From positions 1,236,637 through 1,300,636 of the forward strand of contig NZ_AP027059.1 in the NCBI RefSeq assembly GCF_030295325.1: a DNA stretch of 64,000 bases, given 5' to 3'. The translations under genes were made by a program, and so were the position numbers. A model generated the notes under the pieces. That model was not told the origin of the DNA. It searched no databases and saw only the letters and a list, made by a program, of their open reading frames with translations. Origin of the DNA: Haliovirga abyssi. GTDB taxonomy: Bacteria; Fusobacteriota; Fusobacteriia; Fusobacteriales; Haliovirgaceae. Positions within the stretch are counted from its first letter, which is position 1; each line of letters begins with the position of its first letter. Of this stretch, positions 1-64,000 are shown in pieces.

Positions 1-458
1 TTTATTATAAATTTTTCATCTATTTTTTTATCTTCTTCTTTAATCTCTTCAGCTTTTAACACAGTTTCGTTATTTTTAATAACTACTCCTTTTTTCATAC
101 ACTCATTAATTAATATTTTTAAAATATCTTTTGATTTTTCAGTTTCAGGGAAAATTTTCCCATTTTTATCTACTATTATACCCATACCTCTTCTTTTAAA
201 AAAATTTATCATATCTTTATTACTAAATTCTTTAAATACTGTTTTTAAAAATTTATAATTATTTCCATAATGATTAAAAAATTCTGACATTTCACCTTCG
301 TGGGTTATATTACATCTTCCTGCACCTGCCATAAGCAACTTTTTACCAACTTTTTGATTTTTTTCAAGAATAAGAACACTCATCTCTTTTTTTATATTTA
401 TAGCAGTAAAAAGTCCAGCAGGACCACCACCTATTATTATCACATCATACTTTTCCAT
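1..458 (-). CDS. HI0933-family FAD-dependent oxidoreductase, N-terminal part (runs off the window)
   Basis: Reading leftwards from the ATG at 458 gives 152 residues with no stop before the window edge. The N-terminus has the dinucleotide-binding motif IIIGGGPAG (about residues 7-15) and then the family hallmark KKLLMAGAGRCNIT (about 39-52), which marks the HI0933/YhiN/BaiN-like flavoproteins of about 400 residues. These are predicted cytosolic FAD oxidoreductases; physiological substrates are mostly unknown. A Shine-Dalgarno (GGAGG) lies just upstream of the start. The family call is firm, the reaction is not. The missing C-terminus lies before base 1. Confidence 0.88.
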   Translation of the reverse strand, partial: MEKYDVIIIGGGPAGLFTAINIKKEMSVLILEKNQKVGKKLLMAGAGRCNITHEGEMSEFFNHYGNNYKFLKTVFKEFSNKDMINFFKRRGMGIIVDKNGKIFPETEKSKDILKILINECMKKGVVIKNNETVLKAEEIKEEDKKIDEKFII

Positions 459-477
459 TTTATCCTCCAAATTCAAT

Positions 478-506
478 AAGAGTTCTTATATAAAATTAGA
501 ACTCTT
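478..506. terminator. Inverted repeat between the flavoprotein and the next gene, possible terminator
   Basis: Perfect 9-base arms AAGAGTTCT (478-486) and AGAACTCTT (498-506) with an 11-base loop. The T-rich run follows it on the plus strand, whereas both neighbouring genes are on the minus strand, so its use as a terminator is uncertain. Confidence 0.4.
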
Positions 507-535
507 GTTTTTATTCTTTTTTATTTTCAATCTAT

Positions 536-1726
536 TTATAACTCTTCTATTTTTTCTAATTCTATCATAAAATATTCTAACTCTCCAAACACATCTACAT
601 TTTCTCGGATTATTTTAGCATAAATTCCAGGTTTATTATTAATCATCCAATATTTAACTTTCGAATCTCCATCAAATCCCTCTACAACTGTACATTCAAA
701 TTTTCCAGCTGGAACTGTAACAATTTTATTTCCTAAAATTCTATATGGATATAGCTCTTTTTCAGGAAAAAATTTATTATATATATTTGTATTTTCGTCT
801 ATATAGCTTTCGTGAATTTTCTTTTCTTCATCATTTACAATTCTAAAATCATTAAATCTTATACTTTCTTTTTCAGAATTAACCACAACCTTAGATATAA
901 CTTCACTGTATTTAAATATCCCTAATTCTTCTATTAAATCTGCTTTCCTATACTTTAATTTTTTTATATTTTTTAACTTATCTACCATTTGATAAAAATC
1001 ATTCCAAGGTAAGTCAGAATCATTTTCTTTTTCCTCATCAAAATTATCATATTTAAAATTCAATCTCTCAATTTTACTTTTTAACACTTTTTTATTAGCC
1101 TCTATTTCTTCATCTCTATTAATATTTCTTAAAATAAATTTATTTTTTGTAATAGAAATAATTTTATTCTCCCCTCTTAATATATTTGGTTGACCTATAA
1201 CTATAACAGTTTTATCTTTAGAGTTATATACCCATGTTCCTTTTGTAGTGCTACTCATCCCTTCTTCTATACTTATTAACGTAAAATTTCCTGATACATC
1301 TAATTTTAAAAAATTTATTGAGTCTTCTCCTTTTATTTCCCATACTCCATTTAAATTAGCTTTTTTATTTATATTTTCTATATTTTTATAATCAAACCTA
1401 TCATAATATAATTTTTGTTTCCCTTTCACCATTTCTAAACTATTCGTTGTTAATTTTGTTATTTTCACATTTCCATTAAAATCATTAATTTCTTTTGATT
1501 TCATAATAATTTCATTATCATTATTCCACTTCCATGTTCCTACTTTTATTCCCATATATTTCAAAATTCTATTTTTTTCAAATGTTAATATAATAAACAT
1601 CTTCTTAATATTACTACCTGTTTCTACTCTTTTCAACATCCAACTTCCTATAATATCTACCGATTGAGCATTTAATATAAATGTAAACGTTACTAAAAAC
1701 ATTATTACTATCCATTTTTTCTTCAT
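536..1726 (-). CDS. Secreted protein with two lipocalin-like repeats, function unknown
   Basis: The 396-residue product starts with a hydrophobic Sec signal (residues 4-20, cleavage probably after NAQS). Two similar segments follow: IIGSWMLK (about 25) and LNGVWEIKG (about 125), each leading into beta-strand-rich sequence ending in a GTWxY/GTWKW pattern, like the lipocalin-like 'GxW' domains of small secreted proteins. The C-terminal third (PAGKFECTVVEG about 340, then YWMINNKPG) resembles the end of DUF3108-type periplasmic proteins. A good ribosome-binding site (AGGAGGGTG) precedes the ATG. No cysteine in a lipobox, so probably periplasmic rather than a lipoprotein. Function unknown. Confidence 0.6.
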   Translation of the reverse strand: MKKKWIVIMFLVTFTFILNAQSVDIIGSWMLKRVETGSNIKKMFIILTFEKNRILKYMGIKVGTWKWNNDNEIIMKSKEINDFNGNVKITKLTTNSLEMVKGKQKLYYDRFDYKNIENINKKANLNGVWEIKGEDSINFLKLDVSGNFTLISIEEGMSSTTKGTWVYNSKDKTVIVIGQPNILRGENKIISITKNKFILRNINRDEEIEANKKVLKSKIERLNFKYDNFDEEKENDSDLPWNDFYQMVDKLKNIKKLKYRKADLIEELGIFKYSEVISKVVVNSEKESIRFNDFRIVNDEEKKIHESYIDENTNIYNKFFPEKELYPYRILGNKIVTVPAGKFECTVVEGFDGDSKVKYWMINNKPGIYAKIIRENVDVFGELEYFMIELEKIEEL

Positions 1727-1747
1727 TTCGCACCCTCCTATTTTTAT

Positions 1748-2962
1748 TTAAACGTTCTTTAATTTTGTAAAGCCATAAAAAAATATAGTTAATACAAATC
1801 CTATATAAAATATTATTTCCCAAACATTCTTAACCCCATAATTAGAAATCATAAATCCTGAAATTAATGGTGCTATTGTAAATCCAATCATATTTAAAGT
1901 ACCAAATATGCTATTAAACCTACCTCTATGAGTTATAGGTGTATGTAATGAAATATAGACTCCATAATTAGTAACGTATAATATCTCTCCTATGCTCCAT
2001 AATATTGTAGAGATAATAAATATCATTAGATTTTTATTTGCAAAATATAACATTCCAAATCCTACTGTATATAAAATAGTCCCCAAAAACATATTATAAT
2101 CTGAAGTTTTATTTTTAGTAAGTTTTAGTATATATGTTGTAAATACCACTACTACAATTGCATTTAATGACATAATATATCCAAAATATTTTCCACTATT
2201 CTTTCCAAACATCTCTGAAAACTGAATTGGAATAACAATCATATGCTGTGCATAAATAAATGTTCCTACAATATTTAATAAAACAAATACAATTAAAAAT
2301 GGTTTTTTTATTATTACTTTGAGTGAAGATTCGTCTGTCGCTTTTTCATTTCCTTTTGCATTACTTATATCTTCTGCTGTCGGAGTTGTATCTTTCACAT
2401 AAATAATTATTAAGATAGTTGCAATAAGTGTCGTTGTGCCATCTCCCCAAAATATCCAATTAACGTAATTTCTATATAATAATCCAGCTATAATTGGTCC
2501 TAGAGAAACTCCAATATTTGTGGCTAAATAAAAGAAAGAAAAAACTCTCTTTCTCTCTTCTGGAGTTGATAAATCTGTAATAATAGAATTAAATACTGGC
2601 CTTATTCCTCCTAAGAAAAAAGTTGCAATTATCAATAATATTGGTATTAGATTAGAACCATTTATAAATCCGCAACTTATTATGAATAAAGCTGAAGAAA
2701 CATATAAAATTACCAATACTTTTTTTCTTCCAAAATAATCTGCTAATTTTCCAGATATCATTGTACCTGTTATTCTACTAACTCCTACAATCGTTAATAT
2801 AATCCCTATTGCTTTTCCATTTAATTTTAAATTTTGAGTTAAGTATAACACTAAAAACAAATTTACAAAACTTCCTAATCTATTAATGATTCTCGCAACA
2901 AATAAAATATAAATCTCTTTTTTAAATCCTTTATACTCTGATGTAACTTTACTTATTCCCAT
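1748..2962 (-). CDS. MFS transporter, multidrug-exporter type
   Basis: A 404-residue integral membrane protein with about 12 hydrophobic segments and a charged central loop near residue 200. The loop between TM2 and TM3 carries GKLADYFGRKK, the classic MFS motif A (GxLaDrxGrkk), and EERKRVFSF occurs after TM4. This fits the drug:H+ antiporter type of major facilitator; the substrate cannot be read. The start is set at the ATG at 2962 because AGGAG (2971-2975) lies 8 bases upstream; an upstream in-frame GTG at 2971 overlaps that ribosome-binding site. The gene ends inside an AAACGTTC half-repeat (1748-1757). Confidence 0.82.
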   Translation of the reverse strand: MGISKVTSEYKGFKKEIYILFVARIINRLGSFVNLFLVLYLTQNLKLNGKAIGIILTIVGVSRITGTMISGKLADYFGRKKVLVILYVSSALFIISCGFINGSNLIPILLIIATFFLGGIRPVFNSIITDLSTPEERKRVFSFFYLATNIGVSLGPIIAGLLYRNYVNWIFWGDGTTTLIATILIIIYVKDTTPTAEDISNAKGNEKATDESSLKVIIKKPFLIVFVLLNIVGTFIYAQHMIVIPIQFSEMFGKNSGKYFGYIMSLNAIVVVVFTTYILKLTKNKTSDYNMFLGTILYTVGFGMLYFANKNLMIFIISTILWSIGEILYVTNYGVYISLHTPITHRGRFNSIFGTLNMIGFTIAPLISGFMISNYGVKNVWEIIFYIGFVLTIFFYGFTKLKNV

Positions 2963-3009
2963 AAAAAGCACTCCTATTTTTTTTAATATACAGTTCTAAT
3001 AAAATCATA

Positions 3010-3065
3010 AATACAAAACAAGCATATTATCTTCCAACAAGAAAATAATATGCTTGTTTTGTATT
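3010..3065. repeat. Perfect 21-bp inverted repeat between aspA and the MFS gene
   Basis: Arm 1 is 3010-3030 and arm 2 is 3045-3065, 21 of 21 bases complementary, with a 14-base loop. The stem is AT-rich with only short T stretches on either side. It could end aspA transcription but is longer than the other terminators in this window. Confidence 0.6.
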
Positions 3066-3201
3066 TATTCTACTAGAAAATCATCTAAAAATCAATAAAA
3101 AAATAGCATAGCTCATTTTTCATTAGTGTTTTCTATCCCTTTATCTTATGTTCATCTGCGTTCATCATGTGGTTTCAAGTTCTTGACTTCTAAACTGTAG
3201 C

Positions 3202-3215
3202 TTTTTAAGCCATTA
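3202..3215. repeat. Half copy of the TTTTTAAGCCATT intergenic repeat
   Basis: TTTTTAAGCCATTA lies 8 bases beyond the aspA stop codon. It matches the right arm of the palindromic repeats at 6441-6489 and 40601-40656. Just before it (about 3150-3177) is a degenerate ATCTGCGTTCATC stretch of the kind often scattered between genes of unrelated bacteria. Confidence 0.5.
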
Positions 3216-3222
3216 CTTAATT

Positions 3223-4581
3223 TCAAAATAGATTTTTCATCTCATTTTCATTTAAAATATTTTTCTCAATTATTATTTCTTTATATGTTTTCCCTTTTAT
3301 TTTGGCTTCTTTTAATATCTCTGTCAATTTATTATATCCAATTTTATCAATTAATAATGTCGCTACTGACCAGCTATTTTCTAAATAATTTCTGCAGACT
3401 TCTTCATTAGCTTTTATCCCTTTAATAACTTTTTCTGTAAATATTTTAACTCCATCTCTTAAAATTTCTAAATTTTCCAATATCAAATCTGCAATTATTG
3501 GAAACATTGCATTTAATTCAAATTCTCCATCTCCAGCAGCCATTGTAATTGCTAAATCATTCCCTACCACTTTATAATAAATTTGTTTAATAAATTCTGC
3601 TCCTACTGGATTTACCTTTCCTGGCATAATTGATGACCCTGCTTGCAATATTGGTAACTCTATCTCATTTAAACCAGCTCTTGGGCCTGAGCTCATAAGT
3701 CTTAAATCATTAGATATTTTACTTAAATTTACCGCTAAACTTTTTAAAAGCCCTGATATTTCTACAAAAACATCTAAATTTTGAGTTGAATCAATTAAAT
3801 TTTCAGCTCTTGCCATTCCAAATTCAGTTAGATTTCTAATCTCTTCTGTTATTATAAATCTATATTTTAATGGAGCTCCAACTCCTGTTCCTACAGCAGT
3901 TCCTCCAATATTTACTTGCCTAATTCTTTCTTCCATCTTATACAATCTCCACCTATCTCTCGAAATTGCCTCTGCATAACTTCCAAATTCATCCCCTAAT
4001 GTAATTGGAACAGCATCTTGTAATTGTGTTCTTCCTATTTTAAATACATTTGAAAACTGATGTTCCTTTTCTTGTAATCCTAATTGCAGTTCCATAACGT
4101 TATCAACTAATTCTCTTAATACTTTTATAGCCGCTATTTTAACAGCAGTTGGTATTACATCATTTGTAGATTGTGACATATTTATATCTTCTATTGGATT
4201 TATAAAACTATAATCTCCTTTTTCTTTTCCACTAATTTCTAATGCTACATTGGCAATAACTTCATTTGCATTCATATTAATAGAGGTTCCTGCTCCACCT
4301 TGCAAAGCACATATTTCAAAATTTTCATCTAAGATTTTTTTATCATTATAAATTTTATCACACGCTTCAATTATAATCTCATATTTTTCTTTTGATAATT
4401 TTTCTATCTTATAATTTGCATACGCTGCTGCTTTTTTTACTAATATTACAGCTTTTATTATCTCTTCTTTTACATTATGATAATTAAGTCTAAAATTATC
4501 TTTTGCTCTATATGTATGTATTCCATAATATAATTTTTCGTCTAATGATTCTTCTCCAATCAAATCTTTTTCTTTTCTCAT
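3223..4581 (-). CDS. aspA: Aspartate ammonia-lyase (aspartase)
   Basis: Deaminates L-aspartate to fumarate and ammonia. The 452-residue protein has the fumarase/aspartase superfamily signature GSSIMPGKVNP (about residue 320) and the aspartase-type sequences RTQLQDAVP (about 185; fumarase C usually has RTHLQDATP), GGAGTSINMN and SSGPRAGLNEI, so aspartase is preferred over fumarase. The ATG is preceded by AAAGGAG. It is the third gene after hydG and a small unknown gene, separated from them by a hairpin at 4618-4649. The company of hydG suggests it may feed ammonia to hydrogenase cofactor assembly as well as serving aspartate fermentation; that link is inference. Confidence 0.93.
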   Translation of the reverse strand: MRKEKDLIGEESLDEKLYYGIHTYRAKDNFRLNYHNVKEEIIKAVILVKKAAAYANYKIEKLSKEKYEIIIEACDKIYNDKKILDENFEICALQGGAGTSINMNANEVIANVALEISGKEKGDYSFINPIEDINMSQSTNDVIPTAVKIAAIKVLRELVDNVMELQLGLQEKEHQFSNVFKIGRTQLQDAVPITLGDEFGSYAEAISRDRWRLYKMEERIRQVNIGGTAVGTGVGAPLKYRFIITEEIRNLTEFGMARAENLIDSTQNLDVFVEISGLLKSLAVNLSKISNDLRLMSSGPRAGLNEIELPILQAGSSIMPGKVNPVGAEFIKQIYYKVVGNDLAITMAAGDGEFELNAMFPIIADLILENLEILRDGVKIFTEKVIKGIKANEEVCRNYLENSWSVATLLIDKIGYNKLTEILKEAKIKGKTYKEIIIEKNILNENEMKNLF

Positions 4582-4617
4582 TTTTTCTCCTTTCTATATA
4601 ACTTACTCAAATCATCC

Positions 4618-4649
4618 AAAAAGAACCCTGTTTAAACACAGGGTTCTTT
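4618..4649 (-). terminator. Intrinsic terminator or attenuator overlapping the end of the small gene before aspA
   Basis: The 12-base arms AAAGAACCCTGT (4620-4631) and ACAGGGTTCTTT (4638-4649) are perfectly complementary, loop of 6. On the minus strand the stem ends in a run of five T. The upstream arm is the coding sequence for the last residues (KEPC) of the 80-residue gene and its TAA stop lies in the loop. It would cut or reduce transcription into aspA. Confidence 0.7.
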
Positions 4650-4874
4650 CACTATATTCAATATAATCTTTTTTTCTTCATATGTTATATTCTCAGCGAA
4701 TATACAATATTCTTCATTTCCAAATATTAATTCAGTTTCTCCAAAATTAGTTTTTCCAACATTCCATACATATTCATTTCTTTTACCAAACTTTTTAGAT
4801 AAAATTATATTTGACTTATTTACATCTATCTCTTTAGCTATTTTATCTTTAATAATATAAATCTCTTTCTCCAT
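4632..4874 (-). CDS. Small protein between hydG and aspA, function unknown
   Basis: An 80-residue soluble protein, rich in Lys, Glu and Ile, with no signal, membrane segment or cysteine motif (only one Cys, second from the end). I do not recognise a family. It is likely real: it has its own ribosome-binding site (TTGGAGAG, about 8 bases before the ATG) inside the end of hydG, overlaps hydG by 26 bases, and lies between two genes of one pathway. Position suggests a role in hydrogenase maturation or its control, but nothing in the sequence shows it. Confidence 0.65.
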   Translation of the reverse strand: MEKEIYIIKDKIAKEIDVNKSNIILSKKFGKRNEYVWNVGKTNFGETELIFGNEEYCIFAENITYEEKKIILNIVKEPCV

Positions 4875-6258
4875 TTTTTATACTCTCCAATTTTTTTAAT
4901 ATACTATCTTTTGCATTTCCTAAATTTATTGTTTTTAACTCTTTTTCTACTAAACTATAACCAGCTTTTTTAGTTTCTGGTGATGCATAATCATCTAAAT
5001 ATTCTGATAAAGTTAGTAATGCATTTGGAGTACAAAAATTATGTATAAATCCAGGTTTTGAAAATTCCATAAAATGCTCTCCTGTTCTTCCTAATCTATA
5101 ACAAGCTGTACAAAATGAAGGAATAAATCCTTGAGTCATTAATTCACCCATAACTTCATCCAAACCTCTTGAATCTCCTATTTTAAATTGTTCTTTTCTT
5201 AAATCTTGTTCTTTTTTATGCTTTGAATATCCTTGTAATTCTATTTTTGTACCAGCATCTATTTGTGATACTCCAAGTTCCATACACTCTTTTCTTAATT
5301 CAGCAGTTTCTCTTGCTGTTAAGATTAATCCTGTATAAGGAACAGCCAATCTAAGTATAGCTATTATTCTTTTTAAGTCATCATCTTTTACTACATATTT
5401 AGGGTCTTTTATTGCTCCATTTGCTTCATTAAGTCTTGGAAATGATATAGTATGTGGACCTACTCCAAATGTTTCTTCCAGATGAAGTACATGTTGCATA
5501 AGTCCCATAACCTCAAATTTCCAATCATATAACCCAAATAAAGCTCCTATTCCAACATCATCTATTCCTGCTCTCATTGCTCTATCTAATCCAAATAATC
5601 TCCATTTAAATTTAGATTTTTCTCCACTTGGATGTACTCTTTTGTAAGTTTCAAGATGATAACTCTCTTGAAATATTTGATATGTTCCTATTCCTGCATC
5701 TTTTACAACTTTAAATTCTTCTACATCAAGAGGTGATGCATTTATATTTACTCTTCTTATTTCTCCTTTTCCACTCTTTGTCTCATATACTTTTCTTATA
5801 GTTTCTGCCATAAATTCAGGAGTATAGTCTGGATGTGTACCATATACCAATATTAATCTTTTATGTCCTTCATCTTCAAGAGCTTTCACTTCTTCTCCTA
5901 ATTCATCTAAAGTAAGCGTTTTCCTTATAGTAGTATCATTTGTGGCTTTAAAACCACAATAAGTACAGTTATTCATACATTTATTCCCTATATATAGAGG
6001 TGCAAACAGAACAACTCTATGTCCATAAACTTCTTCTTTTATCTCTTTTGCTGTTTTAAATATAGTATCAATTCTATCTTGCTCACTAGAATTTAATAAC
6101 ATTGCCACTTCGTCTAATTCTAATCTAATATGTTTATGAGCTTTTGCTATAATTTTATCAAATTCTTCTTTTGTTGGTTTTTTGTGTGTTTCTAATAAAT
6201 TTTCTATTATTTCTTCATTTATAAAGCTATCTTCTTTTACTTCATCTTGCCAATTCAT
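4849..6258 (-). CDS. hydG: [FeFe]-hydrogenase maturase HydG (radical SAM tyrosine lyase)
   Basis: HydG splits tyrosine to p-cresol and dehydroglycine and delivers Fe(CO)2(CN) units for the H-cluster. The 469-residue protein has the radical-SAM motif CMNNCTYC (CX3CX2C, about residue 90-100) and, at the C-terminus, CTAC followed after 22 residues by C (CX2CX22C). That second motif binds the auxiliary cluster and separates HydG from the thiazole enzyme ThiH. The start is placed at the ATG at 6258, preceded by GGAGGAG; a further in-frame ATG at 6273 lies before that site. The hydrogenase itself and hydE/hydF are not in this window. Confidence 0.95.
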   Translation of the reverse strand: MNWQDEVKEDSFINEEIIENLLETHKKPTKEEFDKIIAKAHKHIRLELDEVAMLLNSSEQDRIDTIFKTAKEIKEEVYGHRVVLFAPLYIGNKCMNNCTYCGFKATNDTTIRKTLTLDELGEEVKALEDEGHKRLILVYGTHPDYTPEFMAETIRKVYETKSGKGEIRRVNINASPLDVEEFKVVKDAGIGTYQIFQESYHLETYKRVHPSGEKSKFKWRLFGLDRAMRAGIDDVGIGALFGLYDWKFEVMGLMQHVLHLEETFGVGPHTISFPRLNEANGAIKDPKYVVKDDDLKRIIAILRLAVPYTGLILTARETAELRKECMELGVSQIDAGTKIELQGYSKHKKEQDLRKEQFKIGDSRGLDEVMGELMTQGFIPSFCTACYRLGRTGEHFMEFSKPGFIHNFCTPNALLTLSEYLDDYASPETKKAGYSLVEKELKTINLGNAKDSILKKLESIKNGERDLYY

Positions 6259-6312
6259 TTTTATCTCCTCCATTTTTTTATGATTAAACTTAAATTTCCC
6301 TAATTAAAAATA

Positions 6313-6336
6313 AAAACCTCTCAAAAGAGAGGTTTT
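6313..6336 (-). terminator. Intrinsic terminator between the TM1266-like gene and hydG
   Basis: Perfect 10-base arms AAAACCTCTC (6313-6322) and GAGAGGTTTT (6327-6336) with a 4-base loop; on the minus strand a T-rich stretch follows. It separates the regulator gene from hydG, so hydG needs read-through or its own start site. Confidence 0.75.
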
Positions 6337-6440
6337 ATAAATAAAGTATATAAAATTTAAATTATTTTAACTTAAACTTTATTTTTATTATATCCTCTCC
6401 CTTTTACTCAGATAATTCCTTACAATCAGGAGTATTTAAA

Positions 6441-6489
6441 AACATTTAAAAAATAATTTTTCAAATAAGTAAATTATTTTTAAGCCATT
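6441..6489. repeat. Palindromic intergenic repeat (copy with both arms)
   Basis: Left arm AACATTTAAAAAATAATTT (6441-6459) and right arm AAATTATTTTTAAGCCATT (6471-6489) pair imperfectly around an 11-base loop. Related arms recur at 3202, 20722, 28972, 40294, 40601-40656, 44494, 46401 and 46421. The right arm lies 6 bases beyond the stop of the TM1266-like gene. Confidence 0.6.
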
Positions 6490-6495
6490 CCTAAA

Positions 6496-6744
6496 TTATT
6501 TAATTTTTGAAATTGCACTTTTTACAGATATACCTTTTATATTACCAAGTTTACCTGATAATGCTCCTATTTCATCTGTAGTTCCATTTAATATTACTAC
6601 AATTACTGCAACTTGTTTTTCTCTATATGGAGTCCCCATCCTAGAAATAACAATTTTCCTAAATTCATGTAATATCTCATTTACTTTAGAAGACACATTT
6701 TCATTCTCTATAAATATAGATAATGTTCCTAATCTTTTTTCCAT
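6496..6744 (-). CDS. TM1266-like small regulator of the iron-only hydrogenase system
   Basis: An 82-residue protein whose start (RLGTLSIFIEN), middle (RMGTPYREKQVAVIVVILNG) and end (GKLGNIKGISVKSAIS) follow the pattern of the TM1266 family, small ACT/NikR-C-like proteins commonly annotated as putative iron-only hydrogenase system regulators. There is no DNA-binding domain, so its mode of action is unknown; it may sense a metabolite. It has its own strong promoter just upstream (6762-6790) and a hairpin after it. Its place directly before hydG supports the call. Confidence 0.8.
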   Translation of the reverse strand: MEKRLGTLSIFIENENVSSKVNEILHEFRKIVISRMGTPYREKQVAVIVVILNGTTDEIGALSGKLGNIKGISVKSAISKIK

Positions 6745-6761
6745 TTCTCATCACCAAGATA

Positions 6762-6790
6762 ATTTTATCACTTTCTATGTTTTGTGTCAA
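6762..6790 (-). promoter_or_regulatory. Strong sigma-70-type promoter for the TM1266-like gene (and perhaps hydG)
   Basis: On the minus strand TTGACA (6785-6790), a 17-base spacer, then TAAAAT (6762-6767), just before the ribosome-binding region of the 82-residue gene. Confidence 0.7.
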
Positions 6791-6797
6791 GATATTT

Positions 6798-8267
6798 TTA
6801 AATTTGATTAATAACTATTGTATGCAATTTTGTTAATTCATCTATACTATATTTTAATCCTTCTCTACCTATTCCTGATTTTTTATTTCCACCAAATGGA
6901 AAATGTCCAACTCCATGTCCTGGTGCAGAATTTATACTTACAGTTCCATCCTCTAATGCTTTACCTATTTTTAAAGCTATATTTATATTTTCAGTAAATA
7001 CACAACTGTCCAATCCATATTCTGACTTATTTGATATTTCTATGGCCTCTTCATAATTATTTACTTCGATTATTGGCATTACAGGTCCAAATATCTCTTC
7101 CCAAGCTATATCCATATCAAGAGTCACGTTATCTAATATAGTTGGTTCATAAAATAAGTCATTATATTTCCCTCCAATTATTAACTTTGCTCCTTTTTTT
7201 ATAGCATCTTTTACTAATCTATCAACTCTTTCTATAGCTTTTTTATTTATTACTGGACCAACTTGAGTTTTTTTATCTAAAGGGTCACCTAATTTATATT
7301 TTTTACTTTCTTCTAATACTTTTTCTATAAATTCATTTTTAATTTCTTTTTCTATCAATACTCTACTTACAGCATCACATCTTTGCCCAGAATTTCTAAA
7401 AGTTCCTTTGACTATATGTTTTACCGCATTCTCTAAATTTGAATCTTTTAAGACAATAGCTGAAGCTTTTCCTCCTAATTCCAAATGAAGTTTTTTAACA
7501 TCTACACTTTTAGCTATATGCATTCCAATATTTGTAGAGCCAGTAAATGTTATTGCTGCAATGTTTCTATTTTGTATTAGAGCATCTCCTACTTTTCTAC
7601 CACTTCCAGTTACTATAGAAAATGCCTTTTTAGGCAGTCCCGCTTCTTCTAAAATTTTAGCAAAATATATTAATGTAATAGGAGTATCACTTGAAGGTTT
7701 TGCAATAACTGTATTTCCTGCAAGTATAGCTGGAATTATTTTAGCTGCAGCAATATATAATGGATAATTAAAACTAGAAATTGAAGCAACAACTCCAATC
7801 GGTTTTCTCATTACAATTGCAAATTTATTTTGTGTATCGTGCACCCATTCTCCTGCTATATATTCTCCATACAATGCCCTAACTTCTTGCAATGTCAATT
7901 TTAATCTTTCAGCTGTAGCAGATACTTCTCCTAATGATACGCTTATTGGCTTTCCTGATTCTTGTGTTATTATCTTCGCTACTTCATCTTTATTCCCTAA
8001 TAATATTTCATAAGCTCTTTCCATTATTTCCAATCTTTCTATTGGAGTATAATTTTCTATTTTCTTATACTCTTTTAATTCATCTATTGCAGTTTCAATA
8101 TCTTTTTCTGTACAATTTGGGACATAACCAACGATTTTATTGTCAGATGGATTTCTAACCTCAATTTTTTCTGTTGTAAAATAACAATCCCAACATCCGT
8201 TTATTAATATTTTATATTCTCTATCCCCATTTTCATTTTCAACATAAATATCTTTAAAAATACTCAT
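6798..8267 (-). CDS. gapN: GapN-like aldehyde dehydrogenase (NADP-dependent, non-phosphorylating glyceraldehyde-3-phosphate type)
   Basis: A 489-residue NAD(P)-dependent aldehyde dehydrogenase. Visible motifs: SSFNYPLYIAAAKI, FTGSTNIGMHIA (cofactor loop), LELGGKAS (general-base Glu), NSGQRCDAVSRV (catalytic Cys) and FPFGGNKKSGIGREG. The last, with the C-terminal KYSIDELT, is closest to my recollection of GapN enzymes, which oxidise glyceraldehyde-3-phosphate directly to 3-phosphoglycerate and make NADPH. A lactaldehyde or succinate-semialdehyde dehydrogenase of the same superfamily cannot be excluded. It stands alone: the glmS terminator lies before it and the promoter of the next gene follows its stop. 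Confidence 0.75.
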   Translation of the reverse strand: MSIFKDIYVENENGDREYKILINGCWDCYFTTEKIEVRNPSDNKIVGYVPNCTEKDIETAIDELKEYKKIENYTPIERLEIMERAYEILLGNKDEVAKIITQESGKPISVSLGEVSATAERLKLTLQEVRALYGEYIAGEWVHDTQNKFAIVMRKPIGVVASISSFNYPLYIAAAKIIPAILAGNTVIAKPSSDTPITLIYFAKILEEAGLPKKAFSIVTGSGRKVGDALIQNRNIAAITFTGSTNIGMHIAKSVDVKKLHLELGGKASAIVLKDSNLENAVKHIVKGTFRNSGQRCDAVSRVLIEKEIKNEFIEKVLEESKKYKLGDPLDKKTQVGPVINKKAIERVDRLVKDAIKKGAKLIIGGKYNDLFYEPTILDNVTLDMDIAWEEIFGPVMPIIEVNNYEEAIEISNKSEYGLDSCVFTENINIALKIGKALEDGTVSINSAPGHGVGHFPFGGNKKSGIGREGLKYSIDELTKLHTIVINQI

Positions 8268-8361
8268 AATAATCCCTCCCTCTCTTTTTTATAAACTCAA
8301 AATCCTCTTATTTTAATTATACCTTAATTTTACTAAATTTGTAAACAAATATTTTTTCAAA

Positions 8362-8408
8362 TAAAAAATAAAGAGAGGTATCTATAAATTAATAAGATAT
8401 CTCTCTTT
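8362..8408 (-). terminator. Intrinsic terminator of glmS
   Basis: Arms 8370-8382 and 8396-8408 (AAAGAGAGGTATC / GATATCTCTCTTT) pair over 13 bases with one mismatch or wobble; on the minus strand a T-rich tail follows. Confidence 0.75.
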
Positions 8409-8423
8409 GTTATAATTTTATAT

Positions 8424-10247
8424 CTATTCTACTGTAACACTTTTTGCAAGATTTCTTGGTTTATCCACATCTAAGCCTCTTTTATTAGATATATGATATG
8501 CTAACAGTTGTAATGGTAAAACTGTTAAAATTGGTGAAAAAATTTCATCAACTTCATGTATTCTTAATATTATATCTGCATGTTCTTTTATTTTTTCATC
8601 ACCATCAGTTGCTACTGCTATAATTTTACCACTTCTAGCTTTAATCTCTTGAATATTACTAATTACTTTATCATATGTATCACTTTTTACAGCTATTGCT
8701 ACTGTTGGAACTTCTTCCTCAATCAATGCTATTGGTCCATGCTTTAATTCTCCAGCAGGATATCCTTCTGCATGAATATATGAAATTTCTTTTAATTTTA
8801 ATGCTCCTTCTAATGCTATTGGATAATTTATATTTCTTCCAATAAACATAAGACTATTTACACCTTTAAATTCTTCTGAAGCTTTTAATATCTCATTATC
8901 TCTTTTTAAAACTTCCGCAATCATTTCAGGTAATTTTTTTAATCCATCTACAATATATTTTCTTTTCTCTAAAGATAAAATATTTCTTTCTTCTCCAAAA
9001 TATAATAAAAATAGGTATAAAGCTGTTAATTGAGATACAAATGCTTTTGTAGATGCTACTCCTATTTCTGGACCAGCATTTGTGTAAATCGTTCCATCTG
9101 ATTCTCTTGTAATAGTACTACCAACTACATTTATAATCCCAATAACTTTAGCTCCTTTTTTCTTAGCTTCACGAAGCCCAGCTAAAGTGTCTGCAGTTTC
9201 TCCTGATTGACTAATTACAATTACAAGATTTTTTTCGCTTAAAATAGGATCTTTATATCTAAATTCAGATGCTACATCAACTTCAGTGGGTATTCTCAAA
9301 TTTTGTTCTATTAAATATTTTCCAACTAATCCTGCATGATATGAAGTACCACAGGCCACAATGTTTATCTTTTCAATTTTTTCTAAATCTTCTTTAGTAA
9401 GATTAATTCCATCCAGTTTCACACTGCTATCCGTTATTTTACCTCTTAATGTATCTTCTACAACTCTAGGTTGCTCATATATCTCTTTTAACATAAAGTG
9501 ATCATATCCATTTTTTTCAGCCATTTCAATAGACCAATCAATTTCTGTAATCTCTTTTATTTTTTCATTTCCTTTTAAATCTGTAATAACTACTTTTTCT
9601 TTTGTTAAAATAGCTAATTCACCATCATCCAAAAATATAACTTTTTTCGTATGTTCTAGTACTGCTGGAATATCAGAAGCTATCATATTTTCATTTTCAC
9701 CAAGTCCAATTACTAGTGGTGACCCTTTTCTAGCTGCAATTATTTTATCTTGTTCTCTCAATGAAATAACTCCAAGAGCATATGCTCCTTCTAAATATTT
9801 AACAGCTTTTTTTACTGCTCCAAATAGATCTCCAGTATAATACTCTTCAATAAGATGAACAATTACCTCTGTGTCTGTTTCAGATACAAATTTATGTCCT
9901 TTTTTTATAAGCTCATCTTTTAATTCTCTATAGTTTTCTATAATACCGTTATGCACAAGAGCTAACTCTTTATTACAATCCAAATGAGGATGAGCATTTA
10001 AAACTGTAGGTTTCCCATGAGTTGCCCATCTAGTATGACCAATTCCAATATTTCCTTGTATATATTTTTTATTTAATATTTCTCCTAAAGAATCTAATTT
10101 CCCAATAGCTTTATTTAATTCTATTTTATTATCTTCTATAATAGCTATCCCTGCCGAATCATATCCTCTATATTCAAGTTTAGCCAATCCATTATATAGG
10201 ATTGTTTTGGGTGCTTTATCTCCTATATATCCTACTATTCCACACAT
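8424..10247 (-). CDS. glmS: Glutamine--fructose-6-phosphate aminotransferase (isomerizing)
   Basis: Makes glucosamine-6-phosphate from fructose-6-phosphate and glutamine, the entry to peptidoglycan and lipopolysaccharide amino sugars. The 607-residue length is standard. Residue 2 is the catalytic cysteine (MCGIVGYIG); the glutaminase domain has HTRWATHG and HNGIIENY, followed by two SIS domains (ACGTSYHAG, SQSGETADT) and the end DKPRNLAKSVTVE. GGAGAAAA lies before the ATG. The 112-base leader shows no glmS ribozyme core that I can recognise. A terminator follows the gene. Confidence 0.97.
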   Translation of the reverse strand: MCGIVGYIGDKAPKTILYNGLAKLEYRGYDSAGIAIIEDNKIELNKAIGKLDSLGEILNKKYIQGNIGIGHTRWATHGKPTVLNAHPHLDCNKELALVHNGIIENYRELKDELIKKGHKFVSETDTEVIVHLIEEYYTGDLFGAVKKAVKYLEGAYALGVISLREQDKIIAARKGSPLVIGLGENENMIASDIPAVLEHTKKVIFLDDGELAILTKEKVVITDLKGNEKIKEITEIDWSIEMAEKNGYDHFMLKEIYEQPRVVEDTLRGKITDSSVKLDGINLTKEDLEKIEKINIVACGTSYHAGLVGKYLIEQNLRIPTEVDVASEFRYKDPILSEKNLVIVISQSGETADTLAGLREAKKKGAKVIGIINVVGSTITRESDGTIYTNAGPEIGVASTKAFVSQLTALYLFLLYFGEERNILSLEKRKYIVDGLKKLPEMIAEVLKRDNEILKASEEFKGVNSLMFIGRNINYPIALEGALKLKEISYIHAEGYPAGELKHGPIALIEEEVPTVAIAVKSDTYDKVISNIQEIKARSGKIIAVATDGDEKIKEHADIILRIHEVDEIFSPILTVLPLQLLAYHISNKRGLDVDKPRNLAKSVTVE

Positions 10248-10359
10248 AAAATTTTTTCTCCTCTCAAAATTAATTAAATTTGAATATTACTTATAAATAA
10301 TGTTTATATTTAATTTGTAAAAAGCTCAAGATTATTTTATAAAAATTATTAAATATTAT

Positions 10360-10599
10360 TTAATGCACTTTATATTTCAATTTTTCTATCTCATCAACTG
10401 ATAATCCTGTTGAAGTTGAAATTATTTTTATATCTATTCCATTTTTTAATAATTCTATTGCTATTTCTACTTTTTCTCTATTTTTCCCTTGCTCTATTCC
10501 TCGCTCGATTCCTTGTTCGATTCCTTGTTCGATTCCTTGTTCGATTCCTTGCTCTATTCCAACTTGATATATATTTGTCATTTCCATCGTTATACCCAT
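10360..10599 (-). CDS. Predicted internal short product (RpnS-like antitoxin) of Rpn copy A
   Basis: Within copy A, in the same frame, an ATG at 10599 is preceded by GGAGGTGA (10607-10614), eight bases complementary to the 16S rRNA 3' end and 7 bases from the ATG. This is a stronger site than that of most genes here. Starting there gives a 79-residue protein: MGITMEMTNIYQVG, then six GIEQ/GIER-type repeats and the C-terminal helix region. In known Rpn systems the separately translated C-terminal part inhibits the full-length nuclease. The internal site is seen; its use is inference. Confidence 0.6.
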   Translation of the reverse strand: MGITMEMTNIYQVGIEQGIEQGIEQGIEQGIERGIEQGKNREKVEIAIELLKNGIDIKIISTSTGLSVDEIEKLKYKVH

Positions 10600-11304
10600 T
10601 TGTTCTTCACCTCCAGTTAGCCTTTTTACCTCATCTTCATATTCTAATTCCAATTCTTTTGGTAAATACAATAGACTATCTAAAAATTTAAATATTTTCT
10701 CTATTTTTTCTCTTTTATATCCTTTTTTCAATAATAATTTAGTTAATTGATATTTGAATTTTAATCTATCTAATTCTTTACCTTCACTTTTTATTGTATA
10801 TAATCCTGCTAATACTACCATTGCAAATGGATTATTACTTTTTATCAATTCTTCTTCTCTTTGTTTTAATATTTTATAAGATATATATTCATACCTTAAT
10901 TTTGTTCTATAAAATTCATATTCAAATATATTTGGTTCATAATCTTTTCTACTATCTGTAAATATTGATAATGCTACTATCTTTTTATTATATTTATCAT
11001 ATATTCTATAAAAATATTTGAACATTCTTTCACTAAACTCTTTTTCGTAATATCCTTGTATTTCTACATGAATTAATATCCAATTTTCCTCTCCTGTTTT
11101 CATATAAACTTTTACAATTCTATCTGCATATCTTTGCTCTTTTCTTGTCTTTTGAAATATACCTGACACCTCTTTATCCAAAAATTCATAGCCTCTTTCA
11201 AAATCTATATTGGGATACAGATCTGTCATAAAAAAACTTACAAATTCTTCAAATAAATCTTCTATTATCTCTTTCCATAATATATCTGGCATATATTTTT
11301 TCAT
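10360..11304 (-). CDS. Rpn-family PD-(D/E)XK nuclease, full-length form, tandem copy A
   Basis: A 314-residue member of the Rpn (recombination-promoting nuclease / YhgA-like) family. The nuclease core has D61 and the E81-x-Q83 motif (HVEIQG) in the usual order. After the core, a helical region ends in GIEQ-type four-residue repeats (about 240-270) and a C-terminal helix-turn-helix-like tail (ISTSTGLSVDEIEKL). Rpn proteins of enteric bacteria are DNA-cutting toxins that act against phage and are blocked by a small protein translated from the 3' end of the same gene; copy A has the matching internal start (10599). It is a near-identical neighbour of copy B, with its own AAGGAG before the ATG. 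Confidence 0.85.
   Translation of the reverse strand: MKKYMPDILWKEIIEDLFEEFVSFFMTDLYPNIDFERGYEFLDKEVSGIFQKTRKEQRYADRIVKVYMKTGEENWILIHVEIQGYYEKEFSERMFKYFYRIYDKYNKKIVALSIFTDSRKDYEPNIFEYEFYRTKLRYEYISYKILKQREEELIKSNNPFAMVVLAGLYTIKSEGKELDRLKFKYQLTKLLLKKGYKREKIEKIFKFLDSLLYLPKELELEYEDEVKRLTGGEEQMGITMEMTNIYQVGIEQGIEQGIEQGIEQGIERGIEQGKNREKVEIAIELLKNGIDIKIISTSTGLSVDEIEKLKYKVH
10487..10558 (-). repeat. 12-bp coding minisatellite in Rpn copy A (six units)
   Basis: Six head-to-tail units of consensus CCTTGYTCKATT, each encoding one GIEQ or GIER step. Copy B has five units (11523-11582). The number of units is the only length difference between the two proteins. Confidence 0.9.
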
Positions 11305-11395
11305 ATAATTCTCCTTTTAAGAACGTTTAAAACTAAATTTTTAAGTATATATATCACTAAAATTAAATATACTACTCAAAAATTATCCTTTTTCC

Positions 11396-11623
11396 TTAAT
11401 GTACTTTATATTTCAATTTTTCTATCTCATCAACTGATAATCCTGTTGAAGTTGAAATTATTTTTATATCTATTCCATTTTTTAATAATTCTATTGCTAT
11501 TTCTACTTTTTCTCTATTTTTCCCTTGCTCTATCCCTTGCTCTATTCCTCGCTCTATTCCTTGTTCGATTCCTTGCTCTATTCCAACTTGATATATATTT
11601 GTCATTTCCATTGTTATACCCAT
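11396..11623 (-). CDS. Predicted internal short product (RpnS-like antitoxin) of Rpn copy B
   Basis: Same arrangement as in copy A: GGAGGTGA (11631-11638) followed after 7 bases by an in-frame ATG at 11623. The predicted product is 75 residues with five GIEQ-type repeats. The ribosome-binding site and the ATG are kept unchanged although nearby third positions differ between copies. Confidence 0.6.
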   Translation of the reverse strand: MGITMEMTNIYQVGIEQGIEQGIERGIEQGIEQGKNREKVEIAIELLKNGIDIKIISTSTGLSVDEIEKLKYKVH

Positions 11624-12328
11624 TTGTTCTTCACCTCCAGTTAGCCTTTTCACCTCATCTTCATATTCTAATTCCAATTCTTTTGGTAAATACAATAGAC
11701 TATCTAAAAATTTAAATATTTTCTCTATTTTTTCTCTTTTATATCCTTTTTTCAATAATAATTTAGTTAATTGATATTTGAATTTTAATCTATCTAATTC
11801 TTTACCTTCACTTTTTATTGTATATAATCCTGCTAATACTACCATTGCAAATGGATTATTACTTTTTATCAATTCTTCTTCTCTTTGTTTTAATATTTTA
11901 TAAGATATATATTCATACCTTAATTTTGTTCTATAAAATTCATATTCAAATATATTTGGTTCATAACCTTTTCTACTATCTGTAAATATTGATAATGCTA
12001 CTATCTTTTTATTATATTTATCATATATTCTATAAAAATATTTGAACATTCTTTCACTAAACTCTTTTTCATAATATCCTTGTATTTCTATATGAATTAA
12101 TATCCAATTTTCCTCTCCGGTTTTCATATAAACTTTCACTATTCTATCTGCATATCTTTGCTCTTTTCTTGTCTTTTGAAATATACCTGACACCTCTTTA
12201 TCCAAAAATTCATAGCCTCTTTCAAAATCTATATTGGGATACAGATCTGTCATAAAAAAACTTACAAATTCTTCAAATAAATCTTCTATTATCTCTTTCC
12301 ATAATATATCTGGCATATATTTTTTCAT
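11396..12328 (-). CDS. Rpn-family PD-(D/E)XK nuclease, full-length form, tandem copy B
   Basis: The 310-residue product is nearly identical to copy A, differing by one four-residue repeat and isolated substitutions (for example V80I and D/G after TDSRK). D61 and E81-x-Q83 are intact, so both copies could be active. The duplication also covers the ribosome-binding site and about 20 bases upstream, and ends at the stop codon. Between the copies are about 90 AT-rich bases. The very small divergence means recent duplication or ongoing gene conversion. Its internal start is at 11623. Confidence 0.85.
   Translation of the reverse strand: MKKYMPDILWKEIIEDLFEEFVSFFMTDLYPNIDFERGYEFLDKEVSGIFQKTRKEQRYADRIVKVYMKTGEENWILIHIEIQGYYEKEFSERMFKYFYRIYDKYNKKIVALSIFTDSRKGYEPNIFEYEFYRTKLRYEYISYKILKQREEELIKSNNPFAMVVLAGLYTIKSEGKELDRLKFKYQLTKLLLKKGYKREKIEKIFKFLDSLLYLPKELELEYEDEVKRLTGGEEQMGITMEMTNIYQVGIEQGIEQGIERGIEQGIEQGKNREKVEIAIELLKNGIDIKIISTSTGLSVDEIEKLKYKVH
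11523..11582 (-). repeat. 12-bp coding minisatellite in Rpn copy B (five units)
   Basis: Five units of the same 12-base consensus as in copy A, in a different order of the variants (TTGCTC, TCGCTC, TTGTTC). Confidence 0.9.
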
Positions 12329-12473
12329 ATAATTCTCCTTTTAGGAATATCTAAAAATAAATTTTCTCTATTTAGGTACAATAAAAAAATAAATTCGTCA
12401 AAATTGTTTGAGAAAATCTGTAGATTTATTCATATTTTTCAAACAAATGACTCATTAATTTTTTTAAAGTCCC

Positions 12474-13169
12474 TTAATCTCTAGAATTACCAAATATTCT
12501 AAGTATATATATAAACAAATTAATAAAATCTAAATATAATTGTAAAGCTCCGAAAATTGATGCTTTTTCTAATGCTTGTTCATCTCCATTTGCCATTTCA
12601 ATTACCATATATTTTATTCTATTTACATCAAAACCAATTAAAGCAGTAAAGATAATCACACCCATATAACTAATAATCCAGTATAACATTGAAAGATGTA
12701 AAAATATATTAACAACTGATGTAATTATTAAAATTATAATTCCTGCATAAAGCATTGGACCAAATTTTGTTAAATCTTCTTTAGTAAAATATCCATAAGC
12801 TGCCATTACTCCAAAAATAATAGTAGTAAGAGCTAATGAAAAAATGACTGATGCTGGTGTAAAAAACATAACAAATATAGAAAATGTAAATCCATTTAAT
12901 ACTGCATACAGAAAAAACAATCCTTTTGCAGTTGTTGCTGACACCTTATTTATAAGAAATGATAAACCCATAACTACTGCAAATTCTAATACTATAATCA
13001 CTATATAACTACTCATTACAATTGAAGTTAAACTTGGTGATGTCATTACTGCATATGCTGTCCCTGCAGTAACTAATAAAGCCATAAACATCCAACTGAA
13101 AATTCTGCTTACTAATTTTGATACAACAGTTTCATCCATATAACTATAATTTTGATTTACTTTAAACAT
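12474..13169 (-). CDS. Bax inhibitor-1 / YccA-YbhL family membrane protein
   Basis: A 231-residue inner-membrane protein with about seven hydrophobic helices, an N-terminal segment ending in VVSKLVSRIFSWMFMALLVTAGTA-like sequence, and the family's end region ALQLYLDFINLFIYILRIFG. BI-1 proteins are pH-gated calcium leak channels in the members studied; the bacterial role is not settled. The start is set at the ATG at 13169, which has GGAGGGG six bases upstream; an upstream in-frame ATG at 13205 would add 12 residues without a ribosome-binding site. Confidence 0.9.
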   Translation of the reverse strand: MFKVNQNYSYMDETVVSKLVSRIFSWMFMALLVTAGTAYAVMTSPSLTSIVMSSYIVIIVLEFAVVMGLSFLINKVSATTAKGLFFLYAVLNGFTFSIFVMFFTPASVIFSLALTTIIFGVMAAYGYFTKEDLTKFGPMLYAGIIILIITSVVNIFLHLSMLYWIISYMGVIIFTALIGFDVNRIKYMVIEMANGDEQALEKASIFGALQLYLDFINLFIYILRIFGNSRD

Positions 13170-13225
13170 AACTATCCCCTCCATATTTTTACAATTAAAA
13201 TCCAAAAGCTTGTTTCTAAAAAAAA

Positions 13226-14509
13226 TTATTTTTTTAATTTTTCATAAAATAAATTAATCTTATCATCACTAAATCCAAGTTCTTTAGACAAATACTCATA
13301 TCCATCTTTATTAAACTTTTGTTCTAGACTATTAATTTTTATTTTATATAAATTTTCTAAAGAATATTTTAATAATTTTATATTTCTATATTCTCCCATT
13401 CCTACATCGTTTGTTTTGTCATAATCAGAAGATATTTCGCCCCAATCAGCTCCCATAAAAGATTCTATAACCGCTGTTACAACTCCGGTTCTATCACTTC
13501 CCAATCTACAATGTATTAAAAATGGTGGTTCTTTTTCTATTATAAAATTTACAACTTTTTTCATTAATTCTTTAAAATTCTCTGTATCAGAACCATAATA
13601 TACGATACTATATTTTGTCTTTGCAAGTAACACATTTTTTTCATCTAAAATAGTTTTATAAAATTTGGTAATTCTTGGATCGTTAGATATCTCTTCTCCA
13701 TCAGTTAAATTTATAATTGATTTTATTTGGTTTTTTTTCATTAATTCCTGAACCTTTTCCATTCTCAACTGTTCTTGTTTTGATTTTTTTGGATCTGTTT
13801 TTCTAGATGGAATAAAAGGGTGATAACTTCTATATAATGTTTTTTCTTTAATATTTCCAGTTGAAACTTCTCTAAAATTTGCTTGTTCATAATCTGAAAT
13901 ATATTTTGATTTTATTATTCTGCTAATTTTATCATTTTTTGCTATTACATCTTTATTATCTCCATCAAATAAAATAACATAATTGTACATATCTGCCCAT
14001 TGATCATTAAATTTATAGCCTACTTCTAATTTATCAGATGGTTTTACCCAAGCTTCAGTAGGTCTGCTTCTTCCTTTTCTTTGATAAGTACCTTCTAAAT
14101 AGAATGCAAATTCAGGTTGCCCAGAATTTCCAGGAATTGCTATATCAGTAATTTTTTTCTTCAAAAACCAAACATTATTTTTTGTAGATTTACTCATTTC
14201 CCACTTATCATTTGGTTTCCAATTATTAAAGCTTCCTGCTAAACTCACTGTAGATATTGTTGTATCTTTTTTTAATGATTTCTCTAAATTTTCTTTATTT
14301 GCAGACATATCAAAAACAAAAACTACATTCGATTTATCGAAAAAATATCCTTTTAACTTTGTTGAATTATCCAATTTCATCTTGTCATATTTGCTATAAC
14401 TATTTCCCTTGATATTTTTCTTAACCTCATTTTTTAAACTTTTTTTAGAAATTCCAGTACAACCCAGCAGTAGAAATAAAACAGTAAATAAAACTATACT
14501 TTTTTTCAT
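13226..14509 (-). CDS. Lipoprotein with a glycogen-binding (CBM48/AMPK-like) domain and a tyrosine-phosphatase domain
   Basis: The 427-residue product begins with a lipoprotein signal (lipobox LLLGC, Cys17). Residues about 87-146 contain VSLAGSFNNW and later FAFYLEGTYQ, the pattern of the AMPK-beta/CBM48 glycogen-binding beta-sandwich. The C-terminal half is a cysteine phosphatase of the PTP/DSP fold with the P-loop HCRLGSDRTG (Cys334, Arg340; CX5R intact), preceded by SIINLTDGEE, as in bacterial protein tyrosine phosphatases. The start is the ATG at 14509 (GAGGTGG just upstream), not the in-frame GTG at 14521. The combination recalls the glucan phosphatases laforin and SEX4. Substrate unknown; the lipoprotein signal places it outside the cytoplasm. 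Confidence 0.75.
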   Translation of the reverse strand: MKKSIVLFTVLFLLLGCTGISKKSLKNEVKKNIKGNSYSKYDKMKLDNSTKLKGYFFDKSNVVFVFDMSANKENLEKSLKKDTTISTVSLAGSFNNWKPNDKWEMSKSTKNNVWFLKKKITDIAIPGNSGQPEFAFYLEGTYQRKGRSRPTEAWVKPSDKLEVGYKFNDQWADMYNYVILFDGDNKDVIAKNDKISRIIKSKYISDYEQANFREVSTGNIKEKTLYRSYHPFIPSRKTDPKKSKQEQLRMEKVQELMKKNQIKSIINLTDGEEISNDPRITKFYKTILDEKNVLLAKTKYSIVYYGSDTENFKELMKKVVNFIIEKEPPFLIHCRLGSDRTGVVTAVIESFMGADWGEISSDYDKTNDVGMGEYRNIKLLKYSLENLYKIKINSLEQKFNKDGYEYLSKELGFSDDKINLFYEKLKK

Positions 14510-14714
14510 TTTCCACCTCACATTTTTTGTTTTTAATAATTTAATCGTTTAACTAGAAAAACTATTTCTTGTAATTTAGGCAGGTACAGACCAATGTCGT
14601 CAAGATAAGAATTTTATAAAATCTCTACTCCTTCCTTGTTGTCGTTTTCTCTTATCTATGAGAAAACTATTGCATGGATATTTGGCTTTTTTGCATTCAC
14701 TCTAATCTCTCCCT

Positions 14715-14742
14715 GTAAGGGCAATTCATGAATTGCCCCTAC
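14715..14742. repeat. Palindromic GGGCAATTCATGAATTGCCC element in a 257-base intergenic region
   Basis: A perfect 20-base palindrome (14719-14738) flanked by GTA/TAC. It lies between the thrS stop and the phosphatase lipoprotein gene. The rest of this gap (14510-14714) is less AT-rich than other gaps here and includes TCTCTTATCTATGAGA; I see no gene in it. The palindrome may act as a terminator for thrS. Confidence 0.65.
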
Positions 14743-14766
14743 ATAAATTTTAATTTTTTCATAGCA

Positions 14767-16677
14767 CTATTTCTCAAATTTTATTTTACTTTCTTCTACA
14801 ATACTTTCTATAAATTCTGTTAATTTATGTCCTGTACTCTCTTTACTTCCAAATCTTCTAACATTTACCTCTTCTACTTCCATCTCATTTTTACCTAAAA
14901 TAAGTTGAACTGGTATTTTTTTCATATTAGCTTCTCTAATTTTAAATCCTATTTTTTCATTTCTATTGTCTAATTCAACTCTTATATCTTTTTCTTTTAA
15001 TAAATTTACTACTTTTTTTGCGTATTCTAATTGTTCATCAGATATAGTTAATACCTTTACTTGTACTGGTGCTAACCATAATGGAAATGCTCCTGCATAA
15101 TGTTCTATTAGTATTCCTATAAATCTTTCTAAACTTCCATATATAACTCTATGAATCATAACAGGTCTATGTTTTTCTCCATCTACACCAATATAATTCA
15201 AATCAAATCTTTCAGGTAAATTAAAATCCAATTGAATAGTTCCACATTGCCATGTTCTTCCTATGCAATCCTTTATTTTAAAATCAAGTTTTGGACCATA
15301 AAAAGCTCCATCTCCTTCATTTATTTTATAATCCATCCCTTTTCTTTCAATAGCTCCTCTTAATGCGTTTGTTGCAGTTTCCCATATTTCATCAGCACCT
15401 ATTGCTTTTTCTGGCTTAGTAGAAAGTTCTACTTCATATTCAAAACCAAATAATTTAGAATAAAATTTGTCAATTAGATCAATTACTCCAACAATTTCAT
15501 CTTCTATTTGCTCTTCTGTCATAAATATATGGGCATCATCTTGTGTAAATGCTCTTACTCTCATTAATCCATGTAAAACACCACTTAATTCATGTCTATG
15601 TACTAATCCTAACTCTCCAGTTCTTAAAGGAAAATCTCTATATGAATGTACATTGTTTTTATAAACTAAAATTCCACCTGGACAATTCATAGGTTTTATA
15701 GCTACATCTTCATCATCAATTTTTGTTGTATACATATTTTCTTTATAATTAAACCAATGCCCTGAAGTTTCCCATAAAGTTCTATTTAACATAATTGGAG
15801 TTTTTATCTCTTGATAACCTGCTTTTTTATGTTCTTTTCTCCATAAATCTTCTAAGATATTTCTTATTTCCATCCCTTTTGGTAAAAAGAAAGGGAATCC
15901 AGCTCCATATTCACTCATCATGAATAGTTCTAATTCTTTTCCTAATTTTCTATGATCTCTTTTTTCAGCTTCTTCTAAAAATCTTAAGAACTTTTTCAAT
16001 TCTTTATCTGTTGTGAATGCATATCCATATATTCTTTGTAACATTTTATTATCAGAATTTCCACGCCAATATGCTCCTGCAACGCTTTTTAATTTAAATG
16101 AACCTAAATACCCAGTTGAAGGCACATGAGGGCCTCTACATAGATCTAAAAATTCTCCTTGTTTATATAAACTAAAGCTATCTCCACCTAAATCATTAAT
16201 AAGTTCTACTTTATATGTTTCTTCTTTTTCTGTAAAAATTCTTATTGCTTCTTCTTTACTCACAACAGTTCTTTCAAATTTATGATTTTCTTTTATTATC
16301 TTTCTCATTTCATCTTCTATTTTCAATAAATCTTCTTCATTAAATTTATGTTCTGAATCAAAATCATAATAAAATCCATTTTCTATTGCTGGTCCTATTG
16401 TAACTTTTACATTAGGAAATAATCTAATTACAGCTTGTGCCATTAAATGTGCAGTACTATGTCTAATTATTTCAACAGCTTCTTCACTTCTTGGAGTTAT
16501 AATTTCTACTTCACTATTTTCACTTATAATTTCACTTAAATCAACTGCTTTTCCATTAATTTTACCTGCTATGGCATCTTTTGCTAATCTTTTCCCTATT
16601 GATTCTGCAACCTCTTTTACCGAAACCTCTTTTTCAAATTCTTTAATACTTCCATCTGGTAATTTTATCTCAATCAT
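14767..16677 (-). CDS. thrS: Threonine--tRNA ligase
   Basis: A class II synthetase of 636 residues that charges tRNA-Thr. In order: TGS domain (IKLPDGSIKEF), the editing domain with HSTAHLMAQA (the HxxxH pattern), motif 2/3 regions including MNCPGGILVYKN (zinc Cys) and HRHELSGVLHGLMRVRAFTQDDAH, and the C-terminal anticodon-binding domain (FPLWLAPVQVKVL). The ATG at 16677 is preceded by AAGGAGAG; an in-frame ATG 6 codons upstream lies before that site. It overlaps the end of ogt by 8 bases, so both are read on one transcript starting at or before lptD. Confidence 0.97.
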   Translation of the reverse strand: MIEIKLPDGSIKEFEKEVSVKEVAESIGKRLAKDAIAGKINGKAVDLSEIISENSEVEIITPRSEEAVEIIRHSTAHLMAQAVIRLFPNVKVTIGPAIENGFYYDFDSEHKFNEEDLLKIEDEMRKIIKENHKFERTVVSKEEAIRIFTEKEETYKVELINDLGGDSFSLYKQGEFLDLCRGPHVPSTGYLGSFKLKSVAGAYWRGNSDNKMLQRIYGYAFTTDKELKKFLRFLEEAEKRDHRKLGKELELFMMSEYGAGFPFFLPKGMEIRNILEDLWRKEHKKAGYQEIKTPIMLNRTLWETSGHWFNYKENMYTTKIDDEDVAIKPMNCPGGILVYKNNVHSYRDFPLRTGELGLVHRHELSGVLHGLMRVRAFTQDDAHIFMTEEQIEDEIVGVIDLIDKFYSKLFGFEYEVELSTKPEKAIGADEIWETATNALRGAIERKGMDYKINEGDGAFYGPKLDFKIKDCIGRTWQCGTIQLDFNLPERFDLNYIGVDGEKHRPVMIHRVIYGSLERFIGILIEHYAGAFPLWLAPVQVKVLTISDEQLEYAKKVVNLLKEKDIRVELDNRNEKIGFKIREANMKKIPVQLILGKNEMEVEEVNVRRFGSKESTGHKLTEFIESIVEESKIKFEK

Positions 16678-17137
16678 TTTTATCTCTCCTTTCAATATTT
16701 AAAAATTTAATTTTATAATTTACTCCTGGTCCATAATTTCCATATTCTCCATTTGACTTAATAACTCTATGACAAGGGAAAATTAATATAATTGGATTTT
16801 TCGCCATTACATTTCCTACAAACCTTGAGCCGTTTTTAAATCCAGCTTTTTCTGCTAATTCTTTATAAGATAATATTTTTCCATAACTAATTTTTCTACA
16901 ATTTTCCAAAACTATTTTTTCTTTTTCTGTTAAATTTAATTGATACTCACCACTATATTCTATTTCACATCCACTTAAATATCCAACTAAATAATCATAT
17001 AATTTTAATGGTGGATTGCTTTCTTTTATGTTTTGAGGGATATTTTCAATTATATTCAAATTAATAAGCTTATCTGAAAAATAATTTGCATAAAATTTTA
17101 TATCATCTATCTCAAAATAAAATTCTTTATATTCCAA
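16670..17137 (-). CDS. ogt: Methylated-DNA--protein-cysteine S-methyltransferase
   Basis: Suicide repair protein that takes alkyl groups from O6-alkylguanine. About 155 residues. The active site is IFPCHRVIKSNGEYGNYG with the acceptor cysteine in PCHRV, and the DNA-binding region SYKELAEKAGFKNGSRFVGNVMAKNP precedes it. No ATG is available at the start: two in-frame TTG codons occur at 17143 and 17137, and AAAGGA is 7 bases from the second, so 17137 is preferred. The start lies inside the end of lptD, implying translational coupling. Confidence 0.92.
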   Translation of the reverse strand: MEYKEFYFEIDDIKFYANYFSDKLINLNIIENIPQNIKESNPPLKLYDYLVGYLSGCEIEYSGEYQLNLTEKEKIVLENCRKISYGKILSYKELAEKAGFKNGSRFVGNVMAKNPIILIFPCHRVIKSNGEYGNYGPGVNYKIKFLNIERRDKND

Positions 17138-20100
17138 ATCCAAATCCTTTCTTATTAGCTTCTTTTTTATACTCTAAATTTTTATCAGGAAATGCTAATA
17201 TCCAAAATTTCAAGCTAATTACTGTATCAAATTTATTTTTAGAATCATTCCATGTTTCATCATAGCCTAATTTAAATTCAGTACAATGTATTTTATGGTC
17301 TAATGTATATGATACTTTGGTTAATTGATTTTTTAAATCATTATATTCTCTAGAATAACCTATCCACCACTCATAATCTTTTGGCCCAAGTCTAAATTTT
17401 ATACTTTGTGCTTGAGTTTTCGCACTATAATCTAATCCACCTGCTGTTCTTGTCCAGTTATATTTATACCCCAATGTTAATAAAGAGCCATATGCAAAAT
17501 CTGTTGTAACAGAAAAAGTCTTTAAGCTTTTTAAATAATCTGCTTTCTTTTTATAATAGTTTCTATCACTTACTGCAGATAAAGTTAATGAATAACTTTT
17601 TTTATTATTCTCTTTATCATCTTTTTTAGTTTCATCTCCAATTCCTGTCAATGTAAATAGATCTTTTATTTTTTCATCTTCTGTTAAAATATCATCAATT
17701 TTTTGTTCTTCTTCAGGAAAAAGAGTAAATTCACTATTTGTCGTTTCATCTTTTACTTCTTTTATTTTTTGTTGTTTTTTAGCTTTATCATCTTTTTTCT
17801 TTGCTTCTGTAAAAGTTAATTTTGCAGTTAAATTTGAATCATCTAGTTTTTCTGATTCTTTCTTTGAATTATCTTCTCCATCATTATAAGTAATTTTCAA
17901 ATATTTATCAAATTTCTCACCTTTAAAATTAAATAGCAATGAATAATCCTTTTTTATCGTTTCTGATGAAATCTTATATTTCCCAGTTTTAACAGAATTA
18001 CCCGCAGAATCTTTACTTTCAATTTCTTTTCTAGCTTTATTTTTTAAAATTTGATAACTTAATCCAATGTTTTTTGTTGTATATTTTATTTTAAAATTAT
18101 TGTTTAATGATAATTCTAACTCTTGTCCCAATTTTTTATTAAAGTTTTTTGTATTAGAATTTGAATACTCTATTTTATTATCTCCACTTACAAAAGTTAA
18201 ACCTAAAGAATTACCTTTTTTAGTTATAAAAGCTGAATCATCATAACTGTTATTTTTATCAAATTTCAAATTAATATAATCTTTATCAATTTTAGTTTGA
18301 AAAAAATTAGAAGTACTATCTGTTTTTTTCCAATTATCTTTCCCATCAAAACTTTCTTTTACTCCATATGTATAATTTGAAACTATGTTTCCTAATGTTA
18401 ATGTTAAAATATTGCCATACTCTTTTCGAGTATCTGGAAACATCATGGTGACTGGTACCTCTCCCACAGAAAAAACATAAACTAAAGGAATTGAATTTTT
18501 TATTTTCAAATCAAAATTTCTATCTCTCTCCTTCAAATTATTATAAAGTGGCGTATCTATTGTTAATTTATTTTCATGTGTCATAAGCATTTCTTTTGTT
18601 ACATACCAATTTCTAGATTGATGATATAAAAAATTCCCTTTACTTCCCAACAAAAACAGTGGCAATGAACTATTCCCAAAAGAAAATCCGCCTCCTTTAG
18701 AATTTTCTTTTTTATTATTCTTAGATGGAGTAGGATCCAAAATTTTATTTTTTTCATCTAGATATTTTATTTGATGCTCCTCTGAATCTTTTCTGTGAAA
18801 ATCCAATCCATAAAAAAACTTTGTTTTTAAAATATAATAATTACCTAATTTTAATTTATAAGTTTCATTTTTATTCAGATCATAATCAATTACAGTAACA
18901 TTTGGATCATAACTTGATTCTTTCCAATTATCTTGATTTTTATAACTATATCCTACAGTTATTTTTTGCTTTTTTATATTTAAATTTGTAGAGTAATTAT
19001 CTTTGAATGAATATTTATCTCCTTTTTTACCTGGATTTAAATCTTTTGTATTATCATAATTTAAACTTAATTTATATATAGAATTATTTTTTGAAAAAGT
19101 CCCTCTTTTGTATATTTCTACTTTTACTTCATCTCCTGTATTAGGATTATTATTCTGATTTTGATTTATTATATCTTTTAAAATTTGTGCGTCAGTATAC
19201 ATTACATCTAAAGTTAAATTCATATCTTTTCCAAACTTTTGAGCAGACTTAATTTGATATTTTTTCATAGAACTAGTTTTTTTTGTATAGTTTATTTCAT
19301 TTCCTTTATTATCTCTTAATAAATTTGTTGATTTATTTTCATAAAATATATCCCAATTTCCTTTTTTAAAAAATTTTTTTGGATTATCATTTGTTACCGC
19401 TTTATGTGTCCATATAAAATCCCATTCTTTTTCCATCCCTTTTTTAGGAATCAAAAACCTTTTTAAATGTAAATTTCCACTATTATTTTTTTGAATTTCA
19501 TAATCATTTGACCATTCTACTGCCCAACCTTTTTTTTCACTCAATTCCATATCTACAAATCCTGATAAATATTTTTTATTCAATTCATAATCAATACCCC
19601 AAATAATATATTTACCTTTATCATCACTACTTCCTATTCTTGGAAATAAAGATGCTCTTTTAGTTCCTTTTTTTAATGAAGATACATAATATGGAAGCCA
19701 CATTACAGGAACTTTTCCAATGTAAATAGCTGCATTATATGCTACTATTTTTCTTCCAGGATAAAATATTATTTTCTTTGCTTCTAAATGATAATGTGGA
19801 TTTTTTAAATTACAAGTTGTAAAGTAACTATCTTTTACAAAAGCTTTATCTGGAAAATGAGCTTCAAAATCTTTCCCACCATAATATACTTTATCCATAA
19901 AAGATTTACCGTTAATTATTTTAGCTACCTTTGTATCTAAATTAACTTCTAGACTATCTGCTTCAACTTTATTTTTTCCTTGTACAAAAATAACTTTATC
20001 ATAAGCAAGTAAAATGTTTTTATTTTTTATTTTTTTTATTCTCATAGCCTGTATTTTCATATCTTTATATTTAACCTGAATTCCATTATCTGCCCAAAAT

Positions 20101-20234
20101 TCCTCTTTTTCAAAGTCAAATTTTGGATTGCCAGATACTCCCTCTATAAAAAATTTTGATTCAGCTAAAATTGATATTGAAAATATAAAATATATAAAAA
20201 TAAATAGTTGTAGTTTATTTGTTTTTAAGTTCAT
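17127..20234 (-). CDS. lptD: LptD/OstA-like lipopolysaccharide assembly outer-membrane protein
   Basis: Inserts LPS into the outer leaflet. The 1035-residue protein has a Sec signal (residues about 8-24), an LptA/OstA-like N-terminal beta-jellyroll (FFIEGVSGN to about residue 150), then the LptD region (CNLKNPHYHLEAKKI and VPVMWLPYYVSSLKKG about 155-200), followed by a long beta-barrel of alternating strands. Between about 820 and 890 is a Lys/Glu-rich insertion, making it longer than the 784 residues of E. coli LptD. Two in-frame ATG codons exist; the second (20234) has GGGG 8 bases upstream. It is the best single proof of an LPS-type outer membrane in this organism. Confidence 0.85.
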   Translation of the reverse strand: MNLKTNKLQLFIFIYFIFSISILAESKFFIEGVSGNPKFDFEKEEFWADNGIQVKYKDMKIQAMRIKKIKNKNILLAYDKVIFVQGKNKVEADSLEVNLDTKVAKIINGKSFMDKVYYGGKDFEAHFPDKAFVKDSYFTTCNLKNPHYHLEAKKIIFYPGRKIVAYNAAIYIGKVPVMWLPYYVSSLKKGTKRASLFPRIGSSDDKGKYIIWGIDYELNKKYLSGFVDMELSEKKGWAVEWSNDYEIQKNNSGNLHLKRFLIPKKGMEKEWDFIWTHKAVTNDNPKKFFKKGNWDIFYENKSTNLLRDNKGNEINYTKKTSSMKKYQIKSAQKFGKDMNLTLDVMYTDAQILKDIINQNQNNNPNTGDEVKVEIYKRGTFSKNNSIYKLSLNYDNTKDLNPGKKGDKYSFKDNYSTNLNIKKQKITVGYSYKNQDNWKESSYDPNVTVIDYDLNKNETYKLKLGNYYILKTKFFYGLDFHRKDSEEHQIKYLDEKNKILDPTPSKNNKKENSKGGGFSFGNSSLPLFLLGSKGNFLYHQSRNWYVTKEMLMTHENKLTIDTPLYNNLKERDRNFDLKIKNSIPLVYVFSVGEVPVTMMFPDTRKEYGNILTLTLGNIVSNYTYGVKESFDGKDNWKKTDSTSNFFQTKIDKDYINLKFDKNNSYDDSAFITKKGNSLGLTFVSGDNKIEYSNSNTKNFNKKLGQELELSLNNNFKIKYTTKNIGLSYQILKNKARKEIESKDSAGNSVKTGKYKISSETIKKDYSLLFNFKGEKFDKYLKITYNDGEDNSKKESEKLDDSNLTAKLTFTEAKKKDDKAKKQQKIKEVKDETTNSEFTLFPEEEQKIDDILTEDEKIKDLFTLTGIGDETKKDDKENNKKSYSLTLSAVSDRNYYKKKADYLKSLKTFSVTTDFAYGSLLTLGYKYNWTRTAGGLDYSAKTQAQSIKFRLGPKDYEWWIGYSREYNDLKNQLTKVSYTLDHKIHCTEFKLGYDETWNDSKNKFDTVISLKFWILAFPDKNLEYKKEANKKGFGFGI

Positions 20235-20277
20235 TGTCATAACCCCATTACATTTATTTTTTTAAATTCTTTGAAAT

Positions 20278-20286
20278 ATTATATCA
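20278..20286 (-). promoter_or_regulatory. Extended -10 promoter for lptD-ogt-thrS
   Basis: On the minus strand TGATATAAT (TG-N-TATAAT) between the trxA terminator and lptD; no good -35 is seen, as is common with an extended -10. Confidence 0.5.
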
Positions 20287-20304
20287 TAATTCTTTTGTTT
20301 ATAA

Positions 20305-20334
20305 AAGAAAAAAATAGAGGTTACCCTCTATTTT
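20305..20334 (-). terminator. Intrinsic terminator of trxA
   Basis: Arms AAAATAGAGG (20311-20320) and CCTCTATTTT (20325-20334) are perfectly complementary, loop of four; on the minus strand a run of seven T follows. Confidence 0.85.
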
Positions 20335-20654
20335 TATAAATGACTTTCTATTTTTATTTTTAATGTTTCTTTTGGCATTGCTCCAACTGATTTATCAATT
20401 ATTTTTCCACCTTTAAAAAACAGTAAAGTAGGAATACTTCTAATTCCAAATTCAGCTGCAATTTCTCCAACTTCATCTACATTTAATTTTGAAATTTTAA
20501 CATTTTCTAGTTCTTCTGAAAGCTCTTCTAATATTGGAGCTACCATTCTACAAGGCATACACCACTCTGCCCAAAAGTCAACTATAACCAATTTTTCTGA
20601 ATCCAATACCTCAGATTTAAAATTACTGTTATTAAGATATACAATTTTATTCAT
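20334..20654 (-). CDS. trxA: Thioredoxin with a WCMPC active site
   Basis: A 106-residue cytosolic thioredoxin: VDFWAEWCMPCRM holds the redox cysteines and IRSIPTLLFFKGG the cis-proline loop. The active site reads Cys-Met-Pro-Cys where classic thioredoxin has Cys-Gly-Pro-Cys; the residue between the cysteines tunes redox potential, so this may be a specialised thioredoxin. It is transcribed alone: a strong promoter (20686-20714) lies before it and a terminator after it. GAGGAGGGAG precedes the ATG. Confidence 0.93.
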   Translation of the reverse strand: MNKIVYLNNSNFKSEVLDSEKLVIVDFWAEWCMPCRMVAPILEELSEELENVKISKLNVDEVGEIAAEFGIRSIPTLLFFKGGKIIDKSVGAMPKETLKIKIESHL

Positions 20655-20685
20655 AACTTCTCCCTCCTCATATTAATATATTAGA

Positions 20686-20714
20686 ATATTAACATATATG
20701 ACTAAAGTTGTCAA
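20686..20714 (-). promoter_or_regulatory. Strong sigma-70-type promoter for trxA
   Basis: Minus strand TTGACA (20709-20714), 17-base spacer, TAATAT (20686-20691), with TG one base before the -10. Confidence 0.75.
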
Positions 20715-20721
20715 GTACTTA

Positions 20722-20735
20722 TTTTTAAGCCATTT
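20722..20735. repeat. Half copy of the TTTTTAAGCCATT intergenic repeat
   Basis: TTTTTAAGCCATTT, 22 bases beyond the khpA stop codon; matches the right arm of the repeats at 6441-6489 and 40601-40656. Confidence 0.5.
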
Positions 20736-20757
20736 CTAAATAATTATTCAACTACTC

Positions 20758-20997
20758 TTAATCTAAAAATTCGACATCTACGTTTAATTTATCTTTTACA
20801 GCTGCTGCTTGAACTACTCCTCTTATTGCACTTGCAGTAATCCCATTTTTACCAATTGTTTTACCTAATTCGCCATCTCCAACTCTTAATTTTAGTATTA
20901 TATTTTTACCTTTTTTTATTGATTTTATTTTTATACTGTCTGTATCTTCTACCAATTCACTTACTATAAAATATAATAATTTTTCTAATTTTTCCAT
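20758..20997 (-). CDS. khpA: KH-domain RNA-binding protein KhpA (YlqC family)
   Basis: A 79-residue single KH domain with the RNA-binding GxxG loop (GKTIGKNGITASAIRGVV). The length and the C-terminal VDVEFLD pattern fit KhpA/YlqC, which in Gram-positive bacteria pairs with KhpB and binds many transcripts. In Firmicutes it usually sits beside rpsP and rimM; here it is the last gene of the hpt-rsmA-pdxJ operon. Its ATG abuts the stop of the thioesterase gene. Confidence 0.9.
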   Translation of the reverse strand: MEKLEKLLYFIVSELVEDTDSIKIKSIKKGKNIILKLRVGDGELGKTIGKNGITASAIRGVVQAAAVKDKLNVDVEFLD

Positions 20998-21395
20998 TAT
21001 CTTTCCTCCCTCAATTTTCCATATAACTCTTTATCGACTCTAATAGGTTTCCCTTCTTTATTAGTAAATATACTAATTGAACTTGCTTCTCCAAATTTTA
21101 ATTTCATATCTCTATCCCAAAATTCATATTTAAATTCTATTATTAACCTTGTGAATTTCTCAATTGAAATACATATCATAACTTCTTCATCATATTCTAC
21201 TGGATTTATATATTTAACATTTAATTCTTTAACTGGAAGTAAATAACCCATTTCTTCGATTTCTTTATATGAAATTCCTTTTACTCTTATAAATTCTGTT
21301 CTAGCTTCTTCCATCCATTTCAAGAAATTTGAATGATATACTCGTCCCATCTTATCAGTTTCATAATAATATACCCTATGACTTATCTTAACCAT
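20997..21395 (-). CDS. YbgC/FadM-type acyl-CoA thioesterase
   Basis: A hot-dog-fold thioesterase of about 132 residues. The N-terminus YYETDKMGRVYHSNFLKWMEEAR contains the catalytic Asp and family pattern (ETDxMGxVYHxNYxxW). It probably hydrolyses acyl-CoA or acyl-ACP thioesters. Start choice is uncertain: the ATG at 21395 overlaps the pdxJ stop by 8 bases and a GTG at 21407 adds four residues; neither has a clear ribosome-binding site, which suggests coupling to pdxJ translation. Confidence 0.85.
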   Translation of the reverse strand: MVKISHRVYYYETDKMGRVYHSNFLKWMEEARTEFIRVKGISYKEIEEMGYLLPVKELNVKYINPVEYDEEVMICISIEKFTRLIIEFKYEFWDRDMKLKFGEASSISIFTNKEGKPIRVDKELYGKLREER

Positions 21396-22125
21396 TTTTT
21401 CTTGCACCGCATATTAATTCTTTCATCTCTTTTATCGCATTTGGCAAACCTTCTACAATAGAACGTGCAATTATAGAATGCCCTATATTTAATTCTTCTA
21501 TTTCTGCTATTTCTGCTATTTCTTGTACATTTTCATAATCAAGCCCGTGTCCTGCATTTACTGATAAACCTAAAGCTTTTGCCGATTTCACAGCTTCTAT
21601 TATTTTTTCTAATTCTTCTTTTTTTTCTTTTTCATTTTTAGCTTCAGAATATTTTCCAGTATGAATTTCTATAAATTCAGCTCCTGTTGCTTTTGCAATT
21701 TTCATTATTTCAGGTTTTGGATCTATAAACAGACTAACTATTATACCTCTTTCTTGTAATTTTTTTACAGTATATATAGTTTTTTCATTTACTTTTTCAT
21801 CAAGTATATTTAATCCACCCTCTGTTGTAAGTTCTTGCCTTTTTTCTGGAACTAATGTAGCCATATCAGGTTTTACTTGTAATGCTACATTTAAGACATC
21901 CTCATTTGTAGCCATTTCTAAATTTAATCTGGTTGTAATAACTTCTCTTAATAATTTTACATCATTTGTTTGGATATGTCTTCTGTCTTCTCTTAAATGA
22001 ACTGTAATTCCATTTGCTCCTGCAAGCTCGGCTAAAACAGCAGCTTTTATCAAATTAGGTTCTTTTGCTAATCTAACCTGTCTTAAAGTTGCTACATGAT
22101 CAATATTTACACCTAATTTTATCAT
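21388..22125 (-). CDS. pdxJ: Pyridoxine 5'-phosphate synthase
   Basis: Condenses 1-deoxyxylulose-5-phosphate with 3-amino-1-hydroxyacetone phosphate in vitamin B6 synthesis. The 245-residue TIM-barrel starts LGVNIDHVATLRQVR and contains VHLREDRRHI, LNLEMATN and SVNAGHGLDYENV. GGGAGGGAG lies directly before the ATG at 22125; an upstream in-frame ATG at 22140 lies before that site. Its presence implies the DXP-dependent B6 route; pdxA and others are not in this window. Confidence 0.95.
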   Translation of the reverse strand: MIKLGVNIDHVATLRQVRLAKEPNLIKAAVLAELAGANGITVHLREDRRHIQTNDVKLLREVITTRLNLEMATNEDVLNVALQVKPDMATLVPEKRQELTTEGGLNILDEKVNEKTIYTVKKLQERGIIVSLFIDPKPEIMKIAKATGAEFIEIHTGKYSEAKNEKEKKEELEKIIEAVKSAKALGLSVNAGHGLDYENVQEIAEIAEIEELNIGHSIIARSIVEGLPNAIKEMKELICGARKNG

Positions 22126-22361
22126 AATTCTCCCTCCCAATTCCTTTCATCTATAATTTCCAATTCTACATCATATTTATATAAACCATTTAAAATATTT
22201 CTTATATCATCTTCATAATAATCAAGAGTAATTATTTTTATTAATCCATTTTTAGGATCTAAAGTTCTTACAATTCCCATTCCTTCATATGCTTCTATTG
22301 TTTTATTAATAAAATCTATATTTTTTTTATCTGTCTTAATATAAAATTCCAAACTATTCAT
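22122..22361 (-). CDS. Small DUF4911-like protein
   Basis: A 79-residue cytosolic protein (SLEFYIKTDKKNIDFINKT ... LIKIITLDYYEDDI) whose length and shape match my recollection of DUF4911, found in fusobacteria and Thermotogae. No catalytic motif is visible. It overlaps both neighbours (rsmA by 8 bases, pdxJ by 4), so it is part of the operon. Function unknown; the domain name is moderately sure. Confidence 0.65.
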   Translation of the reverse strand: MNSLEFYIKTDKKNIDFINKTIEAYEGMGIVRTLDPKNGLIKIITLDYYEDDIRNILNGLYKYDVELEIIDERNWEGEL

Positions 22362-23160
22362 TTGATGTCCTTTCTAAAATTTGAATAAGTTCTATAAACT
22401 CGTCTATTGAAAATGCTTCTGCTCTTTTATTTGGAGAGATATCATTTTTTTCAAGAAGAACTTTTAAACTATTTTTTTCAAATCCTAAACTACACAAATT
22501 ATTAACTATATTTTTTCTTTTATTCGCAAAAGATGCTTTTACATATTTAAAAAAAGTTTTTTCATTTACTAATTTTTCATACTTATTTTTTTTATCTATG
22601 CTTATTTTTATAAATGCAGAATCAACTTTTGGCGATGGGAAAAATGCTTCTTTTGGAATATAAAAAAGCAATTCTGCCTCTCCAAAATATTCAACCGATA
22701 AAGTAAGCACACTTCTTTTCTTCGAAGACTTAGCTGTTATCCTTTCTGCAACCTCTTTTTGTATCATAATATATATATCTTCTACAAACTCTCTATTTAC
22801 AATTAACTTTTGTATAATTGGAGATGTAATATAATATGGTATATTTGCAACAACTTTTACTTTTTCATTTATTTCTTCTTTAAAATCTAATTGTAATACA
22901 TCTTTCATAATTAATCTGAAAGACGAATTTTCGCTATACTTTTCTAATAATATTTTCTCTAAATCTCTATCGACTTCTATACAAGTTACTTTTTTTGCAT
23001 TCTCTAATAAAAGTTCTGTTAATGCACCTTCTCCTGGTCCTATTTCTAAGACAGAATCTTCTTTTGAAATATCAGATACTGCTATTATTCTATTTAAAAT
23101 AGCTTTATCTTGTAAAAAATTTTGTCCAAATTGTTTTTTATGTTTAAACTGTTTCTGCAT
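22354..23160 (-). CDS. rsmA: 16S rRNA (adenine1518-N6/adenine1519-N6)-dimethyltransferase
   Basis: Dimethylates two adjacent adenines near the 3' end of 16S rRNA. The 268-residue protein has KKQFGQNFLQD at the N-terminus, the SAM-binding VLEIGPGEGALTELLL, and the catalytic NIPYYITSPII. The C-terminal helical domain has FANKRKNIVNNL. It overlaps the DUF4911 gene by 8 bases and follows the SPOR gene closely. Confidence 0.96.
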   Translation of the reverse strand: MQKQFKHKKQFGQNFLQDKAILNRIIAVSDISKEDSVLEIGPGEGALTELLLENAKKVTCIEVDRDLEKILLEKYSENSSFRLIMKDVLQLDFKEEINEKVKVVANIPYYITSPIIQKLIVNREFVEDIYIMIQKEVAERITAKSSKKRSVLTLSVEYFGEAELLFYIPKEAFFPSPKVDSAFIKISIDKKNKYEKLVNEKTFFKYVKASFANKRKNIVNNLCSLGFEKNSLKVLLEKNDISPNKRAEAFSIDEFIELIQILERTSNE

Positions 23161-23165
23161 ATTTA

Positions 23166-23810
23166 TTAATCCTCTCTAAATCTTGTAAAAAAGTTTTTTA
23201 TAATTTTTTTCTTTTTCAAATCGTTCCCAAACTCTTCTGCTTCTGCTCTTGTTTTAAATTTATTCCCAATAAGAAGCTTATATGAATATTTGCTTTTTCC
23301 ATCTTTTATATAAAAAGCTTCATAACCAGATTTTTTTAATTTGTCTATCTCTTTTTCTACTGCTTTTAAATTTTTAGATGCTAATATTTGAATAACATAA
23401 TATTTTTTCATAACTTGAATATTTGCTTTTTGATCTACTACATTGTTTTCTGAATTACTTTGAACTATATTTTTACTATTTTTCGATTCATCTAATCTTA
23501 AATTATTTTTTTCATTTTTAATTTTTTCATTTTTAATCTGATTTTCTTTTTTATTATTTTCAAATTTTATATTTGTATATACTACTTCATCTAAAAGGTT
23601 ATTATTCATAGAAATTCCACTCTGTTTCCCACCATTTATAATAAATAAAAGAAATATAAATATTATTATTATTGAAATAAGCATCGAAACTATTGTTATT
23701 TTTCTCTCATCTATTGGTTCTCTTCTTCTTTTACCTCTCTTTTGTTTGGATTCATTCAAAATTGATTTTTTATAGTCAGCTTCTATTTTATCAAAATCTA
23801 TGTTTTCCAT
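23166..23810 (-). CDS. SPOR-domain membrane protein
   Basis: A 214-residue protein with a basic cytoplasmic start (KRGKRRREP, about 23-31), one membrane helix (about 39-60), a low-complexity Asn/Lys-rich linker and a C-terminal SPOR domain (YYVIQILASKN about 136 to LKKKKIIKNFF). SPOR domains bind peptidoglycan stripped of stem peptides at division sites, so a division or septum role is likely, in a type II (N-in, C-out) topology. It sits between hpt and rsmA with 0 and 5 bases of spacing. Confidence 0.85.
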   Translation of the reverse strand: MENIDFDKIEADYKKSILNESKQKRGKRRREPIDERKITIVSMLISIIIIFIFLLFIINGGKQSGISMNNNLLDEVVYTNIKFENNKKENQIKNEKIKNEKNNLRLDESKNSKNIVQSNSENNVVDQKANIQVMKKYYVIQILASKNLKAVEKEIDKLKKSGYEAFYIKDGKSKYSYKLLIGNKFKTRAEAEEFGNDLKKKKIIKNFFTRFRED

Positions 23811-24344
23811 CTATTTCACCTCTTTTACTATTCCAATGTATGGCAAATTTCTATGTTTTTGTGCATAATCTATTCCATATCCCACCACAAATCCATCTTC
23901 AAATTCAAATCCAATGTAATCTGGCGAAATATCTGCTTCCCTTCTTCCTGTTTTATTTAATAAAACAGATAATTTTAAAGAATTTGGAGAACGACTTTCC
24001 AAAATTCCCATAACTTTTTTTAATGTTAATCCAGAATCTAAAATATCTTCCACAATTAAAACGTCTTTTCCCATTATATTTTCATCTAAATCTTTTATAA
24101 TTTTAACTTCTCTAGTACTTTCCATCTCGTTTCCATAACTTGATACAGTCATAAAATCTATAGATACAGGCAAATCCAACTCTCTTACTAAATCAGATAA
24201 AAAAATCACCGAACCTCTTAATAAACCAATAACAACTAACTCTTTTGTATTTTTATACTCATCTGTAATTATTTTACCTAACTTTTTAACTTTTTCTGCT
24301 ATTTCATCTTTTGATATAAAAACTTCTATTTCATAATTATTCAT
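23811..24344 (-). CDS. hpt: Hypoxanthine phosphoribosyltransferase, copy 2 of a tandem pair
   Basis: A 177-residue type I phosphoribosyltransferase with the PRPP-binding motif VLIVEDILDSGLTL (about 100-113), VIGLLRGSVIF and VGYGIDYAQKHRNLPYIG, as in HprT. It salvages hypoxanthine (and possibly guanine). It is clearly a paralogue of the gene directly upstream, with roughly 60 percent identity by eye, and its start overlaps that gene's stop by 8 bases. Both copies keep all motifs, so the difference may lie in base preference. Confidence 0.9.
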   Translation of the reverse strand: MNNYEIEVFISKDEIAEKVKKLGKIITDEYKNTKELVVIGLLRGSVIFLSDLVRELDLPVSIDFMTVSSYGNEMESTREVKIIKDLDENIMGKDVLIVEDILDSGLTLKKVMGILESRSPNSLKLSVLLNKTGRREADISPDYIGFEFEDGFVVGYGIDYAQKHRNLPYIGIVKEVK

Positions 24345-24879
24345 TTACATCCTCCTTCATTACTCCTACATATGGAAGGTTCCTATATTCTTGTAAATAA
24401 TCCAAACCATATCCCAATACAAATTCATCTGGAATATCAAATCCAATATAATCTGCTTTAATATTAACTTCTCTTCTTGCACTTTTATTTAATAAAGTAC
24501 ATAACTTTATTGAATTTGGATTTCTATTTTTAAGAATCTCCATAATCTTTGACAATGTAAGACCTGAGTCAATAATATCTTCTACAATTAGAATATCTTT
24601 TCCCATTACATTTTCATCTAAATCTTTTAATATTTTCACTTCTCTAGTAGTTTCGAATTGATTTCCATAACTTGACACAGTCATAAAATCTATTTTTAAT
24701 GGTAGTTTTATTTCTCTCATTAAATCTGCCATAAATAAAATAGAACCTCTTAGAAGTCCCACAACAATCAATCCTTTTGTTTCTTTGAAATCTTTTGTAA
24801 TAATTTTTCCCAATTCTTTTACTCTTTTTTGAATCTCTTCTTCTGAAACAAGCACCTTTTTTATATTTGATTCTATCAT
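24337..24879 (-). CDS. hpt: Hypoxanthine phosphoribosyltransferase, copy 1 of a tandem pair
   Basis: First gene of the minus-strand operon, 180 residues. PRPP motif ILIVEDIIDSGLTL, VVGLLRGSILFMADL and VLGYGLDYLQEYRNLPYVG are intact. The ATG at 24879 is 5 bases after AGGAGG. A strong promoter (24944-24972) lies about 60 bases upstream. Compared with copy 2 it has a 5-residue longer N-terminus and differs in the base-recognition region (FDIPDEFVLGYG versus FEFEDGFVVGYG). Confidence 0.9.
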   Translation of the reverse strand: MIESNIKKVLVSEEEIQKRVKELGKIITKDFKETKGLIVVGLLRGSILFMADLMREIKLPLKIDFMTVSSYGNQFETTREVKILKDLDENVMGKDILIVEDIIDSGLTLSKIMEILKNRNPNSIKLCTLLNKSARREVNIKADYIGFDIPDEFVLGYGLDYLQEYRNLPYVGVMKEDVNE

Positions 24880-24943
24880 CAAATCCTCCTATCTTGAAAT
24901 TATATAATATATACTATTTATATATATCTTTTTTATTTAACAC

Positions 24944-24972
24944 ATTATAGCAAATCCTTGATATTTTTACAA
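24944..24972 (-). promoter_or_regulatory. Promoter of the hpt-rsmA-pdxJ-khpA operon
   Basis: Minus strand TTGTAA (24967-24972), 17-base spacer, TATAAT (24944-24949) with an upstream TG. It overlaps the divergent plus-strand promoter at 24958-24986. Confidence 0.75.
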
Positions 24973-24986
24973 CTATATGATATTAT
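24958..24986 (+). promoter_or_regulatory. Promoter of the PASTA-rsgA-rpe-marR operon
   Basis: Plus strand TTGATA (24958-24963), 17-base spacer, TATTAT (24981-24986). Its -35 falls inside the spacer of the opposite promoter, so the two polymerase sites cannot be filled together. Confidence 0.7.
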
Positions 24987-25034
24987 TATTATAAATTAAA
25001 ATTAATTAAATTATTTTCAAATTGGAGGAATTTT

Positions 25035-25742
25035 GTGAAAAAAGCTATCTATTTATTAACATTATTAATATCTATTTCTATTTTTTTATTTTTGGGATCT
25101 CGTATATTTGTAAAACTTTTTTTTAATGAATATTATGTAATTACTCCATCATTTATTGGTATGAAATATGATGATGCTTTCACACTTTCAAAAAAGATGA
25201 GTTTAAATTTAGTTGTATTAGAAAAAGAATTTTCAAAATATAATAAAGATGTAATATTTGACCAAATACCTAAAATGAATACAAAAGTGAAAAAAAATAG
25301 AGCTATTAAAATTTGGGTTAGTAAAGGTAAAATTGAAAGAAAAGTTCCAAATTTATTTAGAAACGATTTAGCAGAAGTAAAATCACTTTTAATAAAAAAT
25401 GGAATTGAAATTGAAAATGTAAGTTATACACATAGTTCATTACCTTTTAATAGTATTATTGCATGCGATCCAGCTTATGGTACTATTTTAAAAGCTAATC
25501 AAAAAATATCACTTTTAATTAGTTTAAGTCAAAACACAAAAAATGTTTATATGCCTGATATAATTGGGATTAATTTCGAATCTGCTAAAAAAATATTAGA
25601 AAAGAGTAATCTTATAATTGGTAAAACAGAATTTATAAATGACGATTTTGTTGACAATAATATCATTTTAGACTCATCACCTAGAGCAGGAGAAAAATTG
25701 CACCCAGGAAGTGTAGTCAATTTAACAATAAATCAAAAATAA
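25035..25742 (+). CDS. Stand-alone PASTA-domain membrane-anchored protein
   Basis: A 235-residue protein with an N-terminal membrane anchor (about 5-30) followed by three PASTA repeats outside the cell membrane (about 36-94, 104-165, 170-234), each with the pattern (V/M)Px(F/I)xGxxxxxAxxxL and a closing V(N/K)(I/L)xxS stretch. PASTA domains bind muropeptides or lipid II. There is no kinase or transpeptidase domain. The start is GTG, 6 bases after GGAGGA. It occupies the place that the Ser/Thr kinase PrkC holds ahead of rsgA and rpe in Firmicutes, so it may be a remnant sensor part of that kinase. Confidence 0.85.
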   Translation: MKKAIYLLTLLISISIFLFLGSRIFVKLFFNEYYVITPSFIGMKYDDAFTLSKKMSLNLVVLEKEFSKYNKDVIFDQIPKMNTKVKKNRAIKIWVSKGKIERKVPNLFRNDLAEVKSLLIKNGIEIENVSYTHSSLPFNSIIACDPAYGTILKANQKISLLISLSQNTKNVYMPDIIGINFESAKKILEKSNLIIGKTEFINDDFVDNNIILDSSPRAGEKLHPGSVVNLTINQK

Positions 25743-25758
25743 AAAGGAGGCGATATAA

Positions 25759-26649
25759 ATTCAAGGAATTGTTATTAGTAAAATAAAAGGCTTTTATTTT
25801 ATTGATCATAATAATGAAACATATGAATGTAAGTTACGTGGCTATTTAAAAAAAACTAGAAATAAATTAAATTGTGTTGTTGGCGATCTTGTAGAATTTT
25901 CTATTGAGGATAAGGTAATAACAAAAATTATTCCCAGAACAAATTTATTATTACGTCCTTTAGTTGCAAATATAGATAGAATTTTTATTACCTTTGCCGC
26001 TAAAAATCCAAACATAGATTTTAATATGCTTAACCTACTTCTATTAGATTCATTTTATCATAATATAGAACCTATTGTTGTAATCAACAAAATTGATCTA
26101 CTAGATGATATAGAGTTACATGAGCTAAAAAGCAAATTATCATTTTTAGATTTAATAAATATAAATTATTTGCTAGTTTCTTTAGAAAAAAATATAAATT
26201 TAGAAAGATTAAAAAAATTATTTGAAAATGGAATTTCAGCATTTGGCGGTCCTTCCGGTGTAGGTAAATCTTCTATTATTAATATTTTACAAAACAGAGT
26301 TAATCTAGAAATAGGAGAATTAAGCAATAAATTAAAACGGGGTAAACATACTACAAAAGGTGCTACATTATTAAAATTAAATAATAATAATGGATACATC
26401 ATTGATACCCCTGGTTTTTCATCTATGGAGCTACCCAAAATTAAAGATTTAGAAGATTTGAAAAGATTATTTCCAGAGATTGAAAAATATGATTCTTCTT
26501 GTCGTTTTAATGATTGCATCCATATACATGAACCTGATTGTGCTGTAAAAGAAAATGTTCTTAATGGTAATATTTCAGCTACAAGATATGAATTTTATAA
26601 AAAAGTTTATTTAGAATTAAAAACAGAAAGGTGGAATAAATATGATTAA
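25759..26649 (+). CDS. rsgA: Ribosome small-subunit-dependent GTPase A, apparent ATT start
   Basis: Circularly permuted GTPase that checks late 30S assembly. With the start at 25759 it has 296 residues: OB-fold (about 1-65), NKID (110-113), GPSGVGKS (164-171), the G2 threonine region HTTKGAT, DTPG (216-219), and the zinc site C248, C253, H255, C261. No ATG, GTG or TTG occurs in frame before the ATG at 26026, which would delete 89 residues including the whole OB-fold. An in-frame TAA ends at 25758 and AAGGAGG (25744-25750) is 8 bases from ATT, so AUU is the likely start codon. It overlaps rpe by 8 bases. Confidence 0.9.
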
Positions 26650-27274
26650 AATAGCTCCTTCAATTTTATCAGCTGATTTCAGTAAACTAGGAGAAGAGGT
26701 AATTCAAATTTCAAAGGCTGGTGCAGATTATATACATATTGATGTTATGGATGGAAATTTTGTTCCTAATATCACATTTGGACCTGCAGTAATAAAATCA
26801 ATAAGAGATAAGAGTGATAAGATATTTGACGTCCATTTAATGATTGATGCTCCAGAAAGATATTTACAAAATTTTTATGATGCTGGTGCAGATATAATTA
26901 CCGTACATGTTGAAGCAACTAAACATTTACATAGAACAATTCAAATGATAAAAAGTCTTGGAATTAAAGCTGGTGTTTCTATAAATCCTGCTACTCCAGT
27001 AGAAATGATAAAATATGTATTAAGTGAAATAGATATGGTCCTTGTAATGAGTGTTAATCCTGGATTTGGCGGACAAAAATTTATTAACTCTTCATTAGAA
27101 AAAATCAAAGAGATAAGAACTTTATCTAAAACTATTGATATCCAAGTAGATGGAGGCATAAATAAAGATACTATTAAGCAATGTATCTCAGCAGGAGCAA
27201 ATATATTTGTGGCAGGATCATATATTTTTTCTGGTGATTATAAAGAAAGAATAAATAGCTTAAAAGAGGTGTAA
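26642..27274 (+). CDS. rpe: Ribulose-phosphate 3-epimerase
   Basis: Interconverts ribulose-5-phosphate and xylulose-5-phosphate in the pentose phosphate pathway. The 210-residue TIM-barrel has [33 protein letters not shown] (metal ligands), [12 protein letters not shown] and [17 protein letters not shown] precedes the ATG inside the end of rsgA. The rsgA-rpe order is also that of many Firmicutes. Confidence 0.97.
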
Positions 27275-27275
27275 T

Positions 27276-27953
27276 ATGAAAACTAAAATTGTAAATGAAC
27301 TCTTAGAAGAATTTTATAAAGTATTTTATGAAATTGAAGAATTAAGCTTAAAACAAGGGATAAAAACTTTAACAACTACAGAACTTCACATTATAGAGGC
27401 GATTGGAACAAATTCATTAACCATGAATCAATTATCCGATAAACTTGGAATAACAATGGGAACAGCTACTGTAGCTATTAATAAATTATTAAAAAAAGAA
27501 TTTATTAATAGAAATAGATGTGAACATGATAGAAGAAAAGTATATGTATCTTTAACTAAAACAGGTATAGATGCATTAAAATATCACCAAAATTTTCATA
27601 AAATTATTATATCTAACATTACAAAAGAATTAAGTTCAGAAGAACTTGAAAATTTTATTAATAGCTTTAATAAAATTTTAGGGAATTTAAAAAAACAATT
27701 TGAAAATATAAAACCAGATTCAATAGATAATTTTGATATTAACTCTGATTTAATAATTAGCGACGTAAAAGGAAGCTCTGCTCTAAAAACTTTTTTTAAA
27801 GAAAAAAATATTTCTGCTGGAAATAATTTGAAAATTTTAAACAAAACAGATAAAAGTATTGAATTGTTGATAAATAATGATAATAAAATGACGTTAGATA
27901 TTTTAGACTCAAAAAATATCTTTGCAATAAATAATCAATTTAAAAAAATATAA
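27276..27953 (+). CDS. MarR-family regulator with a FeoA-like C-terminal domain
   Basis: A 225-residue protein. Residues about 28-140 form a MarR winged helix (TTTELHIIEAIG, LTMNQLSDKLGITMGTATVAINKLLKKEFINR with the wing CEHDRRKVYVSLT). MarR proteins are usually about 145 residues; this one has about 70 more, in which LIISDVKGSSALKTFFKEKNIS ... LKILNKTDKSIELLI resembles an SH3-like FeoA/DtxR-C domain. It follows rpe by one base and ends the operon. Target unknown. The MarR part is sure; the C-terminal call is tentative. Confidence 0.8.
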   Translation: MKTKIVNELLEEFYKVFYEIEELSLKQGIKTLTTTELHIIEAIGTNSLTMNQLSDKLGITMGTATVAINKLLKKEFINRNRCEHDRRKVYVSLTKTGIDALKYHQNFHKIIISNITKELSSEELENFINSFNKILGNLKKQFENIKPDSIDNFDINSDLIISDVKGSSALKTFFKEKNISAGNNLKILNKTDKSIELLINNDNKMTLDILDSKNIFAINNQFKKI

Positions 27954-28013
27954 CAGGATATAATTTGATTTATAAAATACAGAATCTATTTTTTTCTGTT
28001 AAAAAAAATTAAG

Positions 28014-28041
28014 AAAGGGTCAATATGGAAGTTGACCCTTT
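28014..28041. terminator. Bidirectional terminator between convergent marR and the DMT transporter gene
   Basis: Perfect 10-base arms AAAGGGTCAA (28014-28023) and TTGACCCTTT (28032-28041) with an 8-base loop; T-rich sequence follows, best on the minus strand (TTAATTTTTTTT). Confidence 0.8.
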
Positions 28042-28060
28042 TAGTTTATAATCTGTTTTT

Positions 28061-28948
28061 TTATTTTTTATAATTTATATAAAATTTCTTTATTTTTTCT
28101 AATCTCATTTCTGATAAAATCATTGCAGAAACAATAAAACTTCCTCCTATAATTCCACTTATTTTAAAAGTTTCTCCTCCTAATGTCCAAGAAAAAATAG
28201 CAGCAAAAACTGGCTCTAAAGAAAAAATAACAGCTACTTTTAAAGAACTTGTAAATTTTTGTGCTTCTAATTGCACTACAAATGCTGTTATGGTCGGAAA
28301 AATAGCTAAAAATAAAATTACATTTATTGATGACCTAGATAATCCTGACAACGGATATTTTGCAAATAATGAAAAAATAATGCTAAATATTCCTACAAAA
28401 AAAAATTGTTGAAAATTTAATAAATAAGGGTTATTTTTCTTTTTCATTATTTTACCAGCAAATAAAAGGTGTAAAGAATATGCTACTGCTGCTCCTAACG
28501 TAAATATATCTCCAATATTAATTTCTTTTAGCCCACCAGTTAATATCCATAATCCAATTGTAGCCAATATAACTGAAATTAATTTCATAAATGATGGAAA
28601 CTCTTTAAAAATTAAATATGAAAATAACGGAACAAAAACTATAAATAATCCTGTGATAAAACCTGAGTTGGAAGCTGTTGTATATTTTAATCCAACTGTT
28701 TGTGGTACATATAATAGCCATAATAAAATTCCTAATAGTAATCCTGATTTAATATTGTGAAATATATTAATTTTTTTTATTATTAAATATGGCAATATTA
28801 TAAATGAAGCTAATAAAAATCTATATCCAACTAGAACAACTGGATTTAACGCTCCTAAACTATCTTTTACTAAATAAAATGTTGCTCCCCATATTGCAGC
28901 TGAATATATAAGCCCAGTATCAGCTAAAAATATTTTTTTCTTGTTCAT
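28061..28948 (-). CDS. EamA-family (DMT superfamily) exporter
   Basis: A 295-residue membrane protein with about ten hydrophobic helices arranged as two EamA repeats; repeat 1 begins LIYSAAIWGATFYLVKDSLG and has PVVLVGYRFLLAS, repeat 2 begins IFTLGAAVAYSLHLLFAGKIMKK. Such proteins export metabolites such as amino acids or act as exchangers; the substrate cannot be read. It is the last gene of the minus-strand series beginning with the signalling genes upstream. Confidence 0.85.
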   Translation of the reverse strand: MNKKKIFLADTGLIYSAAIWGATFYLVKDSLGALNPVVLVGYRFLLASFIILPYLIIKKINIFHNIKSGLLLGILLWLLYVPQTVGLKYTTASNSGFITGLFIVFVPLFSYLIFKEFPSFMKLISVILATIGLWILTGGLKEINIGDIFTLGAAVAYSLHLLFAGKIMKKKNNPYLLNFQQFFFVGIFSIIFSLFAKYPLSGLSRSSINVILFLAIFPTITAFVVQLEAQKFTSSLKVAVIFSLEPVFAAIFSWTLGGETFKISGIIGGSFIVSAMILSEMRLEKIKKFYINYKK

Positions 28949-28995
28949 CCAATTCTCCTTATATTTATTTTAGAAATATTTAAAAAATAATTTCC

Positions 28996-29706
28996 TTATA
29001 TTCTTAATAAATCTATTATTTCTCCTTCAATATTAGTATATGTAGCTCCTATATTTTTTATTAATTTTGGAGAATAATTTGTATGGATATAATATGAATC
29101 TATCCCTATATTATTAGCTCCTTTTATATCTGTAGTATAGTCATTTCCAATCATTATACTACTTTTTTTATCAAGCTTTTCTTTTTTTATTAAATAATTA
29201 TAAAATTTTTCATCTGGTTTACAAATATTAATATCAGATGAAAAATATATTCCATTAAAATATTTATATATATCAAAATATTTTAACTCTGAAATCGAAA
29301 AACTTCTTTGCCCATTAGATAAAAGAAATATTTTCTTTTTTCTTTTTTTTAGTTCTTTTAATAATTCTAAAACTCCATCATATAAACTTATTTTTCTACT
29401 TGAAAGAATCCTAAATAATAATGATGTTTCTGAAACCAATTTTTTTGTTGCTTTTTTCCCTTTCATAAAATATAATTTTTCAAAAACTTTTAAAATTTCT
29501 ATATCTGGATATTTTGTAAATTTTAAACTATTTTTTATCTCTTTACCTGCTTCTTCTTTATAATTTTTTTTTAACTCATCAAATTTATACTTAGCTCCAT
29601 TATAACTATAAAACAAAGATAATTTTTCCCATAGTTCTTTATTTTCTTCATCTGTCTCCAAATCAATTAAAGTCCCATACAAATCAAAAATATAATTTTT
29701 ATACAT
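28996..29706 (-). CDS. HAD-superfamily hydrolase
   Basis: A 236-residue HAD protein with motif I FDLYGTLID (Asp8 nucleophile), motif II LLSNGQRS, a conserved Lys in CKPDEKFY and motif IV GNDYTTDIKGANNIG. The residue two after the nucleophile is Tyr instead of the usual Asp acid/base of HAD phosphatases, a pattern shared with haloacid dehalogenases and some uncharacterised Firmicutes enzymes. Phosphatase activity is therefore not certain. It lies 17 bases after the sensor kinase gene. Confidence 0.82.
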   Translation of the reverse strand: MYKNYIFDLYGTLIDLETDEENKELWEKLSLFYSYNGAKYKFDELKKNYKEEAGKEIKNSLKFTKYPDIEILKVFEKLYFMKGKKATKKLVSETSLLFRILSSRKISLYDGVLELLKELKKRKKKIFLLSNGQRSFSISELKYFDIYKYFNGIYFSSDINICKPDEKFYNYLIKKEKLDKKSSIMIGNDYTTDIKGANNIGIDSYYIHTNYSPKLIKNIGATYTNIEGEIIDLLRI

Positions 29707-29723
29707 TCTATTCTTCTCCTTCT

Positions 29724-31640
29724 TTAATTTTTACTACTTTCAGATAATGTCAAAATAAATGATATTTTTGTCCCAACTCCTATTTTAGAATCTATTTTCA
29801 ATTCTTCGCCATGTGCTTCAACTATTTTCTTTACTACGTATAATCCTAATCCTTTTAATTTCTCTCTCTCTCCAAACATTTTGTAACTTTTTTCAAATGA
29901 ATCAAATATTAAACTATACATCTCTTTTTTTATACCAACTCCAGTATCAGAAATAGATATCTCTATCCTATTTTTATCCTTTAAAATATTATAACTAATC
30001 TCTACATTCCCTTTTTTTGTGAATTTTATACTATTTTCAATTAAATTATAAAATATTTTTTTTACACGAACTTTATCTCCACGTACGTATATATCTTCAG
30101 TTATATTATTAGAAATCTCTAAGTTTTTATTTAACGCATAAACGTTTAAATTTTTTATTTCATTATCTACTATATTTTTAATATTAAAATCTTCAATATC
30201 TAATTTTATTTTATTTTTTTTTAATTTAGAAAGCTCTAATACATCATTTGTTGTATTCATAAGCTTGTTTATATTAGCGTAAATCATTTTCAAGTTATAT
30301 TCTTGTTCTTTTGTTAATTGTCCTATTACCTTATTAAATAAAACTTCTATTATTGCCAATGTATTTTCAAGATTAGAAATCAATTCATAAGATGTCCTTT
30401 CTAAAAATGAATCTTTTTCACTTCCTAACTCTTTTAATTCATTTATTTTATTCTCCAATTTTATATGTATCTCTTTTAGCTCATTATTATTTAATTGTAT
30501 ATCTTTGTAATTATTTTGAATTTCTTGCATCATCTCTAAAATAACTATTTTTATTTGTTCTAATTCATTTTTTTTAATATTATTTTCAAACATCTTTATG
30601 TTACCTATTCCAGATATTTTAAAGTTTTTTATAACAGCCAGAATTTCATTTAAAGGAGATATTAATTCCTTATAAAAAAATAAAAATAAAAAATATGTTT
30701 CAATTACTATTGTTATTATTAAAATAATTAATACTATCCAAATTATTTTTTTTAATTCGCTTGTTATATTATTAGTAGGTATTGCCGAAACTAAACTCCA
30801 TGAATTACCAGAAAAATTTACCATATACACTACATATTTTCCATTATGAATATGTACATATGAATTTTCTTTTGTTTTTAATACGTTAACTTTTTTTAAA
30901 ATATTTTTAAAATTATCTTTTTTTGAAATCTCGTCTAAATTTTTATAAAATTTTATTTTATTAGACTGTTCTCCACAAACAATCATTTTGCCACTATTAT
31001 TTATAATAAAACTTTTTGAATTTTTTCCATAAAAAGTTTTATTTATAAATTTAGTGAAAAATTCCATTCTTAAAAGAATTTTCATAACGAAATCTGGCTT
31101 TTTTCCATTTGAAAAATAGAATGCTTTCCCTACAACTATTGTAGGCCAATTTATATTATCATAATCGCTTATATCATTTGGTAGTCCATAATAAAATCCG
31201 CCATTTTTGCTTAAACTATTTTTATTCCATTCTTCACTTTTAAATTTAGGATTATATTTAACATCTCCGTATGAGAAAAAATTATTATTTTTATAACTAT
31301 ACACACTAATTGAAGAGATTATATCTCCTTCTGATGTTACTATATTTTTTAACATATTTCTAATATATCTAGAGTCTTCCGCTTTATTATTCTTTTTTAA
31401 TATAATATCTCTAGCTTTAATATCATTATTTAATAAGACAATAACACTTTCTACAGAAGATAACTTATTATCTAAATCGCTTTTTATCTGTAGCAATAAT
31501 TGTTCTCGATTATTATTCATTTGAGTTTCTATTATTCCTGTAGAAATTTTAATTGAAACTATTGTAATAAATATAGAAGGAATTATAATAAACAGTGCGC
31601 TAAAAACAACTATTTTTTCCCTTAAAGTTAATTTTTTCAT
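29724..31640 (-). CDS. Membrane sensor with histidine-kinase fold but no phospho-acceptor histidine
   Basis: A 638-residue inner-membrane protein: helix 1 (about 9-31), a periplasmic Cache-like sensor (about 32-295), helix 2 (about 298-322), a coiled coil (about 355-410), then kinase core. At the place of the H-box (normally SHELRTP) the sequence is SYELISN, with Tyr418 where His should be. The ATPase domain is intact: N-box YNLIENSIKF (Asn536), G1 DTGVG (565-569), G2 GLGL (597-600). It may bind ATP and signal allosterically or phosphorylate another way. It follows the orphan solute-binding lipoprotein by 12 bases, a likely co-receptor. Confidence 0.8.
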   Translation of the reverse strand: MKKLTLREKIVVFSALFIIIPSIFITIVSIKISTGIIETQMNNNREQLLLQIKSDLDNKLSSVESVIVLLNNDIKARDIILKKNNKAEDSRYIRNMLKNIVTSEGDIISSISVYSYKNNNFFSYGDVKYNPKFKSEEWNKNSLSKNGGFYYGLPNDISDYDNINWPTIVVGKAFYFSNGKKPDFVMKILLRMEFFTKFINKTFYGKNSKSFIINNSGKMIVCGEQSNKIKFYKNLDEISKKDNFKNILKKVNVLKTKENSYVHIHNGKYVVYMVNFSGNSWSLVSAIPTNNITSELKKIIWIVLIILIITIVIETYFLFLFFYKELISPLNEILAVIKNFKISGIGNIKMFENNIKKNELEQIKIVILEMMQEIQNNYKDIQLNNNELKEIHIKLENKINELKELGSEKDSFLERTSYELISNLENTLAIIEVLFNKVIGQLTKEQEYNLKMIYANINKLMNTTNDVLELSKLKKNKIKLDIEDFNIKNIVDNEIKNLNVYALNKNLEISNNITEDIYVRGDKVRVKKIFYNLIENSIKFTKKGNVEISYNILKDKNRIEISISDTGVGIKKEMYSLIFDSFEKSYKMFGEREKLKGLGLYVVKKIVEAHGEELKIDSKIGVGTKISFILTLSESSKN

Positions 31641-31652
31641 AATAATCTTCTC

Positions 31653-32903
31653 CTATTTTGATTTTATGGCATCTTTTATTTTCATTTCCATATTCTTTAA
31701 AGATTGATCTATTGTTTCTTCATTATTTATAACTTTTAATATCTCAATCTGCATAATTTCAGATACCTTTGGATACACAGGAGATACTGGTCTTGGAACA
31801 GCTGCTTTTAATGCTTTTAAAAATTCAGGATTTTTAAAATATGGATATAATTCTGTTAATCCTTTATCTCTGTATAATGGTATATATGTTGGGGAAACTC
31901 CATTTTTTATGGCTCTAATTTTTTCCCCTTCCTCACTTGCTAAAAATTTCAAAAATTCCCATGCTTCTTCTTTATGCTTCGTACTTTTGTTTATCATTCC
32001 AACCCATCCACCTAAAACTGCTGCAGATTTTTTATCTCCTTTTGGCAAAGGTGATATTCCAATTTTACCTTTCAAATCTGTTTTTAAAGATTCGCTCCAT
32101 AGATATGGCCAATTCCTAGAGAAAACAGATTTCCCACCTAAAAAATTATTCTCACTTTCTTTTTCTTTATAATTTTTAATATCTTTTGGAACAAAATCAG
32201 ATTTTTCTATTTCCATAAATTTTTCAAATCCTCTTTTTGCTTCTTTGCTATCTATAACTACATTTTCGTTTGAATCTAAAACTTCTCCTCCATAAGAATA
32301 AATATATTCTAAAAAGTTACATATTAACCCTTCATATGAATAGCATTGAAAATCATATCCATCGACAGTTCCTTTTTTACCTTTATATCTTTTAGCCATT
32401 TCTATTAGCTCATCCCAACTCTTTGGTGGGGTAGCAACTATATCTTTCCTATAAAATAACATTCCAGCATCTATAAATATTGGTAATCCCCAAATTTTAT
32501 TTTTATAATATGTAGCCTTTAAACTTCCTTCTATATAATTTGATAAATTTATATTATCCCTTTTGATATAATCATCTATATCTAATATATATCCTTTTTG
32601 AGCCATTTCTGCGACCCATACAACATCGCCCAAAAACAAGTCAATATCATGACTTCTTCTTGATAATATTGTTTCATATTTATCATGTACTTCATTCGTT
32701 GTACCTGATAAATTCAAATGAACAACCTCTATTTTATTTTGAATAGCATTAAATCTTTTTATTACTTCTTCTGTTGCTGGAATTGGATACATATTACTTG
32801 CATAAATTATTTTTATCTTTTTTACTTGAGCTTTCTTTTTTCTACATCCATTTATTCCAATTAGTATTCCTAAGATTAAAATATACACCACATATTTTTT
32901 CAT
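31653..32903 (-). CDS. Extracellular solute-binding lipoprotein (family 1, sugar type)
   Basis: A 416-residue lipoprotein (lipobox GINGC, Cys20) of the ABC-transporter family 1 binding-protein fold: TEEVIKRFNAIQNKIEVV, DLFLGDVVWVAEMAQKG, GLPIFIDAGMLFYRKD, PPKSWDELIEMAKR and the C-terminal EEAWEFLKFLASEEG. These bind sugars or oligosaccharides. No permease or ATPase gene is next to it; the neighbour is a sensor kinase-like gene 12 bases downstream. It is therefore more likely a sensing partner than part of a local transporter, although it could serve a transporter encoded elsewhere. Confidence 0.85.
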   Translation of the reverse strand: MKKYVVYILILGILIGINGCRKKKAQVKKIKIIYASNMYPIPATEEVIKRFNAIQNKIEVVHLNLSGTTNEVHDKYETILSRRSHDIDLFLGDVVWVAEMAQKGYILDIDDYIKRDNINLSNYIEGSLKATYYKNKIWGLPIFIDAGMLFYRKDIVATPPKSWDELIEMAKRYKGKKGTVDGYDFQCYSYEGLICNFLEYIYSYGGEVLDSNENVVIDSKEAKRGFEKFMEIEKSDFVPKDIKNYKEKESENNFLGGKSVFSRNWPYLWSESLKTDLKGKIGISPLPKGDKKSAAVLGGWVGMINKSTKHKEEAWEFLKFLASEEGEKIRAIKNGVSPTYIPLYRDKGLTELYPYFKNPEFLKALKAAVPRPVSPVYPKVSEIMQIEILKVINNEETIDQSLKNMEMKIKDAIKSK

Positions 32904-32943
32904 TTTTATCCCTCCTAATTATTTATGAAATGTAGATATCCAT

Positions 32944-33639
32944 TCAGTTTCTGTTTAATACAACTTCTGACGGAACAAAACTTTTTTCTTCTAATGACAT
33001 TTTTACTATCAATTCTGCAATTTCTTCTGGGTTCATAAATTTTGATACATTCACATCTGTTTCTTTCCAAAATTCTGTATTCATCCCTCCTGGAAAAAAT
33101 GTAATTATATTTATATTAGAATTTTTTAATTCTTCTTCTAACGATTTTATAAATCCACGAGCTCCCCACTTTGAAGCACAATATATTGACTCATTTGCTT
33201 TCCCTTTTATTGCTGCTGTTGATAATACACTAATAATTTTTGATTTTTTTTTATTATTCCTTAAAAACTTTATCATATGGGATGTCATTAAAATTAATCC
33301 TATTAAATTTGAATTTAAAACTTTTTCAATATCTGTTTTTAAAATTTTATCTACAGCTCCAAAAATTCCAACTCCTGCTACATTAAATAAATTTTCAATT
33401 ATAAAATTATTTTCAATTATAAAATTTTCAAGTTTTTTTATATCTTCTTCATTTGAAATATCCATTTGATATGAATAAATTTTAACATTATTATTTTCTT
33501 TTTCTAACGTTTTTTTAATTTTTTCTAATCTTTCTCCATTCCTGCCAATAATAATTATATTTTTATTATTTTTAACTAACTTCTTTGACATTTCTAATCC
33601 TAATCCCGATGTTCCCCCAGTAATTATTGATATATTCAT
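32944..33639 (-). CDS. Short-chain dehydrogenase/reductase
   Basis: A 231-residue classical SDR: nucleotide-binding TGGTSGLGLEM (about 8-18), NVAGVGIFG, catalytic Ser region VLSTAAIKG and the YCASK active site (about 152-156). NADP or NAD oxidoreductase of unknown substrate. It is somewhat shorter than typical (about 250). It lies between the beta-barrel gene and the solute-binding protein with 37-40 base gaps. Confidence 0.88.
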   Translation of the reverse strand: MNISIITGGTSGLGLEMSKKLVKNNKNIIIIGRNGERLEKIKKTLEKENNNVKIYSYQMDISNEEDIKKLENFIIENNFIIENLFNVAGVGIFGAVDKILKTDIEKVLNSNLIGLILMTSHMIKFLRNNKKKSKIISVLSTAAIKGKANESIYCASKWGARGFIKSLEEELKNSNINIITFFPGGMNTEFWKETDVNVSKFMNPEEIAELIVKMSLEEKSFVPSEVVLNRN

Positions 33640-33676
33640 ATTATCCCCTTATATATATATATTACTTTCTTCTGAT

Positions 33677-35041
33677 CTAAATTTTCAATAAAACCTTAAA
33701 TCCAAACTCATCACTAACTCTTTTTTCTCCTGATTGATTTGAAAAATTATTTATAAACTCTTTATTATAAAAAAACTTTATATTTTTATATTTATACTCA
33801 ATATTAAATATATCTCTAACTTCAATTATTCCACTTAACTCCATCCAATTTTTATCACCTATAGCTTTATTATAGTCAGTTTGTAAATTAACTTCTCCTT
33901 TTTCATATTTTTGATATATAAATCTGAAATTATTATAATCTATTTTCAAACTGTAAGTTCTCGCATCAGCCCCTAAAAAATATCCAATAGGATAATCTAC
34001 AACATATCTACCTGAATTTCCATAAGTAGTTACAATTATTCTCCTATTTGTAAATTTTAAATATTCATTTTCTCTATTATATAGCCATTTAGAAGTCCTT
34101 GCATACTCAAAATTTAATTTAATATTTTTTAAATTATATTCGAATCCACCTAAATAACCTAATGCAGTTGGTTTTGAATTAGAGTCCTTTTCATCTGCCA
34201 CCACTATATCATCTAAAACTCCACTTCCATATATTTCATATTTTTTACTTTTATAATTCATGTCAATTCCTGCCATAACATTAGAATATCCCTCTGTAAA
34301 ACTATTATGATATATATATAACGGATTTATCAGATCTAATCCTGGGATTTTCCCTCCTACAACTTGTGCTTCTGTTAATGCCATTTTAATTTTTCTAGTC
34401 AAATTAAAAGTTAATCTATGTGCTATAAAAAATTTATATGGCTCAGAATAAATTTTTCCTTGACTATTTATTTCTGTATCATTATCTATTATATCACTTT
34501 CCACCTTAGTTAGATATGGATTTAAACTAATTAAAACATAATCAAAATCTACATATTTAAATTTATGTTTAAATTCTATCATATCATAATATTTAGAAAA
34601 ATCGGATAATATCAAATTCCCAAATTTTCCAACACCCCAAGCTAATTTATCTCTTCCTATTTTTAAATCTTTATATTGTATATAGCATTTATAAGGAAAA
34701 TTTTGATCCCAATTTTTTATATTAATTATTGGATAAACTACACTTTCTTTTTCTATATAAGTACCAAATCCTTCATATAATTCTATTTCAAAATTATATT
34801 TAATATCTTCTTTTGAATTTAAATTATCAAAATTTATATTTAAAAAACTTCTATTATTATCATAATCTTTTACTTTTAACAAAAAATCAGTATAGCCATT
34901 TGATACATCTTTTCCAGTTTTATAATTATTATAATTCAAATCATAATTTTCAGATTTTATATAACCCAAATTTAGTTTTATATTTGCAAAAATATTTATT
35001 GTTAAAAATAAAAACAATATAATTATTTTTATTATTTTCAT
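33677..35041 (-). CDS. Predicted outer-membrane beta-barrel protein (Wzi-like), copy 1
   Basis: 454 residues with a Sec signal (about 3-19) and alternating strand pattern rich in Tyr, Asn and Phe throughout. The segment IGRDKLAWGVGKFGNLILSDF (about residue 128-148) resembles the RxRLxWGxGxxGxLLLS region of the Wzi capsule-assembly outer-membrane family, giving a tentative call. No transport motif is visible. It shares length, signal and overall layout with the next gene upstream, with weak sequence similarity. Function unknown; a surface polysaccharide role is a guess. Confidence 0.6.
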   Translation of the reverse strand: MKIIKIIILFLFLTINIFANIKLNLGYIKSENYDLNYNNYKTGKDVSNGYTDFLLKVKDYDNNRSFLNINFDNLNSKEDIKYNFEIELYEGFGTYIEKESVVYPIINIKNWDQNFPYKCYIQYKDLKIGRDKLAWGVGKFGNLILSDFSKYYDMIEFKHKFKYVDFDYVLISLNPYLTKVESDIIDNDTEINSQGKIYSEPYKFFIAHRLTFNLTRKIKMALTEAQVVGGKIPGLDLINPLYIYHNSFTEGYSNVMAGIDMNYKSKKYEIYGSGVLDDIVVADEKDSNSKPTALGYLGGFEYNLKNIKLNFEYARTSKWLYNRENEYLKFTNRRIIVTTYGNSGRYVVDYPIGYFLGADARTYSLKIDYNNFRFIYQKYEKGEVNLQTDYNKAIGDKNWMELSGIIEVRDIFNIEYKYKNIKFFYNKEFINNFSNQSGEKRVSDEFGFKVLLKI

Positions 35042-35089
35042 AAAATTCTCCTTTTTTAAATCAAATAGTATTAAAAAACAGATCTCTTG

Positions 35090-36457
35090 TTAAAATCTAT
35101 ATTCTATTCCTATATTCAGTTCAAAACTATTTTCTATTTCATCACTTGGTCTATAAATTCTAATATTATTCCCAACAGTTTTTTTATCCTCTTCAATCTC
35201 TTTTAATTCCAATTTGTTTATTATTCTACCTAATTTCACACCACCTAGCAATGTATATTTTCCCATATTTTTATTTAATTTTAAGCTAAAATTTAAAGTT
35301 TTTTCTAATTTTTTATCATTTAAAAACTTAGTTCCCTCTCCTCCTTGCGAATAATTTGTATATTCATGCCAAGGATTTTCAGGAGATTTACTTCCAGAAA
35401 CTACATATTCAAATGATGTATATAAATTAATTTTATTTATCTCTTTTTCAAAATCAACCAAAAATGCTATATTATTTTCTCCATACTTATATCCAATATA
35501 ATTATCTATATAATTCAAATCATTACCGTAATATTTATTATCAGGATAATATGTATATCCATATTGAGTATTAGTTGCTTTATCATAAGTTCCATTTCCC
35601 ATTGGTTCAAAAGTATATTTTGTAGAGCCGGCATTATAAATCCCTATTTTTCCTATATTTTTTATTGCTTTTTTATATCCAATAGACCACGCCATTTTAT
35701 TTGGATTCTGATTTTTAGATTTAGGACTAAATATCCAATCCCAATTCATATCATCAATCAATAATTGAGAACAAAAATAATCATTTTTTCTTTTTCTGTC
35801 TAAAAACAATCCCATAATAGAATTTTCATTTGTATATTGTTTCCAAGGTGCATTTGTATCATTATAAAAGCTTTGAGACATATATGCTGGAATCGGATTT
35901 GTAAAATAATTAAAATCAAAACTTCTACCTGTATAAACTACAGATTCCTGATATCCAAATCTCCATTCATCACTTAAATTAATACCATAAACTCTATAAT
36001 TAGCCCCTCTATCTGGATACCCTAAATCAGATAATACGTTCAATTGAAACCAATTTGTTTCAAAGAAAAATTTTTCATCACTATATTTAATTTGAATTCC
36101 TGATATACCCTGTTTTTCAGAAGAGATGAAAAGTGTATATGGAGTATTTATCACATCATTGTGATACATCCTTCCAAGTTTTACCGAAACATTTTTGTTT
36201 AACTTAATATTAAAAAACCCTTGATTTAATATATGATAATATCCAAAATTATATCTCTCTTCTCCAAATTTATATTTATCATTATTTATATAATCCAAAT
36301 CAAAATAAAATGAAAAGTTTTCATTTGAATGATTTAAAATAAAATTTGTTGAATTATAACTACTTTTTTCATAAGTGATCATATCTTTAATTTCTAATTT
36401 TAGAGCTAGTGCTAAATTTGAAATAACTATAAATAGTATAATTAATACTTTTTTCAT
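35090..36457 (-). CDS. Predicted outer-membrane beta-barrel protein, copy 2
   Basis: 455 residues, Sec signal (about 3-18, cut after ALA), many amphipathic beta-strands and a C-terminal Phe after aromatic spacing (GIEYRF), the usual sorting signal of BAM-inserted barrels. The segment VKLGRMYHNDVINTPYTLFIS resembles the matching region of its neighbour. Function unknown. It follows the SpoIIE-type phosphatase gene after 110 bases. Confidence 0.6.
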   Translation of the reverse strand: MKKVLIILFIVISNLALALKLEIKDMITYEKSSYNSTNFILNHSNENFSFYFDLDYINNDKYKFGEERYNFGYYHILNQGFFNIKLNKNVSVKLGRMYHNDVINTPYTLFISSEKQGISGIQIKYSDEKFFFETNWFQLNVLSDLGYPDRGANYRVYGINLSDEWRFGYQESVVYTGRSFDFNYFTNPIPAYMSQSFYNDTNAPWKQYTNENSIMGLFLDRKRKNDYFCSQLLIDDMNWDWIFSPKSKNQNPNKMAWSIGYKKAIKNIGKIGIYNAGSTKYTFEPMGNGTYDKATNTQYGYTYYPDNKYYGNDLNYIDNYIGYKYGENNIAFLVDFEKEINKINLYTSFEYVVSGSKSPENPWHEYTNYSQGGEGTKFLNDKKLEKTLNFSLKLNKNMGKYTLLGGVKLGRIINKLELKEIEEDKKTVGNNIRIYRPSDEIENSFELNIGIEYRF

Positions 36458-36567
36458 TTAATCTCCTTTTTTTCCCATATAAAATATTTTTATTTCTATT
36501 CTTTATTTATTCTTTATCCGCATTTTATCCCATGGTAAAACAGCTTTTAATCCTTATCACTTTTTCC

Positions 36568-38301
36568 CTACATATCATTCTTACAAATATTACATCTAAC
36601 TGCAAGCAAAGTAATATCGTCATTAAAATCTATATCTTTATCAGTTTTTTCCTGCATAAATTTATATATATTTCCAATGAATTTATCTGGCTCATTATCT
36701 ATACTATTCTTTACTATATCATAAAATTGTTTATCATCTTCTACTATATTATTTTCTATTAAAAATTCATATATCCCATCAGAATAAAATAATATCATAT
36801 CATCCATACCTATTTCAATCTCTTTTCTCTCAAAATAAGCCTCTTCAAATAGACCTATTGCAAACCCTCCATCCTCAACTAGATTTTCCATCTTTTTTTC
36901 TTTTACATCTATTTTTATTGGAGAAGTTCCCCCTCCAAATCCAAATACAAATTTTTTATTTTTTCTATCTATATATCCATATGTTGTAACTACAAAAACT
37001 GCTCCCTTTGATATTTCTAAAATCCTTTTGTTAAATTCATCCAAAACCATTTCTGGCTCGTATATTTTCTTTTCCACAATCAAATCTTTAAATATATATT
37101 TTATTGAAGTTATATATAATGCTGATGAGACTCCATGTCCTGACACATCACAAAAAATAATTGCTGTTTTATCTTCATCAATTTCAATAAAATCAAAAAA
37201 ATCTCCTCCAATAAAATTAAACGGAAGATATAAATGTCCAAAATTTATTTTTTCACTCCAATCATCATATTTTGGAAGTAAATTTTTTATGAATTTTTTA
37301 CTTTTATTTAATTCTTCCCACAATACATTATGCTCTTCCTCTACTTCATCTAATCCTACTATATTTTCTATTTCTTCAATAGCATTCATATTTTCATCTT
37401 TATATTCTACTATTTTTTGATCTATTTTTTTTGAATAATATATCAACTTATTCAATATATTCAATATTTTATTACTTTCTGAAAATTCTTCTATATTATC
37501 TTTTTTTATCAATACAAATCCACAATTAACAGATAAATTTATATCTTTTATTTTAGTTAATTCCACTTTATTAATAATTCTTTCTATAACTTTAACTGCA
37601 TATTTTTCTATTATTTCTGGTAAAATAACCATAAATATATTCCCACTTAATCTTCCTAAAACATCACTATTTCTAATAGTTTCACTTGTGATTTTTGAAA
37701 CTTTTTTTATGACTTCATCTCCAATTAAATATCCATATTTTTTATTTATAACTTTTAACTCTCTAATATCTATTATTGCCACTGCAAAATTTCTGTCATG
37801 TCTTTTTACTCTTTCTAATTCTTCTTGTAATCTTTTTATTAAAAAATTTCTATTATATACATTTGCTAATTCATCTGTATTTAATTCATCTTCCAAAGTT
37901 TGAGATTTTCTAATTAATCTATTATTAATATCATTCAATTCTTTTATTGTATCCAATAAAAATTTCTTTTCTTTTTTTATTTTTATTAATTCAATACTAT
38001 TATCTATTTTTTTTAAAATTTCATCTAAATTATCATCTTTTAAAATAAAATAATCTATTGGGAATAATATTTTAGATTTTATTTCATCAACTTTTGTATA
38101 TGTATCTAATAATAATATCTTATGAATATCATTAATATCCTTTCTTTCTATTCTTTCTACTTCATCTATTCTTTTTTCAGAAACAATTATTAAATCTAAA
38201 TTATTTTTTTTACATTCAGATATACTTAACAAATTGAAACCAATTCCTGATAAATAATTTTTCAAAAAATCATTATCGCTTAAAAATAAAATATTTTTCA
38301 T
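36568..38301 (-). CDS. SpoIIE-type Ser/Thr phosphatase with a degenerate GGDEF domain
   Basis: 577 residues, cytosolic. Order: a receiver-like N-terminus without a clear phosphorylation Asp (about 1-100), a coiled coil, a GGDEF-fold domain (about 141-300; TDELANVYNRNFL at its start) and a PP2C/SpoIIE domain (about 350-570) with GGDFFDF (Asp367), FCDVSGHG (Asp385), YSDG (Asp508) and DDITLLAV. The GGDEF signature loop reads SGNIF (219-223), so it cannot make c-di-GMP but might bind nucleotide. The phosphatase looks active; likely substrates are anti-sigma-antagonist-type proteins. It starts 8 bases after the diguanylate cyclase gene. Confidence 0.85.
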   Translation of the reverse strand: MKNILFLSDNDFLKNYLSGIGFNLLSISECKKNNLDLIIVSEKRIDEVERIERKDINDIHKILLLDTYTKVDEIKSKILFPIDYFILKDDNLDEILKKIDNSIELIKIKKEKKFLLDTIKELNDINNRLIRKSQTLEDELNTDELANVYNRNFLIKRLQEELERVKRHDRNFAVAIIDIRELKVINKKYGYLIGDEVIKKVSKITSETIRNSDVLGRLSGNIFMVILPEIIEKYAVKVIERIINKVELTKIKDINLSVNCGFVLIKKDNIEEFSESNKILNILNKLIYYSKKIDQKIVEYKDENMNAIEEIENIVGLDEVEEEHNVLWEELNKSKKFIKNLLPKYDDWSEKINFGHLYLPFNFIGGDFFDFIEIDEDKTAIIFCDVSGHGVSSALYITSIKYIFKDLIVEKKIYEPEMVLDEFNKRILEISKGAVFVVTTYGYIDRKNKKFVFGFGGGTSPIKIDVKEKKMENLVEDGGFAIGLFEEAYFERKEIEIGMDDMILFYSDGIYEFLIENNIVEDDKQFYDIVKNSIDNEPDKFIGNIYKFMQEKTDKDIDFNDDITLLAVRCNICKNDM

Positions 38302-38309
38302 AATTCCCC

Positions 38310-39554
38310 CTATTTTACAATTTTATTTTTTCCACTATTCTTAGCTTTATATAATCTCTCATCTGCTAAATTTACCAATGATATATCATTTAATCCTTCT
38401 TTATATTCTGCTACTCCACCACTAATAGTAATTTTTTCATCTGTTATAATCATAATATTTTCCACTGCTTTTCTAATCCTATATGCAATAGCAACTGCTC
38501 CTTCTTCATCTGTATTTGGTAAGATTATTAAAAATTCATCTCCACCATACCTTCCAGCAATATCACAATCTCTTTTTAAATTTTTTATAATACCAACAAT
38601 CTCTTTTATTACTATATCTCCCATTTGATGTCCATATTTATCATTAACAGATTTAAAATCATCTATATCAAACATAATAACTGATAATTTATTTTTATAT
38701 CTATTTACTTCACTAACCTCTGATTTTACTCTTTCATATATATATTGATGGTTATATAGCTTTGTCATTGCATCTCTTAAAGCTAAATTTTTAAGTTCTT
38801 TGGTCAACATATAATCTCTTATTGTTACTCTTAATCTTGCAATAAATAGCATTGGATTAAAAGGTTTAATTACATAATCATTTGCTCCGATTTGTAAGGC
38901 ATTTGAAATATTTTCAGGATTTCCCATACCAGATATTAAAATTATTTTCTTTTCTGGATATTTTTCTCTTATATTACTTATTATAGTCATACCAGATATT
39001 TTTGGTAAAATTAAATCAACTAAATATATATCATATTTTGAAATATTATCCAAAAATTCATTTTCATCTTTATAATAGTCAACATTATAAAATTTATTTA
39101 AGGTTAATACACTTTTAGCTATATTTAACGCAATAGCACTATCATCAAGCATTCCTATTTTTATTCCTCTATATTGCTTTTCTAATGATGATAACTCCAT
39201 TATTTTTTTTAAATATAAAACTAACTCTTCGTATGTCATATCTTTATGTAATACGTCCATAACTCCTAATTCAAACATATCTTTTTTATATGCTATTTCT
39301 TCTTTAGTTGTAGAAATTATTATAACTAAATCTTTTTTATTTATTTTTTTTAATTCTTTTAAAACATCTATTAGTTCCATTCCTTCAGTTTCATAACTAA
39401 TTATTAAAAAATTTATATCTCTTTCTTTTACTATTTCAGATATCTCTTTTGTTTTCTCAACAGAATAAAGATAATTCCATCCTAATGAATTTATTGCTGA
39501 AGAAAATATTTTTCTAATAACTTTAGAAGATTCAATGTGCAATACATTTTTCAT
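38310..39554 (-). CDS. Response regulator with two receiver domains and an active diguanylate cyclase domain
   Basis: 414 residues. Receiver 1 (about 1-120) has Ser53 where the phosphorylated Asp is expected; receiver 2 (about 131-245) has the normal Asp (YLVDLILPKISG, Asp180) and the conserved Lys region VIKPF. The GGDEF domain (about 260-414) has RYGGDEF intact and an inhibitory RxxD site (RDCD) five residues upstream, so it should make c-di-GMP with product inhibition. This is the PleD architecture. The start is the ATG at 39554 preceded by GGGAGGTGA; an in-frame GTG at 39563 lies inside that site. Confidence 0.92.
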   Translation of the reverse strand: MKNVLHIESSKVIRKIFSSAINSLGWNYLYSVEKTKEISEIVKERDINFLIISYETEGMELIDVLKELKKINKKDLVIIISTTKEEIAYKKDMFELGVMDVLHKDMTYEELVLYLKKIMELSSLEKQYRGIKIGMLDDSAIALNIAKSVLTLNKFYNVDYYKDENEFLDNISKYDIYLVDLILPKISGMTIISNIREKYPEKKIILISGMGNPENISNALQIGANDYVIKPFNPMLFIARLRVTIRDYMLTKELKNLALRDAMTKLYNHQYIYERVKSEVSEVNRYKNKLSVIMFDIDDFKSVNDKYGHQMGDIVIKEIVGIIKNLKRDCDIAGRYGGDEFLIILPNTDEEGAVAIAYRIRKAVENIMIITDEKITISGGVAEYKEGLNDISLVNLADERLYKAKNSGKNKIVK

Positions 39555-39621
39555 TATAATCACCTCCCTATTATAATTAAAATTATTTCGTTATTTCTTT
39601 GATATTTCTTCATAAAAAAAA

Positions 39622-40227
39622 TCATTTTTCCACTATTACTTTTCTACCTTCTAACTTTATTTTTCCAGTTACAAATTTTTCTATTGCTTTTGGATATAAT
39701 TTATGTTCTACTTTATGTATTTGCTCCTCTAATTTTTCCAAACTTATTCCTTCATCTAATCTAATTCCTTCTTGTAATATTATTGCTCCACCATCTTCTG
39801 ATTCATCTACAAAATGAACTGTTACTCCTGTCATTTTTACTCCATATTCATAAGCTTTTTCTATTGCATGCAATCCTTTAAATGAAGGTAATAGTGAAGG
39901 ATGAATATTTAAAATTTTATTTTTATATTGATTTACGAAATATGGAGTAATCCATTTTAAATATCCTGCTAATATTATTAATTCTACGCCATTTTCTTTT
40001 AATATTTCTACAATTTTTTTATCATACTCTTCTCTAGAATTATATTCTTTTGAATTTATATATATAGCTTTTATTCCCGCTTGTTTTGCTCTTTCCAGTC
40101 CATAAGCTGATTTCACATTGCTTACAACTACTTCTATTGTACTTTTTTTTATTATCCCTTGTGTTATAGAATCAATAATTGCTTGTAAATTTGTACCACT
40201 TCCAGAAATTAAAACTCCTATTTTCAT
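39622..40227 (-). CDS. purN: Phosphoribosylglycinamide formyltransferase
   Basis: Third step of purine synthesis, using 10-formyltetrahydrofolate. The 201-residue protein has VLISGSGTNLQAI, the catalytic NIHPSLLPSFKG (Asn, His) and VHFVDESEDGGAI (catalytic Asp). It lies downstream of purH but separated from it by 430 bases with a terminator, so it must have its own transcription start. Confidence 0.96.
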   Translation of the reverse strand: MKIGVLISGSGTNLQAIIDSITQGIIKKSTIEVVVSNVKSAYGLERAKQAGIKAIYINSKEYNSREEYDKKIVEILKENGVELIILAGYLKWITPYFVNQYKNKILNIHPSLLPSFKGLHAIEKAYEYGVKMTGVTVHFVDESEDGGAIILQEGIRLDEGISLEKLEEQIHKVEHKLYPKAIEKFVTGKIKLEGRKVIVEK

Positions 40228-40563
40228 ATGTTTTCTCCTTTATTAGATATTATACATTATAATTTAAGATTTTTCAAAATATTTATTATTAATAAACATT
40301 TAAAAAATAAGTTTCTCATATTTCATTATAAAATTAATTAAATTATTCGTGTTTTAAAACAAAAAAATTAGCCACCAATCTACACTGATTTGCACAAATA
40401 AATGATCATTAAGTTCATTTAAAAAGAGCTTTAGATTTATTCATATTTTTCATAAATAAAAATCTCTGCTCCTCTCGTAATTCCAAAAAATTTTCTCCTT
40501 TGTGAACCTTTATGTCTTTGTTCTGAAATTATTTTCCTAAATAAATTTATACTTTACTACTAT

Positions 40564-40595
40564 ATAAAAAAACGCGGGAATAATCCCGCATTTAT
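40564..40595 (-). terminator. Intrinsic terminator of purH
   Basis: GCGGGA (40574-40579) and TCCCGC (40584-40589), extended by flanking A/T pairs; on the minus strand the stem is followed by seven T. Confidence 0.85.
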
Positions 40596-40600
40596 TTTAA

Positions 40601-40656
40601 GAACGTTTAAAAAGTAATTTTTCAAAACAAAATAAAAGGTTGTTTTTAAGCCGTTC
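40601..40656. repeat. Palindromic intergenic repeat, best-preserved copy
   Basis: Ends GAACGTTTAAAAA (40601-40613) and TTTTTAAGCCGTTC (40643-40656) are near-inverted repeats around a 29-base centre. It touches the purH stop codon. See the related copies at 6441, 20722, 3202, 44494 and 46401. Confidence 0.65.
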
Positions 40657-40657
40657 A

Positions 40658-42205
40658 TTAATGTCTAAAATGTCTCATGCCAGTAAATACCATAACTATA
40701 CCTTTTTCATTTGCTGCTTGTATAACTTCTTCATCTCTTATTGAACCACCTGGTTGTATTATTGCTTTTATTCCTGCATCTGCTGCTGCATCTACCCCAT
40801 CTCTAAATGGGAAAAATGCATCCGACGCTAATACAGAACCTGCTGCTTTTTCTCCTGCTTTTTTTACAGCTATTTCAGAAGAATCAACTCTTGACATTTG
40901 TCCAGCTCCTACTCCAACTGTTTTTGTCCCTTTACATAAAAGTATTGCATTTGATTTTACTTTAGCACATATCTTCCAAGCAAACATTAATTCTTCAAGT
41001 TCCTCTTTTGTTGGTTGCTTTTCTGTTACTACTTTCAAATCATCAATAGTAATATCTTTCAAATCTCTTTCTTGTACCAATAATCCACCTACAACCTTTT
41101 TATAATCATATTTACTTGTAGATGATTTTCTTTTTAAATCTTTAACTTTTAATAATCTTCTATTTTTTTTCTTTTTTAATATTTCTAATGCTTCTTCACT
41201 ATATTCTGGAGCTATTATTATCTCATTAAAAAAACTGTTTAATTCATTTGCTAAATCTGCTTCCACTTTTCTATTTACAGCTATAATACTTCCAAAAGCA
41301 GAAACAGGGTCTGATGCTAATGCATCACGAAAAGCTGTTACAATATCGTCAGCAAGTGCTGCTCCACAAGGATTTGTATGCTTTAATATAGCAACTGCTG
41401 GTCTTTCAAATTCTTTTACAATTTCAATAGCAGCATCTACATCTATTATATTATTAAATGAAAGTTGTTTTCCATGCAATATTTCAGCAGTAGCCGCACA
41501 ATCTTCTTCAATATCTAATTCTTTATAAAATACAGCACTTTGATGTGGATTTTCACCATATCTTAAATCATAAGCTTTTTCATATTTATTTTCCAAAATT
41601 TCTGGATAATTTTCCTCTTTTTCTAGTCCGCTCAAATAGTTAGTTATCATAGTATCATAAATAGCAGTATGTTTATAAACTTTTTTAGCTAATTCAAATC
41701 TTGTTTTAGCTGTTGTTTCACTGTTATTTTCATTAAGTTCCGCTATTACGTTACTATAATCTTTAGGATCTACAATTACTGTAACAAACTTATAATTTTT
41801 AGCAGCTGATCTTATCATTGTAGGCCCACCTATATCAATATTTTCTATTGCTTCTTCCAAAGTTACATTCTCTTTAGAAATTGTCTCTTTAAAAGGGTAC
41901 AAGTTAACCGCAACAATATCAATATACTCCATATTGTGTTCCTTCATGATTCTTTGATGCTCTTCATTATCTCTTAAAGATAATAATCCAGCATGAATTT
42001 TTGGATGTAATGTCTTTACTCTTCCGTCTAACATTTCAGGAAATCCAGTATAATCCGATACTTGCTCTACCTCAATTCCATTTTCTTTTAATACTTTAAG
42101 AGTTCCTCCAGTAGATAAAATTTCATATCCGTTCTTCACAAGCCCTTTTGCAAATTCTACTACTCCTGTTTTGTCCGATACACTAATTAGTGCTTTCCTT
42201 GCCAT
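40658..42205 (-). CDS. purH: Bifunctional AICAR formyltransferase / IMP cyclohydrolase
   Basis: Last two steps of IMP synthesis. The 515-residue protein has the cyclohydrolase domain ([59 protein letters not shown]) and the formyltransferase domain ([37 protein letters not shown], end FTGMRHFRH). AGGAGG precedes the ATG. It directly follows the DnaJ-HEAT gene on the minus strand with a 37-base gap. Confidence 0.97.
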
Positions 42206-42242
42206 TTAAAACCTCCTATATTTTTTTACAAACTCACGTTTG

Positions 42243-43166
42243 TTATTCTCTAAGTATTTTAACAACTTCAAATACAGCTCTTCTTAATTTAATATTTCTT
42301 TTCTTTAATAATTTTCTTATATCTTCAACAACGTCTTTATCTCCTATAACTCCCAATGAATAAACTGCTTCAATTATAACCTCTTCGTTTATATCATCTA
42401 GTAATTTTAATAATCCCGATACAGCTCTTATATCTTCAAAATTTCTTAATGATTTTGCCACCTCTATTCTAACATCATCATCATAATCAAAAGAGCTATT
42501 TATAATAAAATTTAGACTTCTATAATCTTTTAACATACCTAATGTTTTTATCACTTCTTTTCTAACTAAAGGTGATTCATCTGACAATAATTTTACTAAT
42601 TCAAATATATATTGTCTATCTCTATTGTACGCTATTATTTTAACTGCATTAATCCTTATAAAATGGTTATATTTATTTTTCAATCTTGCCTTTATATCAA
42701 TATCACTCATATTATTATATAATTCATCACTAGAAAATGATACTGATATTTTTGATAATTCTCTATCTACAAATTTTTTTCTTCTTAATTCATTTCTAGC
42801 TACTTTTATATTAAAAAACAGATCATTTAATTTTTTTTTATTAAATATTTCAGAAAAAAGGTATTTTACTTTATTACTTTTATCTTTTGACAGCTTCATA
42901 AAATTGTTTTTTATATCTCTATCTATATTTTTCTTCCTATTTTTACTTCTTTTCACATTTAAATTTTTTTTATCATATTCAACTCTTTTTATGGGATTAC
43001 TTAAAATTTTATATGCTTTTATTACTTCTTTAAATTTCATTATATTATCTTCAGTTTTTGATATATCTGGATGATATTTATGTATTAGCCTTTTGTAAGA
43101 AAGTTTAATCTCAGATATTGTAGCATCTTTTCTAATTTGTAATACTTCATAATAATCTCTTTCCAT
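42243..43166 (-). CDS. DnaJ-domain protein fused to HEAT repeats
   Basis: 307 residues. The N-terminus is a J-domain (YYEVLQIRKDATISEIKLSYKRL, HPD motif at about 33-35), so it should stimulate a DnaK. There is no Gly/Phe region, zinc finger or substrate-binding domain of DnaJ. Instead, after a basic linker, residues about 185-305 are HEAT/PBS-lyase-like repeats (SPLVRKEVIKTLGML, DDDVRIEVAKSLRNF, NEEVIIEAVYSLGVIG, NIKLRRAVFEVV). This looks like a specialised co-chaperone with an alpha-solenoid client arm. No signal or membrane helix. Confidence 0.82.
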   Translation of the reverse strand: MERDYYEVLQIRKDATISEIKLSYKRLIHKYHPDISKTEDNIMKFKEVIKAYKILSNPIKRVEYDKKNLNVKRSKNRKKNIDRDIKNNFMKLSKDKSNKVKYLFSEIFNKKKLNDLFFNIKVARNELRRKKFVDRELSKISVSFSSDELYNNMSDIDIKARLKNKYNHFIRINAVKIIAYNRDRQYIFELVKLLSDESPLVRKEVIKTLGMLKDYRSLNFIINSSFDYDDDVRIEVAKSLRNFEDIRAVSGLLKLLDDINEEVIIEAVYSLGVIGDKDVVEDIRKLLKKRNIKLRRAVFEVVKILRE

Positions 43167-43220
43167 TTCAACTTCACCTCGAAGTTTTTATTTTTCAATT
43201 CATTATAGCATATTTCACAC

Positions 43221-43257
43221 AAAAAAAAAACCTCTCAAAAGAGAGATTTTTTTCTTT
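43221..43257 (-). terminator. Intrinsic terminator of the OFA transporter gene
   Basis: CTCTC/GAGAG stem (43232-43245) extended by an A/T run after one mismatch; on the minus strand it ends in ten T. The core is like the hairpin at 6313-6336. Confidence 0.75.
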
Positions 43258-43259
43258 TT

Positions 43260-44462
43260 TTATTTTACTTCAATTTTAATTTTGTCTAAAGTTTTTATTG
43301 CGATAATTATTCCAATTATTCCCAATACAATTACTGGATAAAATACATATTCATATGTACCTAATTTATCCCTTATAACTCCTGATATAACTCCGCCTGT
43401 TAACGCTCCTAGCCCATATGATAAAAATATAACTCCGTAGTTTTCAGCATAATGTTTTGCTCCAAAAATATTCGAAGTTACAGTTGGAGCTATTGCAAGC
43501 CATCCTCCTAAAACTAACCAAAACATAGCAAATACAATAAAATATAAAAATTCTTTTCCTGCTCCAAGAGTAAGACCAATAACAGACGCTGTTATGATAA
43601 TTATATATGATATAATTGCTGTCTTTTTCCCACCAAATTTATCTGTTAAAGTTCCAAATATGGGCCTACCTATTCCATTAAATATAGCAAATAAAGATAC
43701 ATAAATTGCAGCTTTTTCTGAAGACATCTTTATAACTTCCTGCCCAAATGGACTTGATATCCCTATTGCCATTAACCCTGCCAAAGTTCCTATTGTGTAA
43801 GTAGTTACTAATCCCCAAAATTGTTTTGTTTTTATAATATCTTTTATTGAAAAATCCAATTCAATATTATTAGTTTTCTTTTCTGCATGTTCTTTTTCAT
43901 CAGGAAATTTTAGAGGCAAACTAAGCAATGTAATTAGAATTATAAAAACTACACCTATTATTTTAAAGGCAGATAAAACTCCATAATTATCAATTAAAAA
44001 GCTTGCTATTGGTGCCGTTACAAATGGCGATAATCCAAAACCAGCTAACGTAAGTCCTACTGTAAGTCCTTTCTTTTTCGGAAACCATTTTGCTACAACT
44101 GCCATTGGAACTCCATATACAATTCCAACACCAATACCTCCAAATATTCCATATGTCAATGATAACAACTCAATATTCCCTGCAAAGCCAGATATAACCC
44201 ATGCTAGTCCAACTATAATACCTCCAACTATTATTAATAATCTTGGCTCAATTTTTTTTATAAATTTCCCTGCAAAAGGCATTGTCAAAGCATATGATGC
44301 CAAAAATAAAGTGTATGGTATCCCACTTTGTGTAGCACCAACGTTAAATAATTTCTCTAATGGTTTTCTAAATACACTCCACGAATATATCGTCCCCAAA
44401 CACATAAATATCAATATTCCCAGCGGTATTACCAACATTCTTTCAACTCTTTTTTTCTCCAT
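43260..44462 (-). CDS. OFA-family MFS transporter (oxalate/formate antiporter type)
   Basis: A 400-residue, 12-helix MFS protein. The N-terminus PLGILIFMCLGTIYSWSVFRKPLEKLF is the characteristic start of the OFA family, with GGIGVGIVYGVPMAVVAKWFPKKKGLTVGL between TM4 and TM5. Members exchange small monocarboxylates or dicarboxylates (oxalate, formate, lactate); the exact substrate is not readable. It stands alone between two terminators. Confidence 0.88.
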   Translation of the reverse strand: MEKKRVERMLVIPLGILIFMCLGTIYSWSVFRKPLEKLFNVGATQSGIPYTLFLASYALTMPFAGKFIKKIEPRLLIIVGGIIVGLAWVISGFAGNIELLSLTYGIFGGIGVGIVYGVPMAVVAKWFPKKKGLTVGLTLAGFGLSPFVTAPIASFLIDNYGVLSAFKIIGVVFIILITLLSLPLKFPDEKEHAEKKTNNIELDFSIKDIIKTKQFWGLVTTYTIGTLAGLMAIGISSPFGQEVIKMSSEKAAIYVSLFAIFNGIGRPIFGTLTDKFGGKKTAIISYIIIITASVIGLTLGAGKEFLYFIVFAMFWLVLGGWLAIAPTVTSNIFGAKHYAENYGVIFLSYGLGALTGGVISGVIRDKLGTYEYVFYPVIVLGIIGIIIAIKTLDKIKIEVK

Positions 44463-44772
44463 TTTTTCATCTCCTCCTGTTTTTAATTTAAGAAATGGCT
44501 TAAAAACACCCTTCCTATTTTATTTTAAAATGTACAATAATTTAGAAATGATTTGAAAATAGTTATCTGATTTATATCAAAGTATGTAGCGTTTCTAACA
44601 TCTTTTCTATAAATTCGATAAAATATTTTTAAACATTCCGAAAAAAAAGAAAAAGAACCCCCTAATGGGAGTTCCTTCCAATTTCTAATATACATTTTTT
44701 CTGTAATTTTTTCATAAATCTTTTATATTTCAATTTATCTCCTTAGTAATTCTTTAACTATTATTTACTTAC
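44463..44772. other. 310-base intergenic region between the OFA transporter and serA
   Basis: No gene seen. It contains AATGGCTTAAAAA (44494-44506), the palindromic-repeat arm in the opposite orientation to most copies, a related TTTTTAAACATTCC at about 44623-44638, and the serA terminator at 44641-44674. The promoter of the transporter gene must lie here but I cannot assign it. Confidence 0.6.
44641..44674 (-). terminator. Intrinsic terminator of the serine operon
   Basis: GAACCCCC / GGGAGTTC stem (44655-44674); on the minus strand TTCTTTTTCTTTTTTTT follows. Confidence 0.8.
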
Positions 44773-46374
44773 TTATAAATTTATAACCTTAACATCTTTT
44801 ATCTCATCAATATTTTTCAAATTTTCCACAAGAATGTCTGGCATATTATTATCTACTGTTAAAATCATAATAGAACCATTCTCTTTACTGTCAGATACAA
44901 TCATCTTTGAAATATTTACATTAAATTCTGACATTTTTATTCCTACTCTACCTATAACTCCTGGTACATTTCTATGTGGCAAATATACCAATTTTCCTTC
45001 TGGAACTAAATCTAATTCAAATTCTCCTATTCTTACAATTCTTGGATATTTTTTTTCTAATACAGTTCCTTCTATTTCAAATTTATCTCCTGAAATATCT
45101 TCAATTGTAATTTTCATAAGATTGTTATAATCACCTGTATCAAGCTCTATACTTTCTTTTATCTCAATACCTCTTTGTTCTGCTATATAATTAGCATTTA
45201 CAAAATTAACTGTTTCAGGAACCGTACTATCTAAAATTCCTTTTATTGCTACTAGTGATAAAACTTTTACATCTTCTTTATTAGATATCTCATTACCACC
45301 AAAACTAAGACCTATTTTTTTTATACCTTCTCTTTTTATTTGAGAGTATATTCTTCCCATTTTTTCTGATAAAGCTATAAATGTTTTTAATTTTACAAAT
45401 GTACTGTCAGATACACTTGGAATATTTACAGCATTTTTTACTATTTCACCTTTCAAACCAGCTAATACTTCGTTTGCCACTTCATCTCCAACTCTAAATT
45501 GTGCTTCACGTGTAGAAGCTCCTAAATGAGGTGTCCCAATCATAGTATTAAATTCATATAATGGATGTGTTTCTTGTGGTTCTGTCATCCAAACATCAAT
45601 CCCTACAGAAGCTATCTTCCCTGATTTCATTCCTCTATATAGTGCATCTTCGTTATATAATCCACCTCTTGCTACATTGACTAATCTAACTCCATCTTTC
45701 ATTAATTCAATTTCCTTATCAGAAATTATATCAATTGTTTCTTCTGTTCTTGGAGTATGAATTGTTATAAAGTCAGATTCTTTTACTAATTCTTCAATAC
45801 TGTTTTTCTTTTCCACACCATATTTTTCAAATCTTGAATCAGATATATACGGATCATAAGCTATCAAATTCATTCCAAACCCTTTTGCTCTTTCAGAAAT
45901 TAATCCACCTATTCTTCCTAATCCAATTATTCCTAATGTTTTTTGATATAATTCGCTACCTATAAATTTCTTTCTATCCCATTTACCTGATTTTATAGTA
46001 TTATTTGCCCAAACTGTATTTCTACTTGTTGCTAACAACAAAGTCATTGTTTGTTCTGCTGCAGATACAATATTACTTTCAGGAGTATTTGCTACAATTA
46101 CCCCTTTTTTCGTTGCATAATCAATATCAATATTATCTAACCCAGACCCTGCTCTTCCTACTATTTTTAAATTTACTGCTGCATCTAAAAATGATCTGTT
46201 TACTTGAGTTTCACTTCTTATTATTATTGCATTATATTCTGGAATTATTTTTAATAATTCTTCATGAGATAATTTATATTTTTCATCAACATTACATTGA
46301 GCTTTTATTTTTTCTACAACTTTTTTATCTACCATTTCAGCTATTAATACTTTCATATTTTTTATATTAAACAT
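44773..46374 (-). CDS. serA: D-3-phosphoglycerate dehydrogenase, long (ACT-domain) form
   Basis: First committed step of serine synthesis. The 533-residue protein has the substrate/NAD domains (RAGSGLDNIDIDYATKKGVIVANTPE, LGIIGLGRIGGLI, NVARGGLYNEDAL, catalytic GTPHLGAST), the intervening ASB domain and a C-terminal ACT domain (VPGVIGRVGIKMSEFNVNISKM), which in this family gives serine feedback. The ATG at 46374 has GGAGGGG 9 bases upstream; the in-frame ATG at 46392 overlaps that site. It follows the aminotransferase gene by 130 bases and ends at a strong terminator. Confidence 0.95.
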   Translation of the reverse strand: MFNIKNMKVLIAEMVDKKVVEKIKAQCNVDEKYKLSHEELLKIIPEYNAIIIRSETQVNRSFLDAAVNLKIVGRAGSGLDNIDIDYATKKGVIVANTPESNIVSAAEQTMTLLLATSRNTVWANNTIKSGKWDRKKFIGSELYQKTLGIIGLGRIGGLISERAKGFGMNLIAYDPYISDSRFEKYGVEKKNSIEELVKESDFITIHTPRTEETIDIISDKEIELMKDGVRLVNVARGGLYNEDALYRGMKSGKIASVGIDVWMTEPQETHPLYEFNTMIGTPHLGASTREAQFRVGDEVANEVLAGLKGEIVKNAVNIPSVSDSTFVKLKTFIALSEKMGRIYSQIKREGIKKIGLSFGGNEISNKEDVKVLSLVAIKGILDSTVPETVNFVNANYIAEQRGIEIKESIELDTGDYNNLMKITIEDISGDKFEIEGTVLEKKYPRIVRIGEFELDLVPEGKLVYLPHRNVPGVIGRVGIKMSEFNVNISKMIVSDSKENGSIMILTVDNNMPDILVENLKNIDEIKDVKVINL

Positions 46375-46400
46375 ATTATCTTTCCCCTCCATAATTATAT

Positions 46401-46439
46401 TTTTTAAACTATTCTTAAAAAATATTTAAAAATAATTTT
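46401..46439. repeat. Palindromic-repeat-like element between serA and the aminotransferase gene
   Basis: TTTTTAAACTATTC (46401-46414) and AATATTTAAAAATAATTTT (46421-46439) resemble both arms of the repeat family, here in reversed order. Confidence 0.4.
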
Positions 46440-46504
46440 ATCTTATTTAACAATAAAGATACTTGAATCATTGTATACTTTATCATAAAATATACAGATT
46501 ATTT

Positions 46505-47647
46505 TTATCTCAAATAGTACTTTTGAATAGCTTTCAAACTACTTCCAGCTTCAAATCCTTTATATCCTAAATCATTTAATGTCATTTCTAAAGCTGAAAA
46601 CAGAGACAATACATCAAATCTATCTACATCTCCTAAATGACCTAGTCTAAATATTTTACCTTTTATAGCTCCTTGTCCACCTGCTATTGTTATTCCATAT
46701 TTATCTCTCATTGTATTATTCACAGCTTGCCCATCTACACCTTCTGGCGCAACTACTGCTGTTACAGTATTCCCTCTTACAGCTTCATCTTTTACAAAAA
46801 ATTCTAATCCTAAAGCTTTTATTCCAATAGCTACTGCCTCTTTTAAATTTTTATGTCTTGCTGTTACATTTTCTAATCCTTCTTTTTTCAGCATTTTGCA
46901 TGCTTCATTTGTAGCAATAATTAAATTTACTGCTGGTGTTGTAGGATTTTGTCCTTCTGGAAGCCTATTCAAAGTATTCTTAAAACTAAAATAAAATTTA
47001 GGTAAATCTGATTTGTCTAATGCTTTTTGTGCTTTTTCGCTCAGTGACACAAAAGCTAATCCTGGAGGTGCCATAAATCCTTTTTGAGAACCAGCTACTG
47101 CACAATCAACTCCCCAATTATCCGTTTCAAATTCATTAGCTATCAATCCACTAATTGTATCTACAACAAATAAAATATCCGTACCTTTTAAAATTTCTCC
47201 AAATGATTTCACATCATTTAATACTCCAGTAGAAGTTTCATGATGAGTTAAGAAAACACCTTTTACTCCCTCTTCTTTTGCTAATACTTCTTTTAAATCA
47301 TTTGCTTTTGCAGCTTCTCCCCAATTGTAAGATAATTTTACAACTTCTAATCCATAAATATCACACAATTTTACAAATCTTTCTCCAAAATTTCCAACAG
47401 ATACAACCACAACTTTATCTCCTTTTGAGAAAAGGTTAGCTACCGATGCTTCCATTCCTCCTGTTCCAGAAGATGTTAAAGTTATTACTGGATTTTCTGT
47501 TTTGAATAAATATTTAAGATTTTTTGACAGTTCCTTAAATATTTCAGAATATTCATCTGTTCTGTGATGAATAATAGATTTCGCCATAGCAAACCTTGCT
47601 TCTTCTGGTATTGGCGTAGGCCCTGGTGTCATTAACAAGTTTTTCAT
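46505..47647 (-). CDS. Class V aminotransferase (serine-pyruvate / alanine-glyoxylate type), probable phosphoserine aminotransferase
   Basis: A 380-residue PLP enzyme: NLLMTPGPTPIPEEA at the start, TSSGTGGMEASV, VVDTISGL, the PLP lysine in GSQKGFMAPPGLAF and an Arg region GQNPTTPAVN. Annotated relatives are called alanine-glyoxylate or serine-pyruvate aminotransferase. As serA is the next gene, the likely role here is to convert 3-phosphohydroxypyruvate to phosphoserine in place of SerC; this is inferred from context. AGGAGG precedes the ATG; the promoter is at 47709-47737. Confidence 0.85.
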   Translation of the reverse strand: MKNLLMTPGPTPIPEEARFAMAKSIIHHRTDEYSEIFKELSKNLKYLFKTENPVITLTSSGTGGMEASVANLFSKGDKVVVVSVGNFGERFVKLCDIYGLEVVKLSYNWGEAAKANDLKEVLAKEEGVKGVFLTHHETSTGVLNDVKSFGEILKGTDILFVVDTISGLIANEFETDNWGVDCAVAGSQKGFMAPPGLAFVSLSEKAQKALDKSDLPKFYFSFKNTLNRLPEGQNPTTPAVNLIIATNEACKMLKKEGLENVTARHKNLKEAVAIGIKALGLEFFVKDEAVRGNTVTAVVAPEGVDGQAVNNTMRDKYGITIAGGQGAIKGKIFRLGHLGDVDRFDVLSLFSALEMTLNDLGYKGFEAGSSLKAIQKYYLR

Positions 47648-47708
47648 AATTACCTCCTATATATTTACGTTATCCGTATTATTGTCTGCATACATTTTCT
47701 TTTTGGTA

Positions 47709-47737
47709 ATTATATCACTTTTTCAAATCTTTTTCAA
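47709..47737 (-). promoter_or_regulatory. Promoter of the aminotransferase-serA operon
   Basis: Minus strand TTGAAA (47732-47737), 17-base spacer, TATAAT (47709-47714) with upstream TG. The leader of about 55 bases shows no T-box or riboswitch that I recognise. Confidence 0.75.
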
Positions 47738-47841
47738 CAGATATTGCTATATTAATTTATAACTTAAATTGATATACTAATATTTTACAAATCAGTAATT
47801 TATTTTCTAATCTCAAATAAATCATAAGAAAAATTTTATAT

Positions 47842-48708
47842 CTATTTTTTAAGAATTCTGATTTGCTCTTCGCTTAAACCTGTTTTTTCTGATATTGTTT
47901 TTATATCTAAAATATCTAATAAGCTTTTTGCTATTTTTATTTTTTCTTCTTCTCTTCCTTCTTCTCTTCCTTGTTCTATTCCTTCTTTTTGACCTTTTTT
48001 AAAACCTTTTTTCTCAGCTGTTTTTATTGCTGCTTCTTCATCTCTTAGCCATTTTAATCTTGCTTCATAACTTTCTCGTTCTTCATAATTTAACGACATA
48101 TCATCTAACAATTCTACTGCTTTTTTTATACTTTCTACTTCTGCTAACTCTTTTGGTAATCTATTTTTATCATATCCTTCTGCTTTTTTTAAAAAATTAA
48201 CCCATCTATCTAACATTGTACTCATTTTCTCATCATATTTTTCTAATTCTATAAAATGTATTTCTAAATGATTTATAAATTCTTTTCCGCTTTCACTGTT
48301 TATTATCTTATATATATTATGATATTTTTCTTCATCTAAACATCTAAAATTCAATATATTTATACTTATAGTTTTCTTTAAATTATCATAATTTACTCCT
48401 GCAGACAGTTGCCCGGAATATAATCTTGCCCAATAATATAACGCTCTCTTATCAAAATATTCTTGATCGATAACCTGCATCTCTATATTATACCATTGCC
48501 CTCTTTGATCAATTGCTTTTATATCTAATATAGACAACTTGTCATTCCTGAAATTCTTATCATTATAAGGATTTTTTAATTCTAATTCTTTCACCTGATC
48601 TTCTTCTGACACTATTGAATTTATTAAATCTATTAATAATTTTTTATTTGATTCTGTCCCAAATAATTTTTTAAATGCAAAATCTACTCTTGGATTTATT
48701 CTACACAT
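47842..48708 (-). CDS. Rpn-family PD-(D/E)XK nuclease / putative transposase (TIGR01784 type)
   Basis: A 288-residue protein of the group usually annotated as Rpn family nuclease: start NPRVDFAFKKLFGTESNKKLLIDLINS, nuclease residues D62 (LDIKA) and E76-x-Q78 (NIEMQV). The C-terminus has a short charged repeat (KGFKKGQKEGIEQGREEGREEE) and the tail ISEKTGLSEEQIRILKK, like the tandem pair at 10.4-12.3 kb. Overall sequence is far from that pair. No internal ATG with a ribosome-binding site is seen before the tail, unlike the tandem genes. It is not flanked by inverted repeats of an insertion sequence. Confidence 0.82.
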   Translation of the reverse strand: MCRINPRVDFAFKKLFGTESNKKLLIDLINSIVSEEDQVKELELKNPYNDKNFRNDKLSILDIKAIDQRGQWYNIEMQVIDQEYFDKRALYYWARLYSGQLSAGVNYDNLKKTISINILNFRCLDEEKYHNIYKIINSESGKEFINHLEIHFIELEKYDEKMSTMLDRWVNFLKKAEGYDKNRLPKELAEVESIKKAVELLDDMSLNYEERESYEARLKWLRDEEAAIKTAEKKGFKKGQKEGIEQGREEGREEEKIKIAKSLLDILDIKTISEKTGLSEEQIRILKK

Positions 48709-48772
48709 AATTTTACCTCCTATTTTTTATTCATTTCCATTAAATTCACTTTATTTTTTATATCCCATTTTT

Positions 48773-49348
48773 TTAATCATTAATCTTATTTTTTATCAAA
48801 TTAATATCATTTATTCTCTCAGTTCTTACCTTATCCTGTAAATAATCCATTGTTTCTACTAAAAATATTCCAATTAAAAAATACAACATATTTTCCCAAC
48901 GAAATCCAATATGATATCCTACACTATATTCATTAGAACCTATTTTCTCACTCACTTGAAGAATGCTCAATATCGAATATATAACTATGATTTTCCCAGT
49001 AAAATTTATTCTATTTAGTATAAACTCCGCTCTCTTATTATCCTTTTCCATAATTTTAAAAATAGATTTAACTTGATATATTATAAACATCAAAAGAAGA
49101 AAATTTTGATACTCTTTTGAAAAAAGAACATATTTTAAAGTTAATGGAGTATTACTTTTTATTTTCTTACTATCATCAAATATTCTCTCTTCAAAACAAC
49201 TTCCTTTTATAACCATTTTTTCACTATCTGTAAAATTATATTTTATAATCACGATAATCTGTAAAATAGCTGCAAATGTCATAAATAAAAAAAGTATACT
49301 ACTAAGAATATAGTAATCCCTATATCTTCTTTTCTTCAATAAAATCAT
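48773..49348 (-). CDS. Membrane protein, function unknown
   Basis: 191 residues with about four hydrophobic helices (about 13-36, 80-98, 113-132, 148-166) and a 40-residue non-membrane loop after helix 1. The pattern of four helices with a loop after the first, and KDNKRAEFILNRINFTGKI before helix 3, is faintly like DUF2975 but too weak to name. It follows the next membrane-protein gene by 32 bases and the two are probably cotranscribed. Confidence 0.55.
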   Translation of the reverse strand: MILLKKRRYRDYYILSSILFLFMTFAAILQIIVIIKYNFTDSEKMVIKGSCFEERIFDDSKKIKSNTPLTLKYVLFSKEYQNFLLLMFIIYQVKSIFKIMEKDNKRAEFILNRINFTGKIIVIYSILSILQVSEKIGSNEYSVGYHIGFRWENMLYFLIGIFLVETMDYLQDKVRTERINDINLIKNKIND

Positions 49349-49380
49349 CTCCTGAAATTTATTTAAATTCTAAAAATATT

Positions 49381-50652
49381 TCAATATTCCATTTTTATTG
49401 CATTTTTTCCATTTACCATATAAGATGACTTTATTATATTTTCATCTTTCTTTTTTTCTAAAATAAAATTCCCACCAGTTAACCTATCTTTTGGAAGTTT
49501 GTTCCTATCAGTTAATATAAAATTCAAAAGTTCTATTTTATCTAAAAGTCTTTCTTTTTTATAATACATCCTTTCATAATCTATATAGATAGCCTGTAAA
49601 ACTATATGCCCTATTGGATTTTTAATAGACAACATATTAATTTTTACATTCTTTATTTTACCTTTATTTAAATAAAATTTATCTTTAGATATATCTAATA
49701 TTTTTGAATAATAGCCCTCTATTAATTTTATAGTGTCTTCCTCGTTATAAAATGGCCATCTTATAAAATAATCATTTTTTTCTATTTTTCCTGTTTCTAA
49801 GTCTACAGTGGAAAACATATTCCCTCTATTATTTTTTAATGTTAATTTCATAAAATCAGATTCATTAATTAAAGCCTTTGAATAATTTATATTTACTATC
49901 TTCTTAATATCTCTAAAATTTTCCAACACCTCTTTTTTCATATCTAATATTTTATGATTTAAAGCATAATATCTAATAAATTCTTCAGTTATTGTATCAT
50001 TTGTAAAAAATAACAACGTTCCATAGTCTGTATCCCATAATTTTTTAGATAAACTTAATAATTCCAGCATCTCACATCTTGCTTTTTCTAATTGATTTTC
50101 TTTTATTAAATTATCAATTTCAGCTATACCATAACGAAATATATATAATAAATTTATCCATTCTACATCAGCTTCATCCGATTTCTCTTTAAAATAATAC
50201 TTTTGAAAATTATTATTTAAAATAAATTTTATTATATTTTCTCTAACAATCTTACTACTTTTTAGTGCTAATATAACATCTTCATCATTATATTTCTTCT
50301 CTTTTATTTTTTTATCAATTAAATTAGAGTTATATTTATCAAATTTCTTTAATTTTTCAGATAAGACTATATCATTTTTTAAAATTTTCTCATCTAAAGT
50401 TTTTACCTGAAATTTTTCTTTGTATTTTATTGGAAAATTAAGTATCATTAACAAGATTAAAACTATTGTAAGAATATTGACAAATTTTGAAATTAGAGAA
50501 AATATATAATTTATAATTCTTGGTAAAAATTCAATTGTAAATAAAATCAAAATATAAATTCCTATAAATCCCAATACGAACTTTTCTCTAAAAAAAATTA
50601 ATAAATACACAAGTAAAACTATTGATAATATTTTTGAAATTGATCTATTCAT
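49381..50652 (-). CDS. Membrane-anchored protein with large soluble domain, function unknown
   Basis: 423 residues. Three hydrophobic segments near the N-terminus (about 7-22, 26-42, 55-74) are followed by about 350 helical, charged residues with few recognisable motifs (EEDTIKLIEGYYSKIL, ILTDRNKLPKDRLTGGNF). I do not recognise a family. Base composition is like its neighbours. The 259-base gap upstream towards uvrA holds no gene that I can see. Confidence 0.55.
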   Translation of the reverse strand: MNRSISKILSIVLLVYLLIFFREKFVLGFIGIYILILFTIEFLPRIINYIFSLISKFVNILTIVLILLMILNFPIKYKEKFQVKTLDEKILKNDIVLSEKLKKFDKYNSNLIDKKIKEKKYNDEDVILALKSSKIVRENIIKFILNNNFQKYYFKEKSDEADVEWINLLYIFRYGIAEIDNLIKENQLEKARCEMLELLSLSKKLWDTDYGTLLFFTNDTITEEFIRYYALNHKILDMKKEVLENFRDIKKIVNINYSKALINESDFMKLTLKNNRGNMFSTVDLETGKIEKNDYFIRWPFYNEEDTIKLIEGYYSKILDISKDKFYLNKGKIKNVKINMLSIKNPIGHIVLQAIYIDYERMYYKKERLLDKIELLNFILTDRNKLPKDRLTGGNFILEKKKDENIIKSSYMVNGKNAIKMEY

Positions 50653-50911
50653 AGTTTATATCACCTTTCCTCTAAAATTTTGGCTTCTGAAAAATTTTGC
50701 TTTGAAAAATCACATATTTCAAAAAAACGACATAACTTATTTTCTGAATAAATTTGTACTTTCCTATTAAACATAAAAAAATAACTTACACCTGATTATA
50801 TCATTAAAAAATTATAAAATCAATTATTTTTTCCCTAAATTATACATCAAATACAGGTTTATGACATATCTAAATCACGCCACAAACCTATATTTACCAA
50901 ATTTTCTTAAA

Positions 50912-53740
50912 TTATTCACCCAAAATTCCTTTTAAATACTTTCCAGTATAAGACCTCTCTACTTTCACTACCTCTTCTGGAGTCCCTTTTGCTACAATCT
51001 TTCCGCCTTTATATCCTCCTTCAGGTCCTAAATCTATTATATAATCAGCTGTTTTTATTACATCTAAATTATGCTCTATTATAATCACTGTATTTCCTTT
51101 TTCTACTAATCTATTTAATACTTCCAATAATTTTTTTATATCTTCAAAATGCAGTCCTGTTGTAGGTTCATCTAATATATAAATTGTATCTCCTCTTGAT
51201 ATTTTAGACAATTCTGTTGCCAATTTTATCCTTTGAGCTTCTCCTCCTGAAAGAGTTGTTGCCGGTTGTCCTAATTTTATATAATCCAAACCTACATCCA
51301 TTAATACTTTGAGTTTTCTCTCTAACGAAGGAATATTTTTAAAAAATTCATATGCTTCTCCTACACTCATCTCTAATACTTCAGATATGTTTTTGCCCTT
51401 ATAATATACTTCTAATGTTTCTCTATTATATTTTTTACCTTTACATACTTCACATTCCACATAAACATCAGGTAAAAAATTCATCTCTATTTTTATAATT
51501 CCAGCTCCTTGACAAGCTTCACAACGTCCCCCTTTTACATTAAAACTAAATCTTCCTTTTGCATATCCTCTAATTTTAGCATCTCTTGTTTCTGCAAAAA
51601 TATTTCTAATATCATCAAATATTTTTGTATATGTAGCTGTATTAGAACGAGGTGTCCTACCTATTGGAGATTGATTAATATCTATCACTTTATTAAAATT
51701 TTCAATTCCATCAATTTTTTTATATTCCAATGGATATTGCTTTCCTTTATTTAATTTGTTAAATAATATTGGGTATAGCGTTTGATTTATTACAGAACTT
51801 TTCCCAGAACCAGAAACTCCTGTTATTACAGTTAATATTCCTACTGGTATTTCTATATCTATTTTCTTTAAATTATTCCCACTTGCCCCAAATAATTTTA
51901 AAGTTTTATCAAATTTTCTTCTGTTTTCTGGAATATTTATCTTTTTTTTACCACTTAAATACTGCCCTGTTAATGATTTTCTATTTTTCTTTACTTGTAA
52001 TGGAGTCCCTTTTGCTACAACATTCCCTCCAAAAACTCCTGCACCTGGTCCAATATCTATTAAATAATCAGCTTCCATCATAGTTTCTTCATCATGTTCT
52101 ACAACAATTAATGTATTCCCCAATTCTTTTAATCTTTTTAATGTTTTTATTAATCTATCATTATCTCTTTGATGTAATCCTATACTCGGTTCATCCAAAA
52201 CATATATTACTCCTGTTAATCCAGAACCAATTTGTGTAGCTAATCTTATTCTTTGAGATTCTCCACCTGATAAAGTTTTAGTTAATCGTGATAAAGTGAG
52301 ATAGTCTAATCCTACATTAATCATAAATCCAAGTCTCTCTTCTGCTTCCTTTAATATTTCCAAAGCTATTTTTTCTTCCTTTTTAGTTAATTTTAAACTT
52401 TTAAAATAATCTAATGCCTCATTTATACTTAATTCTGTTACATCTATAATGCTTTTATCGTTAATTGTAACTCCTAAAACTTCTGGCTTTAATTTCTTAC
52501 CATTACAAATTTTACAAATTTTTTCTACCATATATTTTTTTTCAATATCTTCTTTCATTGATTCAGAATTTGTCTCTTTATGTCGCCTTTTTAAATTATT
52601 TGCAATCCCTTCAAATTCTCTTAATCCACTATAATTAAAGTCTCCTCCACTATAACTCACTTTAAATTTCTTTCCCTTTGTTCCATAAAATATAATCTTT
52701 TTTTCTTTCTCAGTTAATTCTTTAAATGGCTTATCTAAATCTATTCCAAATGATTTTGCCATAGATTCTAATAATGTCCATACCCAGCCGTGTCTTGTAG
52801 CTGCCCCTGGTATTACAATTGCTCCATCTCGTATACTTTTTTCTTCATTCAAAATTAATTTTTTTACATCTATTTCCAATTGTTGACCTATTCCATTGCA
52901 CTCTGGACACGCTCCATAAGGTGCATTAAATGAAAATAGCCTTGGAGTAATATCTGGCAGGCTTATATCACATATTGGACAAGCAAAATTCTCACTATAC
53001 AATTCATCTTTTCCTTCTACATTAACAATTAAATTTCCCTCTGAAAGAGCTGTTGCTGATTCTACTGCTTCTGTCAATCTTTCCAAAAATTCTTTGTCTT
53101 TCTTTTTTAATATTAATCTATCCACAACTACTTCTATATTATGCTTTTTATTTTTATCTAACTTAATTTCATCTTCTAGGTATAAAACTTCCCCATCAAC
53201 CCTTACACGAACAAACCCCTTTTTTTGCAAATTAAGAAACAAATTTTTATGAGTCCCTTTTTTATCTTTTGTTACTGGAGATAAAATTATTAATTTTGAT
53301 TTTTCATTATTATTTATAATAATTGAATCCACAATTTCTTGTATAGTTTGCTTTGATACTTCTCTACCGCATTTTGGACAATGTGGCGTTCCTATATGTG
53401 CAAATAAAAGTCTCATATAATCATATATTTCGGTCATTGTTCCAACAGTAGAACGTGGATTTTTACTAACCCCTTTTTGTTCTATTGATATTGCTGGTGA
53501 TAATCCTTCTATACTATCTAAAGCTGGTTTTGTCATTTGACCTAAAAATTGTCTAGCATATGCAGATAGACTTTCTACATATCTTCTTTGTCCTTCTGAA
53601 TATATAGTATCAAAAGCTAAGGAAGATTTTCCTGAACCAGATACACCTGTAATAACAACAAATTTATCTTTTGGAATTTCTATATTTATATTCTTTAAAT
53701 TATGCTCTCTTGCCCCTTTTATAATTATTTTATTTTTCAA
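50912..53740 (-). CDS. uvrA: Excinuclease ABC subunit A
   Basis: DNA-damage recognition ATPase of nucleotide excision repair, 942 residues. Two ABC modules: Walker [13 protein letters not shown] and [12 protein letters not shown], two LSGGE signatures, and [12 protein letters not shown] / [13 protein letters not shown] Walker B regions. Zinc fingers are CPKCGREV with CPICDISL...CPECNG, and CEACQGAG...CEVCKGKK. The start is the TTG at 53740: it follows AAAGGGGAG by 6 bases, and the protein then begins [17 protein letters not shown] as in other UvrA. An in-frame ATG at 53767 would precede the ribosome-binding site. A promoter lies at 53810-53838. Confidence 0.96.
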
Positions 53741-53809
53741 TTTAATCTCCCCTTTTGTATATGACATCTTTATGATATTTTATAATTCAATTTAAAATTA
53801 TATAATCAC

Positions 53810-53838
53810 ATTATATCTTTTAAATCAAAATTTGTCCA
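53810..53838 (-). promoter_or_regulatory. Promoter of uvrA
   Basis: Minus strand TGGACA (53833-53838), 17-base spacer, TATAAT (53810-53815). It starts just after the pyk terminator. Confidence 0.6.
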
Positions 53839-53874
53839 TAAAAAAAGTGGATGAAAATTAAATTTCATCCACTT
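53838..53874 (-). terminator. Intrinsic terminator of the acc-pfk-pyk operon
   Basis: Perfect 12-base arms AAGTGGATGAAA (53845-53856) and TTTCATCCACTT (53863-53874); on the minus strand a run of seven T follows. Confidence 0.9.
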
Positions 53875-53899
53875 CAATATTATTATTCTTTTTTATAAA

Positions 53900-55315
53900 T
53901 TATTCACCTAAAACGTGTACTTTAAACATGTTAGTAGTTCCAGTTGTTCCTACAGGAACTCCAGCTGTCATTACTACAAGATCTCCTTTTTCAACTAATC
54001 CTGATTTTAATGCTGCTTCTTCAGCTTTTGCATAAAAATCATCAGTTGTTTTGATATCTTTAACTACTGCTGGATAAACACCTCTTGTTACCATTAATTG
54101 TCTTGCTGTTTGTTCATTAGAAGTTACAGCTAAGATAAATGCTTCTGGGAAATGTTTTCTTACTGTTATTGCTGCTCTTCCTGTTTCAGTTGAAACAATA
54201 ATCATTTGAGCCCCTAAAGTTTGTGCTGCTTCTACTGCTCCTTTAGAAACTGCTTCTGTTACTGTTATAGTTTCATCAAATTCCATTGGATAATAAGTCA
54301 TTTCAGAATCTGTTCTTTCACATATTTTAGCCATAGTTTGTACAGCTACTTCAGGATATTTACCTTTTGCTGATTCTCCTGATAACATTACTGCATCAGT
54401 ACCATCTAATATTGCGTTAGCTACATCTCCTACTTCAGCTCTTGTAGGTCTTGGGTTTCTAATCATTGAATCTAACATTTGAGTTGCTGTTATAACTATT
54501 TTTCCTACTTCATTACATTTAGCAATCATTTCTTTTTGTGCAAATGGAACTTCTTCTAAAGGAATTTCTACTCCAAGATCTCCTCTTGCTACCATTATTC
54601 CATCAGTTACTTCTAAAATTTCATCAAAATTATCTATTCCTTCTTGATTTTCTATTTTAGAGATTATTTTTATATTTTCTCCACCATTTTCATTTAATAA
54701 TTTTCTTATTTCCATAACATCTTCTTTTTTTCTTATGAATGAAGCTGCTACGAAATCAACACCTTGTTCACATCCAAATTTTAAATCTGCTTTATCTTTT
54801 TCTGCTAATGCTGGAAGTCCAATACTTACATTTGGTAAGTTAACTCCTTTATTTTCTCCTAATTCTCCATTATTTTTTACTAAACATTTTACTTCATTTC
54901 CTTCTACTCCTGTTACTTCTAATTCTATTAATCCATCATCTAATAATATTGTGTTTCCAGCTTTTAAATCATCAGCAAAACCAGCATAAGTTACAGCTAC
55001 TTTTGTATTATTTCCAACAACAGTTGTATCTGTAGTTATTGTGAATTCTTGTCCAGCTTTTAACATAACGTCATCGCCATTTTCTAATTTTACAGTTCTT
55101 ATTTCAGGTCCTTTTGTATCTAATAACACTGCTACATATTTTCCTGTTTCTTTCATAACTTCTCTTATATTGACTATTCTTGCACCATGTTCTTCGAAAT
55201 CACCATGTGAAAAATTAAGTCTCATTACATTCATTCCTGCATTTGTTAATTTTGTAAGCAGTTCTTTTGATTCACTTTTTGGACCAATTGTACAAACTAT
55301 TTTTGTTTTTTTCAT
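53900..55315 (-). CDS. pyk: Pyruvate kinase
   Basis: Last step of glycolysis, making ATP and pyruvate. The 471-residue protein has [33 protein letters not shown], the metal-binding [31 protein letters not shown] and the C-terminal regulatory domain ([23 protein letters not shown]). The ATG at 55315 follows GGGAGG. Fourth gene of accD-accA-pfkA-pyk, the same order as in Bacillus. Confidence 0.97.
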
Positions 55316-55357
55316 TCTAAATCCTCCCAAATTTTATTTTTTATAATTTTTAAAAAA

Positions 55358-56320
55358 TTATAATGCTAATGTAAGTGCTAATTCAAAATCTTTTTCATTT
55401 AGTTCTCTTTTATGTTCCCAAGCATAAGATATTGGATATGTAACAAGTTTATTTGACTCCATTCCAATCATTATTCCACTTTTACCTTCTATTAATTTTT
55501 CTACAGCAAAAGCACCCATTTTTGTTGCAAGAATTCTATCTAATGCAGATGGAGTTCCACCTCTTTGAATATGTCCAAGAACTGTTACTCTCATTTCACT
55601 TTTAACTTTACCTTTTAATTGACTTGCTATATCAGAAGCACTTCCTACTCCTTCTGCCACAACAACTATATCATGCAATTTACCTATTTCTCTTCTTTTA
55701 TTAATTTGATCAGCCACTTCGTGAACTTTAAATCCCTCTTCTGGGATAAGTAAAGCATCTCCACCACCAGCTAAACAACTGTATAAAGCTAAATCTCCAG
55801 CATGACGTCCCATTACTTCAATAAGATAAGTTCTTTCATGAGAAGTTGCTGTATCTCTTATTTTAGATATTGCATCTAATACTGTATTTAATGCAGTATC
55901 AAACCCAATTGTGTAATCTGTCCCAGCAATATCATTATCAATTGTTCCAGGAATCCCAATAGCTTTTATTCCATGCTCTTTGTATATTAAATCAGCACCA
56001 TGAAAAGAACCATCTCCTCCTATTACAACTAATCCTTGAATATCATGTTTTTTCAAAATTTTTGCAGCTTTTGCTCTTACTTCTGGTTGTTTAAATTCTG
56101 GGCATCTTGCTGTTAATAAAACTGTTCCACCTCTATCTATGATTCCACTTACATCTCTTGAACTCATTTCAAAGATTTCATCATTTAACATTCCTTGATA
56201 TCCTCTTTTAATTCCAAAAACTTTTAATCCTTTATTCATTGCAACTTTTGCCGCTGCTCTAACAGCTGCGTTCATTCCTGGCGAATCTCCTCCGCTTGTT
56301 AATATTGCTATGTTCTTCAC
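55358..56320 (-). CDS. pfkA: ATP-dependent 6-phosphofructokinase
   Basis: Commits fructose-6-phosphate to glycolysis. Starting at the GTG at 56320 gives 320 residues, the standard bacterial length: KNIAILTSGGDSPGMNAAVRA, VIGGDGSFHGA, catalytic GTIDNDIAGTDYTIG, MGRHAGDLALYS and RVTVLGHIQRGGTPSALDR. GGAGGGGAG lies 7-9 bases before this GTG, whereas an ATG at 56443 would add 41 unrelated residues. ATP use is suggested by Gly in GGDGS. Confidence 0.97.
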   Translation of the reverse strand: MKNIAILTSGGDSPGMNAAVRAAAKVAMNKGLKVFGIKRGYQGMLNDEIFEMSSRDVSGIIDRGGTVLLTARCPEFKQPEVRAKAAKILKKHDIQGLVVIGGDGSFHGADLIYKEHGIKAIGIPGTIDNDIAGTDYTIGFDTALNTVLDAISKIRDTATSHERTYLIEVMGRHAGDLALYSCLAGGGDALLIPEEGFKVHEVADQINKRREIGKLHDIVVVAEGVGSASDIASQLKGKVKSEMRVTVLGHIQRGGTPSALDRILATKMGAFAVEKLIEGKSGIMIGMESNKLVTYPISYAWEHKRELNEKDFELALTLAL

Positions 56321-56446
56321 AATGATTCTCCCCTCCACTGTAATGATTTTATATTTTTTTACTTTTTTCACAAAGCAACCACTCAAAATATCTTTTGTTC
56401 TAATTTCAAATACCATTATATAACAACTTGTAAAATTTTTCAAGCT

Positions 56447-57400
56447 TTATATTTCTTTATACTCTCCATAACTTCTATATTTTTTATATCTTGCATCTTT
56501 TAGTTCTTCTATGCTTAACTGTTTTAGTTCTTTTAATGTGTCAAGTATCTTATTTTTTAATGCTTTTGATGTTGCATCATAATCTCTATGAGCTCCCCCA
56601 ATTGGTTCTTCTATTATTCCATCTATTATTCCTATATTCTCAAGATTTTCGCTATCAATTTTAAGAGCTATAGCTGCTGTTTCAGCTTTTGAGGAATCTT
56701 TAAATAGTATAGCTGCACATCCTTCTGGCGATATTACCGAATAAGTACTATTTGAAAGCATAAGAACTCTATCTCCAACTCCCAATGCCAAAGCTCCTCC
56801 ACTACCACCTTCCCCTATTATAACTGATATAATCTGAGTTTTTAAACCTGCCATTTCAAGTAAATTTCTTGCAATTGCTTCTCCCTGCCCATGTTCTTCC
56901 GCTTCTAATCCTGGATAAGCTCCTGCTGTATCTATTAGAGTTAATACTGGTAATTTAAATCTTTCTGCCATTTTCATCACTCTTAATGCTTTTCTATACC
57001 CTTCAGGATTTGCCATACCAAAGTTTCTATATAAGTTTTCTTTTACATCTCTTCCTCTTTGATGTCCAATAATCATAAAAGCTTGTTCACCAATTTTTCC
57101 AATTCCACATACTAATGCTGGATCATCTCTAAAAAGTCTATCCCCATGTAGTTCTTGAAAATCAGTTACCATTTTTTCTATATAATCAAGAGTATATGGC
57201 CTTTGAGGATGTCTAGATACCATATTTTTTTGCCATGGAGTTAAATTTGAATATATATCTTTTAACTTAGAATTTATCTCATTTTCCATTTTTTCTATTT
57301 CCAAAGAAAGATCTATCCCTTTTTCTTTAGAAAAATTTTGAATCTCTTTTATTTTTGATTCTAATTCTTTTATCTCATTTTCAAATGACAAATAATGCAT
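56447..57400 (-). CDS. accA: Acetyl-CoA carboxylase carboxyltransferase subunit alpha
   Basis: Works with AccD to transfer CO2 from carboxybiotin to acetyl-CoA for fatty-acid synthesis. 317 residues: HPQRPYTLDYIE, FQELHGDRLFRDDPALVCGIG, IGHQRGRDVKEN, NFGMANPEGYRKALR, DTAGAYPGLEAEEHGQGEAIA and GEGGSGGALALGVGD. It abuts accD (one-base overlap) on the same strand. AccB and AccC are not in this window. Confidence 0.97.
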   Translation of the reverse strand: MHYLSFENEIKELESKIKEIQNFSKEKGIDLSLEIEKMENEINSKLKDIYSNLTPWQKNMVSRHPQRPYTLDYIEKMVTDFQELHGDRLFRDDPALVCGIGKIGEQAFMIIGHQRGRDVKENLYRNFGMANPEGYRKALRVMKMAERFKLPVLTLIDTAGAYPGLEAEEHGQGEAIARNLLEMAGLKTQIISVIIGEGGSGGALALGVGDRVLMLSNSTYSVISPEGCAAILFKDSSKAETAAIALKIDSENLENIGIIDGIIEEPIGGAHRDYDATSKALKNKILDTLKELKQLSIEELKDARYKKYRSYGEYKEI

Positions 57401-58272
57401 TAATTTTTCACCTCACCAAATCCTAGATTTTTTATAAATTTATATAAAAATTCTTTCATCTCTTTTCTTTCTACAATAGCATCAAGCATTCCATGTTCTA
57501 ATAAAAATTCTGATCTTTGGAATCCTTCTGGTAATTTTTGATGTATTGTTTGTTCTATAACTCTTGGACCTGCAAAAGCAATTAATGCACCTGGTTCAGA
57601 TATATTTATATCCCCCAACATTGCAAAACTTGCAGTTACTCCTCCTGTTGTTGGATTAACTGGAATAGAAATAAAAGGTAACCCTTTTTCTCTTAATCTT
57701 TCTAATGCTGCTGACGTTTTAGCCATTTGCATAAGAGAGAATATTCCTTCTTGCATTCTTGCTCCACCAGAAGTAGCAATTGCAATAAAAGGTATTCCTA
57801 ATTCTATACTTCTTTCAATAGCCCTAGTTATTTTTTCTCCTACAACACTTCCCATACTTCCACCCATAAAACTGAAATCCATAACAGCAATGCTAACTTT
57901 TATTTTATTAATATTTCCTATTCCACTTATAACGGCATCATTCATCTCTGCCTTTTCATGTGATTGCTCTATTTTTTCTGCATAACCTGGAAAATTCAAA
58001 ATATCTTTCGAAAATAAACTGCTATCATATTCTACAAAAGTTTCATCATCTATTAATTGTTCTATTCTCTCCTTAGCACTCATCCTAAAATAAAATCCAC
58101 ATTTTGGACAACTATTTGCATTCTCTTTAACATCTTTTATATATACAATATCATTACATCCAGAACATTTTATCCACAACTTATCAATTATTTTATTTTT
58201 AGTTTCACTTATTTTAGCTTCTTCTTTAGTTGATATAGTTGCATACTTTTTCCTGTTGCTAAATAGTCCCAT
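57400..58272 (-). CDS. accD: Acetyl-CoA carboxylase carboxyltransferase subunit beta
   Basis: 290 residues. The N-terminal four-cysteine zinc finger CSGCNDIV...CPKCGFYFRM (about 35-65) and the crotonase-like core (GSMGSVVGEKITRAIE, SGGARMQEGIFSLMQMAKT, PTTGGVTASFAMLGDI, AGPRVIEQTI) identify AccD. First gene of the operon, with GAGGAGAGGTG before the ATG and a promoter at 58303-58331. Confidence 0.97.
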   Translation of the reverse strand: MGLFSNRKKYATISTKEEAKISETKNKIIDKLWIKCSGCNDIVYIKDVKENANSCPKCGFYFRMSAKERIEQLIDDETFVEYDSSLFSKDILNFPGYAEKIEQSHEKAEMNDAVISGIGNINKIKVSIAVMDFSFMGGSMGSVVGEKITRAIERSIELGIPFIAIATSGGARMQEGIFSLMQMAKTSAALERLREKGLPFISIPVNPTTGGVTASFAMLGDINISEPGALIAFAGPRVIEQTIHQKLPEGFQRSEFLLEHGMLDAIVERKEMKEFLYKFIKNLGFGEVKN

Positions 58273-58302
58273 TTTTCACCTCTCCTCTTTTTAATTACAT
58301 CT

Positions 58303-58331
58303 ATTTTACAAAATTTTTACAAATTATGCAA
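58303..58331 (-). promoter_or_regulatory. Promoter of accD-accA-pfkA-pyk
   Basis: Minus strand TTGCAT (58326-58331), 17-base spacer, TAAAAT (58303-58308). Confidence 0.6.
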
Positions 58332-58338
58332 ATAAAAA

Positions 58339-58367
58339 TTGATTTTTTTCTCTATTTATTATAAAAT
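58339..58367 (+). promoter_or_regulatory. Promoter of pheA
   Basis: Plus strand TTGATT (58339-58344), 17-base spacer, TAAAAT (58362-58367), 36 bases before the proposed TTG start. It is back to back with the accD promoter, 7 bases apart. Confidence 0.55.
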
Positions 58368-58402
58368 GTATGAAATAAATATATAAAAAGGAGTTGTTTT
58401 AC

Positions 58403-59464
58403 TTGCTTTTAAACGAATTAAGAAAAAAAATAACAGCTATAGATACTCAATTATTAGATTTAATTTCTAAAAGAGCGGAACTTGTAAAAAATGTTGGTGA
58501 AGTAAAAATTAGTTCAGATACACACACATATATTCCAGAAAGAGAAAAACAGATATTTGAAAACTTAAAAAAGCAAAATCATTCTAGTTTAAGCAATGAA
58601 TCAATAGTTTCTATTTTCACAGAAATTATATCTGCCTGTAGAAGCTTAGAAACTCCATTAACTGTTTCCTATTTAGGTCCAGAAGCTAGTTTTACCCATT
58701 CAGCAGCTATAAAAAAATTTGGTTCTTCTGTAAATTTTGTTTCTCAAAATTCTATAGATGCAATTTTTTATAATGTTGAAAGAAATTTTTCTGATTATGG
58801 AGTTGTCCCAATAGAAAATACTACTGAGGGAACTGTAAGTTATACTTTAGACAAGTTTGCAAATTCAAAACTAAAAATAGTTTCAGAAATAGAATTAAAA
58901 ATATCACATTCTCTTTTGAGTAAAGAAGATGATATTAATTCTATAAAAAAAATATATTCACATCCACAATCTTTTGCACAATGTAAAAATTGGATTATTA
59001 ATAATTTAAAAAATGTAGAATTAATAGAAGTCAGTTCAAATTCATACGCTGCAAAGCTATCATCTAACGAGCCTAACTCTGCTGCTATTAGTCCTAAAAT
59101 TGCTGCTTCTAGATATAATTTAAATGTTTTAGCTGAATCTATTGAAGACTCTGAACACAATAGCACTCGTTTTTTTATAATCGGAAAAAATATAAACGCT
59201 CCTAGCGGGCACGATAAGACTTCATTAATGTTTTCTCCAAAAGAAAAAATAGGAGCTCTTTATGAAATTTTAAGAATTTTTTATAATTATAATATTAATT
59301 TAACTATGATTGAATCTAGACCAAATAAAAAAATCTCATGGCAATATATATTTTTCATTGATATAGAAGGTCATTATGAAAACGATATAATAAAAAAAGC
59401 TTTAGAAGAAATAAAAAATAGTTCTACTGATTTTAAAATTTTAGGTTCTTATCCACAAAAATAA
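58403..59464 (+). CDS. pheA: Bifunctional chorismate mutase / prephenate dehydratase
   Basis: Converts chorismate through prephenate to phenylpyruvate for phenylalanine. 353 residues: AroQ-type mutase (LRKKITAIDTQLLDLISKRAELV, about 4-85), prephenate dehydratase (SYLGPEASFTHSAA, VVPIENTTEGTVSYTLD, the catalytic STRFFIIG, about 90-270) and a C-terminal ACT domain with ESRP (about 280-353), which binds phenylalanine for feedback. The start is the TTG at 58403, 9 bases after AAAAGGAG; a TTG at 58394 touches that site and is too close. Confidence 0.95.
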   Translation: MLLNELRKKITAIDTQLLDLISKRAELVKNVGEVKISSDTHTYIPEREKQIFENLKKQNHSSLSNESIVSIFTEIISACRSLETPLTVSYLGPEASFTHSAAIKKFGSSVNFVSQNSIDAIFYNVERNFSDYGVVPIENTTEGTVSYTLDKFANSKLKIVSEIELKISHSLLSKEDDINSIKKIYSHPQSFAQCKNWIINNLKNVELIEVSSNSYAAKLSSNEPNSAAISPKIAASRYNLNVLAESIEDSEHNSTRFFIIGKNINAPSGHDKTSLMFSPKEKIGALYEILRIFYNYNINLTMIESRPNKKISWQYIFFIDIEGHYENDIIKKALEEIKNSSTDFKILGSYPQK

Positions 59465-59513
59465 ATGTTTTCAAACATTATATTAAATCAAATATCGATA
59501 TTTATTCTTATAA

Positions 59514-59534
59514 GGGCAAACCTCGTGTTTGCCC
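59514..59534. terminator. Hairpin terminator between convergent pheA and the hybrid kinase gene
   Basis: GGGCAAAC (59514-59521), loop CTCGT, GTTTGCCC (59527-59534), followed on the plus strand by CATTTTTTTATTATTTTTTT. The motif resembles GGGCAAAC...GTTTGCCC elements that recur between genes in unrelated bacteria. Confidence 0.85.
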
Positions 59535-59544
59535 CATTTTTTTA

Positions 59545-61269
59545 TTATTTTTTTGCCGAAAGAGTAAAAATAATTTCAGTTCCACTTTCTAATTTTGAAG
59601 TACACCAAATTTTCTCTCCCATTAATTCTATTATGTTCTTTGCTATTGTAAGCCCCATTCCAATACCAGAAGCCTTATATTCATATACTCCTGAGTGATG
59701 AAATTGTTCATTTACTATTGTAAAAAATGGCTTGAATATTTCATTTACATAAGTTTGTTCTATCCCAACGCCATAATCTTTAATAGATACCTCAATCTTT
59801 TGTGTATTCTTATTAAATTTAGCAATAAATTCTATTTTTGCTCCATCAGGCGAAAATTTTATTGCATTCATCATTATATTTACCAATGCAAAATATAACA
59901 ATTTTTTCTTGTCAGTTATCGCAGATGGAATTTCTCCATCTTTTATTAAAATTAATTTTTGAGATCTTTTCTCTAAAAATTCTTCTACTAATATTTTTAA
60001 AGATTCAAATAACTCTTCTATAGTTACTTCTGACTTCTCAATTATAATCTCTTTTCCTTCGTTACTAACTGCGAAAACTTCTAACATAGAATTTACAATC
60101 CTAGTAAGTCTTTCTACTGATTTTTTTAATTTGGAAACTGTATTTTTAGTAGAATTACTATCTAATTCTATTTCTAACATCTCAGCATATCCATTAATTA
60201 AAGTAATTGGAGTCCTTAATTCATGAGATGAGATAACTAAAAACTTTTTATTTAATTCATATGCTTTTTTCAACTCTTCATTTTTATCTTTTAACTCTTT
60301 ATTTATTTTTTCTAGTTTTGTATACAATTCAGAATTTTTTAATAAATTTATTGCATGAGAAATAAATATCTCAAACAATTTAAAATGTTCTTCATTAAAA
60401 TCTAACTTATTATCTTTATAAATAATTCCCATTGCAATTAATTTTCCTCTATTTTTTAATGGAATTACTAAAAATTCACCGCTTATAAAAATATTTTTTT
60501 CTTTTTCAGCTTTAATTTTTAAAACCTCAATGTCAATATCAGAAAATTTTTCTAAATCAGTTTCTATTTTATTTTCAAAATAATTTTCACCATTATCATA
60601 AAAAATTATCATTCCTGATTTTAATTCTAAAATAGATAATATCTGTTTTAAAATTCCATCTAAAATAGTTTTTAATGCAGGTGGTTTTATTCTTTCAATT
60701 TTATCTATGCTATTTATTACTTTTTCTAACCCTTTTTTGCTATTAGATATAACTTCATATTTTTCCACTAACTCTTTTGAAAGTGACCATTTTAAAGTGA
60801 GAGAAAGCGCCATTTGTTTTATTTCCTCTATATCAAATGGTTTTTTTAAATATAACAATTTATCATGAGATTCAAGAGTTTTCAATATATCTGCTCTACT
60901 TTTATCACTATAGGCTGTCATAATAACTATTTCTATATCCTTATCAATTTCCCTTATTTTTTTAGCTGTTTTCAATCCATCCCACCCTGGCATACGCATA
61001 TCTATAAATACCACTGCATATGGCAAATTTTCATTTTGACTTTTTTTTACAAGTTCAAATCCTTCTTCTCCTCTGTCTGCAATAGATACTTCATATTTCT
61101 CTTCTATTTCCACACTCTTTTTTTTATCATTCTCAAAAAAATCTCCTAATATATCTTCTATTTCATCCTTTTCTTCTTTTCCCAATATTCTTTTTAAACT
61201 ATTTAATACATCTACTTGGTCATCTATAATCAATATTTTCCTATTAATAGAACTAATAATAGTATCCAT
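59545..61269 (-). CDS. Receiver-GAF-histidine kinase protein
   Basis: 574 residues, no membrane helix. N-terminal receiver domain (KILIIDDQVDVLNSL, VVFIDMRMPGWDGLKTA with the phospho-Asp, LYLKKPFDIEE) with a roughly 30-residue insertion after helix 1 (EKDEIEDILGDFFENDKKKS). A GAF-like domain (about 190-315), a coiled coil and a complete kinase follow: H-box SSHELRTPITLINGYAEML, N-box ALVNIMMNAIKFSPDG, G1 KDYGVGIE, G2 GIGMGLTIAKNI. The receiver before the kinase suggests control by another kinase. The ATG at 61269 has AGGAG 8 bases upstream and lies 11 bases past the pyrE stop; no output regulator is adjacent. Confidence 0.9.
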   Translation of the reverse strand: MDTIISSINRKILIIDDQVDVLNSLKRILGKEEKDEIEDILGDFFENDKKKSVEIEEKYEVSIADRGEEGFELVKKSQNENLPYAVVFIDMRMPGWDGLKTAKKIREIDKDIEIVIMTAYSDKSRADILKTLESHDKLLYLKKPFDIEEIKQMALSLTLKWSLSKELVEKYEVISNSKKGLEKVINSIDKIERIKPPALKTILDGILKQILSILELKSGMIIFYDNGENYFENKIETDLEKFSDIDIEVLKIKAEKEKNIFISGEFLVIPLKNRGKLIAMGIIYKDNKLDFNEEHFKLFEIFISHAINLLKNSELYTKLEKINKELKDKNEELKKAYELNKKFLVISSHELRTPITLINGYAEMLEIELDSNSTKNTVSKLKKSVERLTRIVNSMLEVFAVSNEGKEIIIEKSEVTIEELFESLKILVEEFLEKRSQKLILIKDGEIPSAITDKKKLLYFALVNIMMNAIKFSPDGAKIEFIAKFNKNTQKIEVSIKDYGVGIEQTYVNEIFKPFFTIVNEQFHHSGVYEYKASGIGMGLTIAKNIIELMGEKIWCTSKLESGTEIIFTLSAKK

Positions 61270-61280
61270 TTCCTCAACTC

Positions 61281-61913
61281 CTATTTTCGATAGTATGTTT
61301 TTGGTGCTTTTTTCCACTCTTTTAGTATTTCTAGCTCTTCTTCACTAATATATCCTTTGTTTAAAGCAACTTCTATAAGAGTATTGTAATCTGTTAAAGT
61401 ATAGAATTTCACTTTTTTTTCATCAAATCTATCTACTGCCTCTTTAAAATTATATGTAAATATTGCAACTAATCCAAGAACATTTACTTCATTTTCTTTT
61501 AAAACATCAACAACCTTTAAAGAACTTCCACCAGTAGAGATTAAATCTTCTACAACTACTACTTTTTCTTCTTTTTCTAATTTTCCTTCAACTTGATTTT
61601 TTTTACCGTGTCCTTTTGAACTTGATCTAACATATGTCATTGGCAAATTCATTTTTTGAGATATAAATGCCGCATGCGGTATCCCTGCTGTAGCTGTCCC
61701 TGATATGACTTCTACACCTGAAAATTTATCTTCTATTAAATCTTTCATTCCTTCTGCAATTAAATCTCTTATTTCAGGATAAGAGATAGTTAATCTATTA
61801 TCACAATAGATTGGAGATTTTATTCCTGAAGCCCATGTATAAGGAGATTTAGGAGATAACGTAACTGCTCCTATTTCTAATAATTTTTCTGCTACTTTTA
61901 CTTTATAATTCAT
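61281..61913 (-). CDS. pyrE: Orotate phosphoribosyltransferase
   Basis: Adds PRPP to orotate in pyrimidine synthesis. 210 residues: LSPKSPYTWASGIKSPIYCDNRL at the start, SGTATAGIPHAAF, YVRSSSKGHGKKNQVEG (catalytic loop) and the PRPP motif VVVVEDLISTGGSS. AGGAGGAAG precedes the ATG; promoter at 61946-61974. The kinase gene downstream is likely cotranscribed. Confidence 0.96.
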   Translation of the reverse strand: MNYKVKVAEKLLEIGAVTLSPKSPYTWASGIKSPIYCDNRLTISYPEIRDLIAEGMKDLIEDKFSGVEVISGTATAGIPHAAFISQKMNLPMTYVRSSSKGHGKKNQVEGKLEKEEKVVVVEDLISTGGSSLKVVDVLKENEVNVLGLVAIFTYNFKEAVDRFDEKKVKFYTLTDYNTLIEVALNKGYISEEELEILKEWKKAPKTYYRK

Positions 61914-61945
61914 ACTTAAACTTCCTCCTAATATTTTATATATTT

Positions 61946-61974
61946 ATTTTACAATATTACAATACAAAAATCAA
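61946..61974 (-). promoter_or_regulatory. Promoter of pyrE
   Basis: Minus strand TTGATT (61969-61974), 17-base spacer, TAAAAT (61946-61951). Confidence 0.6.
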
Positions 61975-62001
61975 CCACTATATCTTATTTTACATCAAAA
62001 C

Positions 62002-62036
62002 AAAAAGATATCTCGAATAAATCAAGGTATCTTTTT
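62002..62036 (-). terminator. Intrinsic terminator after the uracil-DNA glycosylase gene
   Basis: AAAAAGATATC (62002-62012) and GGTATCTTTTT (62026-62036) pair over 11 bases with one wobble; on the minus strand TTTTTGTTTTG follows. Confidence 0.7.
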
Positions 62037-62042
62037 ATATTT

Positions 62043-62630
62043 TCAATCTCTATTTTTTAATTTCTCATATTCATTTTTTATCAATTTCATATCTTGCCAT
62101 GTATTCCACTTTGGACTTCCTTGTGTTGTACTTTGATTTCTAAGAAGATAACTAGGATGAAATATAGGTATTACTTTTATATCTCCTTCCCAATTAAAAA
62201 TTTTCCCTCTTAATTTTGTAATTCCGATATTAGCCTTTTCTTTCAAAAACCATTTTGTTGATATTAATCCAACAGTTACAATAATTTTTGGATTAATTAA
62301 TGCAATTTGGGTTTCTAAATATTGGCTACACATTTTTATCTCATCATCTTCAGGATTTTTATTATCTTTTGGATGACATTTCACAATATTCGTTATATAT
62401 ACATCTTCTCTTGACAAATTCACAGAATTAAATATTTTAGTAAATAGTCCTCCAGATTTCCCCACAAATGGTTTCCCTATAACATCCTCTTCTGCTCCTG
62501 GTGCTTCTCCTACGAACATTATAGGTGTGTTTATATCTCCTTCCCCAATTACAGGTATTTTTCTATTAAAGTGTAAATTACATTTACTGCAATGTTTTAT
62601 TTCAAATTCTAATTCTTTCCACAATTCCAT
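62043..62630 (-). CDS. Uracil-DNA glycosylase, iron-sulfur family 4
   Basis: Removes uracil from DNA. 195 residues: CSKCNLH near the N-terminus (first cluster cysteines, about 14 and 17), the water-activating motif GEAPGAEED, GKPFVGKSGGLF, TNIVKCHPKDNKNP and a further Cys (MCSQYLE) completing the 4Fe-4S site, and IFHPSYLLRN in the C-terminal part. This pattern is family 4 (thermophile-type), also common in anaerobes, and not the classic Ung. Confidence 0.93.
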   Translation of the reverse strand: MELWKELEFEIKHCSKCNLHFNRKIPVIGEGDINTPIMFVGEAPGAEEDVIGKPFVGKSGGLFTKIFNSVNLSREDVYITNIVKCHPKDNKNPEDDEIKMCSQYLETQIALINPKIIVTVGLISTKWFLKEKANIGITKLRGKIFNWEGDIKVIPIFHPSYLLRNQSTTQGSPKWNTWQDMKLIKNEYEKLKNRD

Positions 62631-62708
62631 TTTTAATACACCTCTAATTTTATATATAATTTATCCATAAAAAATCTTCACTTTTCTTTTTACACGCACT
62701 ATATATAT

Positions 62709-63482
62709 CTATATTTCAAATATAGTGCTTACTCTGTCCTGATGTGCTACTTCTATATCTATTTTAATATCATTATCTTTTAAATAATTAAACAATGTTT
62801 CTTTTGCTTTCTTATGTGTATTATTATCTTTACTAATATGAGCTAGATATACTTTCTTTAATTTTTTTGAATAAATTTTATTTATAAACTTAGCTGTATC
62901 CATATTAGATAAATGCCCATTTCTTCCTTTTACCCTATTTTTTAAATCCCAAGGATACGGACCATTCATTAACATTTCATAATCATAATTACTCTCTATA
63001 ATAATAGCGTCACTATCTTTAAAATTTTCACTAACTATATTAGTAGCATAACCTATATCTGTAGCTATAGCAACTTTTTTTTGTCCAAAATTTATTGAAA
63101 ATCCTAATGTATTTACTGCATCATGCATTACTTTAAAAGGTTTTATTAATATTTCTGAATCAATTATAAAATTATCAATTATAAAATTTAAATTTTCATC
63201 TGATAATTTTCCAAGTTTTTTGGCACTATAATCATAACTTTTTTTAGCCATATAGATAGGAATATTATATTTTCTCGAAAATATTCCTGCACCTTTTATA
63301 TGATCTGAATGTTCATGAGTAATAAGGATGGCTCCAATTGTATCTGGAGCCACTCCTAATTTATTTAATCTTTTTTCTATTTCTTTCCCGCTAAATCCTG
63401 CATCTACAAGAAATCTAAAGTTATTTTCTTCTACAAATACTGAATTTCCAGAACTTCCACTTCCTAATATTGCTATTCTCAT
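62709..63482 (-). CDS. MBL-fold metallo-hydrolase, WalJ/YycJ type
   Basis: 257 residues with the metal-binding [10 protein letters not shown] (HxHxDH, about 54-62), [17 protein letters not shown] and YLAHISKDN. The start LGSGSSGNS is typical of the YycJ/WalJ family, proposed to be a nuclease linked to DNA repair or cell-wall coordination in Firmicutes. walK and walR are not present here. Its ATG overlaps the ilvD stop (ATGA), and no separate ribosome-binding site is evident, so it is translationally coupled to ilvD. Confidence 0.85.
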
Positions 63483-64000
63483 TTTTTAAATACTGCTCCT
63501 TTATCTGCTGAAGTTACATTTTCTGAATATCTTTTTAAAAAACTATATTCTGTTTCAACTTTAAATTTAGGTAATTTTTTTAATCTTTCTTTTATTATTT
63601 TATCATCAACTTTTAAACTTATTTTTCTATTTGGTATATCTATCTCTATAATATCTCCATTTTCTACTGCTGCAATTACTCCACCTTCTGCTGCTTCGGG
63701 AGAAATATGTCCAATAGAGGCTCCTCTTGTAGCACCACTAAATCTACCATCAGTTATTAATGCTACATCTTTATCTAGTCCCATCCCTGCAATAGAAGAT
63801 GTAGGTGTCAACATTTCTCTCATTCCAGGACCACCTTTTGGCCCTTCATATCTAATAACTATTACATCACCTTTTTCTATTTCCTTATGTAAAATAGCAT
63901 CTACAGCATCCTCTTCTGAATTATATACTTTTGCTGGCCCACTATGAACAAGCATCTCTTTTGAAACTGCCCCTTCTTTTACAACAGAACCATCTTTTGC
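63479..64000 (-). CDS. ilvD: Dihydroxy-acid dehydratase, C-terminal part (runs off the window)
   Basis: 173 residues of the C-terminus; the frame stays open to base 64000. Visible: [36 protein letters not shown] and [21 protein letters not shown], the conserved end of IlvD, which makes the branched-chain 2-keto acids with an Fe-S cluster bound in the missing N-terminal part. The first ATG inside the window (63955) is internal and not the start. Confidence 0.95.

Follow-up and report, generated by a model that had tools for sequence, protein, structure and literature searches.

Introduction to the locus

Two adjacent rpn genes in a 64,000-nucleotide stretch of the genome of Haliovirga abyssi (hereafter: the window) raise the question of whether each of them encodes, in addition to a full-length nuclease (RpnL), a short C-terminal protein (RpnS) that is translated from a start inside the gene and blocks the nuclease, and, if so, whether the products of one copy could neutralise those of the other. 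Gene-within-gene antitoxins of this kind have so far rested on experiments in E. coli and on one gene of C. difficile. We conclude that the window pair probably represents the RpnL/RpnS gene-within-gene toxin-antitoxin type, with the two copies predicted to be insulated from each other, and that it is in kind a known system.

Results and discussion

The tandem rpn pair

The two copies (Table 1) are about 98% identical. Apart from one 12-base unit, 15 base substitutions separate them, of which six fall in the repeat array; of the 15 codons changed, 11 encode the same amino acid, and the proteins, the repeat-unit difference aside, are 99% identical. Beyond the genes, the similarity extends into a leader of about 40 bases, and inspection of the flanks by eye revealed no shared 3' flank; for an insertion sequence, as the annotation 'putative transposase' would imply, terminal inverted repeats and a target-site duplication would be expected.

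Table 1. Coordinates of the tandem rpn genes, their predicted internal elements and the flanking genes (positions in the window)
Feature	Coordinates	Strand	Remarks
glmS, flanking the rpn pair	8424..10247	minus	
rpn copy 1, full-length RpnL-like nuclease	10360..11304	minus	314 aa; six four-residue units; intact ORF
Predicted internal RpnS product of copy 1	10360..10599	minus	79 aa; in-frame ATG with Shine-Dalgarno sequence, conservation in homologues, C-terminal profile match to RpnA-S (7th0)
GIE(Q/R) array of copy 1	10489..10560	minus	six 12-base units
Internal Shine-Dalgarno sequence GGAGGTGA of copy 1	10607..10614	minus	predicted unpaired in local RNA fold
Leader of copy 1, with its own Shine-Dalgarno sequence (AAAAGGAGAATTAT-ATG)	11305..11344	minus	resembles the leader of copy 2 right before the start codon
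rpn copy 2, full-length RpnL-like nuclease	11396..12328	minus	310 aa; five four-residue units; intact ORF
Predicted internal RpnS product of copy 2	11396..11623	minus	75 aa; modelled as one long helix and two short ones
GIE(Q/R) array of copy 2	11525..11584	minus	five 12-base units
Internal Shine-Dalgarno sequence GGAGGTGA of copy 2	11631..11638	minus	
Leader of copy 2, with its own Shine-Dalgarno sequence	12329..12368	minus	
Bax1-I family gene, flanking the rpn pair on the other side	12474..13205	minus	

Both members of the pair possess the N-terminal PD-(D/E)XK nuclease domain (Rpn/COG5464) with an intact active site: the catalytic D61 and E81-x-Q83 are present in both copies and invariant across 16 homologues. 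Copy 2 matches the Rpn family model TIGR01784 (NCBIfam) with 52.5 bits, and copy 1, with 48.8 bits, falls just short of the cut-off of 52.1. The nuclease part scores 18-19 bits against Transposase_31, under the cut-off of 21, and receives no curated call from that family, and a direct phmmer comparison of the full protein with the PDB gave no match.

An internal start with a strong Shine-Dalgarno sequence

The preliminary description had pointed to a sequence resembling a Shine-Dalgarno (SD) sequence 7 bases before an in-frame ATG and ahead of the GIEQ repeats, and the ORFs bear this out: GGAGGTGA-AGAACAA-ATG occurs in frame within both genes, with the ATG at 10599 in copy 1 and at 11623 in copy 2, and the products that begin there have the lengths of 79 and 75 residues given for them. 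The statement that both copies have the sequence holds for its presence in each, but not for the independence of the two cases, which are only 15 bases and one 12-base unit apart; as the copies are near-identical, their agreement amounts to one observation, not two. The ATG follows the GGAGG core after 10 nt, a longish gap, and the full GGAGGTGA after 7 nt.

The energy of pairing with the anti-SD sequence in the 16S tail is -13.6 kcal/mol at the internal start, against -8.9 at the next internal ATG, which makes it the strongest site among the 337 in-frame internal ATGs of 55 window genes. It also outscores 98% of gene starts, including those of the rpn genes themselves (-8.9); the internal start of E. 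coli rpnA that experiments have established (M244) reaches -8.3 by the same method. In the whole 2.73-Mb genome, GGAGGTGA-N5-9-ATG occurs 17 times, two of which are the window copies, compared to four occurrences for the reversed control. Promoter-like sites number 24 in 2.2 kb versus 18.6 in shuffled sequences, so that an internal promoter would be indistinct from the background of this AT-rich DNA.

The internal site might nevertheless be a mere by-product of codon use in a Gly/Glu-rich segment, with the full-length protein, a stand-alone nuclease, being the only one made. Such an explanation gains from the observations that randomly chosen synonymous codons, with the residues fixed, reach -13.6 in about 16% of draws, that E/G-rich helices are common here, and that other rpn genes of the same genome are devoid of the site. 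With a chance of about 16%, selection could not be demonstrated from the window by itself, and the proof comes from the homologues.

Conservation of the internal start in homologues

Homologues of the subtype were drawn from genome contigs, from the seven genomes of those contigs and from 396 genomes of the phylum of one locus (L012), and the resulting alignment comprises 94 distinct sequences from several phyla. The position of the internal Met is occupied by ATG in 65 of the 94 and by GTG in 10. Wherever Val stands at this position it is encoded by GTG (10/10), as opposed to 66 of the 231 Val codons in the remainder of these genes, although these cases are not independent because most come from one related group. 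Upstream of the start, codon choice was compared with expectations from each gene's own codon usage. Four residues before the start (-4) Glu is always GAG (39/39, 16.4 expected) and at -5 it is GAG in 44 of 54 cases (20.9 expected), whereas GAG is avoided for Glu in the spacer, both at -8 (2/34, 13.0 expected) and at -2 (2/17, 7.5 expected). At the level of codons, this is the profile of a putative SD sequence followed by an A-rich spacer. The preference persists after thinning to less than 60% identity (13/13 GAG at -4, 5.0 expected), as well as in the equally thinned set outside Bacteroidota, where GAG accounts for 19 of 23 cases at -5/-4 (8.0 expected, z 5.2). The residues that encode the SD sequence vary from one homologue to another (GGEEQ, GGKDK, EAKKI, EQEVV, EEEFI), which argues for selection on nucleotides.

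In Evansella, a nuclease-less copy follows each of two full-length genes of the subtype. These two copies are ORFs of 111 and 123 codons, and their sole strong starts are the same internal site; judging from the ORFs, the predicted C-terminal product is here retained without the nuclease. That these copies keep the site, that GAG is chosen at -5/-4 and avoided at -8/-2 irrespective of thinning, that GTG is the sole Val codon at the start, and that the SD sequence is built from different residues in different homologues all speak against a by-product of codon use, which we consider improbable. The conservation at synonymous sites that the preliminary description had proposed as a check is thus present, in the form of the GAG bias and the retained start codon, and the refutation it had named, relatives that lose the internal start while keeping the nuclease, does not apply within the subtype, most homologues keeping the start. 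Selection of the internal start at the codon level, across several phyla and over wide protein divergence, suggests that the nested product itself has been preserved by evolution.

Part of this signal may have another cause, since one clade on the side of Bacteroidota (L159-L187) shows a strong GAG preference despite main rpn starts that lack an SD sequence. Bacteroidia ribosomes reportedly ignore SD sequences (PMC9976891, PMC6847099); the internal SD-like GAGGAG kept in this clade is possibly an SD sequence that is used selectively, or the result of a recent transfer. In homologues from Saprospiraceae and Cytophagales the Met is retained without an SD sequence. Bacteroidota had been considered as a natural control without SD sequences and were set aside, because this other clade among them keeps the GAGGAG motif.

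The C-terminal domain and its likely function

A profile built from 26 Rpn C-terminal domains retrieves E. coli RpnA-S, crystallised as PDB 7th0, with an E-value of 2.9e-6. AlphaFold2 models the 75-residue product as one long helix (7-48), which bears the repeats, and two short helices; the model superimposes on 7th0 with an rmsd of 0.9 A across 42 columns (TM 0.84 by target, prob 0.98). The corresponding Foldseek E-value of 0.89 is not significant, the chain being so short. The repeat segment is of low confidence in both models, with pLDDT largely below 50. The Foldseek search of the PDB with the full-length model yielded no significant match, and BLASTP produced no meaningful alignment between RpnS and RpnA, which are too diverged for a pairwise search. 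Taken together, the profile and the model point to a C-terminal domain homologous to the three-helix fold of RpnA-S. The gene-within-gene design claimed in the preliminary description gains support from this homology, together with the nuclease family, the catalytic residues, the position of the repeats and the conservation of the SD sequence and start.

The internal start could also give rise to a short product that is built into the nuclease complex as a structural subunit or activates it, in the way Cas11 relates to Cas10. Genes-within-genes elsewhere do encode assembly subunits (Cas10d/Cas11d, cited in PMC10327210), and RpnA-S and RpnA-L form a 2:2 complex (PMC10327210). On the other hand, RpnA-S, RpnB-S, RpnC-S and RpnP2-S each counteract their own long form in E. 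coli (PMC10327210), and it is RpnA-S that the C-terminal domain of the window proteins matches; we regard a role as subunit or activator as unlikely.

Repeat number and a possible insulation of tandem copies

In both copies the repeats begin 13 residues past the internal Met, within the range of 8-20 residues described for known RpnS proteins (PMC10327210). Repeat number is hypervariable across the Rpn family (PMC10327210), and in RpnC a single added repeat abolished neutralisation in both directions (PMC10327210). Since the pairing of RpnS with RpnL depends on repeat number, the copies with six and five units are predicted not to cross-neutralise. We compared six tandem arrays among the loci gathered for this analysis, in which the nuclease parts are at least 96% identical, and in none of them does an adjacent pair share the same antitoxin region: adjacent copies differ by repeat number or, in one case, by C-terminal sequence. 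This pattern is suggestive only, because such repeats slip easily.

An array in Sulfurospirillum (L061, 2229-6958) comprises five rpn genes in tandem, whose nuclease parts are identical and whose repeat runs count 11, 12, 7, 14 and 3 units. In another tandem pair (L091, 446-2310, genome G011) the nuclease part and repeat number are the same and the C-terminal tails are 75% identical, a pattern reminiscent of an exchange of the antitoxin end.

We tentatively propose that tandem rpn genes are insulated parallel pairs, in which the nuclease stays alike and the antitoxin region is driven apart, so that the partners stop cross-neutralising. Under this proposal, and just as tentatively, the difference of one unit in the window pair would mark the minimal case and the Sulfurospirillum five-gene array the extreme. 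It is quite possible, though we would not count on it, that the copies instead stem from a recent duplication, are redundant and have stayed alike through drift or gene conversion, that the one-unit gap is due to replication slippage, and that the antitoxins cross-neutralise freely. The small number of substitutions, most of them synonymous (11 of 15), the proneness of a 12-base array to slippage and the hypervariable repeat number of the family fit such a duplication, whereas the loss of RpnC neutralisation both ways upon one extra unit and the consistent difference between adjacent antitoxin regions in the six arrays do not. This alternative bears on the insulation step alone and leaves the rest of the explanation given here untouched. 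With its one-unit difference, the window pair offers a natural counterpart to the published plus-one-repeat experiment, and cross-neutralisation between duplicates can be tested on it directly.

Genome setting and distribution

The host genome (two contigs) contains 15 full-length rpn ORFs and one truncated (L001-L010, L095, L103, L106, L118, L121, L122). A strong internal SD-ATG near the repeats is present in six of the 15, and the nine without it are of the TIGR01784-core/PF12784 type; alternative starts (ATA, ATT, CTG), checked in the nine rpn genes that have no internal ATG, provided only weak sites or sites inside repeats. The nested start is therefore not universal in the family but confined to some subtypes. 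The window contains another, third rpn gene (47842-48708, minus strand, L008), which is of the PF12784 type (226 bits) and has a short 12-base array, with no SD sequence and start near its repeats. Internally deleted rpn ORFs of about 80 and 160 aa, in which the N-terminal start is fused to the C-terminal domain, were found at L127 (G011:C18) and L107 (G004:C1); they are possible stand-alone RpnS genes in a subtype without an internal start.

Any match to TIGR01784 occurs in nine of 98 genomes of the phylum, the genus- and family-level sets consisting of the genome of H. abyssi alone. The subtype of the window pair has no copies in the other genomes among these 98, and its nearest full-length relative, about 50% identical, comes from a record labelled Candidatus Magnetocorallium; this distribution makes it likely, as far as sequences can tell, that the subtype arrived by horizontal transfer. 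The viral collection contained no relative, and the phage collection one C-terminal match. The pair is surrounded by genes for an aldehyde dehydrogenase, GlmS, a Bax1-I protein, a tyrosine phosphatase-like protein and threonyl-tRNA synthetase, and PADLOC gave no match for these neighbours, which are housekeeping genes and do not form a defence island at the locus.

Proposed mechanism

We suggest that each gene would give rise to two proteins. The full-length RpnL would be a PD-(D/E)XK DNA endonuclease with a C-terminal oligomerisation domain; ribosomes would initiate also at the internal SD/ATG, and thus release RpnS, the free C-terminal domain with its long helix of GIEQ repeats and two short helices. 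RpnS would pair via the repeat helix with the matching domain of RpnL and hold the nuclease inactive, and we propose this block of RpnL by its own RpnS because it has been demonstrated for RpnA, RpnB, RpnC and RpnP2 in E. coli (PMC10327210). Release of RpnS, perhaps upon phage infection, would allow RpnL to cut DNA, and the copies with six and five units would act as two insulated toxin-antitoxin pairs rather than as one doubled dose. We infer translation of RpnS, inhibition, insulation and phage defence in the window genes from these parallels. RpnP2 of E. coli is the only system for which protection against phages has been demonstrated (PMC10327210); the antiphage role and the expansion of the cassette put forward in the preliminary description may apply here, and we retain both as suggestions. 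The sequences by themselves establish, in our view, the two ORFs, an apparent internal start and its selection in homologues, the homology to RpnA-S, and the difference by one unit.

Comparison with known systems

The window pair shares its N-terminal PD-(D/E)XK nuclease with E. coli RpnA-L/RpnA-S (yhgA, b3411), RpnB-E and RpnP2. As in RpnA-E and RpnP2, an internal SD sequence and ATG would yield the C-terminal domain, and the four-residue repeats are located in the first helix of this domain, predicted to fold as in the RpnA-S crystal 7th0. Unlike in E. coli Rpn proteins, the nuclease part is too diverged for a Transposase_31 call, the internal SD sequence outscores that of rpnA by far (-13.6 vs -8.3), and two tandem copies stand one unit apart.

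Outside the enterobacteria the design is already established for C. difficile, whose rpn contains an internal RpnS demonstrated in E. coli (PMC10327210). This gene resembles the window pair in being low-GC and non-enterobacterial and in having an internal ribosome-binding site and start, a likeness drawn from the description rather than from the sequence; unlike the window pair, it is not described as a tandem pair in the available part of its source (PMC10327210). The E. coli rpnE-ypaA locus comprises a full-length gene and a stand-alone rpnS (PMC10327210), an arrangement matched by the Evansella homologues, in which a nuclease-less copy with the same start site comes after a full-length gene, whereas each member of the window pair is adjoined by a second full-length gene and no stand-alone copy.

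The rpn genes of Ca. Magnetocorallium paracelense (L011/L131/L135) are about 50% identical to the window pair and share with it the GG(E/K)xx-MG(I/L)T(M/L)EMT segment and a strong internal SD sequence (-13.6, -16.5), but differ in repeat sequence and tail, and their genome contains 16 matches to the subtype. New among all these systems would be a pair that constitutes the sole copies of its subtype among the 98 phylum genomes, in tandem and one repeat apart, whose products are predicted not to cross-neutralise.

Follow-up and report, generated by a model that had tools for sequence, protein, structure and literature searches.

The glucan phosphatase SEX4 is a plastid enzyme in which a DSP domain comes first and a CBM48/AMPK-type module follows; a carbohydrate-binding module is not universal among glucan phosphatases, LSF2 being without one. 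Laforin consists of a CBM20 module and a DSP domain (PMC12834914) and, like SEX4, is a member of the DSP clade (PMC9254107; PMC12834914); laforin-type DSPs use an upstream D-loop Asp (PMC9254107). Gentry and Pace (2009) found each of the two domains in bacteria and archaea but no protein with both, and considered a bacterial glucan phosphatase unlikely (PMC2714694). As late as 2025, laforin was described as the sole known glycogen phosphatase (PMC12834914), and PMC13011383 asks if bacterial glycogen carries any phosphate. Among the papers searched, none of later date describes a bacterial glucan phosphatase. Here we describe a lipoprotein of Haliovirga abyssi that we regard as a probable counterpart of laforin in bacteria, by which we mean that it works like laforin and not that it is a laforin.

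The protein is encoded on the minus strand at 13226..14509 of the window (the whole 64,000-nucleotide stretch of contig NZ_AP027059.1 analyzed here), as the original prediction had placed it. The ORF is real. It runs from an ATG at 14509, preceded by a ribosome-binding-site-like GAGGTGG (14510..14520, minus strand), to a stop at 13226, and its 427-aa product is supported by Pfam and by relatives. The N-terminus, MKKSIVLFTVLFLLLGC, matches the lipobox pattern, with a signal peptide and lipobox (LLLG/C17, Thr at +2; 14459..14509, minus strand), and lipidation is predicted from this match. A glucan-binding-type module follows (residues 54-181; 13967..14350, minus strand), delimited by conservation and by profile and fold searches; on the same strand it contains VSLAGSFNNW (residues 88-97, with FNNW at 94-97), GNSG (127-130), and GYKFNDQ (164-170). 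The C-terminal half is a Y_phosphatase3 domain (PF13350; residues 218-425; 13235..13858, minus strand). Within it, alignment reveals a family motif, LYRSYHPFIPS (residues 225-235; 13805..13837, minus strand), of which RSYHP is invariant, and the phosphate-binding loop HCRLGSDRTG (residues 333-342; 13484..13513, minus strand) includes Cys334 as nucleophile, Asp339, and Arg340. The original prediction of a glycogen-binding-type module joined to a Cys phosphatase with an intact loop in a lipoprotein was borne out, and the domain pair with its intact loop is almost certainly present in one protein.

The neighbors of the gene are thrS and a Bax1-I gene, with no alpha-glucan genes adjoining, and Rfam returned no match around it. 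Base composition gave no signal of foreign origin (G+C 25.3% versus 26.7 +/- 3.6% for the window genes), and a phage origin was without support, no relative being present in the viral contigs or phages searched. A 30-base near-perfect palindrome (TGTAAGGGCAATTCA/TGAATTGCCCCTACA; 14714-14743) lies between thrS and the phosphatase gene; it occurs once within the window and has no Rfam match. A terminator and a dispersed palindrome are both possible identities. Elsewhere in the window, two tandem, nearly identical minus-strand ORFs of 314 and 310 aa (10360-11304 and 11396-12328) differ chiefly in how many EQGI repeats they carry close to the C-terminus and probably represent a recent tandem duplication. 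Neither has a Pfam match at 1e-4, and both resemble what we take to be Rpn/PD-(D/E)XK transposase-family proteins.

The PF13350 match of the window protein is strong (E = 4e-17, 63.4 bits against a curated cut-off of 22.2), and all 15 homologues match the same family. PF13350 is also its best family, DSPc matching at 3.3e-4 and 20.9 bits, under the cut-off of 33.5; NCBIfam has no model for the protein. By sequence, the closest solved structures are 8dhi and MptpB/PtpB (1ywf). The CX5R loop is intact, and HCRLGSDRT is identical in 15/15 homologues. In the MptpB/LipA ALP family the loop signature is HCXXGKDR, in which the Asp is required for catalysis and the Lys for phosphoinositide binding (PMC3091653). 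The two-domain proteins depart from this signature with HCRLGSDR, having Ser for Lys in all 15 members while retaining the Asp, whereas control PF13350 proteins (L002-L004) from the same phylum as the window genome do have GKDR. Phosphoinositides are therefore not the expected substrate, and the retained Asp suggests that catalysis should be intact. Judged from these sequence features, the phosphatase groups within the PTP superfamily with the bacterial MptpB/LipA proteins, outside the laforin/SEX4 DSPs, so that its likeness to laforin would be convergent. Membership of the laforin/SEX4 lineage, as originally suggested, is thus unsupported, given a Y_phosphatase3 domain with a GSDRT loop and a laforin module that is CBM20 and not CBM48/AMPK-type.

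Evidence for the identity of the N-terminal module is more diffuse. The window protein matched CBM_48 (PF02922) at E = 0.09-0.11 (13.3-13.6 bits, below the cut-off of 22.4), and the module alone never passed a curated CBM48 or AMPK1_CBM cut-off. AMPK1_CBM (PF16561) matched 7 of 14 homologous N-domains in Pfam searches (best 3.4e-4), and the first six PDB matches of the N-domain profile were alpha-amylase 8dge/8dl1 (two chains, E = 0.0012), three AMPK-beta CBM chains, and SusF. An AlphaFold job with two sequences, the N-domain of Photobacterium marinum first and that of the window protein second, gave a model of low confidence (pLDDT 57, pTM 0.48) whose strand pattern is compatible with an E-set domain; a single-sequence structure model of the whole window protein reached pLDDT 36. 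The Foldseek list for the low-confidence N-domain model was rich in branching enzymes (best TMq 0.55) and included AMPK-beta CBM, GlgX, limit dextrinase, and pullulanase, along with fungal immunomodulatory and Ig-type domains; none of these fold matches reached E <= 0.001. The N-domain had been expected to match CBM48/AMPK folds, and it did not fail to do so, weak matches to them being enriched, but none was obtained at E <= 0.001 and the model itself is of pLDDT 57. Alignment by hhalign of the N-domain profile with the CBM48 part of neighboring GlgX proteins gave nothing over control segments, and an N-domain profile search found no second copy in the window genome. Residues G92, W97, N128, S129, G130, E133, G164, F167, N168, Q170, and N176 are invariant in 15 members, and we know of no CBM48 or AMPK-beta family with the motifs GNSGxxE and GYxFNxQ. 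These lines of evidence converge, no single match being decisive, and while not conclusive they make it very probable that the module is a glucan-binding one of CBM48/AMPK type.

A genome scan using the single window protein as query found no relative. A tblastn search of plasmid records identified one two-domain relative in Photobacterium sp. DA100, on its 2.1-Mb replicon (29% identical over residues 87-384, at E = 1e-31), and a second was found in P. marinum. Among 330 Vibrionaceae genomes searched, 17 had a match across both domains and one further genome had a broken fragment (G184). One of the 17 (G166; L039/L029) has in-frame stops near the N-terminus within an otherwise intact cluster and looks like a recent pseudogene. 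Another candidate (G386/L032) was rejected: it is an ordinary PF13350-type phosphatase whose loop reads HCAGGKDRTG, and the module is absent. Approximately 1,160 further genomes, in three partly overlapping samples drawn from the order, class, and phylum to which Vibrionaceae belong, added one new member only (G917), and of 98 genomes searched in the phylum of H. abyssi, the window genome alone had the two-domain protein. Since the family-profile searches covered Vibrionaceae, its order, class, and phylum, and the window's phylum, these occurrences are a minimum. None of the orthologues found has a known activity of another kind.

The relatives begin at or near MHY, without a signal peptide; the DA100 ORF has a GTG start that would give LCGC, situated upstream of where the conserved start lies. 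The 15 aligned members were 30-36% identical to the window protein, and invariant residues of the phosphatase half comprised ANFR, RSYHP, SR, HCRLGSDRTG, TN, and GE. Ordinary PF13350-type proteins align with the phosphatase half only. The invariant residues in both halves indicate that module and phosphatase have been kept together over a large distance. In the family tree the window protein lies beyond all the Vibrionaceae members, at the end of a very long branch, and the tree therefore gives no direction for any transfer.

Inspection of 18 Vibrionaceae loci showed an alpha-glucan (maltodextrin/glycogen) cluster around the two-domain gene in 17 of them, two of the 18 (L012 and L081) being near-identical. 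The genes are arranged in the order LysR, GH13a, two-domain phosphatase, GlgX, LamB maltoporin, MalM, and GH13c, often with GlgA close by. The GlgX protein combines CBM48 and GH13 and scores above the TIGR02100 cut-off; GH13a is TreC/oligo-glucosidase-like, scoring above the cut-off for the PRK10933 subfamily (646 versus 535) but below that for the TIGR02403 equivalog (722 versus 799). The presence of LamB and MalM suggests that maltodextrin is taken up. In L033, the most diverged locus, GlgX, LamB, MalM, and GH13c are retained in a changed order. Some clusters are partial, L078 being a short contig and L080 lacking GlgX and GH13c over the stretch read, and L034 is the sole locus without an alpha-glucan cluster. 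The link to alpha-glucans implied by the original prediction is much strengthened by these clusters, and we regard a functional connection of the family with alpha-glucan metabolism as highly likely.

The genome of H. abyssi itself contains 27 Alpha-amylase stretches in ~19 genes; counted at equal settings it has 19 GH13 stretches, the highest of the 98 genomes of the phylum, the next having 18. Seven of these GH13 genes encode lipoboxes (six of them by pattern match; that of L062, with an unsure start codon, was recognized by eye), and three more have a signal sequence. Domains in the host GH13 proteins include pullulanase-associated PUD, CBM48, X25, and glucodextranase C, and glycogen phosphorylase is also encoded. 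The lipoprotein and secreted GH13 proteins suggest that the host is equipped to degrade alpha-glucan outside the cytoplasm, the compartment in which a lipoprotein glucan phosphatase would be rightly placed. The apparent paradox raised at the outset, that glycogen is absent outside the cytoplasm, is therefore weak. Some of these loci have features of their own. A lipoprotein alpha-amylase with a PUD module (L055, own genome C1:1404000-1409500; 360-3629, minus strand) carries a C-terminal transglutaminase-like core domain (4.3e-19), an uncommon fusion. A 943-aa secreted alpha-amylase (L060, C1:2169000-2174500; 1592-4420, minus strand) has several N-terminal repeats of a GSFNGW-type, X25-like module, and ~0.9 kb beside glgB (L069, C1:1383500-1388500) reads as N.

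By a narrow preference over all else, we take the window protein to be an alpha-glucan-targeted phosphatase whose substrate is phosphate on an alpha-glucan polymer or long maltodextrin. The CBM48/AMPK-type module would dock on starch, glycogen, or long maltodextrin, and the Y_phosphatase3 domain would cleave phosphate monoesters on the glucan in the customary two steps, in which Cys334 would act as nucleophile and form a phospho-cysteine intermediate, Arg340 would bind the phosphate, and the loop Asp339 would be the likely acid. Glucan binding and the substrate are inferred from the evidence above, and the catalytic role of Asp339 from analogy with MptpB (PMC3091653). Phosphate removal ahead of the amylases would let amylases, debranching enzymes, and phosphorylase pass phosphorylated residues. 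In the window genome the enzyme would be lipid-anchored and extracytoplasmic, alongside amylases and pullulanases that are lipoproteins or secreted; the Photobacterium enzyme would be cytoplasmic, within the maltodextrin/glycogen cluster. We favor this reading because the phosphatase domain is secure and its loop identical in the 15 homologues; because the AMPK1_CBM, PDB-profile, and fold-search matches of the module point to alpha-glucan proteins, and FNxW Trp97 and Asn176 are invariant; because the cluster recurs in 17/18 Vibrionaceae loci; because the host is rich in GH13, with lipoprotein or secreted GH13 proteins and glycogen phosphorylase; and because the loop is without the Lys needed by MptpB/LipA phosphoinositide phosphatases. 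Against it stand the sub-threshold scores of the module, the negative hhalign comparison with GlgX CBM48, the poor predicted structure, the position of the window gene away from alpha-glucan genes, the clusterless L034, and the difference in compartment, extracytoplasmic here versus cytoplasmic in Photobacterium; in addition, bacterial and marine alpha-glucans may carry too little phosphate to matter (PMC13011383).

The same evidence bears on three other readings. The module might dock the enzyme on glucan while the substrate is a phosphorylated protein, such as a glycogen- or starch-associated enzyme or a transporter. Animals have protein phosphatases that are targeted to glycogen, the domain is named for a tyrosine phosphatase family, and PTP-superfamily relatives often act on proteins; moreover, the module is of the type by which AMPK-beta targets a protein-modifying enzyme to glycogen, and a protein substrate would suit the cytoplasmic Photobacterium enzyme encoded beside GlgX and GH13. 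However, the window copy is an extracytoplasmic lipoprotein, where ATP-driven protein phosphorylation is unlikely, and the loop has the MptpB-group form with Asp (DRT), unlike the classical PTP loop, so we consider a protein substrate unlikely, if still worth weighing. A substrate among the small phosphosugars of the same pathway (maltodextrin phosphates, trehalose 6-phosphate, or similar), with a module that binds short dextrins or merely stabilizes the protein, would agree with the TreC-like GH13a neighbor in Photobacterium (above the PRK10933 and below the TIGR02403 cut-off) and with the uptake of maltodextrin indicated by LamB and MalM. This too we consider improbable, since a polysaccharide-binding module would be needless in a small-sugar phosphatase and the window copy is lipid-anchored and extracytoplasmic.

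The N-domain could instead be a beta-sandwich that does not bind glucan, the protein being a general extracytoplasmic phosphatase (of phosphotyrosine, phytate, or lipid, or for phosphate scavenging) and the Photobacterium linkage incidental. Although the isolated module scores sub-threshold, hhalign shows no link to GlgX CBM48, and the window neighbors are unrelated to glucans, such a reading is quite improbable in view of a cluster that recurs in 17 of 18 loci despite sequence divergence, the consistent alpha-glucan matches from sequence and fold searches with the invariant FNxW Trp, and the GH13-rich host. Returning to the alpha-glucan-targeted phosphatase, its fuller form is a glucan phosphatase that arose independently in bacteria through fusion of an AMPK/CBM48-type module with an MptpB-like phosphatase, acting in the cytoplasm within the maltodextrin/glycogen system of Photobacterium and, as an extracytoplasmic lipoprotein in the GH13-rich H. 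abyssi genome of a different phylum, dephosphorylating environmental starch or glycogen; we hold this tentatively, at somewhat less than an even chance. If it is true, phosphorylated alpha-glucan matters in bacterial metabolism. The bacterial domain pair absent from the survey of Gentry and Pace is now seen as a small gene family. Its gene order with GlgX, maltoporin, and amylases is conserved in Photobacterium, which can be cultured, so that the question of bacterial glycogen phosphorylation becomes directly testable. If active, the enzyme would represent a third, convergent route to the class of enzyme whose absence leads to Lafora disease, and might be of use in starch processing.

Compared with known systems, the N-module shares with CBM48 and AMPK-beta modules the FNxW motif, the strand pattern, and weak sequence and fold matches, but it falls below their curated cut-offs and has motifs of its own (GNSGxxE and GYxFNxQ). 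The phosphatase shares the loop Asp and Arg with MptpB/LipA-type atypical phosphatases, from which it differs in the Ser for Lys, the additional N-terminal module, and the alpha-glucan cluster of its relatives. As in SEX4 of plants and green algae, a CX5R phosphatase is joined to a beta-sandwich, here a putative starch-binding one and in the reverse order. Unlike laforin of animals and some protists, the window protein has a CBM48/AMPK-like module, a Y_phosphatase3 domain, and an Asp in the loop, and is a bacterial lipoprotein, so that the two are convergent at best; they nevertheless have the same domain order, with the carbohydrate-binding module (putative in the window protein) ahead of the CX5R phosphatase in one chain, and likely share a job on phosphorylated alpha-glucan.
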